DNA from: an uncultured Oleispira sp.
Lineage (GTDB): Bacteria > Pseudomonadota > Gammaproteobacteria > Pseudomonadales > Oceanobacteraceae
Direction of reading: 5' to 3'
DNA: 42,006 bases
Assembly: GCA_913061415.1 (NCBI GenBank)
Contig: CAJXUD010000021.1
Span: 1-42,006, forward strand
The position numbers and the translations under genes are program-made. Positions 1 to 42,006 of this stretch are shown in pieces. The stretch's first letter is position 1. Every line of letters starts with the position of its first letter. The notes below the pieces were generated by a model. That model searched no databases, was not told where the DNA came from, and worked only from the letters and a program-made list of their open reading frames with translations.

Positions 1-54
1 ATCAGGCCTTATTGGCCGCTTAATAAAAGTGTCCAACTTTATGGGGTCACTTCA
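1..54 (-). mobile_element. IS3-family (IS150-type) insertion sequence end, left edge
   Basis: Read on the minus strand from position 54 outward, the sequence begins TGAAGTGACCCC and continues AAAGTTGGACA, the terminal inverted repeat style of IS150-group IS3 elements. Positions 3-54 are identical to the reverse complement of the last 52 bases of the window. Only the tip is present; the transposase lies outside. Because identity extends past the usual inverted repeat, both edges appear to be the same end of the same element, in opposite orientation. The family assignment rests on the terminus alone. Confidence 0.75.
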
Positions 55-89
55 TCACGCAGCCTTTTTATATCATAAACGCAAATATT

Positions 90-1001
90 TTAACCCGATA
101 TTGCCTTAGGCAATGCATCAAAGATAGCCGCCCTTAATACTTTCTCGTTATGCAACCCTCTTTCGCAAGGTTTCATATCTACTTGAGTAATCGGATATTT
201 GGCAAGATCTTGAACGGACAAATCTCGATTCGCGGGCCAGAGTATATGATCCAAAGCACGAATCCCTGCTTTCTCTAACAGTTCAATTTGCTTATCAAAA
301 GTTAATACAAGCCCCCCCCCTAAATGCTCTTCTTTAATATTAATCACTAAAATTAAAGGGGCAGTACTTTGATTGATCGCATCACGAATATTAGCCACCA
401 ACAATGACGGCATAATACTCGTCATAAAACTTCCTGCACTTAATATAATGGCATCTGAATGTTCTATTGTTGAGATAACTTCTGGTCCGGCGACTACTGC
501 AGGCTCAAGGTATAAGTGCTCAATTTCTTCGTCGCTATCATCTATCGACAACTCACCCACAAGAATATTGGCTTCATGCCCTGGCAGTGCAACTGTTTTA
601 GCCATTAAGGTTGTAGGGCTGTCAGCCATCGGTAACAAGTGGCTTTTGATATTTAGCATGTCACGCATGATACGGATCGCATCAGTAGGTCTTACCGACA
701 ATTGATCTAATGCAAACAAGACAAGATTGCCTAAATTATGACCATCTAAGTCACCCTGAGTATCAAACCGGTATTCGAATAGGCGCTGACCAATACCATC
801 GAGAGTACATAACTGAGAAAGGCAGTTTCGTAGGTCGCCCCAAGCAATTGTCTCTGCCTCTTCGCGTAAGCGGCCCGTAGAACCGCCTTCATCCGTCGTA
901 GCAACGATGCCCGTCAGACGCGATCCGGATTCTCTAAGAGAAACAAGTAATCGACCTAAACCATGGCCTCCGCCCAAACATACTAAATTTGAGTGCTCCA
1001 T
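90..1001 (-). CDS. YvcK/YbhK (CofD-like) family protein
   Basis: This 303 aa protein matches the YbhK/YvcK family in length and in its motifs. It has an N-terminal nucleotide-binding GGGHGLGR (about residues 10-17), TTDEGGSTGRLR (about 35-46), WGDLRNCL (about 54-61) and GHNLGNL (about 87-93). YvcK proteins bind UDP-sugars such as UDP-GlcNAc and link central carbon flux to cell-wall homeostasis in Gram-positives; the E. coli homologue YbhK is poorly understood. The protein is cytosolic, with no signal peptide or membrane segment. It is transcribed toward the left IS end, whose tip lies about 35 bp beyond the stop codon, so the gene is intact. The family is certain; the physiological role is inferred from homologues. 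Confidence 0.9.
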   Translation of the reverse strand: MEHSNLVCLGGGHGLGRLLVSLRESGSRLTGIVATTDEGGSTGRLREEAETIAWGDLRNCLSQLCTLDGIGQRLFEYRFDTQGDLDGHNLGNLVLFALDQLSVRPTDAIRIMRDMLNIKSHLLPMADSPTTLMAKTVALPGHEANILVGELSIDDSDEEIEHLYLEPAVVAGPEVISTIEHSDAIILSAGSFMTSIMPSLLVANIRDAINQSTAPLILVINIKEEHLGGGLVLTFDKQIELLEKAGIRALDHILWPANRDLSVQDLAKYPITQVDMKPCERGLHNEKVLRAAIFDALPKAISG

Positions 1002-1382
1002 TAACTGAGTGCTCCGTTGAATTCACAGCTGCATTATTTTTATTAAAATATACCACATTAGGCTTATTTAATACCGGATACCCGCACTAACATAAGACTC
1101 TTTTCTGTTTAATGTGTTTCTATCTATCATCTTGTGTAGCATTGCCTTAGTCCTTCGTGAGAGGAATTATTACTAGAGTAACTATTAGATAGGCAACTAT
1201 TAGATAGGCAACTATTAGATAGGCAACTATTAGGTAGGCAACTATTAGGTAGGCAACTAAATATAACTATTAATAGAAGAATCACCACAGTAAGAATAAT
1301 AGTGTTAATATTACGCTTAACATCTATTCAGAACTAGCCTTAACGTTATCCTTATCATCCCATAACAACCCGTGTACACCTC
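1002..1382. other. Intergenic region between divergent ybhK-like gene and rarD
   Basis: This 381 bp AT-rich gap separates two divergently transcribed genes and should hold both promoters. The only clear structure is the 15 bp tandem repeat array at 1180-1254. I see no small ORF with a convincing ribosome-binding site and no tRNA. No operator was recognised. Confidence 0.6.
1180..1254. repeat. Five tandem 15 bp repeats
   Basis: The unit AACTATTAGATAGGC occurs three times exactly, followed by two copies in which GAT has become GGT. A partial sixth unit (AACTA) follows. The period is exactly 15 with no spacers, so this is a small minisatellite and not a CRISPR. It lies in the rarD upstream region. 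Copy number may vary between strains. Confidence 0.95.
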
Positions 1383-2300
1383 ATGCAACAGTTAATACAG
1401 CAACAAGAACAGAAAAAAGGCGTATTTTTTGCCTTAGCTGCCTTTATTATGTGGGGAATCGCCCCTGTCTATTTTAAACAAATAGCACATATCGATTCTT
1501 TTGAAATTCTAGCGCAACGTATTATTTGGTCAGTACTATTCTTAGTGTTTATCAGCGTAGTATCTCGTCAGCTGCACAAAACAATTGCCGTATTTAAACA
1601 GCCTAAACAATTAGCCGTACTTGCACTCAGCGCCTGTTTACTCGGTTTTAACTGGGGGTTATTCATTTGGTCGGTCAATAACAACCACATGTTAGAGGCC
1701 AGCCTGGGCTATTATATCAATCCGCTGATTAATGTATTGATGGGTTATTTATTCTTGTCTGAACGTTTAAGAAAACGCCAAGGCTTAGCGGTCGTACTCG
1801 CCCTAACAGGAGTGGCAATTCAGATTATCAGTTTTGGTTCTGTACCGGCCATTGCTCTTTCACTTGCTGTCTCTTTCGCCTGCTATGGGCTACTCCATAA
1901 GAAGACACACGTTGAATCGATACCGGGATTACTGGTTGAAGCCTTAGTGCTTTTACCTTTTGCGATCCTTTACTGGATCTATATGGAGCCTTCGGCAACA
2001 TCCGACATGACTCAAAACCCCTTAAGCACCAACTTAATGTTGCTCAGTGCAGGTATCGTAACGACATTGCCCCTATTATGCTTCACAGCGGCGGCAAAAC
2101 GCCTGCAGTATACGACGCTTGGATTTATTCAATACATTGGCCCAAGCCTGATGTTCATATTAGCGGTGCAGTTTTATGACGAACCATTAGAGTTAAAAGA
2201 CTACATTACTTTTGGTTTTATTTGGCTCGCACTGATTGTTTTCAGCTGGGATTCTTTACGCCACCAACTGAAACAAACTAAGGAGACTCGACATGCCTAA
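1383..2300 (+). CDS. rarD: RarD, EamA/DMT-family transporter
   Basis: A 305 aa inner-membrane protein with about ten hydrophobic segments, the usual DMT/EamA architecture. The early run GVFFALAAFIMWGIAPVYFK (residues 13-32) and the later EASLGYYINPLINVLMGYLF are characteristic of the RarD subgroup, called chloramphenicol-sensitive protein in E. coli. Its natural substrate is unknown. The N-terminus carries a Gln-rich extension (MQQLIQQQEQKK) ahead of the first helix; no better start is visible. The 3' end overlaps the next gene by 8 nt, so the two are probably cotranscribed. Confidence 0.9.
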   Translation: MQQLIQQQEQKKGVFFALAAFIMWGIAPVYFKQIAHIDSFEILAQRIIWSVLFLVFISVVSRQLHKTIAVFKQPKQLAVLALSACLLGFNWGLFIWSVNNNHMLEASLGYYINPLINVLMGYLFLSERLRKRQGLAVVLALTGVAIQIISFGSVPAIALSLAVSFACYGLLHKKTHVESIPGLLVEALVLLPFAILYWIYMEPSATSDMTQNPLSTNLMLLSAGIVTTLPLLCFTAAAKRLQYTTLGFIQYIGPSLMFILAVQFYDEPLELKDYITFGFIWLALIVFSWDSLRHQLKQTKETRHA

Positions 2301-2616
2301 ATCTGTTAATGACACACAGTCAAAGAAAAATCGGACTGTCGTCACCAAGCTAGAAAATAGCGTCCGCAAGGCTTTAGCATTGGCAAGCTCTCGCACCAAA
2401 GATATGCATGAGCTCGACAGCTTCAGCTATCGAGTAGACTGGAGTAACTTCCCCAATAGTTTAATGGTTAACTGCCACTTAACTGATCAAATTCAATCTG
2501 AAAATCTCACAATACTAGAGGAAAAGCTGATAAAGATCGTTCAATTAAGCCTTTTAAAGCAAGGCATTAAATTTCGGGACTTTCGAAAAAACATTACATT
2601 ACTCATGACTCCGTAA
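2293..2616 (+). CDS. Small conserved protein of unknown function
   Basis: A 107 aa soluble protein with a basic, Ser/Lys-rich N-terminus and a mixed alpha/beta body containing DSFSYRVDWSNFPNSLMV. It starts within the end of rarD, behind a good Shine-Dalgarno (AAGGAGA, about 6 nt upstream), so translational coupling is likely. Short proteins of this type in Pseudomonas and Oceanospirillales are sometimes labelled 'Fis family', but I see no helix-turn-helix supporting DNA binding. I do not assign a function. Its stop lies 19 bp from the end of the convergent patatin gene. Confidence 0.75.
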   Translation: MPKSVNDTQSKKNRTVVTKLENSVRKALALASSRTKDMHELDSFSYRVDWSNFPNSLMVNCHLTDQIQSENLTILEEKLIKIVQLSLLKQGIKFRDFRKNITLLMTP

Positions 2617-2635
2617 TACATTTGCACCCGCTATA

Positions 2636-4951
2636 TCAGAAACTCTTCCCTAAATAAAAATAGAAGGCTTGAGAATCATCATCCGTCTGGCCGTACCCCA
2701 TAGCAATAGGGCCGAGAGCTGTATCGGTTCCCAAATAGAGCGAATGGGCTAATATAAGATCGTTTTGATCAACGCTTTTATACTGCCAAACATTACCTGC
2801 CTCGAGGCTAACACCTAAATACAATGGAAATTCATCTAGATTAAAGAAACTTTTTCCAAGATCTAATTGATAGATACCGGCAACAAAGGCTTTTTTAGTA
2901 CCAGTAAGTGCATTTTTTTGATAACCCGAAAGATTCAAAAAACCACCTAAGTAAGAGATATAGATACTTTCATTATCTTCTTCAGTGAAAGCTTCAGCAT
3001 ACGTTGCTTTTGCAACGACCGAATGATTGCCAAATTTGAGAGCCCCTTTCCAATTAACATCAACCACTAACGATTGAACATGACCAGCCCCAGATTGCTT
3101 AGCAATTACTTCGTGGTCATCAACATCTTCATTACGAAGTGTATAGCTAAACGAGAAATAGTTGCCCTCTGTCGGAAAATCCAGGCTATCCAAGGTGTCA
3201 AAACCGAATTTTAAATAGCCTCCGTAGGTAAAGTAATTAATACTTCCACCCAGTAATATCGTGTCACTAAATTGCCCCAAATCAGTCGTCAAACCAAATT
3301 CTACAAACCCTGGTTGAGTATAATTAAACCCAATACCTTGAGATAATCTCTGAAATTGTTGATCAATTGGAATCAATGGAGATCCTTCCACATAATAATT
3401 CCACTGAAATGAACTTAAGCTATAACGACTGCTGCTATAAAATTTTCTTGTTGGCTCTAGTGGCCAATAAAATTCTGTGCCAAAAGAACGCTGAGACCCC
3501 ATCCTTAGTTCAGACCGCAGTTCTCCGCCATGCTCCGTTAATTCACCTAAGGTATAGGCAATATTAAAGTTTAAATCAGAGTTATTACCCAAATCATCTT
3601 CCCAACCAATACCAAACTGCAAAATATTTGGCCCCCAGGATTTCTTCTCTGAAACAACATGCAATGTTTTATCATCACCCTCCAATTGCGTATAAGCATC
3701 AACTAGCTGAAATTCATTCAATGAATAAAGTCGATCAACTGCTTCATTAACATGTTCTGCCGCCACCCGCTCACCAACAATAAGATCGACTTGCTCCAAG
3801 ATCAATTCATCCGAAACTTTCGATTTATTATTTAAAACAATGCCTGTGATAGGCTTATCCATTCGTGCTAATAGCTGCTGGCGATCCTTTTGACGATTTA
3901 ACAAGTAGGCATCAAACAATTCTTCCTTCAAACCTAGCTTAGAAAGCTCTTCGACTTGTTCATTTGCCGCTGCTTCTCCTCTAGAAAAAGCAACTCCAGC
4001 AGTACTCCAATCGGTTGTCGACAACCCGAAAATATCAGGTTTAATGAGAAAGTCTTGCTCTAACAATTCTTTTCTTTGAATAAGGGTATTACTGCTGGTT
4101 AGAAAGGAAGATAGCTGCCCCATCACCGAAAACGTACTGTTCAATTCCTCGCTGGGTAATAACTCACTGCCTATATCCACCGCAATGATTATGTCAGCCC
4201 CCATTTCACGTACAATACTGACCGGCAAATTGATTGTAATTCCGCCATCAACAAGTAATAAGTTATTGACCTTTTCAGGGGCTAGAACACCTGGAATACT
4301 TGAAGACGCCCGCATCGCGGTAATCAAACTGCCACGATCAATAATAACGGCTTTATAACTTGCTAAATCGGTCGCAATCGCTCGATAAGGTGTAACCAAA
4401 TCATCAAAACTTTTGAAATTGGGGTGTTCACCAATAGCCCGCCTCAAAAGCTTTGTTGCTGCCTGTCCGTACAACAACCCCCCAGGCATTTTTAATTGAT
4501 CACGCTCAAGACCGATCTCAAGTGGAATATTGAATTGATCACTTTGCTGTTTATCACGCCACGACAAGTGCTCTCTTGGTATTCTATCGGAATATCCATC
4601 AGCCCAAGACGTTTCCAACATAATTGTTTGTATCTCATCAACCGTTAGCCCTGATGCATACATTCCCCCAACCACAGAACCAATACTTGTCCCCGCAATG
4701 TAATCAATCGGAATTTTGTACTGCTCTAACACTCTTAAAACACCAATATGTGCCGCACCTTTAGCTCCCCCGCCGCCTAACGCTAAACCAATTTTAGGTC
4801 GGGCACTTACATGTTGTGATGCTAACAAAATACCCATCAAGAGCACGCTACATCCAACTCTTGCCAGATCTACTCTTACCATGCCTACCTTAGCTAGATC
4901 TATCCTAGCGAGAGAAAGTGAGGAAAATAAACTACGAAAAAAGAAACTCAT
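2636..4951 (-). CDS. Patatin-like phospholipase, type Vd autotransporter (PlpD-like)
   Basis: A 771 aa predicted secreted or outer-membrane phospholipase. After a signal region ending near ...SQHVSA (about residue 50) comes a patatin domain: oxyanion-hole GGGGAKG (about 59-65), nucleophile elbow GTSIG with Ser89, and catalytic Asp235 in DGG. A POTRA-like region follows (about 365-440, TGIVLNNKSKVSDELILEQV), then a C-terminal BamA/Omp85-type 16-strand barrel ending in the aromatic SF motif. This is the type Vd (PlpD) layout; PlpD is 728 aa. The N-terminus is odd: LARIDLAKVG is nearly duplicated as MVRVDLARVG before the hydrophobic core. Met24 (about 4882) gives a more conventional signal peptide, so the true start could be there; both candidates have weak AGGA/AAGG-type ribosome-binding sites. 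Confidence 0.92.
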   Translation of the reverse strand: MSFFFRSLFSSLSLARIDLAKVGMVRVDLARVGCSVLLMGILLASQHVSARPKIGLALGGGGAKGAAHIGVLRVLEQYKIPIDYIAGTSIGSVVGGMYASGLTVDEIQTIMLETSWADGYSDRIPREHLSWRDKQQSDQFNIPLEIGLERDQLKMPGGLLYGQAATKLLRRAIGEHPNFKSFDDLVTPYRAIATDLASYKAVIIDRGSLITAMRASSSIPGVLAPEKVNNLLLVDGGITINLPVSIVREMGADIIIAVDIGSELLPSEELNSTFSVMGQLSSFLTSSNTLIQRKELLEQDFLIKPDIFGLSTTDWSTAGVAFSRGEAAANEQVEELSKLGLKEELFDAYLLNRQKDRQQLLARMDKPITGIVLNNKSKVSDELILEQVDLIVGERVAAEHVNEAVDRLYSLNEFQLVDAYTQLEGDDKTLHVVSEKKSWGPNILQFGIGWEDDLGNNSDLNFNIAYTLGELTEHGGELRSELRMGSQRSFGTEFYWPLEPTRKFYSSSRYSLSSFQWNYYVEGSPLIPIDQQFQRLSQGIGFNYTQPGFVEFGLTTDLGQFSDTILLGGSINYFTYGGYLKFGFDTLDSLDFPTEGNYFSFSYTLRNEDVDDHEVIAKQSGAGHVQSLVVDVNWKGALKFGNHSVVAKATYAEAFTEEDNESIYISYLGGFLNLSGYQKNALTGTKKAFVAGIYQLDLGKSFFNLDEFPLYLGVSLEAGNVWQYKSVDQNDLILAHSLYLGTDTALGPIAMGYGQTDDDSQAFYFYLGKSF

Positions 4952-5160
4952 ACTGTTCCTACTGGCGACGAACGTTAAAAAAAGAAGACCAAACTGACTA
5001 ATGCTTCATACTGATAAATTTTCCATACTGACTAAAGTCTATCAACAAGACTACTTTACCGCCAAACCTCATTTTCTGAAGAAGCTTGCTTATAGCAATC
5101 AAGCCCAGTTCCCGATAGAATCGCCCCTCAAATTTACCAGCAAGAAAAGCAGTTGATCAC

Positions 5161-7443
5161 ATGAGCAGAAAGATTGAATTATTAGCACCAGGCGGTGATG
5201 TTGAAGCCATTAAAGCGGCCATCGTAGCGGGTGCCAACGCTGTTTACTGTGGCCTTGACACATTCAATGCACGTAATAGAGCTGCCAATCTTTCCTTTGA
5301 TGACTTAAACGGCATTTTACGCTTAGCGCATAAATACGATTGCGAGGTATTCTTAACACTCAATGTGGTTATCTTGGAGCAAGAGCTGCCAACCATGATC
5401 AAGCTGCTCAACAAGCTGGTTAATAGCGGCATCGACGGCATTATTGTTCAAGACCTTGGCATGTTTAACCTAGTTAAAAAATACTTCCCAACGTTAGACA
5501 TTCACGCATCAACGCAATTGACCACACACAATGAAGGGCAATTACATTTTTTAAATAAAATTGGGGCCTCTCGTGTCAACTTGTCCCGTGAACTAAACCT
5601 CGGGGAAATTAAATCCCTGACCGCCCTATCTCATGACCTAGGCATCCTGACCGAAGTCTTCGTTCACGGTGCGTTGTGTATTGCCTTCTCTGGCCAATGT
5701 TATTCCAGCTCAGTTAGCGTTGGTAACTCCGGTAACCGCGGTCGTTGCAGCCAAGCTTGTCGTGAAGAATATGAAGTCACCGCAACGGGCAATAAATACC
5801 CGTTAAACCTAAAAGACAACTCAGCCTACTTTGACTTACCTGAATTAGTTGAAGCGGGGGTTGATTCCTTGAAAATCGAAGGCCGTATAAAAGGCGCACA
5901 CTACGTCTATACCGTTGTCGACACATGGCGCAAAGGCATCGATCAGTTTGTTGAAACTGGCCAGTTATTGGCTGACGATTCTAATTTGCACAAGGTATTC
6001 AACCGCGACTTCACCAACTCGTTTTTGCAAGGCAACTTGACCAAAGACATGTTCATCGACAATCCGCGTGATTACAGTATTCAACACGCCGTTGAGAGCA
6101 GTAACGCGATTTCGGTTGTCCAGATTCAAGAAGTGAAAGATGAATTATACATCGACAAAAATCAGCTGGGAGCAGAACTTAGAGATAAGATTCATTATTT
6201 AAGTACTGCAAAACTGCCACTTACCATCGCATTTTCAGGTTCGCTTAACGCTCCTTTAATAATTACTGCCACCGTCGGTGATGAATTAAATAAAGAGCGT
6301 GACAATAATAGTGACGACGCTAAGACCATCAGCATTCAATCGGAATCGCTGTTAACCACTGCTGGGAAATCAGAGCTCGATCAAAAAACATTAAGTAAAC
6401 GTTTTAAGAGTTTTGATAATTCAGAATTCGCGCTTAATGAATTCACTTTTAGCGATTACGACTCTGGCTTAAGCATTCCCTTTAAAGAGCTAACAGCACT
6501 CAAAAATCGTTTAGCGTTTTTACTCAACGACTCGGTTGAAGTCATTCCAAATGTTGAAGTGCCGGCCCTGGATAAGAGTAATAAATCGAATGGCAAACCG
6601 ACGATGTCGATTCTCATTGCCGATGAAAAAGATTTGTACCTATGCGACTTAACCGACGCCGACGTGTACTTTAAAATACCGGAAAGTCTTAAAAAGAACT
6701 GCACAAAGCACATCAATCTTTTAAAGGCCAACCCTCGCCTTATTCCTTGGTTCCCTGCAGTACTAATTGGTAAAGATTATTTAGAATCGGTTAAGATACT
6801 TGAACAAGTAAAACCCAAACGCATCGTCACCAACAATACCGGCATTGCGTATAAAGCCTATGAAATGGGTATCGAATGGGTTGCAGGTCCTTTCTTAAAT
6901 ACTACCAACTCCTATGCACTATTAACGCTAAAAGAAGAGCTAAATTGTGCTGGCGCATTCATGTCTAACGAAATTAATCGCCTGCAATTAAGAAACATTG
7001 CACGCCCAGATGATTTCAAATTGTATTACAGCATCTATCATCCAATCCTGATGATGACCAGCCGCCAGTGCTTCTTTCAGCCAACCGTGGGTTGCAAGAA
7101 ACCAAGCATCGAAGATGGCTGCATGCTGAAATGTGACAAAGCCACCACAATCAAAAGTGTCCGAGGGGTTAAATACTCTATTGATAAGCAAAAAGGCGGC
7201 TACCCTAGCATTTATAACGACGAACAGTTTTTAAACTTAGACATCGTTAACGACCTAGGAGACTTATTTGATGAGTTCTTTATTGATCTTACCAACATTG
7301 GATCTGGCGATACCGCTGTCGAAGATAAAGCTCAACTGCTTGAACACTTTGAAAGTCTGCTGCAAGGAAAAGAAGAAGCGGCGATTAAATTGAATGAAAT
7401 GGTAACGCTTTCGACCAATGCCCAATACCGCCAAGGCTTATAA
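5161..7443 (+). CDS. U32 family peptidase / RNA hydroxylase-like (RlhA-type)
   Basis: A 760 aa cytosolic protein. The N-terminal 300 residues are a classic U32 domain: ELLAPGGDVEAIKAAI (residues 6-21), ADAVYCG-like AVYCGLD, HASTQLT, FVHGALCIAFSGQCY (about 168-182), the Cys-containing SGNRGRCSQACR (about 190-201) and SLKIEGRIK. U32 proteins such as RlhA and TrhP hydroxylate RNA bases and depend on prephenate-derived chemistry and an Fe-S cluster. The layout is closest to RlhA (23S rRNA hydroxylation; E. coli about 653 aa), but this protein is about 100 residues longer, with a Cys-bearing C-terminal region (CFFQPTVGC and DGCMLKCDK, about 645-665). That resembles extra cluster ligands. RlhA orthology is an inference. 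It is convergent with the lipase gene across a long hairpin. Confidence 0.85.
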   Translation: MSRKIELLAPGGDVEAIKAAIVAGANAVYCGLDTFNARNRAANLSFDDLNGILRLAHKYDCEVFLTLNVVILEQELPTMIKLLNKLVNSGIDGIIVQDLGMFNLVKKYFPTLDIHASTQLTTHNEGQLHFLNKIGASRVNLSRELNLGEIKSLTALSHDLGILTEVFVHGALCIAFSGQCYSSSVSVGNSGNRGRCSQACREEYEVTATGNKYPLNLKDNSAYFDLPELVEAGVDSLKIEGRIKGAHYVYTVVDTWRKGIDQFVETGQLLADDSNLHKVFNRDFTNSFLQGNLTKDMFIDNPRDYSIQHAVESSNAISVVQIQEVKDELYIDKNQLGAELRDKIHYLSTAKLPLTIAFSGSLNAPLIITATVGDELNKERDNNSDDAKTISIQSESLLTTAGKSELDQKTLSKRFKSFDNSEFALNEFTFSDYDSGLSIPFKELTALKNRLAFLLNDSVEVIPNVEVPALDKSNKSNGKPTMSILIADEKDLYLCDLTDADVYFKIPESLKKNCTKHINLLKANPRLIPWFPAVLIGKDYLESVKILEQVKPKRIVTNNTGIAYKAYEMGIEWVAGPFLNTTNSYALLTLKEELNCAGAFMSNEINRLQLRNIARPDDFKLYYSIYHPILMMTSRQCFFQPTVGCKKPSIEDGCMLKCDKATTIKSVRGVKYSIDKQKGGYPSIYNDEQFLNLDIVNDLGDLFDEFFIDLTNIGSGDTAVEDKAQLLEHFESLLQGKEEAAIKLNEMVTLSTNAQYRQGL

Positions 7444-7475
7444 CCTAGCATACCCAAGGGTCTGTTATTTAAATG

Positions 7476-7527
7476 AGTATTTGATGAGTGCTTGATAGAT
7501 CTCACTATCAAGTACTCATCAAATACT
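7476..7527. terminator. Long inverted repeat, probable bidirectional terminator
   Basis: Arms 7476-7498 and 7505-7527 are complementary over 23 bp with one mismatch or wobble, around a 6 nt loop (ATCTCA). It lies between two convergent genes (U32 peptidase and lipase). The stem is AT-rich and lacks a clear long U-tract, so termination efficiency is uncertain. Its perfection is unusual for an intrinsic terminator. Confidence 0.65.
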
Positions 7528-7542
7528 TATAGCCTCTAACCG

Positions 7543-8415
7543 TTAATCAAAGCTCATGCCAAATAAACTTAAGCCTGTTTGATAAGGTACTTCCTCAGCC
7601 TGCTGCTGGTTGCTATTAATAAACCTTAAATACGTTGCCATTTGATGCGCTTGCAAATTTTCTTCACTGGGTAAAGCCGAAACAAACTTAGTGGCTCGCA
7701 TCATACTTTTTAGCCCTTGAACAACAGCATACTGCTGCTCAGCGACTAAAATAACCTCAACTCCATTATGCCAATAAATATCCAAATCCTTAATCTGTAA
7801 CGGGCTAAGTGGCGGCACTAAAGGAACAATATCGGTAGGCGTTACTACCCGCGTTAACGGAAGAGATTCAAACTTCCCTGCCCCCGTTACATTGGTCACT
7901 TTTGGCTGACCAAAGGTAATAATACTATCTAACGGGTAGCCATCTTGCTGTAAATACATGCCCACAATAACCGCTATGGCACCGCCTAAACTATGACCTG
8001 TGGTGCGAATAGGCTGCGACTTATCAATATGAACTAATGCATCGTTATAAGCTGCCTTTGCTGCTAGCGCAAAACCTTGATGCAGTTGAATCCCTAAGTT
8101 AGAATCCGGCAATAAAGAAACATCCAAATCCACTAAGACATTTTCTAAATTAGCCGTTCCTCTAAAGGCCAACTGCTGCATCCCCGTAGCCGATTGTGCA
8201 AGGTAATAGCTCACCGCAGAACCGGGTAACTCAGCATGATGAATTACTTTATAACCGGTTGCTTGCAGCGACTGTTTTATTTTTTCAAGACTGTCATAAG
8301 ATGCCGATGATAATTCAGCGGATTGTTTGACGGCTTGAAAATCGATTTCAGCCAAGGCTTTCTGCCCTAATAGCGGACTGAAAATAAACAGCGATAAAAC
8401 CAATACTTTAAACAT
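7543..8415 (-). CDS. Secreted class 3 lipase
   Basis: A 290 aa alpha/beta hydrolase of the Lipase_3 family. It has a clear Sec signal peptide (residues 1-22, cleavage after QKALA). Motifs in order are LAFRGT (82-87, oxyanion region), nucleophile elbow TGHSLGGA with Ser142, PTDIVPLVPP with probable catalytic Asp195, and YWHNG with probable His216. It should hydrolyse acylglycerols or phospholipids in the periplasm or outside the cell. The start at 8415 is supported by the signal peptide. It is monocistronic, convergent with the U32 gene. Confidence 0.9.
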   Translation of the reverse strand: MFKVLVLSLFIFSPLLGQKALAEIDFQAVKQSAELSSASYDSLEKIKQSLQATGYKVIHHAELPGSAVSYYLAQSATGMQQLAFRGTANLENVLVDLDVSLLPDSNLGIQLHQGFALAAKAAYNDALVHIDKSQPIRTTGHSLGGAIAVIVGMYLQQDGYPLDSIITFGQPKVTNVTGAGKFESLPLTRVVTPTDIVPLVPPLSPLQIKDLDIYWHNGVEVILVAEQQYAVVQGLKSMMRATKFVSALPSEENLQAHQMATYLRFINSNQQQAEEVPYQTGLSLFGMSFD

Positions 8416-8567
8416 GATTTTCTCAAGTAGATAAAAATCAGAGCATACTAAAGCATTAACGAAATACCAAGGCTAAATTCCTAGGAAAATTTTCAGACAA
8501 ATTCCCAGACAGGTTGAGATTTAGATTTAGATACAATAATTTTCAACAGTCACGCTATAATTACAGC

Positions 8568-9215
8568 ATGAAATTACCCATACTCTATTCATTACAACAT
8601 TGCCCTTATGCAATGCGTGCTCGTTTAGGCCTATTAATGGCTCAGCAGCAAGTCATGCTGCGCGCAATAACGATGAAAAACAAACCCGAAGAAATGCTGG
8701 CCAAGTCTCCCAAAGGGACAGTGCCGGTACTCATACTACCCGACGATACTGTGATTGATGAAAGCCTCGACATTATGATCTGGGCTTTGCAACAAAATGA
8801 TCCAGACGATTTATTACACAAAGATCATCCCGAAGACCTAGCGTCTGCTCTTGAGCTGATTCATCATAACGACAAACAGTTTAAGCCCCAGCTCGAAATT
8901 TATAAAAAAGCGAAGCGCTTTCGTTTAGAAAATGTCATAGAAGAACGCCAAAAGTGTGAAGTTTTTATTGCCGACCTAGAACAAAGACTGAGTACTAACG
9001 GATTTTTTATCGGTCAAAAGCCTGGGCTTATTGATTACGCACTACTGCCTTTTGTGCGTCAGTTTTCTCGAGTAAATCGAGCTTGGTTTATTCAGGCTCC
9101 CTACCCAAAACTTCGAGAATGGCTAGAGCACCACATGCAAAGCCAATTGTATGGCAAAGCGATGGCGAAGTTTCCATTTTGGCTGGATGCCCATGAAGAT
9201 TGCACTTTCGGCTAA
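8568..9215 (+). CDS. Glutathione S-transferase family protein
   Basis: From ATG 8568 this is a 215 aa protein with an N-terminal thioredoxin-fold GST domain (LYSLQHCPYAMRARLGLLMA, residues 6-25; C12-P13-Y14-A15 active-site motif), KGTVPVL (about 50-56), an acidic DESLDIM bridge (glutathione binding), and an all-alpha C-terminal half. An in-frame ATG at 8514 would add 18 residues before the beta strand and is unlikely. The CPYA active site resembles glutaredoxin-2 or omega-like GSTs acting as thiol transferases. It lies 73 bp upstream of the recQ start, on the same strand. Confidence 0.85.
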   Translation: MKLPILYSLQHCPYAMRARLGLLMAQQQVMLRAITMKNKPEEMLAKSPKGTVPVLILPDDTVIDESLDIMIWALQQNDPDDLLHKDHPEDLASALELIHHNDKQFKPQLEIYKKAKRFRLENVIEERQKCEVFIADLEQRLSTNGFFIGQKPGLIDYALLPFVRQFSRVNRAWFIQAPYPKLREWLEHHMQSQLYGKAMAKFPFWLDAHEDCTFG

Positions 9216-9255
9216 GATTAAAGAACGACTCGTTTAATCACTCCAAGCCAAATAA

Positions 9256-11076
<1,821 letters not shown>

Positions 11077-11169
11077 TCGGCTTTGCATTCATGGGTTTGC
11101 ACTTATTAGTGCGCATTTATGAGCAAGTCTTCATGAATCTGTGCTTATTGAAGCGAGTTGATTAGAACA

Positions 11170-11210
11170 CTTCATACTGGCCGCTTCCTCTTGAATTGGT
11201 CAGTATGAAG
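11170..11210. terminator. Hairpin downstream of katG 3' end
   Basis: CTTCATACTG (11170-11179) pairs perfectly with CAGTATGAAG (11201-11210), with further pairing toward the loop (GCC/GGT). It lies about 95 bp beyond the katG stop in the 302 bp gap before ycaO. There is no strong U-run directly after it, so it may be a terminator or an mRNA-end stabiliser. The rest of 11077-11378 is AT-rich, and I recognise nothing else in it beyond an expected ycaO promoter. Confidence 0.5.
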
Positions 11211-11378
11211 ACAATTAGCACTTATTTTTAAAAATTTGATAACTAACCAAGACTATTGTCTCTAAAAAACCGATAATCCCTCTAATTACGATCAATTCGC
11301 TCAAAAGTCATTTAAACCGTCTATTTCATAGGGTTTAGTCACTTTTACGAACCGTGCTTTACCGTGGGACGCTATTTA

Positions 11379-13565
11379 ATGGAAATCAAAGTTAACTTTC
11401 TCGATAATCTTAGACTTGAAGCCAAGTTTGATGATTATACCCTTATCGCCGATCAGCCGATTCGTTACAAAGGTGATGGCTCTGCTCCTAGTCCTTTTGA
11501 TTACTTCCTAGCGTCTTCTGCGATGTGCGCGGCATACTTTATTAAAGTGTACTGTGTGGCGCGAGATCTCTCGACCGATGGTATTCGTTTATCGCAAAAT
11601 AATATTGTAGACCCAGAAGATCGCTACAATCAGATTTTTCAAATTCAAGTCGAATTGCCGGATACACTGTCTGAAAAAGATCGCGCGGGAATTTTGCGTT
11701 CTATCGACCGCTGTACGGTTAAAAAAGTGGTTCAAACCGGGCCCGAGTTCAAAATAGAAACCGTTGATAATTTAGATCAAGATGCGCAAGCTATGTTGAT
11801 GGGGCAAGCAGATGATGCCGCTGAAACCTTTATTTTAGGCAAAGATCTACCGCTCGAAAAAACAATCGCTAATATGACCGAGTTGTTAGCAGATTTGGGC
11901 ATGAAGATAGAAATTTCTTCATGGCGCAATATTGTTCCTAATGTGTGGTCGTTGCACATTCGTGATGCGGCGTCTCCAATGTGTTTTACCAATGGTAAAG
12001 GATCTACTAAAGAAAGTGCTTTGTGCTCAGCCTTGGGTGAGTTTATAGAGCGCTTAAACTGCAACTTTTTTTATAATGATCAGTTTTTGGGAGAAGATAT
12101 TGCCCAAGGTGAGTTTGTTCATTATCCCAATGAGAAGTGGTTTTCGCTAACCGATGATGATGCACTGCCAGAAGGCATTTTAGACGACTATACCCGTGAA
12201 ATTTATGATCCTGAAGGTGAGCTTCGAGGTTCTCATTTAATTGATACAAATTCGAGAAATATGGAAAGGGGAATTTGTTCTATTCCTTATGTGCGTGAAT
12301 CGGATGGTGAGACGGTTTATTTTCCATCAAACTTGATTGAAAATTTATTTCTTAGCAACGGCATGAGTGCAGGAAATAATGTTAACGAAGCGAAAGTTCA
12401 GTGTCTGTCGGAGATTTTAGAGCGTGCGGTAAAACGTCAGATTATTGAAGAAGAAATGACCTTGCCGAATGTTCCACAGGACGTGCTTAATAAATACCCA
12501 AGCATCGTTGAAGGGATTAATGCGTTAGAAGCTCAAGGTTTTCCGATCTTAGTTAAAGATGCGTCATTAGGCGGCCAGTTTCCGGTAATGTGTGTGACGT
12601 TAATGAACCCAAAAACCGGTGGTGTGTTTGCCTCGTTTGGTGCTCACCCAAGTTTTGAAGCAGCACTAGAGAGAAGTCTTACTGAGTTATTGCAAGGTCG
12701 TAGTTTTGAAGGCTTAAATGACATTCAAAAACCAACGTTTAATAGCATGGCGGTATCAGAGCCCGAAAATGGTGTTGAACATTTTATTGATTCATCGGGT
12801 GTTATTTCTTGGCGATTCTTTAGTGATAAGCACGATTATGAATTCTGCGAGTGGGATTTTTCGGGTACGAATGAAGAAGAATCTGAATCCTTATTTGGGA
12901 TTTTTAAGACCCTAGGTAAAGAGGTTTATGTTGCGGAGTTTTCTGATCTTGGGTCGGCGTGTCGAATACTAGTGCCTGACTATTCTGAGGTTTATCCGGT
13001 TGAGGATTTAATTTGGGATAATACCAATAAAGCATTAGCGTACCGTGAAGATATTTTGAATCTTCATTCAATCAGTGATGAGGCGTTGGCTAATTTGGTT
13101 GAGCGTTTAGAAGAAAGTCAGCTGGATGATTACAGTGATATTAATACTCTAATCGGCATTGTCTTTGATGAAAATACCGTATGGGGCCAGCTAACTATTT
13201 TGGAATTAAAACTGCTGATCTATTTAGCCCTAGGGGATTTAGAAGAAGCGAGTGAACTGGTCGAAACGTATTTGCAGTATAACGACAATACCGTTGAGCG
13301 TCGATTGTTTTATCAAGCGATGCACGCCGCATTAGAAGTCACCTTGGATGATGATTTGGTATTGGAAGACTTTATCGCTAACTTCAACAGAATGTTTGGA
13401 GAGACGATCATGAAGAATGTGGTTGGCTCTATTACCGGTGACGTAAAGTTCTACGGTTTAACTAAAACCAATATGCAGTTAGAGGGTTTGGATAAGCACT
13501 TGCGATTGATTGAAAGTTATAAGAAATTGCATCAAGCCCGAGCCATTAAAGCCAGTAAAAAATGA
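11379..13565 (+). CDS. ycaO: OsmC domain-YcaO domain fusion protein
   Basis: From ATG 11379 this is a 728 aa protein (an in-frame GTG at 11364 adds only 5 residues). Residues 1 to about 130 form an OsmC-like domain (GDGSAPSPFDYFLASSAMCA, the conserved Cys region). From about 160 onward it is E. coli-type YcaO: SSWRNIVPNVWSLHIRDAAS, FTNGKGSTKESALCSALGEF with the ATP/Mg-binding Glu residues, FVHYPNEKWF, and a C-terminal TPR-like helical region. YcaO enzymes activate amide backbones with ATP; E. coli YcaO is linked to RimO-dependent methylthiolation of ribosomal protein S12. The OsmC module may supply a reactive thiol, which is inference. The stop overlaps the next gene (ATGA). It lies inside the inverted segment. 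Confidence 0.9.
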   Translation: MEIKVNFLDNLRLEAKFDDYTLIADQPIRYKGDGSAPSPFDYFLASSAMCAAYFIKVYCVARDLSTDGIRLSQNNIVDPEDRYNQIFQIQVELPDTLSEKDRAGILRSIDRCTVKKVVQTGPEFKIETVDNLDQDAQAMLMGQADDAAETFILGKDLPLEKTIANMTELLADLGMKIEISSWRNIVPNVWSLHIRDAASPMCFTNGKGSTKESALCSALGEFIERLNCNFFYNDQFLGEDIAQGEFVHYPNEKWFSLTDDDALPEGILDDYTREIYDPEGELRGSHLIDTNSRNMERGICSIPYVRESDGETVYFPSNLIENLFLSNGMSAGNNVNEAKVQCLSEILERAVKRQIIEEEMTLPNVPQDVLNKYPSIVEGINALEAQGFPILVKDASLGGQFPVMCVTLMNPKTGGVFASFGAHPSFEAALERSLTELLQGRSFEGLNDIQKPTFNSMAVSEPENGVEHFIDSSGVISWRFFSDKHDYEFCEWDFSGTNEEESESLFGIFKTLGKEVYVAEFSDLGSACRILVPDYSEVYPVEDLIWDNTNKALAYREDILNLHSISDEALANLVERLEESQLDDYSDINTLIGIVFDENTVWGQLTILELKLLIYLALGDLEEASELVETYLQYNDNTVERRLFYQAMHAALEVTLDDDLVLEDFIANFNRMFGETIMKNVVGSITGDVKFYGLTKTNMQLEGLDKHLRLIESYKKLHQARAIKASKK

Positions 13566-13867
13566 CCGCCAATACGTTAGAAGAAAAAACCATTGAACTG
13601 GTTAATTTGCCCAGCGAAGAAATAACCTGCTCAACGTGTAGGGCCAACTGTTGTCAGCTTGAAGTGATGCTCATCACCGATACTGGCGTACCAGAAAAAT
13701 TCATCGCAGTCGACGAATGGGGCGGTATGACCATGGCGCGACTGGATGATGGTTGGTGCGCCGCGCTGGATCGCGAAACCATGATGTGCAGCATTTATGA
13801 ATTACGCCCATGGATTTGCCGTGAATTTGAAATGGGCGGTTACGAGTGCCTTGAAGAGCGCACCTAA
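13562..13867 (+). CDS. YkgJ-family cysteine-cluster protein
   Basis: A 101 aa protein with the YkgJ/UPF0153 cysteine pattern: CSTCRANCC (about 23-31), DDGWCAAL, MMCSIYELRPWICREF (about 79-94). The family is thought to bind zinc or an Fe-S cluster; its function is unknown. The ATG overlaps the ycaO stop by 4 nt, which implies translational coupling and a shared process, possibly metal or cofactor supply to the YcaO reaction. It is convergent and overlapping by 4 nt with the NTF2-like gene on the other strand. Confidence 0.85.
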   Translation: MTANTLEEKTIELVNLPSEEITCSTCRANCCQLEVMLITDTGVPEKFIAVDEWGGMTMARLDDGWCAALDRETMMCSIYELRPWICREFEMGGYECLEERT

Positions 13868-14346
13868 CTGCTTTTTATTAATGACTTTATAAATTTGTGT
13901 AAGTTTTGGTTGGCCATGTGGGAAACTTTATTACGCAAGAACGAAGTCCATCCCAGTAATAATCCTGGAGCTCCTAACGATTGTCGGCTCCAGTGCCAAA
14001 AATTAAAACGATCGATGTGTTTGATTATCTTTCCGTCTTTAAACTCAAATTCAGCATCAATAATATTGTGAACCCGTCGGCCTGATTGGCTAAAAGTATA
14101 AATAGGTTCCCAGTGGGCGGTGATACGTCCGTCGTGTTCTGTGACGGTAAATTCCATCGTCATGTCTTTGCCTCGCTCACACAGCATGTGCCACATGCAG
14201 CCTATTTCTTTTCCGTGCAGTTCGAAGGCTTCGTCTCGAAAGTAGGCATCTTGGTGATAGCATGCCGACATCGTCTTGTAGTCTTTATTTTTGAAGGCGC
14301 TGTAAAACATCTCAATAAGCGCTTTATTCTGCTGGGATTCATTCAT
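13864..14346 (-). CDS. NTF2-like / SnoaL-type small protein
   Basis: A 160 aa protein whose first 115 residues have the NTF2-like cone fold pattern: LIEMFYSAFKNKDYKTMSACYHQDAYFRDEAF, a central MEFTVTEHDGRITAHWEPIYTF and EFEFKDGKIIKHIDRFNFWHW. SnoaL-like proteins are isomerases, small-molecule binders or adaptor domains, and no active-site call is possible. The C-terminal 45 residues are basic and hydrophobic (GAPGLLLGWTSFLRNKV). The ribosome-binding site is weak. It is divergent from the GlxA-type regulator. Confidence 0.8.
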   Translation of the reverse strand: MNESQQNKALIEMFYSAFKNKDYKTMSACYHQDAYFRDEAFELHGKEIGCMWHMLCERGKDMTMEFTVTEHDGRITAHWEPIYTFSQSGRRVHNIIDAEFEFKDGKIIKHIDRFNFWHWSRQSLGAPGLLLGWTSFLRNKVSHMANQNLHKFIKSLIKSS

Positions 14347-14533
14347 GGTAGTCGGTCTTTGTTATTGAGGTGGGTTGCTTAAACAATTTAAATAAACCGG
14401 TTAAATAAATAAGCTAAATAAACAGTTTGAAACGATATTGTAGTACTGAATAACATGATTCGTGAGTGTCGCTTATGCCAACATAGGTGTGTATATTGGA
14501 CTATTTACTGTCTTAGTTTATGAAGATCAGCCG

Positions 14534-15508
14534 ATGAAATGTATTTTACTCTTGTTAGAGAATAGCCCAGTAACCTCAGTTTCAGGGCCAATGGAGATTT
14601 TTTCCTTGGCGAACAGTTTTGTTCCGCGTGAACAGAGGATGAAATTGCAGTTAGTCAGCACTTCGGGGGCTGCGGTGCCGTGCTTGGGTGGATTAACGCT
14701 TTCGGTACATGGAGGTCTAACCACTTCGTCAGGGCCTGATCATGCTAATCCAGATCTTATTATAATCGGCGCGATCGGGCCGCCAGATGCGAGACCGGTT
14801 GATTTTGACCCGAAGGTTTTAGCGTGGCTTAAGCATCAGCATGAGCAGGGTACTAAAATCGCCAGTATTTGCACGGGAGCCTTTGTGTTGGCTGCTAGTG
14901 GATTATTAGAGGGTTTGCCCGCGACAACGCATTGGCAGTGTGTAGAGTTGTTTCAACAACGGTTTCCTAAGGTTCGACTTTGCCGGGATGCGATGATTAC
15001 CCAGCAAGATGGCTTATATTGTTCTGCGGGTGCGAGTGCTTATCAAGATATGAGTATTCATTTGGTGCAAGAGTTTTTTGGTGAGGCGGTAGCTCAGCAA
15101 TGCGCTAAGGCTTTGTTATTTGATGCAGACCGCTATTCACAAGCGCAATATGCGAGTTATCAACCTTGCAGAAAGCATGTTGATGATGTGATTCATGGCT
15201 TACAGGATTGGCTAGATCAACACTTCTCGCTCAATGTGTCGATGGTCGAACTTGCTAAGAAGGTGCATTTAAGCGAGCGTCAGTTTAAGCGTCGTTTTAA
15301 ACAGGCGACTCAAGAGTCTCCTTTGGCGTATGTTCAGGCGTTAAGAATCGAGTCGGCTAAGCGGCACTTGGTTTCATCAAATAAGGCCATTGCGGATATT
15401 AGCCGCAGGGTTGGCTACGAAGATGTGCGGTTTTTTAGGCAGCTATTTAAGCGATTAACGTCGCTAGCGCCAACAGATTATCGGCAGAAGTTTTCTTTAC
15501 ATCGTTAG
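14534..15508 (+). CDS. GlxA-family AraC-type transcriptional regulator
   Basis: From ATG 14534 (MKCILLLLENSPVTS) this is a 324 aa protein; a GTG start at 14462 would add an unlikely 24 residues. The N-terminal DJ-1/PfpI-like domain has the elbow ASICTGAFVLAASGLL, and the C-terminal AraC HTH pair includes VSMVELAKKVHLSERQFKRR and IADISRRVGYEDVRFFRQLF. GlxA-type regulators sense small amines or amino-acid derivatives. The Cys in the CTGAF elbow is retained, but catalysis is not usual in this family. Its target is unknown; the nearest candidate is the divergent NTF2-like gene. Its stop is 5 bp from the convergent recQ 3' end. Confidence 0.88.
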   Translation: MKCILLLLENSPVTSVSGPMEIFSLANSFVPREQRMKLQLVSTSGAAVPCLGGLTLSVHGGLTTSSGPDHANPDLIIIGAIGPPDARPVDFDPKVLAWLKHQHEQGTKIASICTGAFVLAASGLLEGLPATTHWQCVELFQQRFPKVRLCRDAMITQQDGLYCSAGASAYQDMSIHLVQEFFGEAVAQQCAKALLFDADRYSQAQYASYQPCRKHVDDVIHGLQDWLDQHFSLNVSMVELAKKVHLSERQFKRRFKQATQESPLAYVQALRIESAKRHLVSSNKAIADISRRVGYEDVRFFRQLFKRLTSLAPTDYRQKFSLHR

Positions 15509-15513
15509 AGGGT

Positions 15514-17772
<2,259 letters not shown>

Positions 17773-17820
17773 TTATGCAAGTGCTAACATCACTATTATT
17801 CATTACGTGTCAGAAGTGAA

Positions 17821-17857
17821 AACTATTGTAACTATGCCCCTAATAGCCTAGTACTAT
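17821..17857 (-). promoter_or_regulatory. OxyR-type binding site upstream of katG
   Basis: On the minus strand the sequence fits ATAG-N7-CTAT-N7-ATAG-N7-AGTT. That is the four-element OxyR motif with exact 7 nt spacing and only the last tetramer imperfect. It is centred about 115 bp upstream of the katG ATG, where OxyR would activate peroxide-induced transcription. The divergent pseudouridine synthase gene starts about 120 bp away on the other side. The assignment is by motif only. Confidence 0.75.
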
Positions 17858-17977
17858 CAGAATATAAATTAACCCCACAAGTTAATAATCCTATCCATAA
17901 AAACTACGATGGGTCATCCCAACGCGAAATACAAACGAATACCTAACTCATGCTATAGTCACAATTTTGGACTCTTC

Positions 17978-18865
17978 ATGGCCATCTCAGAACAGCCATC
18001 AAAACTCAGCTTACCGCAGACCAACCCTGGCGTCGAAACCGTACTTGAATACTTAGTGATTAAGTTTCCTTATATCGAGGCTCAGGTATGGATACAGCGT
18101 ATGCTCGATGGCAAAGTGCATTTGCATGATGGAAGCCTAGTTAACCCGCAATCCCTTTTCAAACCGCAGCAACGTATTTATTATTATCGTGAAGTTGAAA
18201 ACGAGCCGGTAATTCCGTTTGCAGAAGAGATTCTCTTTCAAGACGAACACATACTCGTCGCTTATAAACCGCATTTTTTGGCCGTCACTCCCGGTGGCCA
18301 ATATATAAATGAATGCTTACAGAATCGTTTACGCCGCGGTACAGGAATAGAAGGCTTACAAGCAATGCACCGACTTGATCGCGTCACAGCGGGCTTGGTT
18401 TTATTCTCAGTAAATCCTGCTACGCGCCACCTCTATCATGAACTGTTTAAAACACGGAACATTCAGAAAACCTACCAGGCTATTTCTGGCAGCATTCAGA
18501 ATAAAGCAATAACGGGAAGAACATGGGAAGTTAGCAATCGAATAGTCACCACAGAGCAACGTTTTCGGATGTGCATTACAGAGGGCGAAGCGAATAGCCA
18601 TTCAACCATCCGCTGCGTAAAGCATAGCGCCAATAAGGCCCTCTTTAAACTAAGCCCTATTACAGGAAAAACCCACCAGCTTCGGCTTCATATGCAGTCG
18701 CTCGGCTGGCCTATTTTAAATGATCGATATTATCCAGAATTACAAGAGCTTTCAGAAGATGATTATACGAAGCCCTTACAGCTTTTGGCCAAAGAACTTA
18801 GGTTTATCGACCCTGTAACCAAGCAGGAAAGGCATTTTGTCTATAAAGGGAATTTAGAATTTTGA
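17978..18865 (+). CDS. RluA-family pseudouridine synthase
   Basis: From ATG 17978 this is a 295 aa enzyme (an earlier in-frame ATG at 17909 would add 23 residues without family similarity). An S4-like N-terminal segment (about 20-70) precedes the catalytic domain: DEHILVAYKPHFLAVTPGG, then AMHRLDRVTAGLVLF with the catalytic Asp, and TGKTHQLRLHMQSLGWPILND. It isomerises uridine in rRNA or tRNA. The exact subfamily and target site cannot be fixed from sequence alone. It is divergent from katG. Confidence 0.87.
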   Translation: MAISEQPSKLSLPQTNPGVETVLEYLVIKFPYIEAQVWIQRMLDGKVHLHDGSLVNPQSLFKPQQRIYYYREVENEPVIPFAEEILFQDEHILVAYKPHFLAVTPGGQYINECLQNRLRRGTGIEGLQAMHRLDRVTAGLVLFSVNPATRHLYHELFKTRNIQKTYQAISGSIQNKAITGRTWEVSNRIVTTEQRFRMCITEGEANSHSTIRCVKHSANKALFKLSPITGKTHQLRLHMQSLGWPILNDRYYPELQELSEDDYTKPLQLLAKELRFIDPVTKQERHFVYKGNLEF

Positions 18866-18936
18866 ATCATCGAACGATTAAACGAATATCTAACAAGGTA
18901 GACATCTAGCAAGGTAGAGACTGGCAAAGCTTCAAT

Positions 18937-19551
18937 CTATAAAACGTTATAATAGTCGGTAAAACCAGCCAATATATTGGTAATCGCAATCGACGAAAGT
19001 ATTAACCCCATCACCCGACTGACGACACTCGCGCCGCTACTGCCGATCACCTTGGTAATAACACCCGCAAGCAGCATCAAGATATAAGCCAAAAGCAAAA
19101 CAGATAGCATCACCAAGGCCGTCTGAACTTGCTCCCAAACACTGTACACCGCATTTTTAGTCAATAATACCGCGGCTAGCATCGCACCAGGACTTGCGAT
19201 AGACGGCACCGCAAGAGGAAAGATCGCTGTTTCTCTATGGGAGTTTTCAAGCAATTTGATTTCTTCATCGGGCTTACTATCACCAAAAATCATGGTCAAC
19301 GCGAATAAGAAGAGAACAATACCACCCGAAATCTGAAACGCGGGTAACGGAATAGCCAATGCATTTAAGATCAGCTCTCCCATTACCACAAAGAATAATA
19401 AAACACATGCCGATACAATCGTGGCAAGCAAAGCAACTCGACGTTTAGTCTTTGCATCATATTGATCTGTTACAGCGATAAATACCGGAATGGTTCCAAT
19501 AGGATCTATAACCGCAAAAAATGTAATGAATACAGCTAAAATATCGATCAT
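18937..19551 (-). CDS. MarC/YhgN-family integral membrane protein
   Basis: A 204 aa protein with six predicted hydrophobic segments and the family signature FFAVIDPIGTIPVF (residues 10-23) plus PLAVPSIASPGAML (about 112-125). MarC proteins are inner-membrane proteins of unknown transport function. The gene starts 8 bp after the ribH2 stop on the same strand, with a TAAGG-like ribosome-binding site, so it should be cotranscribed with ribH2 and fall under the same FMN riboswitch. That makes a flavin-related role worth testing; this is inference from context. Confidence 0.88.
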   Translation of the reverse strand: MIDILAVFITFFAVIDPIGTIPVFIAVTDQYDAKTKRRVALLATIVSACVLLFFVVMGELILNALAIPLPAFQISGGIVLFLFALTMIFGDSKPDEEIKLLENSHRETAIFPLAVPSIASPGAMLAAVLLTKNAVYSVWEQVQTALVMLSVLLLAYILMLLAGVITKVIGSSGASVVSRVMGLILSSIAITNILAGFTDYYNVL

Positions 19552-19559
19552 GCTATGCC

Positions 19560-20045
19560 TTATTTAACCTGTTTCTTAGCGCGCTCTGTCAGTTGAATGG
19601 CTTGATCGCATGCATTAGCAAGCTCCAGACCCTTCTTCAAGAAATGACGACTGAAATATTCAATATGTTCTGCATGCTCATGAAAATGATGCGGTGTTAA
19701 TACAGCCGTCAGAACCGGAACTTCTGTTTCTAACTGAATTTGCATCAATGCATTACACACGGTTTGAGCAACAAAATCATGTCGATAGATGCCACCATCT
19801 ACAACCAATGCACTACCCGCAATAGCCGCATATTGACCACTTTTTGCTAACAATTTAGCTTGCAGTGGAATTTCATATGCACCTGGTACCGGAATCACAT
19901 CAATCAATGATACGTCATACCCACGCGAAGATAACTCTTTTTTGAATCCTTCCAGACAATTTAATACGATCTCTTCATGCCAAGTGGCGTGTAAAAAAGC
20001 GATGCGTTTGGTTGCAGGAGTGAAGTTCGTTGAGCTCTGATTCAT
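19560..20045 (-). CDS. ribH: 6,7-dimethyl-8-ribityllumazine synthase, type II
   Basis: A 161 aa enzyme of riboflavin synthesis that condenses 5-amino-6-ribitylamino-uracil with dihydroxybutanone phosphate. Motifs are FLHATWHEEIV (18-28, substrate pocket), VPGAYEIPLQAKLL (about 53-66) and GGIYRHDFVAQTV (about 85-97) with the catalytic His. The lack of the type I GAVIRG-T-H block and the DGGIYRHDF form point to RibH2, the decameric class, usually an extra copy beside the housekeeping ribH. No other rib genes are adjacent. Expression is controlled by the FMN riboswitch upstream. marC follows 8 bp downstream. Confidence 0.92.
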   Translation of the reverse strand: MNQSSTNFTPATKRIAFLHATWHEEIVLNCLEGFKKELSSRGYDVSLIDVIPVPGAYEIPLQAKLLAKSGQYAAIAGSALVVDGGIYRHDFVAQTVCNALMQIQLETEVPVLTAVLTPHHFHEHAEHIEYFSRHFLKKGLELANACDQAIQLTERAKKQVK

Positions 20046-20132
20046 TATAAAACCCTATACCTATAAAGTGAATCAGGGCGAACGGACAGGCAAAATCATC
20101 CTAAAACAAGGAATACCTAGATTTGTCTGACA

Positions 20133-20298
20133 CGTTCTCTAACATCCGGACTATAACCGTCGGCTCTGGAATCACACCAGATCTGCTGACCCTTCAAGAT
20201 AATAAGCATATTGAACCATACCCTAAATTGAAGGCGCTCGCGGGCTTAGAAATAATTCTTTACCGCCGGTGGGGAGTTCCACCCCGCCCCGAGAACGA
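20133..20298 (-). ncRNA. FMN riboswitch (RFN element)
   Basis: Read on the minus strand: P1 arm CGTTCTC (20297-20291) pairs with GAGAACG (20139-20133). Between them are all the conserved RFN blocks: GGGGCGGGGTGGAACTCCCC, ACCGGCGGTAA, AAGCCCGCGAGCGCC, a variable arm, GTGTGATTCCAGAGCCGACGG and AGTCCGGATG. FMN binding would lower ribH2-marC expression. There is no obvious U-tailed terminator before the ribH2 ATG, so control of ribosome-site access is more likely. The 105-codon plus-strand frame across this region is not a gene. Confidence 0.95.
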
Positions 20299-20321
20299 AA
20301 TCGAAATAATTCGACGGGGCG

Positions 20322-20351
20322 AATATACGTGCATTTACTGCCTAATGTCAA
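20322..20351 (-). promoter_or_regulatory. Sigma-70 promoter of the FMN riboswitch operon
   Basis: On the minus strand a perfect -35 TTGACA (20351-20346) is followed after 18 nt by TATATT (20327-20322), a 5/6 match to the -10. Transcription would start about 10-20 nt before riboswitch helix P1. Position and motif agree well. Confidence 0.75.
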
Positions 20352-20526
20352 AATCTGTTCATCTTACAACGAAGATTACAGAGGAATTTAATCTAAAACC
20401 GCCTTACAAACCTACCTTTTTCATCATTTCATACAAGTAATTAATTTGAATTTGAGGCTAAATGCGCGCGCTTAAAGATTAACCTGAACAGTCATTAATC
20501 AATTAAGTATTTTATGCCACATATCA

Positions 20527-20538
20527 CACATATATGTG
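20527..20538. promoter_or_regulatory. 12 bp perfect palindrome upstream of the biosynthetic operon
   Basis: CACATATATGTG is an exact palindrome, 75 bp before the first gene of the 20.6-28.8 kb operon and within the region that must hold its promoter. It could be an operator for an unknown dimeric regulator. It is AT-rich, so chance is possible. No regulator gene lies in the cluster. Confidence 0.35.
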
Positions 20539-20613
20539 CACGGACCGATACACATCATCAACTGGAACGATGCTAGTGCTTTAATGAAAGAGCATAAATA
20601 TCAATGAATAGTC

Positions 20614-22281
20614 ATGCCCATTAATATATCAAATATCGCCAACTGTCTAAAAGACAATGCTCATAAATTTCCTAATAAAAAAGCAATCATCTATCCAGTC
20701 GGCACACACAAAGATGGATCAATTAAATACCATCATAAAACCTATAAAGAACTCAACATAGAATCCGACCAATATGCGCGTGGATTTGAATCTGCTGGCA
20801 TAAAGAAAGGCACTAAAACCTTGTTTATGGTTAAACCAGGGCCTGATTTATTTTCAATTACCTTCGGTTTGTTTAAAGTCGGTGCGATCCCCGTAATTGT
20901 GGACCCAGGTCTAGGCGTTAAACGTATGTTGCATTGCTTCAACGCAGTGAATGCAGAAGCCTTTATCGGAATAAAACGCGCCCATATATTTAGACTTCTA
21001 CTTGCTCGCCACTTTAAATCTGTAAAAATATGGATAACGGCAGGTAAGCGACTATTTTGGGGAGGCTATTCTCTTAAAAATCTTGCAAAACAAATAACAA
21101 CGCCTTATCAAATGGCCGAAACAACGCCAAATGAACTTGCGCTCATTAACTTCACTACCGGTAGCACTGGGCCTGCGAAAGGTGTCGAATATACCCATGA
21201 GATGATTAATAAAGAATATCAATCATTGAAGCTTAATTATTACAATAACCCTGACCATATTGACCTGGCAACACTATCATTATTCGCTCTGTATGACATT
21301 TTAATTGGCGTAACAGCAATACTCCCTAAGATAGACGCAACAAAACCTGCACTCGTTGACCCTCAAAATATTATTGATCCAATAAAACAATTTAATGCGA
21401 GCATGATGTTTGCTTCTCCCGCTTTACTTAATCGAGTGGGTAAATATGGAATTGAACACAACATCAAGCTTCCAACACTAAAAACGGTTCTAGCGGGTGG
21501 GGCCCCCGTGACATTGTCGACCATGAAGGTATTTCAACAACTACTGAGTGATGATGCATCGATCCTGACAACCTATGGATCAACCGAAGCTCTACCAATT
21601 TCATCCATAGACTACAAAACACTCGAAGTGAATTGCCGTCATAAAACAGAAGTGGGAATGGGAACCTGCATAGGAAAACCCCTTGAAAGCGTCGAAGTAT
21701 CAATAATAGAAATAACCGACACTCCAATACCACAATGGGATGAAAAACTTCTAGTACCAAACGGCACCGTTGGCGAAGTGGTTCTTAAAGGTACGATTGT
21801 CAGTCAAAGCTATTACAAAAACCCGCAGGCTAATTCACTCAATAAGATTAAAGATGGTAATGAAAACAGACACCGTATGGGCGACCTTGGCTTGCTCGAC
21901 GAGGAAGGACAACTGTGGTTCTGCGGACGTAAGCAGCAAAGAGTTATTACAAGCAAGACCACACTTTTTACCGTTCAGTGCGAAGGTATATTTAATCAGC
22001 ACCCTGCTGTTTTCAGAAGTGCCTTAGTGGGTATTGGTGATAAGAATAATCAAACCCCTGTTATCTGCATTGAATTAGAGCCAGAGCAAGTTGAAAATAT
22101 AAAAATCCCTAAAGAAAAGGCTGCTTTAACACAATCAATTCTCAACATAGGGAAAGCACACACGTTAACTCAAGAGATAAGCACCCTTCTATTTCATCCA
22201 TCATTCCCAGTAGACATTCGACATAACGCCAAAATAGGCCGCGAGCAACTTGCCATTTGGGCAGAACAGGAAAAGCAATAA
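20614..22281 (+). CDS. OleC-like acyl-AMP ligase / beta-lactone synthetase
   Basis: A 555 aa ANL-superfamily enzyme. Visible motifs are the P-loop NFTTGSTGPAKGVEYTH (about 177-193), TTYGSTEALP (about 318-327), MGDLGLLDEEG (about 422-432), GRKQQRVI, and the C-terminal NAKIGREQL with the catalytic Lys (about 540). VDPGLGVKRMLHCFNAV and AFIGIKRAHIFRLL near residues 91-130 are typical of OleC. OleC adenylates a beta-hydroxy acid formed by OleA and OleD and closes a beta-lactone. It is the first gene of the operon. The ribosome-binding site is weak, with two mini-ORFs of 6-7 codons just upstream. A general fatty acyl-AMP ligase is the alternative, but the OleD-like gene beside it favours OleC. Confidence 0.85.
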   Translation: MPINISNIANCLKDNAHKFPNKKAIIYPVGTHKDGSIKYHHKTYKELNIESDQYARGFESAGIKKGTKTLFMVKPGPDLFSITFGLFKVGAIPVIVDPGLGVKRMLHCFNAVNAEAFIGIKRAHIFRLLLARHFKSVKIWITAGKRLFWGGYSLKNLAKQITTPYQMAETTPNELALINFTTGSTGPAKGVEYTHEMINKEYQSLKLNYYNNPDHIDLATLSLFALYDILIGVTAILPKIDATKPALVDPQNIIDPIKQFNASMMFASPALLNRVGKYGIEHNIKLPTLKTVLAGGAPVTLSTMKVFQQLLSDDASILTTYGSTEALPISSIDYKTLEVNCRHKTEVGMGTCIGKPLESVEVSIIEITDTPIPQWDEKLLVPNGTVGEVVLKGTIVSQSYYKNPQANSLNKIKDGNENRHRMGDLGLLDEEGQLWFCGRKQQRVITSKTTLFTVQCEGIFNQHPAVFRSALVGIGDKNNQTPVICIELEPEQVENIKIPKEKAALTQSILNIGKAHTLTQEISTLLFHPSFPVDIRHNAKIGREQLAIWAEQEKQ

Positions 22282-22282
22282 A

Positions 22283-22579
22283 ATGATATCTAACTATACC
22301 AAAGGCTTTAATAAAAACGACAAACTACTGATGTTAATACCGGTTTTTGGCTGGTTATTCATCCTTTATGGTTTAGTAATTCCCATCGATAACTTATACA
22401 TCAAATGGATGTGGTATATCGATATTTTCTTAAGTGTACCCGTCCACTTACTTCAGCTTTTCATAGCAGTTCCTGTGGGCAAAAAATCAGGTTATACAAA
22501 ATCACAGAGTGTTGTCTTAACGGTTTTATTTGGTGCAACGTGGTGGAAGCCGGTAAGGCAACAACTGGTGAACAAGTAA
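22283..22579 (+). CDS. Small membrane protein in biosynthetic operon, unknown
   Basis: A 98 aa protein starting 1 bp after the OleC-like stop and overlapping the next start as TAATG. Two or three hydrophobic segments are visible: LLMLIPVFGWLFILYGLVIP (about 15-34), WYIDIFLSVPVHLLQLFIAV (about 44-63) and a weaker VVLTVLFGATWW (about 77-88). Conserved-looking Trp, His and Pro residues lie within the helices, and a basic tail follows. I do not recognise the family. Its tight coupling implies a role in making or moving the product, for example as a membrane anchor, isomerase or export helper. Confidence 0.75.
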   Translation: MISNYTKGFNKNDKLLMLIPVFGWLFILYGLVIPIDNLYIKWMWYIDIFLSVPVHLLQLFIAVPVGKKSGYTKSQSVVLTVLFGATWWKPVRQQLVNK

Positions 22580-23607
22580 TGAAAGTTTTAATCACAGGCG
22601 CAACTGGATTTTTAGGTAGCTATATCGTTGACAAATGCATAGCACAAGGCGATAGCGTTCGAGTTTTAGTACGTAAAACGAGTGATATCGAATATTTAAA
22701 AAAGTATCCCTCAATTGAATATGCTTTTGGTGACCTAACCAACCTTTCATCACTTAAGGATGCTACTCGTGGTGTTGATATTGTTTATCACTCTGCCGCT
22801 CGGGTCACCACTAAGGGAGATAGAAATCAGTTTTATCGAGACAATGTTGTAGCGACTCGCTGTTTAGTTGACGAATCAAAAAAACAGGGCGTTAAACGTT
22901 TTGTTTTTATAAGTAGCCCCAGTATCTTTTTTGACTTTTCTCATCAAGTTCACATTGATGAAAGCTATGCTTACCCAAAAAAATACATCAATTACTATTC
23001 AGAGACCAAGGCACTTGCCGAGAAATATGTTTTATCGCGCAATGATGAAAATTTTACAACCTGCTCACTTAGACCTCGCGGAATTTGGGGCGCTCGAGAT
23101 AAAACAGGATTTGTGCCAAAAATAGTAAAGGGCATGCTAAATGAAAAATTTCCCGACATGTCTGACGGTAAAAATATTTATGCAACCTTGTGCCATGTTG
23201 AAAATGCAGCCAATGCTTGCATCCTAGCGGCACAATCAAACAACGTCGGCGGTAAAGCGTACTTTATAACCGATGACGAAACCGTAAATGTTTGGGACTT
23301 CCTACGCAGCCTAGGACAAACCTTTTCAGCCCCCCCGATTAAAAAAGAATTAAGTTCAAAGCTGCTCATGACGCTAGGCGGTTTGTTTGATTTGATTTGG
23401 AAATTCCCTCCACTAGCGCAGAAAATTGAAGCGCCTCTTTCTCGCTATGCGGTTGGGTTATTAACCTATACATCGACTTACGATATCAGTGCTGCTAAAA
23501 GAGATTTCGGTTACCAAGCTCGAGTTAAACAAAATACAGGCATGCCTAAGCTTAAGGCGTGGGTTGATGAGCTGGGCGGCGTTGAAGCTTTTGTGGAACA
23601 CGTATAA
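22579..23607 (+). CDS. OleD-like NAD(P)-dependent reductase (3beta-HSD/SDR family)
   Basis: From ATG 22579, overlapping the previous stop, this is a 342 aa extended short-chain dehydrogenase. It has GATGFLGSYIV (residues 7-17, nucleotide-binding glycines), DLTN, YHSAARVTTKGDRNQF, the SSPS stretch, and the catalytic YSETKALAEKY (Tyr-x3-Lys, about 140-150), followed by RPRGIWGARD. OleD reduces the 2-alkyl-3-oxoalkanoate made by OleA to the beta-hydroxy acid used by OleC. Longer upstream starts (22405) lie inside the membrane-protein gene and give non-homologous sequence. It overlaps the P450 start by 1 nt. Confidence 0.87.
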   Translation: MKVLITGATGFLGSYIVDKCIAQGDSVRVLVRKTSDIEYLKKYPSIEYAFGDLTNLSSLKDATRGVDIVYHSAARVTTKGDRNQFYRDNVVATRCLVDESKKQGVKRFVFISSPSIFFDFSHQVHIDESYAYPKKYINYYSETKALAEKYVLSRNDENFTTCSLRPRGIWGARDKTGFVPKIVKGMLNEKFPDMSDGKNIYATLCHVENAANACILAAQSNNVGGKAYFITDDETVNVWDFLRSLGQTFSAPPIKKELSSKLLMTLGGLFDLIWKFPPLAQKIEAPLSRYAVGLLTYTSTYDISAAKRDFGYQARVKQNTGMPKLKAWVDELGGVEAFVEHV

Positions 23608-25049
23608 TGCCAGGGCCATCAAAGACAGGAAATAATATTTCTCCACTTCTTCAATTTGAAGATTTACCTGGCCCACATCCTTGGCCTATTGTTGGCAATG
23701 CCCTGCAGGTTAAGCTGCCTCGTCTACACCAAGACATCGAGGCATGGGCGAATAAATATGGTTCCGTCTTCAAGATGCACCTTGGACCAACCAAAGTTTT
23801 AGTCATTGCTGATCACAAAATAGAAACTGAACTTTTAAAAGACCGCCCTAGTGGATTTCGTCGCCCAAAACAACTCGTTGATACAATAGAAGAAATGGGT
23901 CTTCAATCAGGCCTTTTAACCGCCGAAGGTGAAGCTTGGAAACATCAAAGACGAATGGTGATGGCCAGTTTAACAGCCAGTAATGTGCGCAGTTATTTCC
24001 CCTCTCTTGTAAAAGTCACCAAGCGCTTACAGAAACGATGGACTAAAGCGGCCCAAAGTAATACCAGCATTAATGTACAGCATGATTTTATGCGCTATAC
24101 CGTCGATGCTATTGCTGGCTTATCTTTTGGCTCAGATATTAATACCCTAGAAACTAAAGATGATGTAATTCAACATCATCTTGATAAAATATTACCGGCA
24201 ATCTTCAGCCGTTTGAATGCACTTGTTCCCTATTGGCGCTACTTTAAACTCCCCTCCGACCGTCAACTCGATCGAAGTGTATCGATTGTAAATCAATCAA
24301 TTAAGGAATTTATCAGCCAATCACGACAACGCCTGGCTGAAGAACCTGAGCGGCGCGCCACGCCCACAAACTTGCTTGAATCGATGATCGTTGCCGCAGA
24401 GCAACCTAATAGTAGCGTTGATTATAACGATATCGCAGGCAATGTAATTACCATGCTACTCGCCGGTGAAGAAACAACAGCAACAACATTATCTTGGTTA
24501 CTGTATCTATTAAAACGAAACCCAGAAGCATTTAAAAAAGCCCAAGACGAAGCACAGGCCATGTCTGGCGAATTAAACGAGATCACACCAGAAAGACTTA
24601 ACGATTTAAAGTTTATAGAAGCGTGCACTCTTGAAACATTAAGACTTAAACCTACTGGGCCTTTCAATGTTCTGGTTTCGCTAAACGATACAGAGGTGGC
24701 AGGTGTTGCAATAGCTAAGGGAACTTGGATCTGGAGTGTATGTCGCCATGACACCTTGGCTGAAAAATATTTCCCGAACCCTCAGGCCTTCAACCCAGAG
24801 CGCTGGTTAATACATCCTGATAACGATCTTTCTCTATCTAGAAAAGTTTCAATGCCATTTGGCTCAGGGCCGCGAGTCTGCCCTGGGCGTTACCTAGCCA
24901 TGCTGGAAATCAAACTGGCCATGGTAATGCTCCTTAATAATTTCGACATACTTAGCGTCGATACTCCTGACGGTGGCGAAGCTCAAGAGCTGATGTCAAT
25001 TACGATGAATCCTGTAGGTTTGACAATGAGATTGCGTGAACGCAGTTAA
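23607..25049 (+). CDS. Cytochrome P450 monooxygenase
   Basis: A 480 aa P450 with all diagnostic motifs: the I-helix oxygen-binding AGEETT (286-291), K-helix ETLR (343-346), NPERW, and the haem loop FGSGPRVCPGR with ligand Cys425. There is no N-terminal membrane anchor, and PGPHPWPIVGN near residue 21 is the proline-rich hinge. It resembles bacterial long-chain fatty-acid or lipid hydroxylases of the CYP102/CYP4-like type. No ferredoxin or reductase gene is nearby, so electrons must come from elsewhere. In this operon it probably hydroxylates the lipid chain, making an acceptor OH for the carbamoyltransferase (inference). Confidence 0.93.
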   Translation: MPGPSKTGNNISPLLQFEDLPGPHPWPIVGNALQVKLPRLHQDIEAWANKYGSVFKMHLGPTKVLVIADHKIETELLKDRPSGFRRPKQLVDTIEEMGLQSGLLTAEGEAWKHQRRMVMASLTASNVRSYFPSLVKVTKRLQKRWTKAAQSNTSINVQHDFMRYTVDAIAGLSFGSDINTLETKDDVIQHHLDKILPAIFSRLNALVPYWRYFKLPSDRQLDRSVSIVNQSIKEFISQSRQRLAEEPERRATPTNLLESMIVAAEQPNSSVDYNDIAGNVITMLLAGEETTATTLSWLLYLLKRNPEAFKKAQDEAQAMSGELNEITPERLNDLKFIEACTLETLRLKPTGPFNVLVSLNDTEVAGVAIAKGTWIWSVCRHDTLAEKYFPNPQAFNPERWLIHPDNDLSLSRKVSMPFGSGPRVCPGRYLAMLEIKLAMVMLLNNFDILSVDTPDGGEAQELMSITMNPVGLTMRLRERS

Positions 25050-25104
25050 CTCATACTCAACCAATGCTCAAATTTATAAACTATTAATCTTAAGGAAATC
25101 CAGA

Positions 25105-26142
25105 ATGATAAAAGCACGCTTCGAGAGTATCGGTGCCTATATACCGAATAAAAGAGTTTCAACAGAAAGCTTAACTCAAGAGATGAATATACCTCCCCAG
25201 TTTGATATTGAGGCTATTACCGGAATAAAAACTCGTTCTTGGAAAGAAGACAAAGACGACTCCTTCACAATGGCCATCGATGCGGCACAAAGTTGTTTAG
25301 AGAATTCTAAATACGAAGCTGCAGATTTAGATATTATTATTTCATGTTCCATCGCTCGCTTCGTAGGGGAATCCAGTTATTACGAGCCTGCGATGAGTCT
25401 ATTACTTAAACATGAATTAGGAGCCAAAAAAGCAATATTCTTTGATATTTCCAACGCATGTGCAGGAATGTTCACTGGCATTTATATTTTAGAGTCTATG
25501 ATAAAAGCTGGCATTGTTAAAAATGGTTTGGTTGTTAGTGGCGAATATATTTCCACGATTGCCGAAACGGCAGTATTAGAAGCAAAAGACATCTACGACC
25601 CTCAGTTCGGCTCGCTTACCGTGGGTGATGCAGGCGCAGCAGTGATCTTAGATCAAGCGACCAATGAAGATGACGTAATTGATTGCTTTAACTTAATTAG
25701 TACTCCTGAATATTCTGACCTTGCCATTGGAAAGCCTAGTAATCAGAGTAATCGGTACGCTATGTACGCAAGTAACTCAAAGATGCATACCGAAGAACGG
25801 TTAAAAATTTGGCCAAACTTTCAAACAGATACACTGGCCAAAGAAAACAAAGAGTTCAAAACAGAAAATTTTGATTACATCATTCATCATCAAGTAGGCT
25901 CAAAGTTTATTGAGCGATTATTGAAAATCGGGACAGAAGCTTTTTCTTCAGAGCAACCAGAATCGTTATCGGTATTAGAGAAATATGGCAATACGTCATC
26001 CACTTCTCATTTCATCGTGCTTTATGAATATCTAAAAGCCAACAAGCTAAAAGAAAAATCAAAAATACTTATGGTACCCGCCGCATCCGGCTTTGTTACC
26101 GGTTTTTTATCTATGAACATTAACAAATTGGCAGTGAAATAA
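25105..26142 (+). CDS. OleA/KAS III-like condensing enzyme, complete triad
   Basis: From ATG 25105, with an AAGGAA ribosome-binding site, this is a 345 aa thiolase-fold enzyme; a start at 25036 would add 23 residues that overlap the P450 gene end. The triad is intact: Cys119 in SNACAGM, His262 in IHHQVG and Asn296 in YGNTSST. FVGESSYYEPAM (about 87-98) resembles the Glu-containing segment of OleA that deprotonates the second acyl group. It should condense two fatty acyl thioesters head-to-head. The next gene is a paralogue starting 2 bp after this stop, so the two are probably partners. Confidence 0.87.
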   Translation: MIKARFESIGAYIPNKRVSTESLTQEMNIPPQFDIEAITGIKTRSWKEDKDDSFTMAIDAAQSCLENSKYEAADLDIIISCSIARFVGESSYYEPAMSLLLKHELGAKKAIFFDISNACAGMFTGIYILESMIKAGIVKNGLVVSGEYISTIAETAVLEAKDIYDPQFGSLTVGDAGAAVILDQATNEDDVIDCFNLISTPEYSDLAIGKPSNQSNRYAMYASNSKMHTEERLKIWPNFQTDTLAKENKEFKTENFDYIIHHQVGSKFIERLLKIGTEAFSSEQPESLSVLEKYGNTSSTSHFIVLYEYLKANKLKEKSKILMVPAASGFVTGFLSMNINKLAVK

Positions 26143-26144
26143 TC

Positions 26145-27032
26145 ATGGCAACAATCATAAAAGCAACGGGCATTAGTACCGACAAGTCTATTAAAAGTTC
26201 AAATCAACACGCTATCGAAGCAGGTCGACAATGTATTGAAGATGCTGGTATTGATATCAATCATATTGATCTGATAATTAACGTTGGAATTTATCGCGAT
26301 GAGAATATGCTTGAGCCTGCAATGGCCGCCTTTGCTCAAAAAGGACTCAACATAAAGCCCGACTATACAAAGTCCCAGCCTTTTAACGCCGCATTCTCAT
26401 TAGATATGATGAACAGCGCTTGTGGAATAATTAACGCGATACAAACCGCCGATGCAGTTTTCAAAAGCAGAAAAATCAAATACGCGTTAATTGTTTCGAG
26501 TGACGCTCACCCTTCAAACACTGACCATAAAGGATTTCCATACGCTACGATTGGCGGAGCAATGCTGCTTGAACATACCGATGATAATAAAGGCTTCCAT
26601 GACTTCAGCTTTAACCATTCACCGACTACCGACCAAAGCGTTAAAGGCTATTTGGACTTCAATAATCTGTCAGAGCCTGCCAAAGAACGGCTAACGGTAG
26701 ATATGCCTGGCGATTATAAAAATCAGCTGCTTAAATATTCTAGTGAGTCCGCCGAAGAATATTTAACGCGTTTCAACATCAATCGCAAAACGGTCAAGTT
26801 AGTCAGCGTTCAACCCGAGCTTAATTTTGGACGAAAAATAGCAGATATTGTTAACATAAAAGATGATTCAATCATGGACCATTATGAACAATATGGGGAT
26901 GCACATTCATCAGCGATTACTATGAATTATCATCATTTATCCAAAGAAAATTCTTTTAAATCAGATGATACGATTTTATTTCTAGCAGCCGGTGCAGGTA
27001 TCACCACAGCCTGCGTATCCTATACGGTTTAA
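26145..27032 (+). CDS. Degenerate OleA/KAS III-like partner subunit
   Basis: A 295 aa thiolase-fold protein, shorter at the N-terminus than its neighbour. Cys93 is kept (MMNSACGI), and RDENMLEPAM (51-60) matches the OleA Glu segment of the first subunit. The region equivalent to the catalytic His reads VSVQPELNFG with no His, and the Asn position reads YGDAHSS, with Asp-Ala in place of Asn-Thr. It is therefore unlikely to act alone. Lipstatin synthesis uses a two-subunit KAS III heterodimer (LstA/LstB), and this pair looks analogous. The 2 bp spacing supports stoichiometric coexpression. Confidence 0.83.
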   Translation: MATIIKATGISTDKSIKSSNQHAIEAGRQCIEDAGIDINHIDLIINVGIYRDENMLEPAMAAFAQKGLNIKPDYTKSQPFNAAFSLDMMNSACGIINAIQTADAVFKSRKIKYALIVSSDAHPSNTDHKGFPYATIGGAMLLEHTDDNKGFHDFSFNHSPTTDQSVKGYLDFNNLSEPAKERLTVDMPGDYKNQLLKYSSESAEEYLTRFNINRKTVKLVSVQPELNFGRKIADIVNIKDDSIMDHYEQYGDAHSSAITMNYHHLSKENSFKSDDTILFLAAGAGITTACVSYTV

Positions 27033-27095
27033 CTCTGTTTATAAGAAAACATAACAATATTGTATCTTCAAGATTAGTAGTAACGGACATAACCA

Positions 27096-28817
27096 ATGAA
27101 AAAAAATTATGTGGGCATTGCATGCTCACAACACGACCCTGCAATTGCCATTGTTAATTCAGAGGGTGAAGTTGTATACGCTGAATCAACCGAACGCCAT
27201 TTGCAAAACAAACGCACTTGGAATACCTTTGCTGATGATTTAATTCACGTCGAGTATCTCTTAAAAAAATACACGGACAAAGATGCAGATCTTGTAATTG
27301 CCAAAACATGGAGTGGTAAAACACAATTCAGTTTGAAAATAATTTTCTTATTACTACCGCTGTTTAAAAAGAAAATGATTCCTTACGTTTATAACGTTTA
27401 TTACTATCTAATTGAATCCTTACAAAACGTCTATGATTTCTCAGGTAAAAGCCTTCGCTTTCAACGTCGTATGTCAAACCCAGACGTTAATGTCGACGTA
27501 CACAACTGCGACCATCATCTAACACATGCCGCGACGGCTTGTTATAGCAGCCCATTCCAGGAAGGTGTTTGTGCCGTGATTGATGGCTTTGGCGAAAGCA
27601 CATCAACGTCATTTTACAGCTATAAAAATGGGAAAATAACCAAAATACCAGGAATTAAAAAATCATTACAAAGCCTTGGCATGTTTTACAGCATGATATG
27701 CAAAGTCTGCGGCTTTGATCCTATCAAGGGTGAAGAATGGAAAGTAATGGGGTTAGCCCCTTACGGTAAATATGACGAATCCATCTACGGCAAATTAAAA
27801 AAAATATTAGATGTAGAAGACACTCGTTTTGTAAGCCGTAATTTTTCAGTACTGAATGTCTACGATGAACTTTTCGAGATGAAGCTAAAACCGGGGCACT
27901 CTTCTATTGAAGCAGCTGATATTGCCTATAATGGTCAACTTATTTTCACCGAACTCATGTCAGAAATTCTCACGCAGCTTCACGGTAAAAATATTTCTGA
28001 TAATTTAATCTTATCGGGAGGTTGCGCATTAAACTCAGCCTGTAACGGTTTACTACTAGAAAAGACACCCTTTAAGAAACTGCACGTTTATTCTGCGCCC
28101 GGCGATGAAGGTAATGCTATTGGCGCCGCCCTTTTGTCATTCTATAAAGACAATCCAAGCAAAAATGTACCGACTGCTCAGATGTCTCCCTATTTGGGCG
28201 AATCAATGAAGACTGAGGTTATGAAGAACTGTAAAGAACACAGTGGATTGAAGCATAAAACACTTAATGGTCAGCCCCTTTATCAACATGTTGCCACCTT
28301 ACTCTCTGAGGGTAAAATAATTGGCTGGGTGCAGGGGCGAGCAGAATTCGGACCTCGCGCACTGGGTAACCGTTCCATCTTGGCTGATCCACGCTCGGTT
28401 GAAATGAAAGATGCGCTAAATTCACGTGTTAAGTTCCGTGAGGAATTCCGCCCCTTTGCTCCCTCTATTCTTCATGAGTACGGCGAAGAGTATTTTGAGA
28501 ACTATCAATCATCTCCTTATATGGAGCGTACACTAAAGTTCAAAAGTGCTGTATGGAATAAAGTGCCAGCGGTAGTACATGAAGATAAAACAGGTCGAGC
28601 ACAGAGTGTAACGCGCGAGAGCAATGAAAAATATTATGATTTGATTTCGGCATTTAATGAAATTACCGGTGTGCCCATTCTTATTAATACTAGTTTCAAT
28701 GTTATGGGTAAACCCATTATTCATTCGGTTGAAGATGCATTATCGGTTTTCTTTACCAGCGGACTCGATGTATTGGTCATTGAGGACATGGTATTTAATA
28801 AGAGTGACTTTGAATAA
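27096..28817 (+). CDS. NodU/TobZ-family O-carbamoyltransferase
   Basis: A 573 aa enzyme with the two-domain carbamoyltransferase layout. The N-terminal Kae1-like domain has the metal-binding DHHLTHAATA (about 139-148), CAVIDGFGES, GEEWKVMGLAPYGKY and LSGGCALN (about 308-315). The C-terminal YrdC-like domain has QGRAEFGPRALGNRSILADP (about 411-430). These enzymes make carbamoyl-adenylate from carbamoyl phosphate and ATP and transfer it to a hydroxyl of a small molecule. The start 63 bp after the previous gene keeps it in the operon. The acceptor is unknown; a P450-made OH on the lipid is the simplest guess. It ends in a run of 16 bp repeats. Confidence 0.92.
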   Translation: MKKNYVGIACSQHDPAIAIVNSEGEVVYAESTERHLQNKRTWNTFADDLIHVEYLLKKYTDKDADLVIAKTWSGKTQFSLKIIFLLLPLFKKKMIPYVYNVYYYLIESLQNVYDFSGKSLRFQRRMSNPDVNVDVHNCDHHLTHAATACYSSPFQEGVCAVIDGFGESTSTSFYSYKNGKITKIPGIKKSLQSLGMFYSMICKVCGFDPIKGEEWKVMGLAPYGKYDESIYGKLKKILDVEDTRFVSRNFSVLNVYDELFEMKLKPGHSSIEAADIAYNGQLIFTELMSEILTQLHGKNISDNLILSGGCALNSACNGLLLEKTPFKKLHVYSAPGDEGNAIGAALLSFYKDNPSKNVPTAQMSPYLGESMKTEVMKNCKEHSGLKHKTLNGQPLYQHVATLLSEGKIIGWVQGRAEFGPRALGNRSILADPRSVEMKDALNSRVKFREEFRPFAPSILHEYGEEYFENYQSSPYMERTLKFKSAVWNKVPAVVHEDKTGRAQSVTRESNEKYYDLISAFNEITGVPILINTSFNVMGKPIIHSVEDALSVFFTSGLDVLVIEDMVFNKSDFE

Positions 28818-28844
28818 GAGTTGCTTTGAATAAGAGTGACTTTA
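28797..28844. repeat. Three 16 bp tandem repeats over a gene end
   Basis: Near-identical units beginning AATAAGAGTGACTTTG lie at 28797-28812, 28813-28828 and 28829-28844; the second has TTG for TGA and the third ends in A. The first unit encodes the last residues of the carbamoyltransferase and the stop codon TAA lies in the second. Because 16 is not a multiple of 3, changes in copy number would alter the C-terminus only slightly. Confidence 0.9.
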
Positions 28845-28857
28845 AGTAAATAGCATC

Positions 28858-28897
28858 ATCACAGCTTGTTACACCTAATCGCGTAGCAAGCTGTGAT
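28858..28897. terminator. Bidirectional hairpin between convergent genes
   Basis: Arms 28858-28872 and 28883-28897 pair over 15 bp with one G-U, and flanking TAGCAT/ATGCTA (28851-28856, 28901-28906) extend the stem. It separates the biosynthetic operon from the convergent helicase gene. No long U-run is present, so Rho may assist. Confidence 0.7.
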
Positions 28898-28917
28898 CTA
28901 ATGCTAATCTGAATTCG

Positions 28918-30267
28918 CTACTCGTCCGATTCAGTATAGCCAGACCAAATATCGGTATTAACTTGAGGTGTATTTTTAAGCTTTTTCTTAGCTTTCTTTT
29001 TGCCCGTCCCTTCTGGCTTTGCCATGGGTTTTTCTGCGGCTAACAATTCATCAATTGCAGCTTCATCAACTTCAAAACCCACAATCTGTTCTCGTTCGAG
29101 GCGAATTTTATTCTTCTTTTCGATGATTTTAAAATGATGATAATCTTCATAATCAATCAACGATAAGGCTAATCCGACCTCTCCAGCTCGACCACTCCGG
29201 CCAATACGGTGCATATAATCTGACGGGCTTCTTGGTAGATCAAAATTGATCACTACAGGCAGTTTTTCAATATCTAAGCCGCGCGCAGCTATGTCAGTTG
29301 CAATCAAAACCTCTATTTCGCCCGATTTAAAAGCCTCTAAAACGCGACTTCGAGCACCCTGACCTTTGTCGCCATGGAATACTTCAGCCACTACATCACG
29401 CTTCGAAAGCTTGTAAGCTAAGTGCTCGCAGTTATTCTTAGCATTAACAAAAATCAATACTTGTCGCCACTGATTTTGTTTAATCAGATGCGCTAATACC
29501 GATGTTTTCTCACCTTTATTGACGGTAAAAACCCGCTGTACGAGAGTACTGGCATCCGCGCTCTGAACCTGTACTTCAACAGGATCATTCAACAGTTCAG
29601 CCGTCAGAGTTTGTACTTGCTCTGGGAAAGTCGCCGAAAATAATAAGGTTTGCTTCTGCGTTGGCATCAACGCCATCAATGCCGTTAGCTCTTCAGTAAA
29701 GCCTAGGCTTAACATACGATCGGCTTCATCAAGCACCAGTGTCTTAACTCGATCGAGTTTAATGGCATTATTCGAAATTAGATCAAGCAGACGACCTGGG
29801 GTAGCGACTAATATGTCACAGCCCCCTCTTAAAGAAAGCATTTGTGTATTGGTCGATACACCACCAAACACTGCGACGGTTTTAATCGCGCCGTTAAAGT
29901 GCACGGCATACGAGCGTACACTATCCGCGACTTGCTTTGCCAATTCACGGGTCGGAACTAAAACTAGAGCTGATACAAAGTTACCCTCGCCTTGCTTGCC
30001 TGCATTAATCGCTTTTTGTGATACTTGCTGCAAAAGTGGTAAGGCAAACGTTGCTGTTTTACCAGAACCAGTATTCGCACCACCAATAAGATCGCGGCCC
30101 TCTAAGATACTAGGAATCGACTGCGCTTGAATGGGGGTTGGTTGCTGGTAGTCCAATTCTGCTAACCGAGCTAACAAAGGCGAAATAAGACCAAGCTGTT
30201 TAAAGTCGGTTATTGTATCAGTAGGAATATTAGCGGGTATTACGTCGTTATTAGTCGCGGATGTCAT
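28918..30267 (-). CDS. DEAD-box RNA helicase (RhlE-like)
   Basis: A 449 aa ATP-dependent RNA helicase. It has the Q motif (FKQLGLISPLLARLAELDYQQPTPIQ), Walker A NTGSGKT (about 65-71), PTRELAKQ, VATPGRLLD, DEADRML, SAT, and C-terminal domain motifs including TDIAARGLDIEKLP and HRIGRSGRAGEVG. The basic tail (about 420-438, KPEGTGKKKAKKKLK) is typical of RNA-binding extensions. It probably acts in rRNA or mRNA remodelling. RhlE is the nearest E. coli type, but subfamily assignment is uncertain. Confidence 0.9.
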   Translation of the reverse strand: MTSATNNDVIPANIPTDTITDFKQLGLISPLLARLAELDYQQPTPIQAQSIPSILEGRDLIGGANTGSGKTATFALPLLQQVSQKAINAGKQGEGNFVSALVLVPTRELAKQVADSVRSYAVHFNGAIKTVAVFGGVSTNTQMLSLRGGCDILVATPGRLLDLISNNAIKLDRVKTLVLDEADRMLSLGFTEELTALMALMPTQKQTLLFSATFPEQVQTLTAELLNDPVEVQVQSADASTLVQRVFTVNKGEKTSVLAHLIKQNQWRQVLIFVNAKNNCEHLAYKLSKRDVVAEVFHGDKGQGARSRVLEAFKSGEIEVLIATDIAARGLDIEKLPVVINFDLPRSPSDYMHRIGRSGRAGEVGLALSLIDYEDYHHFKIIEKKNKIRLEREQIVGFEVDEAAIDELLAAEKPMAKPEGTGKKKAKKKLKNTPQVNTDIWSGYTESDE

Positions 30268-30400
30268 TAATATAAGAGCTCAGAGCATGGTTAAGTAAAA
30301 AGATAATTAAAAAACTGTTAATTAAAAGCAGTAAAGGGTTAATCGGGCTATTTTAGCGCATTTAATACCCAATTGCTTTTAGCGGTTCTATTTATAGTGG

Positions 30401-30946
30401 CTAGTCAGCTTCTATTAGCCGTTTAGCCAGTATCTTTAAGATAAACGTTTCTCGTTCAATCGAGAGTCCTTTCTTTTCGCTGTGGGCAATTACATCTTCA
30501 TTATGCGCAATCGCTTCATGAATATTCATCCAACGAGGAATCATGCCGTTATTTATTTCATGGGCCTCAAACGCTGTATTTCCAAGCTCATCATCAATAT
30601 CACAAAAATAGCAGTGCGATATCATATGAATAATATCGGCATCTTGCTTGTACCAAGGGCGATATTCATCATAACGCGCGAACGGTCTTACATTTCGTAT
30701 GCCTTGGGCCCCAGTTTCTTCAGCAAGCTCTCGAACCAAGCCTTCAATCTCATCCTCACCCTCATCGATTCCACCACCAGGTAAGCTGTAGTCGTGATAG
30801 CGCTCGGTATAGAGTAATAGAATGTCTTCCCCTTTCATCACAATGCCTCGCGCAGCATGCCGTTCAATCAGGGTATATTCACTTGCTAAGGTGATATCTT
30901 CAGGGGATACAGCAGGATGAAAAGCTGTTTTTAGTAGTTGCATCAA
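30401..30946 (-). CDS. NUDIX hydrolase
   Basis: A 181 aa pyrophosphohydrolase. A complete Nudix box runs from Gly58 to about Ala80 (G-x5-E64-x7-R72-E73-L-x-E76-E77-x-G79), and PGGGIDEGEDEIEG precedes it in standard form. The N-terminal 50 residues contain a beta strand GIVMKGEDILLLYTERY. Substrate cannot be told from sequence. The start could be 30946 or the next codon (MQLL). A decayed toxin-like remnant lies immediately upstream. Confidence 0.88.
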   Translation of the reverse strand: MMQLLKTAFHPAVSPEDITLASEYTLIERHAARGIVMKGEDILLLYTERYHDYSLPGGGIDEGEDEIEGLVRELAEETGAQGIRNVRPFARYDEYRPWYKQDADIIHMISHCYFCDIDDELGNTAFEAHEINNGMIPRWMNIHEAIAHNEDVIAHSEKKGLSIERETFILKILAKRLIEAD

Positions 30947-31170
30947 TGATAATACCTAAGCAGTAAAAAGACAGTTGGCTTGATCGCTTCAGTATGGAAA
31001 TACTGACTATAAGCCGCATTCGAAGTTTTTTAATCCCACCGGTCGAATTAATTACCGGAGAATATCGATAATGGAGCAATATGTTCAATAATTCGGCCAA
31101 AGGTTGCTCATCGACATGATCTAAGCCGATCAAGTGAGTCTGACTTTCTGCATCATATAGAAAGTCGAAT
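30940..31170 (-). pseudogene. Decayed RelE/HigB-like toxin remnant
   Basis: Minus-strand translation gives PLAELLNILLHYRYSP followed by VINSTGGIKKLRM, resembling the RelE/HigB-type consensus (nPeaGdvIpGtGGiRKlR). After a single-base frameshift at about 31020 the reading continues AYSQYFHTEAIKPTVFLLL, matching the family's YYFHTeDgpIFLLLaY. No intact start was found upstream, and the frame ends at a stop beside the NUDIX start. This is therefore a broken toxin gene with no visible antitoxin. The match is from memory of the family and not from a search. Confidence 0.5.
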
Positions 31171-31408
31171 TAAACTTCCACGTATCAAAAAATCGCCAAG
31201 TAAAACTGCTGATGGCATGGTCCAGAACCAATATAAAGAATCACTACTCATCCAATATCTCTTTTAAATAAACCCACTGGTTAGATAAACTTTAGCCTTT
31301 AAAATTTAGAAAGACTGCGCTCAACATTTGAATAAGCCGACAGATCAGTTTTTTGATATATTCACTCTGTCGTAACTCAGACTTTAATGAGGTAAGCTAA
31401 TTAACGCT

Positions 31409-31432
31409 CAACTTTAGATTCAACTTTAGATT
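31409..31432. repeat. 12 bp direct tandem duplication upstream of merR-like gene
   Basis: CAACTTTAGATT occurs twice head to tail, about 45-70 bp before the MerR-family start. It is the only structure I see in 31174-31478, an AT-rich gap that should contain the regulator's promoter. No dyad typical of a MerR operator is evident. Confidence 0.7.
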
Positions 31433-31478
31433 CACTAAAGCATTAAACATATAGCAGCAAAAGGCCGCCCAGTTTTAT

Positions 31479-31964
31479 ATGATTTCTTTAACGGTTTCTC
31501 AATTAGCCAAGCAGCTCAACATCAGCGCCGATACCGTGCGTTATTATGTTCGCTGCGGGTTAATAATACCTGAGCGCGATTCTAAGAATGGCTACAAGCG
31601 TTTTCATGAGGAACACATAAAACGACTGCACTTTATTTTACAGGCAAAGTCTTTAGGCTTCTCGCTAGCAGACATTCAAACTATCATCGACCAAGCCAGC
31701 TTTGGCGAATCTCCCTGCCCTCAGGTTCGTATCATTATGGAGGCCCGCTTAAAAGAAACCGCGGCCAAAATTTCAGCCATGCAAGCGACCTATCTACAGA
31801 TGCAAAGTGCAATGAATCGCTGGCAAACGCAGCCCGACTGCACTCCGACAGGGGCCAATATTTGTCATTTAATCGAAGGTTTCACTAACCCCGAAACACA
31901 ATCGCCTACTGATAATAAAGACTTCACACGCGATCAGACCAGTGCAACTAAATCGACTACCTAA
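31479..31964 (+). CDS. MerR-family transcriptional regulator (metal-sensor-like)
   Basis: A 161 aa protein with an N-terminal winged HTH (TVSQLAKQLNISADTVRYYVR, 5-25; RDSKNGYKRF, 33-42) and a dimerisation helix (about 78-117). Cys80 (SPCPQVR), Cys121 and Cys129-His130 (ICHLIEGF) sit where ZntR/CueR-type sensors bind metal, though the usual Cys-Cys pair is absent. The Ser/Thr-rich tail after residue 137 looks disordered. Sensing of Zn, Cd, Pb or a related metal is inference. No metal-efflux gene is adjacent; a DM13 protein follows. Confidence 0.85.
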   Translation: MISLTVSQLAKQLNISADTVRYYVRCGLIIPERDSKNGYKRFHEEHIKRLHFILQAKSLGFSLADIQTIIDQASFGESPCPQVRIIMEARLKETAAKISAMQATYLQMQSAMNRWQTQPDCTPTGANICHLIEGFTNPETQSPTDNKDFTRDQTSATKSTT

Positions 31965-32004
31965 TCAACTACCGAATCAACAACTAAGCCAACAGACTGC
32001 TGCC

Positions 32005-32514
32005 ATGATTAAGAAAATAAAAGTACTTCTATTACTTGCAATGAGTCATACAACGATTGCTATATGCGCCTTCATGCTAGGCATATATACCTTACCGATA
32101 TTAATGGCACCAGCCGACCCAAGCTCTGGGGCTCTTGCGCTCAGTATAAAAAACACACGCTATGTTGCGACCATTTCAGATAATTTAACCGACTCTGATT
32201 GGCTGCACTGGGGAAAGGGAACTTTTTCTATTGGGGATGACTACATCGTTTTTCAGGGCACTCTTGCACCCGGTCCTGATTACCGTTTATACCTTTCACC
32301 GTCATTTGTTCAAACGGAGGCAGATTTTAATCAATTGAAGTCTTCAATGATTGAGATTGGTGAGGTGAATAGCTTTGGTAATTACATACATCCACTAAAC
32401 GGCAGTATGAATAAAACCCTAAATAAAAATGTAAATATTGAACACTACAATACCGTTATTATCTGGTGCGAATCTTTTAATCAATTTATTACGTCGGCGC
32501 AGTTTAAAAATTAA
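32005..32514 (+). CDS. DM13-domain exported or membrane-anchored protein
   Basis: From ATG 32005 (MIKKIKVLLLL) this is a 169 aa protein with one hydrophobic signal/anchor segment (about 5-33). It then has a DM13 domain: WLHWGKGTFSIGDDYIVFQG, DYRLYLSPSF, IGEVNSFGNYIHPLNG, and the terminal VIIWCESFNQFITSAQF with its conserved Cys. DM13 domains are proposed to take part in redox or electron-transfer chemistry outside the cytoplasm. An in-frame start at 31942 overlaps the merR-like gene and is unlikely. Confidence 0.82.
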   Translation: MIKKIKVLLLLAMSHTTIAICAFMLGIYTLPILMAPADPSSGALALSIKNTRYVATISDNLTDSDWLHWGKGTFSIGDDYIVFQGTLAPGPDYRLYLSPSFVQTEADFNQLKSSMIEIGEVNSFGNYIHPLNGSMNKTLNKNVNIEHYNTVIIWCESFNQFITSAQFKN

Positions 32515-32562
32515 TGCCTAGCCATTCAGAAGGCTGCTATTAAAAGCGTGCAACCAAGCAGA

Positions 32563-33315
32563 CTACCCACTGGCTTTACAAAACTCGCCGAGTATCGATT
32601 TTATGTCAAGCATGCCGCGAGATAAGACGCACCTTATCTCGTCGATGGTAATAAGAGCGTCTGTTTTACCTGCCGCTGGATTAACAACCAAACATAGACT
32701 GGCATAAGGAATATTTAATTCTCGAGCCAATACCGCTTCGGGCATCCCTGTCATTCCGACAATATCACAGCCATCATTTTCTAAACGCTTAATTTCAGCA
32801 ATGGTCTCTAGTCTTGGCCCTTGTGTCGCACCATAGACGCCGCCGCGACTGAAACCATGATTCAAAGTATGAACTGATAAAACTTTAATGAGCTTTTGGC
32901 GCAGCGTTTCATCGTAAGGGTGGCTAAATTCTGCATGGTCCAATGGTCTAAACTCACCATCAAAATAGGTATGCTCGCGACCGTGGGTATAATCAATAAT
33001 TTGATGAGGAACCGATATATGACCTGCAATAGCATCACAATGAATGCCACCAACGGCATTAACCGCAATCATGCTATCAGCGCCCAAAGACTGCAAAGCC
33101 AACAAATTAGCGCGATAGTTAATTTTATGAGGTGCGACAGCATGGTTTTTACCGTGCCTAGGAAGAAATAATAATCGCTGACCGTGTAATTCACCCTCGA
33201 CAATATCGTCACTTGGCTTACCGAGTGTAGTATCAACCTGCTTATGAATTTTTTTAATATTCAACTCAGGAAATTCGGTCAACCCCGTTCCGCCAATGAT
33301 CGCAATTATAGACAC
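32563..33315 (-). CDS. S-methyl-5'-thioinosine phosphorylase (MTAP/PNP family)
   Basis: A 250 aa purine nucleoside phosphorylase superfamily enzyme. It has IIGGTGLTEF (6-15), phosphate-binding PRHGKNHAVAPHKINYRAN, NAVGGIH, TQGPRLETIAEI and the substrate-specificity block VGMTGMPEAVLAREL with CLVVNPAAGK. The GMTGMPEA/VNPAAG combination matches the Pseudomonas MTIP type rather than eukaryotic-like MTAP. It recycles 5'-methylthioinosine from methionine/polyamine metabolism. The gene order MTIP-nagZ-psrA-lexA-sulA here also resembles Pseudomonas. It is 9 bp downstream of nagZ. Confidence 0.88.
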   Translation of the reverse strand: MSIIAIIGGTGLTEFPELNIKKIHKQVDTTLGKPSDDIVEGELHGQRLLFLPRHGKNHAVAPHKINYRANLLALQSLGADSMIAVNAVGGIHCDAIAGHISVPHQIIDYTHGREHTYFDGEFRPLDHAEFSHPYDETLRQKLIKVLSVHTLNHGFSRGGVYGATQGPRLETIAEIKRLENDGCDIVGMTGMPEAVLARELNIPYASLCLVVNPAAGKTDALITIDEIRCVLSRGMLDIKSILGEFCKASG

Positions 33316-33324
33316 GTATTAACC

Positions 33325-34338
33325 TTATTGAATGAGCTGACTCGCGACTTTCTGGTGCGAATACCAAGCTGGATTTTGATATAAATTATCTTTTAAATGA
33401 CCCTGAGCTTGCATCGATTCTAAACTTAATAGCGACCATTGATGCAAGCGCACCGTATCGACGATTTCTTGCGCTGCTTGTCGATTATTACAAATCAACA
33501 AAACATTACACCCTGCTTCTTTAGCTTTCTGTGCCCTTATTGCAGGCGCACCTGACGCAGCCGCGCCTTCCATTGATAAATCATCACTGTAGATCAAGCC
33601 ATCAAATCCCAGCCGCTGCCTTAAAATATCCTGCAACCAAGTAGATGAGAAACCTGCGGTAAAGTCACCATCTACATCAGGATAAATAACATGAGCGGGC
33701 ATAACAGCACTCAACATCCCTTCTTGAATGAGCTTCTCGAAAGGTACTAGATCTTGCTTGCTAAGCTGGTCAAAGGTCCTTGGGTCGGTCGGTAACTCTT
33801 TATGTGAATCAGCCTGCACATGGCCATGGCCTGGAAAATGTTTCGCCGTGGCTAACATTCCTGCGCTCTTCATTCCACTGATGAACGCTTTTGCTAATAA
33901 ATAGACATCTTCTGGGGTTGATGCAAAAGCACGATCCCCAATTACGCCCGAACGCCCAAAATCTAGATCTAGAACAGGCGCAAAGCTAATATCAATACCA
34001 TGATGAATTAACTGGGCAGCCATTAACCAGCCTAATGAATTCGATTGCTTAAGTGCCGTCTCTTTATTAATAGCGTAAGACTCACCCAAGCGACGCATAG
34101 CAGGCAAACGTAAAAAACCTTCTCGAAATCGCTGAACTCTTCCGCCTTCTTGATCAACAGAAATGATCAAATCAGAGCGTAAAGCCTTAATACTCGCACA
34201 CAAGTTTTTGAGTTGGGTTGGAGAGCTGTAATTGCGACTAAAAAGAATAAGCCCCGATATTTCTGGCTGCATTAAAAAACGTTCGTCTTCTGAAGTAAGC
34301 TCTAACCCTTCGATATCAGCAACTACACAAATTGACAT
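33325..34338 (-). CDS. nagZ: Beta-N-acetylhexosaminidase NagZ
   Basis: From ATG 34338, with an AGAGAAG ribosome-binding site, this is a 337 aa GH3 enzyme of cytosolic peptidoglycan recycling. It cleaves GlcNAc from anhydro-muropeptides. It has SVDQEGGRVQRF (60-71), AKHFPGHGHVQADSH (165-179, the NagZ general acid/base loop) and SDDLSMEGAA with the nucleophilic Asp (about 252). There is no signal peptide. An upstream start at 34371 would add 11 residues inside the preceding gene. It overlaps the YkuD gene stop by 16 nt, so the two are translationally linked. Confidence 0.95.
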   Translation of the reverse strand: MSICVVADIEGLELTSEDERFLMQPEISGLILFSRNYSSPTQLKNLCASIKALRSDLIISVDQEGGRVQRFREGFLRLPAMRRLGESYAINKETALKQSNSLGWLMAAQLIHHGIDISFAPVLDLDFGRSGVIGDRAFASTPEDVYLLAKAFISGMKSAGMLATAKHFPGHGHVQADSHKELPTDPRTFDQLSKQDLVPFEKLIQEGMLSAVMPAHVIYPDVDGDFTAGFSSTWLQDILRQRLGFDGLIYSDDLSMEGAAASGAPAIRAQKAKEAGCNVLLICNNRQAAQEIVDTVRLHQWSLLSLESMQAQGHLKDNLYQNPAWYSHQKVASQLIQ

Positions 34339-34850
34339 GAGATCTTCTCTAGCGAAACTTTTTGAATCCAAATAGGCGTGCCCGGATCTAACTCATCAAA
34401 TAAAGCAATGACATCAGAGTTTCTCATGCGAATACAGCCATGAGACTCTGGAATTCCCATAGGCTCGGTATCTGGCGTTCCATGAATATAGATATAGCGT
34501 TGCATGGTATCGACATCGCCAAAACGATTACGCCCTATCTCACAGCCACCCAGCCATAAAATTCGGGTTAAGATCCAATCACGCTCAGGGTATTGGCTTG
34601 CCAACTCACCATTGTATATTTCACCCGTAGGTCGCCTACCAACAAATACAGTATTTTCGGCAGCGCCCGCTCCGATTTTGGCTTTAATCTGATGCCAGCC
34701 CAAAGGAGTTTTATTAGACCCTTTTTGCTGTCCAATACCCAGTTTTGAAGTAGATATTGGGTATTTAACAGTGCCTTTATCATAGGTTAAACACATAACC
34801 TGATCATCAATTGAAACTTCAACTTTTAATAAAGTACGCTCATTGCTCAT
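34323..34850 (-). CDS. Signal-less YkuD-family L,D-transpeptidase/carboxypeptidase
   Basis: A 175 aa YkuD protein with HGTP (123-126) and SHGCIRM (136-142; catalytic Cys139). Unlike periplasmic L,D-transpeptidases it begins MSNERTLLKVEVS with no signal peptide, anchor or LysM domain, so it should be cytosolic. YkuD enzymes of this kind in Acinetobacter (ElsL) and Vibrio act as L,D-carboxypeptidases trimming tetrapeptides during peptidoglycan recycling. Overlap with nagZ, another cytosolic recycling enzyme, makes this the likely role. A start codon further upstream would collide with psrA, whose stop is 2 bp away. Confidence 0.87.
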   Translation of the reverse strand: MSNERTLLKVEVSIDDQVMCLTYDKGTVKYPISTSKLGIGQQKGSNKTPLGWHQIKAKIGAGAAENTVFVGRRPTGEIYNGELASQYPERDWILTRILWLGGCEIGRNRFGDVDTMQRYIYIHGTPDTEPMGIPESHGCIRMRNSDVIALFDELDPGTPIWIQKVSLEKISCQFV

Positions 34851-34851
34851 A

Positions 34852-35475
34852 TTAAACGTTCGCCATCAAACCTGATGCCAAGAAAGGCATAAGTTGAGAA
34901 ACCACCCCTTTAACATCCGACTCTGTGCCTAAGTCATGCTCTGCCATAGCCATTAACGAATCGACACTCGACATGGTGAAAACGGCCGCGCCGAGCATAA
35001 AGTGAATACGCCAAAAGCGTTCAAGTGGGGTTAATTCAGGAGTAACACGATTCACTTCTTTCATGTAGCGGCGAAAAACCTCACCATACTCGCTGGTTAA
35101 AAACTTACGCAAGTGCCCCTGCCCTTGGCTATACGCCAAGCCGAGTAGTCGCATAAATACACCAAACTTTTCAGGATTCTCCAACCCAGATTTGTTAAGT
35201 GTAATGACTAACAACTTCAAAAGTTGGTCAGGGGTATTTTCTTTTTGTTCGATTATGTCGAGTTGTTTAGAAAACTCTTCACTGAAAGGCGCTAAATAAC
35301 GTGCAAACACTGCTTGTATTAACGATTTTTTAGAACCGAAGTGATAATTGACAGCGGCTAAGTTCACATTGGCCTTGGTCGTAATGTTTCTCAACGATGT
35401 TTCGGCAAATCCTTTTTCAGAAAATAATGCTTCCGCCGCATCAAGTATGCGTTCTGCGGTATCTTTCTGTGCCAT
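34852..35475 (-). CDS. psrA: TetR-family regulator PsrA-like
   Basis: From ATG 35475 (MAQKDTAERILDAAE) this is a 207 aa TetR protein. Its HTH, SLRNITTKANVNLAAVNYHFGSKKSLIQAVF, is nearly the same as that of P. aeruginosa PsrA. The C-terminal MRLLGLAYSQGQGHLRKFL and RFWRIHFMLGAAVFTMSSVDSL also match. PsrA binds long-chain fatty acids and controls beta-oxidation and rpoS in Pseudomonas. The neighbourhood with lexA, sulA and nagZ supports orthology. A 20-residue extension from an upstream ATG (35535) is AT-rich and non-homologous. A PsrA-type operator lies just upstream, consistent with autoregulation. Confidence 0.9.
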   Translation of the reverse strand: MAQKDTAERILDAAEALFSEKGFAETSLRNITTKANVNLAAVNYHFGSKKSLIQAVFARYLAPFSEEFSKQLDIIEQKENTPDQLLKLLVITLNKSGLENPEKFGVFMRLLGLAYSQGQGHLRKFLTSEYGEVFRRYMKEVNRVTPELTPLERFWRIHFMLGAAVFTMSSVDSLMAMAEHDLGTESDVKGVVSQLMPFLASGLMANV

Positions 35476-35504
35476 AACTACCCATATTTCAAATATATAA
35501 AATT

Positions 35505-35518
35505 CAAACATACGTTTT
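35505..35518. promoter_or_regulatory. Putative PsrA operator (autoregulation)
   Basis: CAAAC-N4-GTTTT (minus strand AAAAC-N4-GTTTG) closely fits the published PsrA motif (G/C)AAAC-N2-4-GTTT(G/C). It lies 30-43 bp upstream of the psrA ATG, a position expected for repression of its own promoter. One base deviates from consensus. Confidence 0.55.
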
Positions 35519-35619
35519 AAACGCTTTAAGTGCAAGCAATACTCAGTAATGTCATTACGGTTCTGTGCACTAGTTCTTTAAAAGAAAATTAGGCGAAAGA
35601 CTTTACAGACTAAAAAACA

Positions 35620-35635
35620 CTGTATATATTTACAA
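35620..35635. promoter_or_regulatory. LexA box 1 (SOS box)
   Basis: CTGTATATATTTACAA fits the gammaproteobacterial SOS box CTGTATATATATACAG at 13 of 16 positions. It lies 45-60 bp upstream of the lexA start. With box 2, starting 19 bp further on, it forms the usual tandem operator for autorepression. Confidence 0.88.
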
Positions 35636-35638
35636 CTA

Positions 35639-35654
35639 CTGTATAGATACACAC
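35639..35654. promoter_or_regulatory. LexA box 2 (SOS box)
   Basis: CTGTATAGATACACAC matches the left arm of the SOS box well and the right arm partly. Its start is 19 bp from the start of box 1 and it lies 26-41 bp before the lexA ATG. The pair is a standard layout for a lexA promoter. Confidence 0.8.
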
Positions 35655-35679
35655 TACAAATAACGCATTAGGAATCAGC

Positions 35680-36279
35680 ATGATTAAGCTTACCGCCCGA
35701 CAGCAAGAAGTTCTTGATCTCATCAAGGTGGCCATTGAAACAACCGGCTATCCACCAACTCGCGCTGAAATTGCAGAAAGCCTTGGGTTTCGCTCACCTA
35801 ATGCCGCTGAAGAACATCTTAAAGCCCTTGCACGCAAGGGTGCTATCGAGATGATGCCTGGTGCATCACGTGGCATTCGCATTGTCGAAAGCCAGCAACT
35901 AGGCCTTCCCATTATTGGCCGTGTAGCGGCTGGTGAACCTATTCTTGCCCAAGAGCACATTGAAGACCACTGTAAAATCCCGGCAGACTGGTTCAAGCCA
36001 AACGCCAACTTCTTACTAGAAGTTCACGGTGAGAGCATGGTAAATGTAGGCATTATGGATGGCGACTTAATTGCCGTACACAAAACCAACGTTGCCCGTA
36101 ACGGACAAATTGTTGTCGCACGCGTAGAAGAAGATGTAACAGTTAAGCGCTACCAAAAGACTCGCAATAAAGTCACATTATTTGCTGAGAATGATGATTT
36201 TGATCCTATTGAAGTCAACCTAAAAGATACCAACTTTGCTATTGAAGGTTTGTATGTCGGCATCATTCGTCGCCACTAG
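35680..36279 (+). CDS. lexA: SOS repressor LexA
   Basis: A 199 aa repressor-protease. It has a winged HTH ([22 protein letters not shown], about 25-46), cleavage site Ala84-Gly85 in GRVAAGEP, Ser119 in GESM and Lys156 in TVKRY. These are exactly the E. coli numbers. On RecA activation it self-cleaves and derepresses SOS genes. Two LexA boxes lie in its own promoter. sulA follows 80 bp downstream on the same strand, so the two probably form one SOS operon. Confidence 0.97.
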
Positions 36280-36359
36280 CAGCTAAATAAAAGCCGTTAC
36301 AAATAAATAAACAAAGATAAACCAACGCCCAATAGATTCATTAATACAAGGAGTTAAAC

Positions 36360-36830
36360 ATGCGCCAATTACCACTAGGCATTCAAAATTCAGCGTTAAC
36401 CCTAAGCAGTCGTATTGTTAAGAACGAGACGGGCCATAGCCCAACTAATCCGTCGACGAATCGTACTTCCAATACAAATAATGCAGGTATTAGTGAAATT
36501 ATTTTGGCGGCAGACAGTGCACTCCAGCCGATGTATCTATTACCACTACTCTCTCAGATGTCACGAGATAAACGCTGGTTAATGTGGCTAGCAGACGAAC
36601 CATCAATCAATCGAAACTGGCTAGCAGCATTAGGAATCGATGCATCTCAAGTTTTGCATATTAATGCCGAAAGCGAATGCTTTCATAAGGTTTGCTGCAA
36701 GGCGTTAGCAGCGGGTACGGGTCATTTAATAATTGAATGGCCAGGAAAAATAAGCGACGAAGAACTTTTTGAACTTGAAGAAGCAGCGAAAATCGGAGCT
36801 AGCCATGCTTTACTGATACGCCGCCGATAA
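36360..36830 (+). CDS. sulA: SOS cell-division inhibitor SulA
   Basis: A 156 aa SulA-family protein behind a strong AAGGAG ribosome-binding site. The SulA core lies at about 43-155: ISEIILAADSALQPMYLLPLLSQMSRDKRWLMWL, then the RNWLAALGIDASQVLHIN block and a C-terminal HALLIRRR. SulA binds FtsZ and blocks septation during SOS. The N-terminal 40 residues are Asn/Thr/Ser-rich and probably disordered. There is no separate LexA box close upstream, which fits cotranscription from the lexA promoter. Confidence 0.9.
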   Translation: MRQLPLGIQNSALTLSSRIVKNETGHSPTNPSTNRTSNTNNAGISEIILAADSALQPMYLLPLLSQMSRDKRWLMWLADEPSINRNWLAALGIDASQVLHINAESECFHKVCCKALAAGTGHLIIEWPGKISDEELFELEEAAKIGASHALLIRRR

Positions 36831-36904
36831 CAGATTACAGCGTTTATTATTTTAGATGACTAATATATTAGATGATTAAATATTAGACGCTTAAATGGAT
36901 GAAA

Positions 36905-36943
36905 GGTACGCCGGCCAAACTATGTTACGCCTACGTACCACCA
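36905..36943. terminator. Imperfect hairpin after sulA
   Basis: GGTACGCCGGC near 36905 pairs with GCCTACGTACC ending near 36943, giving an 11 bp stem with two mismatches. It lies 75 bp after the sulA stop and before the convergent small gene. It lacks a U-tract, so its role is tentative. Confidence 0.4.
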
Positions 36944-36989
36944 AAAAGTAAAACCTAGCCAATAAACAGATAACTCAGCTCATTAGCGT

Positions 36990-37244
36990 TTAATGAATTA
37001 CCCCTGGCACTTCTTGCTCAGTCAGGATACTTTCCTGCTCAACATCCATCCCAGACAATTCACTTACCTTACTAACACCGGCTTCGATCATGGCATGCGC
37101 CACTTCAATGTGATTATTTTTCAGACCTTCCTTGGCTTCTTCTGAAAACTGAATTTTAACAATCATCTCCCCTGACTCTTCATCCGCTCTACGCAAACCA
37201 ATATCACCATTGGATAATTCTACGATCTCAAAAAAATCAGCCAT
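36990..37244 (-). CDS. Small conserved acidic protein
   Basis: An 84 aa acidic soluble protein with FFEIVELSNGDIGLRRADEE followed by IVKIQFSEEAKEGL, a beta-rich N-terminal half and a helical second half (HIEVAHAMIEAGVSKV). It sits beside lexA-sulA where Pseudomonas also has a small conserved gene. I do not know its function. The neighbouring DUF6586-like gene lies about 110 bp upstream on the same strand. Confidence 0.78.
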   Translation of the reverse strand: MADFFEIVELSNGDIGLRRADEESGEMIVKIQFSEEAKEGLKNNHIEVAHAMIEAGVSKVSELSGMDVEQESILTEQEVPGVIH

Positions 37245-37352
37245 AATACCCTTCTCTACGACAGCACGTTTATCAAAACACGCTGATTATTAGAACTTAC
37301 CAAATATAAACCCAACACACTGTACGAATAAGCGCAGCGTACAGAACTGAGC

Positions 37353-37829
37353 TCAGCTTTCTTGTCGATTATTGCGTTGCAAATCGATGATATCAGTCAA
37401 TGCTTGAAACCAATCTCTCAGCGGCAAGGATTGAGACGTTTGGTCATACAGCTGAATCATTCCTGCATTTTGTTGTGGAGCAGCAGGTCTATTTTCTTTT
37501 TGAGCACAGTACTCAAAAGCCGTAAGCAACTGACTTAACCAGCTAAATTTATCACTCTCTAGCTGACGTAACTCAGTCATTTCACCCGTAGCAACAGGGA
37601 CACTTTCAATTAACTGCTGCAATGATGAAATCGCATCTCTGTATTGCGCAAGCTCGGCAATTTCATGTAAGTATGACTGATATGCCAATACGAGCTGAAA
37701 CAATACCGACTCTTGTAAAGCCGCACTTAAGACCAAGTCATCATCTGACTGTTCGGCATGCTCTTGCTTCTCTATGAGTAAGCGCGCTTGATAAAGCTTT
37801 TGATTACTGTGCGCTAGCCATTCAGCCAT
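37353..37829 (-). CDS. DUF6586-like helical protein
   Basis: A 158 aa, almost wholly alpha-helical cytosolic protein (WLAHSNQKLYQARLLIEKQ; ESVLFQLVLAYQSYLHEIAEL; LESDKFSWLSQLLTAF). Proteins of this type lie next to lexA-sulA and topA in Pseudomonas and are classed as DUF6586. Function is unknown. Its ATG overlaps the stop of the upstream YfaZ-like gene (TAATG), so they are cotranslated. Confidence 0.78.
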   Translation of the reverse strand: MAEWLAHSNQKLYQARLLIEKQEHAEQSDDDLVLSAALQESVLFQLVLAYQSYLHEIAELAQYRDAISSLQQLIESVPVATGEMTELRQLESDKFSWLSQLLTAFEYCAQKENRPAAPQQNAGMIQLYDQTSQSLPLRDWFQALTDIIDLQRNNRQES

Positions 37830-38389
37830 TAAAAGTCGACCTTTAGACCTAAGTGAATACCTTCTTCAAGCATAAACACTTTACTAATACCTTCTAACTT
37901 ATAACGGCTATAACGATAACCCATATAAACTCGCGCCGTTGGTAGCAGGCCATACTGAATACGAAGATCCGCATCCGCTATGTTTTCAGTATTATCAAAT
38001 GAAACAACGCTAGGCGCATAATACGCATAACCCGCAGCGCTTAAGCTGGGCACTTGTGGAATCTGGTAACGGAAAAAACCACCAACCCCTAAAGCTCCGC
38101 CATCAACATTGCCATTCTTATAACCAAAAATACGCCCACCAACACCTATGTATAACGGGCTATTAGGCTCGCGCACATCAACAACATGCAAACCTAACGA
38201 CAATAAATCACCGTCGTCTTCATGATGCATAATACTGGCTGACACGTGTAGACCAGACCCGACTTTAGTCGCATCGTACTCAAGACGCGCAGAATCATTA
38301 GCCAAACTCAAATCGATTGAACCACCGGCTAAACTTTGCATACTGACTGATAACAACAAGCCGGAAAATAGAACTTTTAATGCTTTCAT
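37829..38389 (-). CDS. YfaZ-family outer-membrane beta-barrel protein
   Basis: A 186 aa protein with a signal peptide (1-21, cleaved after SMQSLA). The rest is amphipathic beta strands typical of a small barrel: GSIDLSLANDSARLEYDAT, GLHVSASIMHHEDDGDLLSL, and a terminal strand ending in aromatic LGLKVDF. YfaZ proteins are small outer-membrane proteins of unknown function. It is translationally coupled to the DUF6586-like gene. Confidence 0.82.
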   Translation of the reverse strand: MKALKVLFSGLLLSVSMQSLAGGSIDLSLANDSARLEYDATKVGSGLHVSASIMHHEDDGDLLSLGLHVVDVREPNSPLYIGVGGRIFGYKNGNVDGGALGVGGFFRYQIPQVPSLSAAGYAYYAPSVVSFDNTENIADADLRIQYGLLPTARVYMGYRYSRYKLEGISKVFMLEEGIHLGLKVDF

Positions 38390-38462
38390 TACTACTACAC
38401 CTAATATTTTTCCGCATTATATCAGATGCTTTCGCATTTGAGAAAATACAGCCACCCCAATT

Positions 38463-38490
38463 AAGAACAGCGCCAAAAGGCGCTGTTCTT
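38463..38490. terminator. Intrinsic terminator of htpG
   Basis: AAGAACAGCGCC and GGCGCTGTTCTT form a perfect 12 bp stem with an AAAA loop (TTTT on the htpG strand). It lies 28 bp beyond the htpG stop. It ends in AT-rich sequence and is a strong terminator on the minus strand. Confidence 0.85.
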
Positions 38491-38517
38491 ATCGATCAAT
38501 GTTCAACAACCCATAGA

Positions 38518-40419
38518 TTATTTCATTAGATCTTGAAGTAATTTATTTAACTTAGTCACATACTCAGCAGGCTTATCTAGCTGACTTCCTTGGGCCAATT
38601 GTGCTTGCCCATGAATAACGTGTGCCAAATCGTTGAAGCGCTCTTCATCTTGCTCAGTATCCATTTTAGCAATCAATGGATGATTTGGATTTACCTCAAG
38701 CGTAGATTCTGCCTCAGGAACAGGTTGTCCTGCTGCCGCTAGCATTTGACGCAAACTATCGTTCATATCATTTTGGCCAACCACCAAGCAAGCTGGCGAA
38801 TCAGTTAGTCGTGCAGTAACACGCACCTTACTCACTTCACCCTCAAGCGCTGCAGCAATGCGCTCAACCAAGCTCTTATTATTCTCTGCCAATGTTTCAG
38901 CAGCGGCCTTTTCTTCTTCACCGGTCAATTCATCAAGGTCCAACTCGCCCTTGGTGATATCTTGGAAAGACTTTTCATCAAAGTTTGCTAGATGACTGAT
39001 CATCCATTCATCAACGCGCTGCGTCAGCAACAATACTTCGATATTATTTTTCTTGAAGAATTCTAAGTGTGGGCTATTAAATACAGCATTGTAGTTTTCG
39101 CCTGTCACGTAATAAATCTTCTTCTGATCTTCTTTCATGCGAGAAATATAATCAGCCAAAGAAACCGTTGCATCCTGAGACCCACTTTGCGTACTCGCAA
39201 AACGGAACAAACTTGCAATTTTTTCTTTATTAGCAAAATCTTCTGCTGGGCCTTCTTTTAAAACCTCACCGAATTGCGACCAAAATTTCGCATACTTCTC
39301 TTCGTCCTTCTTCGCCATTTTAGTAAGCACGTCAAGAACGCGCTTAGTCAATGCAGTACGAATAGAATCTACGTTTTTATCTTGCTGCAATATTTCACGA
39401 GATACGTTCAACGACAAATCATTGGAATCCAAGATCCCTTTAACGAAACGTAAATACAACGGCAAGAACTGCTCTGCTTCGTCCATAATATAAACGCGCT
39501 GAGTATAAAGCTTCAGACCACGGGCAGCGTCACGGTTCCACAAGTCCATTGGGGCTTGCGATGGAATGTATAGCAAGCTTGTGTAATCCAGCTTACCTTC
39601 TACCTTATTGTGTGACCACGCTAACGGCTCTTGCCAATCATGCGATACGTGCTTATAAAATTCTTTATATTCATCGTCACTAATATCTGTTTTTGGCTTA
39701 GTCCACAACGCTTGTGCATCGTTCACTGCTTCAGGAGCTTGCTTATTCTCACCTTCAGCATCATCACCACTTACTTCTTGTGGTAAGAAGATTGGAATTG
39801 CGATGTGGTCTGAGTATTTTTTAATCAAACTGCGCAGACGCAAACCATCAGCAAATTCAGTTTCATCGTCTTTCAGGTGCAGTGTAATTCGTGTACCACG
39901 CGTTTCTTTTACAATATCTTCAAGGCTGAATTCACCTTCACCTTGTGACTGCCAACGAACGGCTTGGTCAGCCGCTAAACCAGCACGGCGTGTTTCAACC
40001 ACAACATCTTTTGCAACGATAAAGGAAGCATAGAAACCTACACCAAACTGACCAATTAGCTGAGAATCTTGTTTCTCATCACCACTTAGCTTGCCTAAAA
40101 ATTCTGACGTACCAGATTTTGCAATTGTACCTAGGTGATTAACAACATCATCGCGGCTCATACCAATGCCGTTATCTTCAATTGTTACGGTATTTTTTTC
40201 TTTATCGAAATCAATATGGACCGCCAACTCGCTATTATCTTCATAAAGCGAAGCATCTGAAATCGCTTCAAAACGCAATTTATCACATGCATCAGACGCG
40301 TTTGAAACAAGTTCGCGTAAGAAAATTTCTTTATTTGAATACAAAGAATGAATCATTAAATGAAGTAGCTGTTTTACTTCAGTTTTAAAACCCATTGTTT
40401 CTTTTTGAGTTGCAGTCAT
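38518..40419 (-). CDS. htpG: Molecular chaperone HtpG (bacterial Hsp90)
   Basis: A 633 aa Hsp90 chaperone. The N-terminal ATPase has [20 protein letters not shown] (about 29-48), DNGIGM, GTIAKSG and the lid [13 protein letters not shown] (about 124-136). The middle domain has [21 protein letters not shown] with [12 protein letters not shown], and the C-terminal dimerisation domain follows. It folds client proteins in the cytosol, often under heat shock. A strong ribosome-binding site (AGGGAG) precedes the ATG. I could not identify a clear sigma-32 promoter in the 286 bp upstream. Confidence 0.97.
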
Positions 40420-40666
40420 TTTATCTCCCTAACTTGAACAATTATGCTTGATCAATTATTTCTGTTTTTTTGATTTCTAAACAGTTACTTCTGAACCGTT
40501 TGTTCTACATAGCCACTTCCAAATACGTATTGCACAGTTTATATCTGGTCAATCGTCGAAAGTGACATAAATTAAGTTGGCTATTGTCTTAGCCTTGGTA
40601 GAGAAATTGGGACGAGGAACTGAATTTCAAGGGGAGAGGATGAGGAAAAACGAAAACTTACTAAGA

Positions 40667-40697
40667 ATCACGGCTCAAACTGAGCTTAAACCGTGAT
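40667..40697 (-). terminator. Terminator after thioesterase pair
   Basis: On the minus strand ATCACGG and CCGTGAT close a 13 bp stem, extended by G-U and A-U pairs, with a 5 nt loop. It starts 9 bp beyond the thioesterase stop. A T-rich stretch follows further downstream on that strand. Confidence 0.6.
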
Positions 40698-40705
40698 AAT
40701 CGGAT

Positions 40706-41143
40706 TTACTTTTTGGCTAATAAAAAGTGAGCACGCGCTGTTGCAATCGGATTAGCACGATCACCCTGCCAAGCATTGATTGCCACATTGGCAACACGAC
40801 TCCCTTGACGCCATATCTGACACTCAGCAAAGGTATCTTGATCACGCCCGGCTCGTAAATAATCTAGCGAGAAGTCGACGATCTTTGGCATTAAAGGCGT
40901 ATCCATAAACATCAGCAGATTGATTGCCGCTGATAATTCCATAAAGCCCCCAATCACTCCACCATGAATCGCAGGCAAAATAGGATTTCCGATATTGTCA
41001 GGATTTCGAGGGAGCTTAAAGATAACGTTGTCGCCAAAGCGTTGAAATTCAAGCCCGATGTAGCCCGCATAAGGAATACTGTCGACGAGTGGCTGAAAAT
41101 CACCACTGGTTTGTGCTTGTTGAATAATGTTCTGAAAACTCAT
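40706..41143 (-). CDS. PaaI-type hotdog thioesterase
   Basis: A 145 aa hotdog-fold protein: GYIGLEFQRFGDNVIFKLPR, NPILPAIHGGVIGGFMELSAAI (HGG-x-IGG, active-site helix) and FSLDYLRAGRDQDTFAEC. Such enzymes hydrolyse acyl-CoA thioesters. The ATG overlaps the stop of the upstream paralogue (TAATG). The pair may form a heteromeric or sequential thioesterase; substrate is unknown. Confidence 0.85.
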   Translation of the reverse strand: MSFQNIIQQAQTSGDFQPLVDSIPYAGYIGLEFQRFGDNVIFKLPRNPDNIGNPILPAIHGGVIGGFMELSAAINLLMFMDTPLMPKIVDFSLDYLRAGRDQDTFAECQIWRQGSRVANVAINAWQGDRANPIATARAHFLLAKK

Positions 41144-41697
41144 TAGTGTCGTTCTCCGCTATTCACAGGCTGAGCATCAAAGGCCACAGCCCCTTCTTCT
41201 GCACCACTGTATTCACCCATATAGACGCTCGCATCACCGGTTTCGATGACACCTTGAAATGCAGGCGGAGTCATTTTCGACCCAATTCGCATAAACGCAG
41301 CATTGCACTTAGCGACTAACGTATCGTCATTTTGCTGTCTAACCAGGCACTCGGTAAATACAACATTATTGGTAATACGGGTAACCGATGCTCGCGCAAC
41401 AAGATCCTGACCCGGTTCGGACGACTTCATATAATCAACACGTAAATCTAAAGTTGGGCATAGCTCCATACCGTCAATGGCAACAAAGCACGCCGTGCCA
41501 CAAGCAGTATCCATCAAGGTAGTGAGTGCGCCGCCATGAATAATGCCTGCTAAAGGGTTGCCAATGATTTTTTCACTATAAGGCAACTTCATTTCAAGGC
41601 TATTTTTTTCGGCAGACAAGACTTCTAAGCCTAATAACTGGCAATGTCGTAATACCGACAAAAATCGTTCTGCCTTTTGCTGATTGGTAATATTCAT
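41143..41697 (-). CDS. PaaI-type hotdog thioesterase, larger paralogue
   Basis: From ATG 41697 (MNITNQQKAERFLS) this is a 184 aa hotdog thioesterase; an ATG 15 nt upstream adds five residues. It has LGLEVLSAEKNSLEMKLPYS, NPLAGIIHGGALTTLMDTACGTA (the active-site helix) and LDLRVDYMKSSEPGQDL. An extra C-terminal segment (about 140-184, TPPAFQGVIETGDASVYMG) is not in its neighbour. The function is acyl-CoA hydrolysis with an unknown substrate. Confidence 0.85.
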   Translation of the reverse strand: MNITNQQKAERFLSVLRHCQLLGLEVLSAEKNSLEMKLPYSEKIIGNPLAGIIHGGALTTLMDTACGTACFVAIDGMELCPTLDLRVDYMKSSEPGQDLVARASVTRITNNVVFTECLVRQQNDDTLVAKCNAAFMRIGSKMTPPAFQGVIETGDASVYMGEYSGAEEGAVAFDAQPVNSGERH

Positions 41698-41954
41698 CAA
41701 TAATTGCATCACTTTTTGAGTTAACAGGTCGGCGTAATAGAATAATCTGTTTTTGATAATAGATAGAACTTAATCGTAGCATGCCGAAATTTGAGCGTGT
41801 TATACCTTATTCTAGTAACGGATAAAACCAGAACCTTACAAAAAAAGTGCACACTGCTTGTTTTGTACACAACAAATATGGCCTTGTATCGACACATAAA
41901 AGACAAGAACTAGCACATTTGAAACAAAAAACAGAAATAAAAAAGGACGCATAA

Positions 41955-42006
41955 TGAAGTGACCCCATAAAGTTGGACACTTTTATTAAGCGGCCAATAA
42001 GGCCTG
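41955..42006 (+). mobile_element. IS3-family (IS150-type) insertion sequence end, right edge
   Basis: TGAAGTGACCCC begins an IS150-type terminal repeat that runs out of the window. All 52 bases equal the reverse complement of positions 3-54. The 3 bp next to each IS tip (TCA at left, TAA at right) differ, so the two edges belong to separate insertions. The transposase is outside. Confidence 0.75.

Follow-up and report, generated by a model that had tools for sequence, protein, structure and literature searches.

A probable lipstatin-type beta-lactone operon with a cytochrome P450 and an O-carbamoyltransferase in Oleispira

A seven-gene operon in an Oleispira sp. contig (plus strand, positions 20614-28817 of the 42,006-nucleotide stretch analysed, hereafter the window) probably encodes a lipstatin-type beta-lactone pathway in a gammaproteobacterium, sister to the actinobacterial lst-type clusters and, by the route proposed below, with different tailoring. 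Lipstatin inhibits lipases, and the obesity drug orlistat is derived from it. The best reading of the Oleispira product is a carbamoyloxy dialkyl beta-lactone, probably oxidised by the P450; the hydroxylated, carbamoylated beta-lactone suggested by a sequence-only reading of the same DNA is plausible. The observations concern gene content, gene order, conservation, relatedness and active-site residues (Table 1).

Table 1. Genes of the operon, in order of transcription.
Gene product	Length (aa)	Positions	Strand	Basis
LstC/OleC-like adenylate-forming enzyme (ligase), candidate beta-lactone synthetase	555	20614..22281	+	NCBIfam PRK09274, tree
Small membrane protein, homologue of LstC-linked domain/protein of lst-type clusters	98	22283..22579	+	tblastn, alignment
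LstD/OleD-like 3beta-HSD-type reductase	342	22579..23607	+	Pfam 3Beta_HSD, tree
Cytochrome P450	480	23607..25049	+	Pfam p450, motifs
KasA, LstA-like KAS III	345	25105..26142	+	intact triad and Glu94, tree
KasB, LstB-like degenerate KAS III	295	26145..27032	+	Glu57 invariant, residue counts
O-carbamoyltransferase, NovN/TobZ/GdmN type	573	27096..28817	+	Pfam Carbam_trans_C/N, solved structures

For every chemical step, as for the oxidation and carbamoylation sites, the chain lengths and the activity, we infer the following. KasA (Cys-His-Asn) and KasB (Glu base) would form a heterodimer that joins two fatty acyl-CoAs without decarboxylation, giving a 2-alkyl-3-keto acid; the LstD-like reductase would convert this to the 3-hydroxy acid; and the LstC-like ligase, together with the small membrane protein, would adenylate the 3-hydroxy acid and close the beta-lactone. 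A further hydroxyl could arise through P450 oxidation of an alkyl chain or, as lipstatin's does, be brought in by a 3-hydroxyacyl-CoA. The carbamoyltransferase would then cap this hydroxyl as a carbamate, in place of lipstatin's N-formyl-leucyl ester, the work of an NRPS and a formyltransferase. Because no OleB is linked to the operon, the pathway would stop at the beta-lactone, which would probably inhibit serine hydrolases.

The ligase, reductase, KAS pair, P450 and carbamoyltransferase named by the sequence-only reading are all present. That reading described them as packed with mostly overlapping starts; by coordinates, overlaps of a single base occur at just two of the six junctions, membrane protein/reductase and reductase/P450, and the other four are gaps of 1, 55, 2, and 63 nt. 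It also left the small membrane protein unnamed, and two starts were corrected from those of the mechanical open reading frames: the reductase from 22405 to 22579, and KasA from 25036 to 25105. The open reading frame at 20123-20440 was rejected as an operon member, since it lies opposite an FMN riboswitch. Scans of the region found no excess of promoters (23, versus 25.2 in shuffles) or terminators (7, versus 7.4).

KasA retains the catalytic residues Cys119-His262-Asn296, plus Glu94. Among LstA-type rows the triad is present in 28/28 and the Glu in 26/28, a count that excludes 12 more distant rows (all 40 rows: triad 40/40, Glu 37/40). In KasB the triad columns are degenerate (Cys, 22/29; His, 0/29; Asn, 1/29), and Glu57, which lines up with the EP motif in solved OleA, is invariant (29/29). 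An excerpt of the LstAB study reports as necessary LstA residues C128, H271, and N305 and LstB residue E60 (PMC12141560); all have counterparts, in the KasA triad and KasB Glu57. The operon holds an adjacent LstA/LstB-like pair with Cys-His-Asn in one partner and Glu in the other, as judged through lst-type rows rather than the Streptomyces toxytricini LstA and LstB themselves. The genome's sole other ACP_syn_III_C match is a PRK07515-type fatty-acid KAS III, leaving no further candidate for OleA.

The KasA tree (40 rows, midpoint root, without the own-FabH outgroup row) groups the protein with the lst-type rows in a set of 11 (100/99); identity to KasA of loci L021-L023 and L138-L140 is 43-50%. 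Against this reading, KasA is by sequence closer to solved FabH (9e-24) than to solved OleA (2.5e-10), and in the KasB tree the placement of the window's protein relative to lst-type rows is not resolved. The predicted single-chain KasB model (pLDDT 88.1) has FabH as its top PDB matches, with OleA from rank 29. Loci L014 and L015, duplicates of L036 and L026, were omitted from the KasA, KasB, and reductase trees and from the residue counts.

The ligase passes NCBIfam PRK09274 (669 bits; cut-off, 478) and falls under the OleC equivalog cut-offs (551/536 bits; cut-offs, 850/900). Its tree, which excludes three NRPS matches and locus L039, puts it in a 9-row set with lst-type LstC (95/96). Similarly, the reductase matches Pfam 3Beta_HSD (1e-41), scores 206/204 bits with the OleD equivalogs (cut-off, 580), and falls in an 8-row set with lst-type LstD (100/99), the L139 reductase, split in its record, being absent from that tree. 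Missing the OleC and OleD cut-offs counts against the lipstatin-type reading, although the lst-type members scanned are under them as well. Ligase and reductase lie in one operon and both group with lst-type homologues; of the four trees, three (KasA, ligase, and reductase) put the core next to lst-type rows.

The small protein, called membrane from its hydrophobic stretches, points the same way. Across 145 loci (tblastn, E up to 1), matches came only from L021, L022, L023, L138, L139, L140, the same-genus closed genome G309, and the window's own loci; 15 residues are invariant in the alignment. Its annotation says no more than hypothetical protein, and it may act alongside LstC-type beta-lactone synthetases as a partner.

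The likeness to lipstatin-type LstA/B/C/D claimed by the sequence-only reading is borne out by the actinobacterial lst-type clusters (Rhodococcus qingshengii TG-1 plasmid, Streptomyces sp. NBC_01001, and S. globosus), in which an LstA/LstB-like pair, ligase, membrane protein, and reductase are likewise adjacent. Judged on sequence, the operon is more specifically lipstatin-type than "OleACD". Its order, C-membrane protein-D-P450-A-B-carbamoyltransferase, differs from the lst order A-B-C-D-E-F: A-B-C-(97 aa)-D-NRPS-formyltransferase on the Rhodococcus plasmid, and A-B-C-D-NRPS-formyltransferase on two Streptomyces plasmids. The hosts differ too, a gammaproteobacterium versus Actinomycetota, as does the tailoring: P450 and O-carbamoyltransferase versus NRPS and formyltransferase. 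Homologues of the Rhodococcus NRPS and formyltransferase were found in L021, L022, L139, and L140, following the core in L021 and L022. In the window and the G309 stretch, the only match to the NRPS was the LstC-like ligase, at 21-22%, and the formyltransferase had none; the genome's seven AMP-binding open frames, at 549-664 aa, are too short for an lst-type NRPS. With NRPS and formyltransferase absent, the lipstatin analogy is limited to the core, and for want of the LstE-like and LstF-like genes the operon is not filed as a lipstatin cluster.

Might the core product not be a beta-lactone at all? The condensate could decarboxylate to a ketone and be reduced while the ligase activates another acid, the outcome being a carbamoylated long-chain alcohol or lipid. 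Loci of the Ketobacter type (L013-L019, same bacterial order) give this some footing: they hold KasA (41-44%), KasB (30-36%), and, in six of seven, the reductase (33-35%; a contig end truncates L019), but searches at these loci gave no match to the ligase, the P450, the carbamoyltransferase, or the small membrane protein. L014 additionally carries, on its upstream side, an MMPL transporter and a Condensation-domain protein. The missed OleC cut-offs also favour it. However, the Oleispira ligase passes PRK09274 and groups with LstC of clusters that hold NRPS and formyltransferase, and the LstC-linked membrane protein is retained, so that a non-lactone product appears unlikely.

As to the fate of the lactone, the KAS pair alone does not settle the product, because such pairs also accompany OleB-OleC fusions, in metagenome-assembled genomes of Syntrophaceae (L028) and Spirochaetes (L027), and adjoin a haloalkane-dehalogenase/OleB-like gene in L037. 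An OleB encoded elsewhere could decarboxylate the lactone to a long-chain olefin, and a haloalkane-dehalogenase-family protein does occur elsewhere in the genome. The absence of oleB asserted by the sequence-only reading is confirmed for the operon, and a search of the genome returned no convincing OleB among 28 Abhydrolase_1 matches. The closest of these to the L027/L028 OleB domains is the dehalogenase-family protein itself: unlinked, 28-30% identical, assigned to the haloalkane dehalogenase subfamily NCBIfam PRK00870 (432 bits), and present in two relatives without a KasB match. Within the Abhydrolase_1 family, an oleB acting in trans was rejected on these grounds. Moreover, the trees put the core with lst-type rows rather than OleBC-fusion loci, and neither a P450 nor a carbamoyltransferase is known to play a role in olefin formation. 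An olefin pathway is thus very improbable. The oleABCD clusters, including oleBC fusions, share with the operon a condensing enzyme that keeps the Glu, a reductase, and an OleC-family ligase, but have OleB; the operon has none, and in place of a single OleA has two adjacent KAS III proteins of the LstAB kind, one degenerate. The lst-type clusters, like the operon, contain no gene annotated oleB. In Streptomyces sp. NBC_01001 a single alpha/beta-hydrolase-fold gene lies upstream in the opposite orientation, with no similarity to OleB domains at 0.01.

The operon is conserved. In G309, presumably Oleispira antarctica RB-8, the seven genes recur in full and in identical order at 73-89% protein identity (ligase, 82%; carbamoyltransferase, 89%), with nonsynonymous change of 0.07-0.16 per site versus synonymous change of 0.76-0.82 (saturated). 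A chance or decayed cluster was rejected, since set and order are complete and nonsynonymous change is low. The ribH-like gene was rejected as the neutral flanking marker in an empty-site test because the four genus members without KasB have no close homologue (best, 31-32% in three; none in G311). Across the phylum a broad KasB profile matched 43/398 genomes; the 42 others, at 75-92 bits versus 403 for the window's own protein, are taken as ordinary KAS III, L162 being the one inspected more closely. A KAS III-carbamoyltransferase link in L162/L164 was rejected as a 28% match beside genes resembling fatty-acid housekeeping, and a viral-contig scan gave nothing beyond one partial KAS match.

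The P450 (Pfam p450, 4.9e-88; AGEETT at 286, ETLR at 343, FGSGPRVCPG at 418) is the single match in this genome (G000), and G309 also has one, presumably C17420. According to the excerpt of a proteome study, O. antarctica degrades alkanes and C17420 is presumed to act on hydrocarbons (PMC7318663), which would make the gene an alkane hydroxylase merely located in the operon. But the same excerpt has C17420 undetected under any treatment and missing CYP153 motifs (PMC7318663). The conserved CYP153 motif HTCMGNRL (PMC7318663, in excerpt) is not matched by the window P450, whose heme region reads FGSGPRVCPGRYL with the motif FGSGPRVCPG, and the gene overlaps the reductase by one base and keeps its position in both genomes. 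An alkane hydroxylase there by coincidence is most improbable. Tailoring by a P450 has a precedent in A. atraurantiacus: its described oleACD set lacks oleB and adds a P450, the proposed hydroxylase of an acyl chain, and a glycosyltransferase, the proposed capping enzyme of the alcohol (PMC7064751, in excerpt).

That set, compared by description, differs in that OleA is named rather than a KAS pair and in having a glycosyltransferase rather than a carbamoyltransferase (PMC7064751, in excerpt). P450 tailoring of such a core is therefore not new in itself; of the "undescribed" operon with new tailoring claimed by the sequence-only reading, what stands is the gene combination, in the literature searchable here.

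The last gene is a carbamoyltransferase by both of its domains, Carbam_trans_C (6e-70) and Carbam_trans_N (1e-38), which cover its full length, as in the NovN/TobZ/GdmN type; the closest solved structures are NovN (carbamoyltransferase, 7xb6), TobZ, and GdmN. DHHLTHA and GRAEFGPRALGNRS presumably belong to its two active sites. Its substrate is unreadable from sequence.

Taken jointly, the claims go further and are held tentatively, with the odds somewhat against the whole: that oil-degrading Oleispira produce a lipstatin analogue capped with a carbamate and belonging to a new carbamoyloxy beta-lactone class; that the lst-type synthetase needs an overlooked small membrane partner, which would keep lactone closure at the membrane; and that in O. 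antarctica RB-8 the orphan P450 serves this pathway as a tailoring enzyme instead of hydroxylating alkanes.

LstA-LstB pairs are said to be widespread in bacteria, the excerpt stating no products outside Actinomycetota (PMC12141560). A sister operon in a marine, probably oil-degrading genus with a culturable member makes the products of such cores outside Actinomycetota testable. It likewise makes testable whether, on a beta-lactone that inhibits lipases, a carbamate can stand in for the aminoacyl ester, and it draws attention to the small hypothetical protein as one that may work with beta-lactone synthetases of the LstC type. Finally, the operon offers a testable role for the sole P450 of O. 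antarctica, left open by the published proteome study as excerpted (PMC7318663).

The enzymes that a sequence-only reading had placed at 20614-28817 (ligase, reductase, KAS pair, P450, and O-carbamoyltransferase) are all present, confirming that conclusion as an observation. They belong to a run of seven closely packed plus-strand genes, which includes a membrane protein gene that the reading had not named. The close packing stood, but not the mostly overlapping starts: just two of the six junctions overlap, by one base each, and the remaining gaps are 1, 55, 2, and 63 nt. The true starts of the genes for the reductase and KasA (LstA-like, paired with the LstB-like KasB) lie downstream of the mechanical ORF starts. 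G+C content is 40.3% in the operon versus 42.3% in the rest of the window, whose 42,006 bases make up one entire contig of a 3.65-Mb draft genome.

Features of the operon and its upstream flank
Feature	Position	Strand	Remark
ribH-like gene	19560-20045	-	
FMN riboswitch	20130-20300	-	Rfam RF00050, 118.6 bits; upstream of ribH-like gene
OleC/LstC-type ligase	20614-22281	+	
Membrane protein	22283-22579	+	98 aa
OleD/LstD-type reductase	22579-23607	+	
Cytochrome P450	23607-25049	+	
KasA	25105-26142	+	KAS III
KasB	26145-27032	+	second, short KAS III
O-carbamoyltransferase	27096-28817	+	

A 105-aa ORF at 20123-20440, on the strand opposite the riboswitch, overlaps the RF00050 match and is probably spurious. 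Farther upstream are reciprocal recQ/katG chimeras, at 9289-11076 (plus strand) and 15514-17724 (minus strand): the start of RecQ is fused in frame to the end of KatG (judged by eye), and the start of KatG to the end of RecQ. The pattern resembles an inversion that spans about 9.62-17.02 kb and breaks both genes, or else reflects a mis-assembly; none of the 25 repeat pairs listed places a long inverted repeat at either breakpoint. The operon lies outside the putative inverted segment.

The operon is conserved. All seven genes occur in unchanged order in G309, a closed genome of the same genus (probably Oleispira antarctica RB-8), with identities of 82% (ligase), 78% (membrane protein), 76% (reductase), 75% (P450), 89% (KasA), 73% (KasB), and 89% (carbamoyltransferase). 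Nonsynonymous differences are 0.07-0.16 per site, and synonymous sites are saturated (0.76-0.82). KasB matches were found in two of the 44 family genomes searched at 1e-10 (its own and G309), two of six within the genus, nine of 293 from the order at 1e-15 (its own counted), and one of 369 from the class at 1e-20 (its own); the order and class sets are samples from larger groups. Upstream of the G309 operon, on its strand, is an MFS transporter gene (Pfam MFS_1; locus L137:17229-18794), a possible exporter, with no counterpart at the corresponding place in the window.

A KasA-alignment scan of the genome collection gave 243 relatives, of which the best 80 were taken. Among these 80 loci, 20 have a KasB-like neighbour (1e-6 or better). 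KasA is 46-50% identical in six loci: Rhodococcus, Streptomyces, Nocardia, Antrihabitans, a Proteobacteria MAG, and a Lokiarchaeota MAG. (The contig with the KasA-KasB pair at L025:3760-5709 is 7 kb long and was binned with the Lokiarchaeota MAG, which could reflect real transfer or faulty binning.) The annotated order on a Rhodococcus qingshengii plasmid is KasA, KasB, ligase, 97-aa hypothetical protein, reductase, NRPS, formyltransferase, and MMPL; on two Streptomyces plasmids it is KasA, KasB, ligase, reductase, NRPS, and formyltransferase. This is the lipstatin layout, lstA-F. Two further lst-type loci, L021 and L022, have the core followed by homologues of the Rhodococcus/Streptomyces-type NRPS and formyltransferase; that of Nocardia puris (L023) has an NRPS match of 389 residues but, over the stretch examined, gave no formyltransferase match. 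Trees place the window and G309 beside the lst-type group for KasA (11-row set, support 100/99), ligase (9-row set, 95/96), and reductase (8-row set, 100/99). Nocardia aurea rows fall inside all three sets, and Antrihabitans rows inside the KasA set. The KasB tree does not resolve the placement of the window relative to the lst-type group.

The small membrane protein matched, by tblastn against 145 loci, only the window's own loci, G309, and the lst-type loci L021, L022, L023, L138, L139, and L140, in every case where ligase and reductase meet. The Rhodococcus homologue has a gene of its own; those of the three Streptomyces loci are encoded in frame within the end of the ligase gene. Fifteen residues are invariant among eight aligned sequences. 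There was no match in the olefin-type or Ketobacter-type loci compared (the latter from the same order of bacteria), so the protein is a mark of the lst-type lineage. Together with the KasA, ligase, and reductase trees, it supports and sharpens the earlier view that the set resembles lipstatin-type (LstA/B/C/D) assembly. However, the Rhodococcus and Streptomyces plasmid clusters continue after the core with NRPS and formyltransferase genes, whereas the window operon has P450 and O-carbamoyltransferase genes.

According to the review PMC12141560, the LstAB heterodimer needs LstA residues C128, H271, and N305 and LstB residue E60, and LstB counterparts are widespread, always co-clustered with LstA. 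The KasA residues Cys119, His262, and Asn296 are kept in all 28 LstA-type rows, and Glu94 in 26 of them. Among 29 KasB rows, Glu57 is kept in all, the Cys in 22, the Asn in one, and the His in none. In the alignment, the KasB Glu falls on the "EP" of the solved Xanthomonas OleA, the site of OleA Glu117, which is donated across the dimer. Position and motif suggest that KasB Glu57 is equivalent to LstB Glu60. The AlphaFold2 model of KasB is a confident KAS III fold (pLDDT 88.1), with FabH proteins as best PDB matches and OleA from rank 29. Besides KasA and KasB, the genome's only ACP_syn_III_C match is a beta-ketoacyl-ACP synthase III of the PRK07515 type (526 bits; cut-off 304).

OleB, which removes CO2 from the beta-lactone, had been called absent from the operon, and the gene content of 20614-28817 bears this out. 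The proposed search for oleB elsewhere in the genome gave 28 Abhydrolase_1 matches; the nearest to OleB domains, a contig 16 protein, is just 28-30% identical. It scores above the NCBIfam PRK00870 haloalkane dehalogenase cut-off and carries VCQDWGSLIG at the expected nucleophile position. Among 12 genomes asked, this protein also occurs in G313 and G298, neither of which has a KasB match.

KasA-KasB pairs have other associations. OleB-OleC fusions adjoin them in a Spirochaetes MAG (L027:4141-6843) and a Syntrophaceae MAG (L028:11939-14602), joining an LstAB-like heterodimer to a pathway of the olefin type. The Ketobacter-type loci L014, L017, and relatives from the same order show a different use of the heterodimeric pair: they have KasA-KasB-reductase without an OleC-type ligase. 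Genes for an MMPL transporter and for a protein with a Condensation domain lie upstream of the L014 core, with look-alikes (by eye) in L017.

Searches of 163 loci found the carbamoyltransferase (at 1e-5) only in its own genome and G309, plus one unrelated 28% match. P450 matches came from the same two genomes, two dissimilar P450s of G313 (22-23%), and the Nocardia aurea locus L033 (24%). Other KasA-KasB cores have different neighbours: glycosyltransferase, PIG-L deacetylase, and alcohol-acetyltransferase-like genes in L029; and, directly after the pair, an asparagine-synthase-like gene (Pfam) in N. aurea (L033:11906-13873) and Antrihabitans cavernicola (L024:11809-13905). The combination of P450 and carbamoyltransferase is therefore confined to this genus in the samples searched.

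The literature searched contained no paper joining carbamoyltransferase and lipstatin, and no such operon by title and abstract. The nearest published idea, in PMC7064751, is an A. atraurantiacus oleACD cluster with a P450 and a glycosyltransferase; nocardiolactone and lipstatin-type clusters are mentioned for Nocardia in PMC7413640. PMC10262491 concerns a nudibranch symbiont's beta-lactone synthase; Oleispira figures there only as a community member or a probe control, and the terms P450, carbamoyl, lstA, oleC, and lipstatin do not appear in it.

PMC7318663 numbers the O. antarctica alkane monooxygenases C23040, C34350, and C34450, the desaturase C34830, and the P450 C17420. Four of the nine FA_desaturase-family matches in G309 (at 2,530,154, 3,873,014, 3,884,084, and 3,924,493) fit the first four genes at about 1,100-1,130 bases per gene, a scale that puts C17420 at about 1.9-2.0 Mb. 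The single P450 match in G309, at 1,906,437, is the operon P450, which we infer to be C17420; this would place the window in the genus of O. antarctica. The same paper gives the genome one P450, presumed to hydroxylate hydrocarbons; it was detected in no treatment and "performs another function" (PMC7318663).

In the proposed pathway, KasA-KasB would carry out condensation, the LstD-like enzyme reduction, and the LstC-like ligase, aided by its membrane partner, lactone closure; the P450 would contribute an oxidation, and the carbamoyltransferase would carbamoylate a hydroxyl. The sequence of these steps, the chain lengths, and any bioactivity are predictions, and the product is putative. In lipstatin, the aminoacyl ester sits on the 3-hydroxy-C14-derived hydroxyl. 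The LstAB substrate, according to PMC12141560, is a 3-hydroxy-C14 acyl-CoA; the hydroxyl in the window pathway could come from a 3-hydroxyacyl-CoA-type precursor or from the P450.
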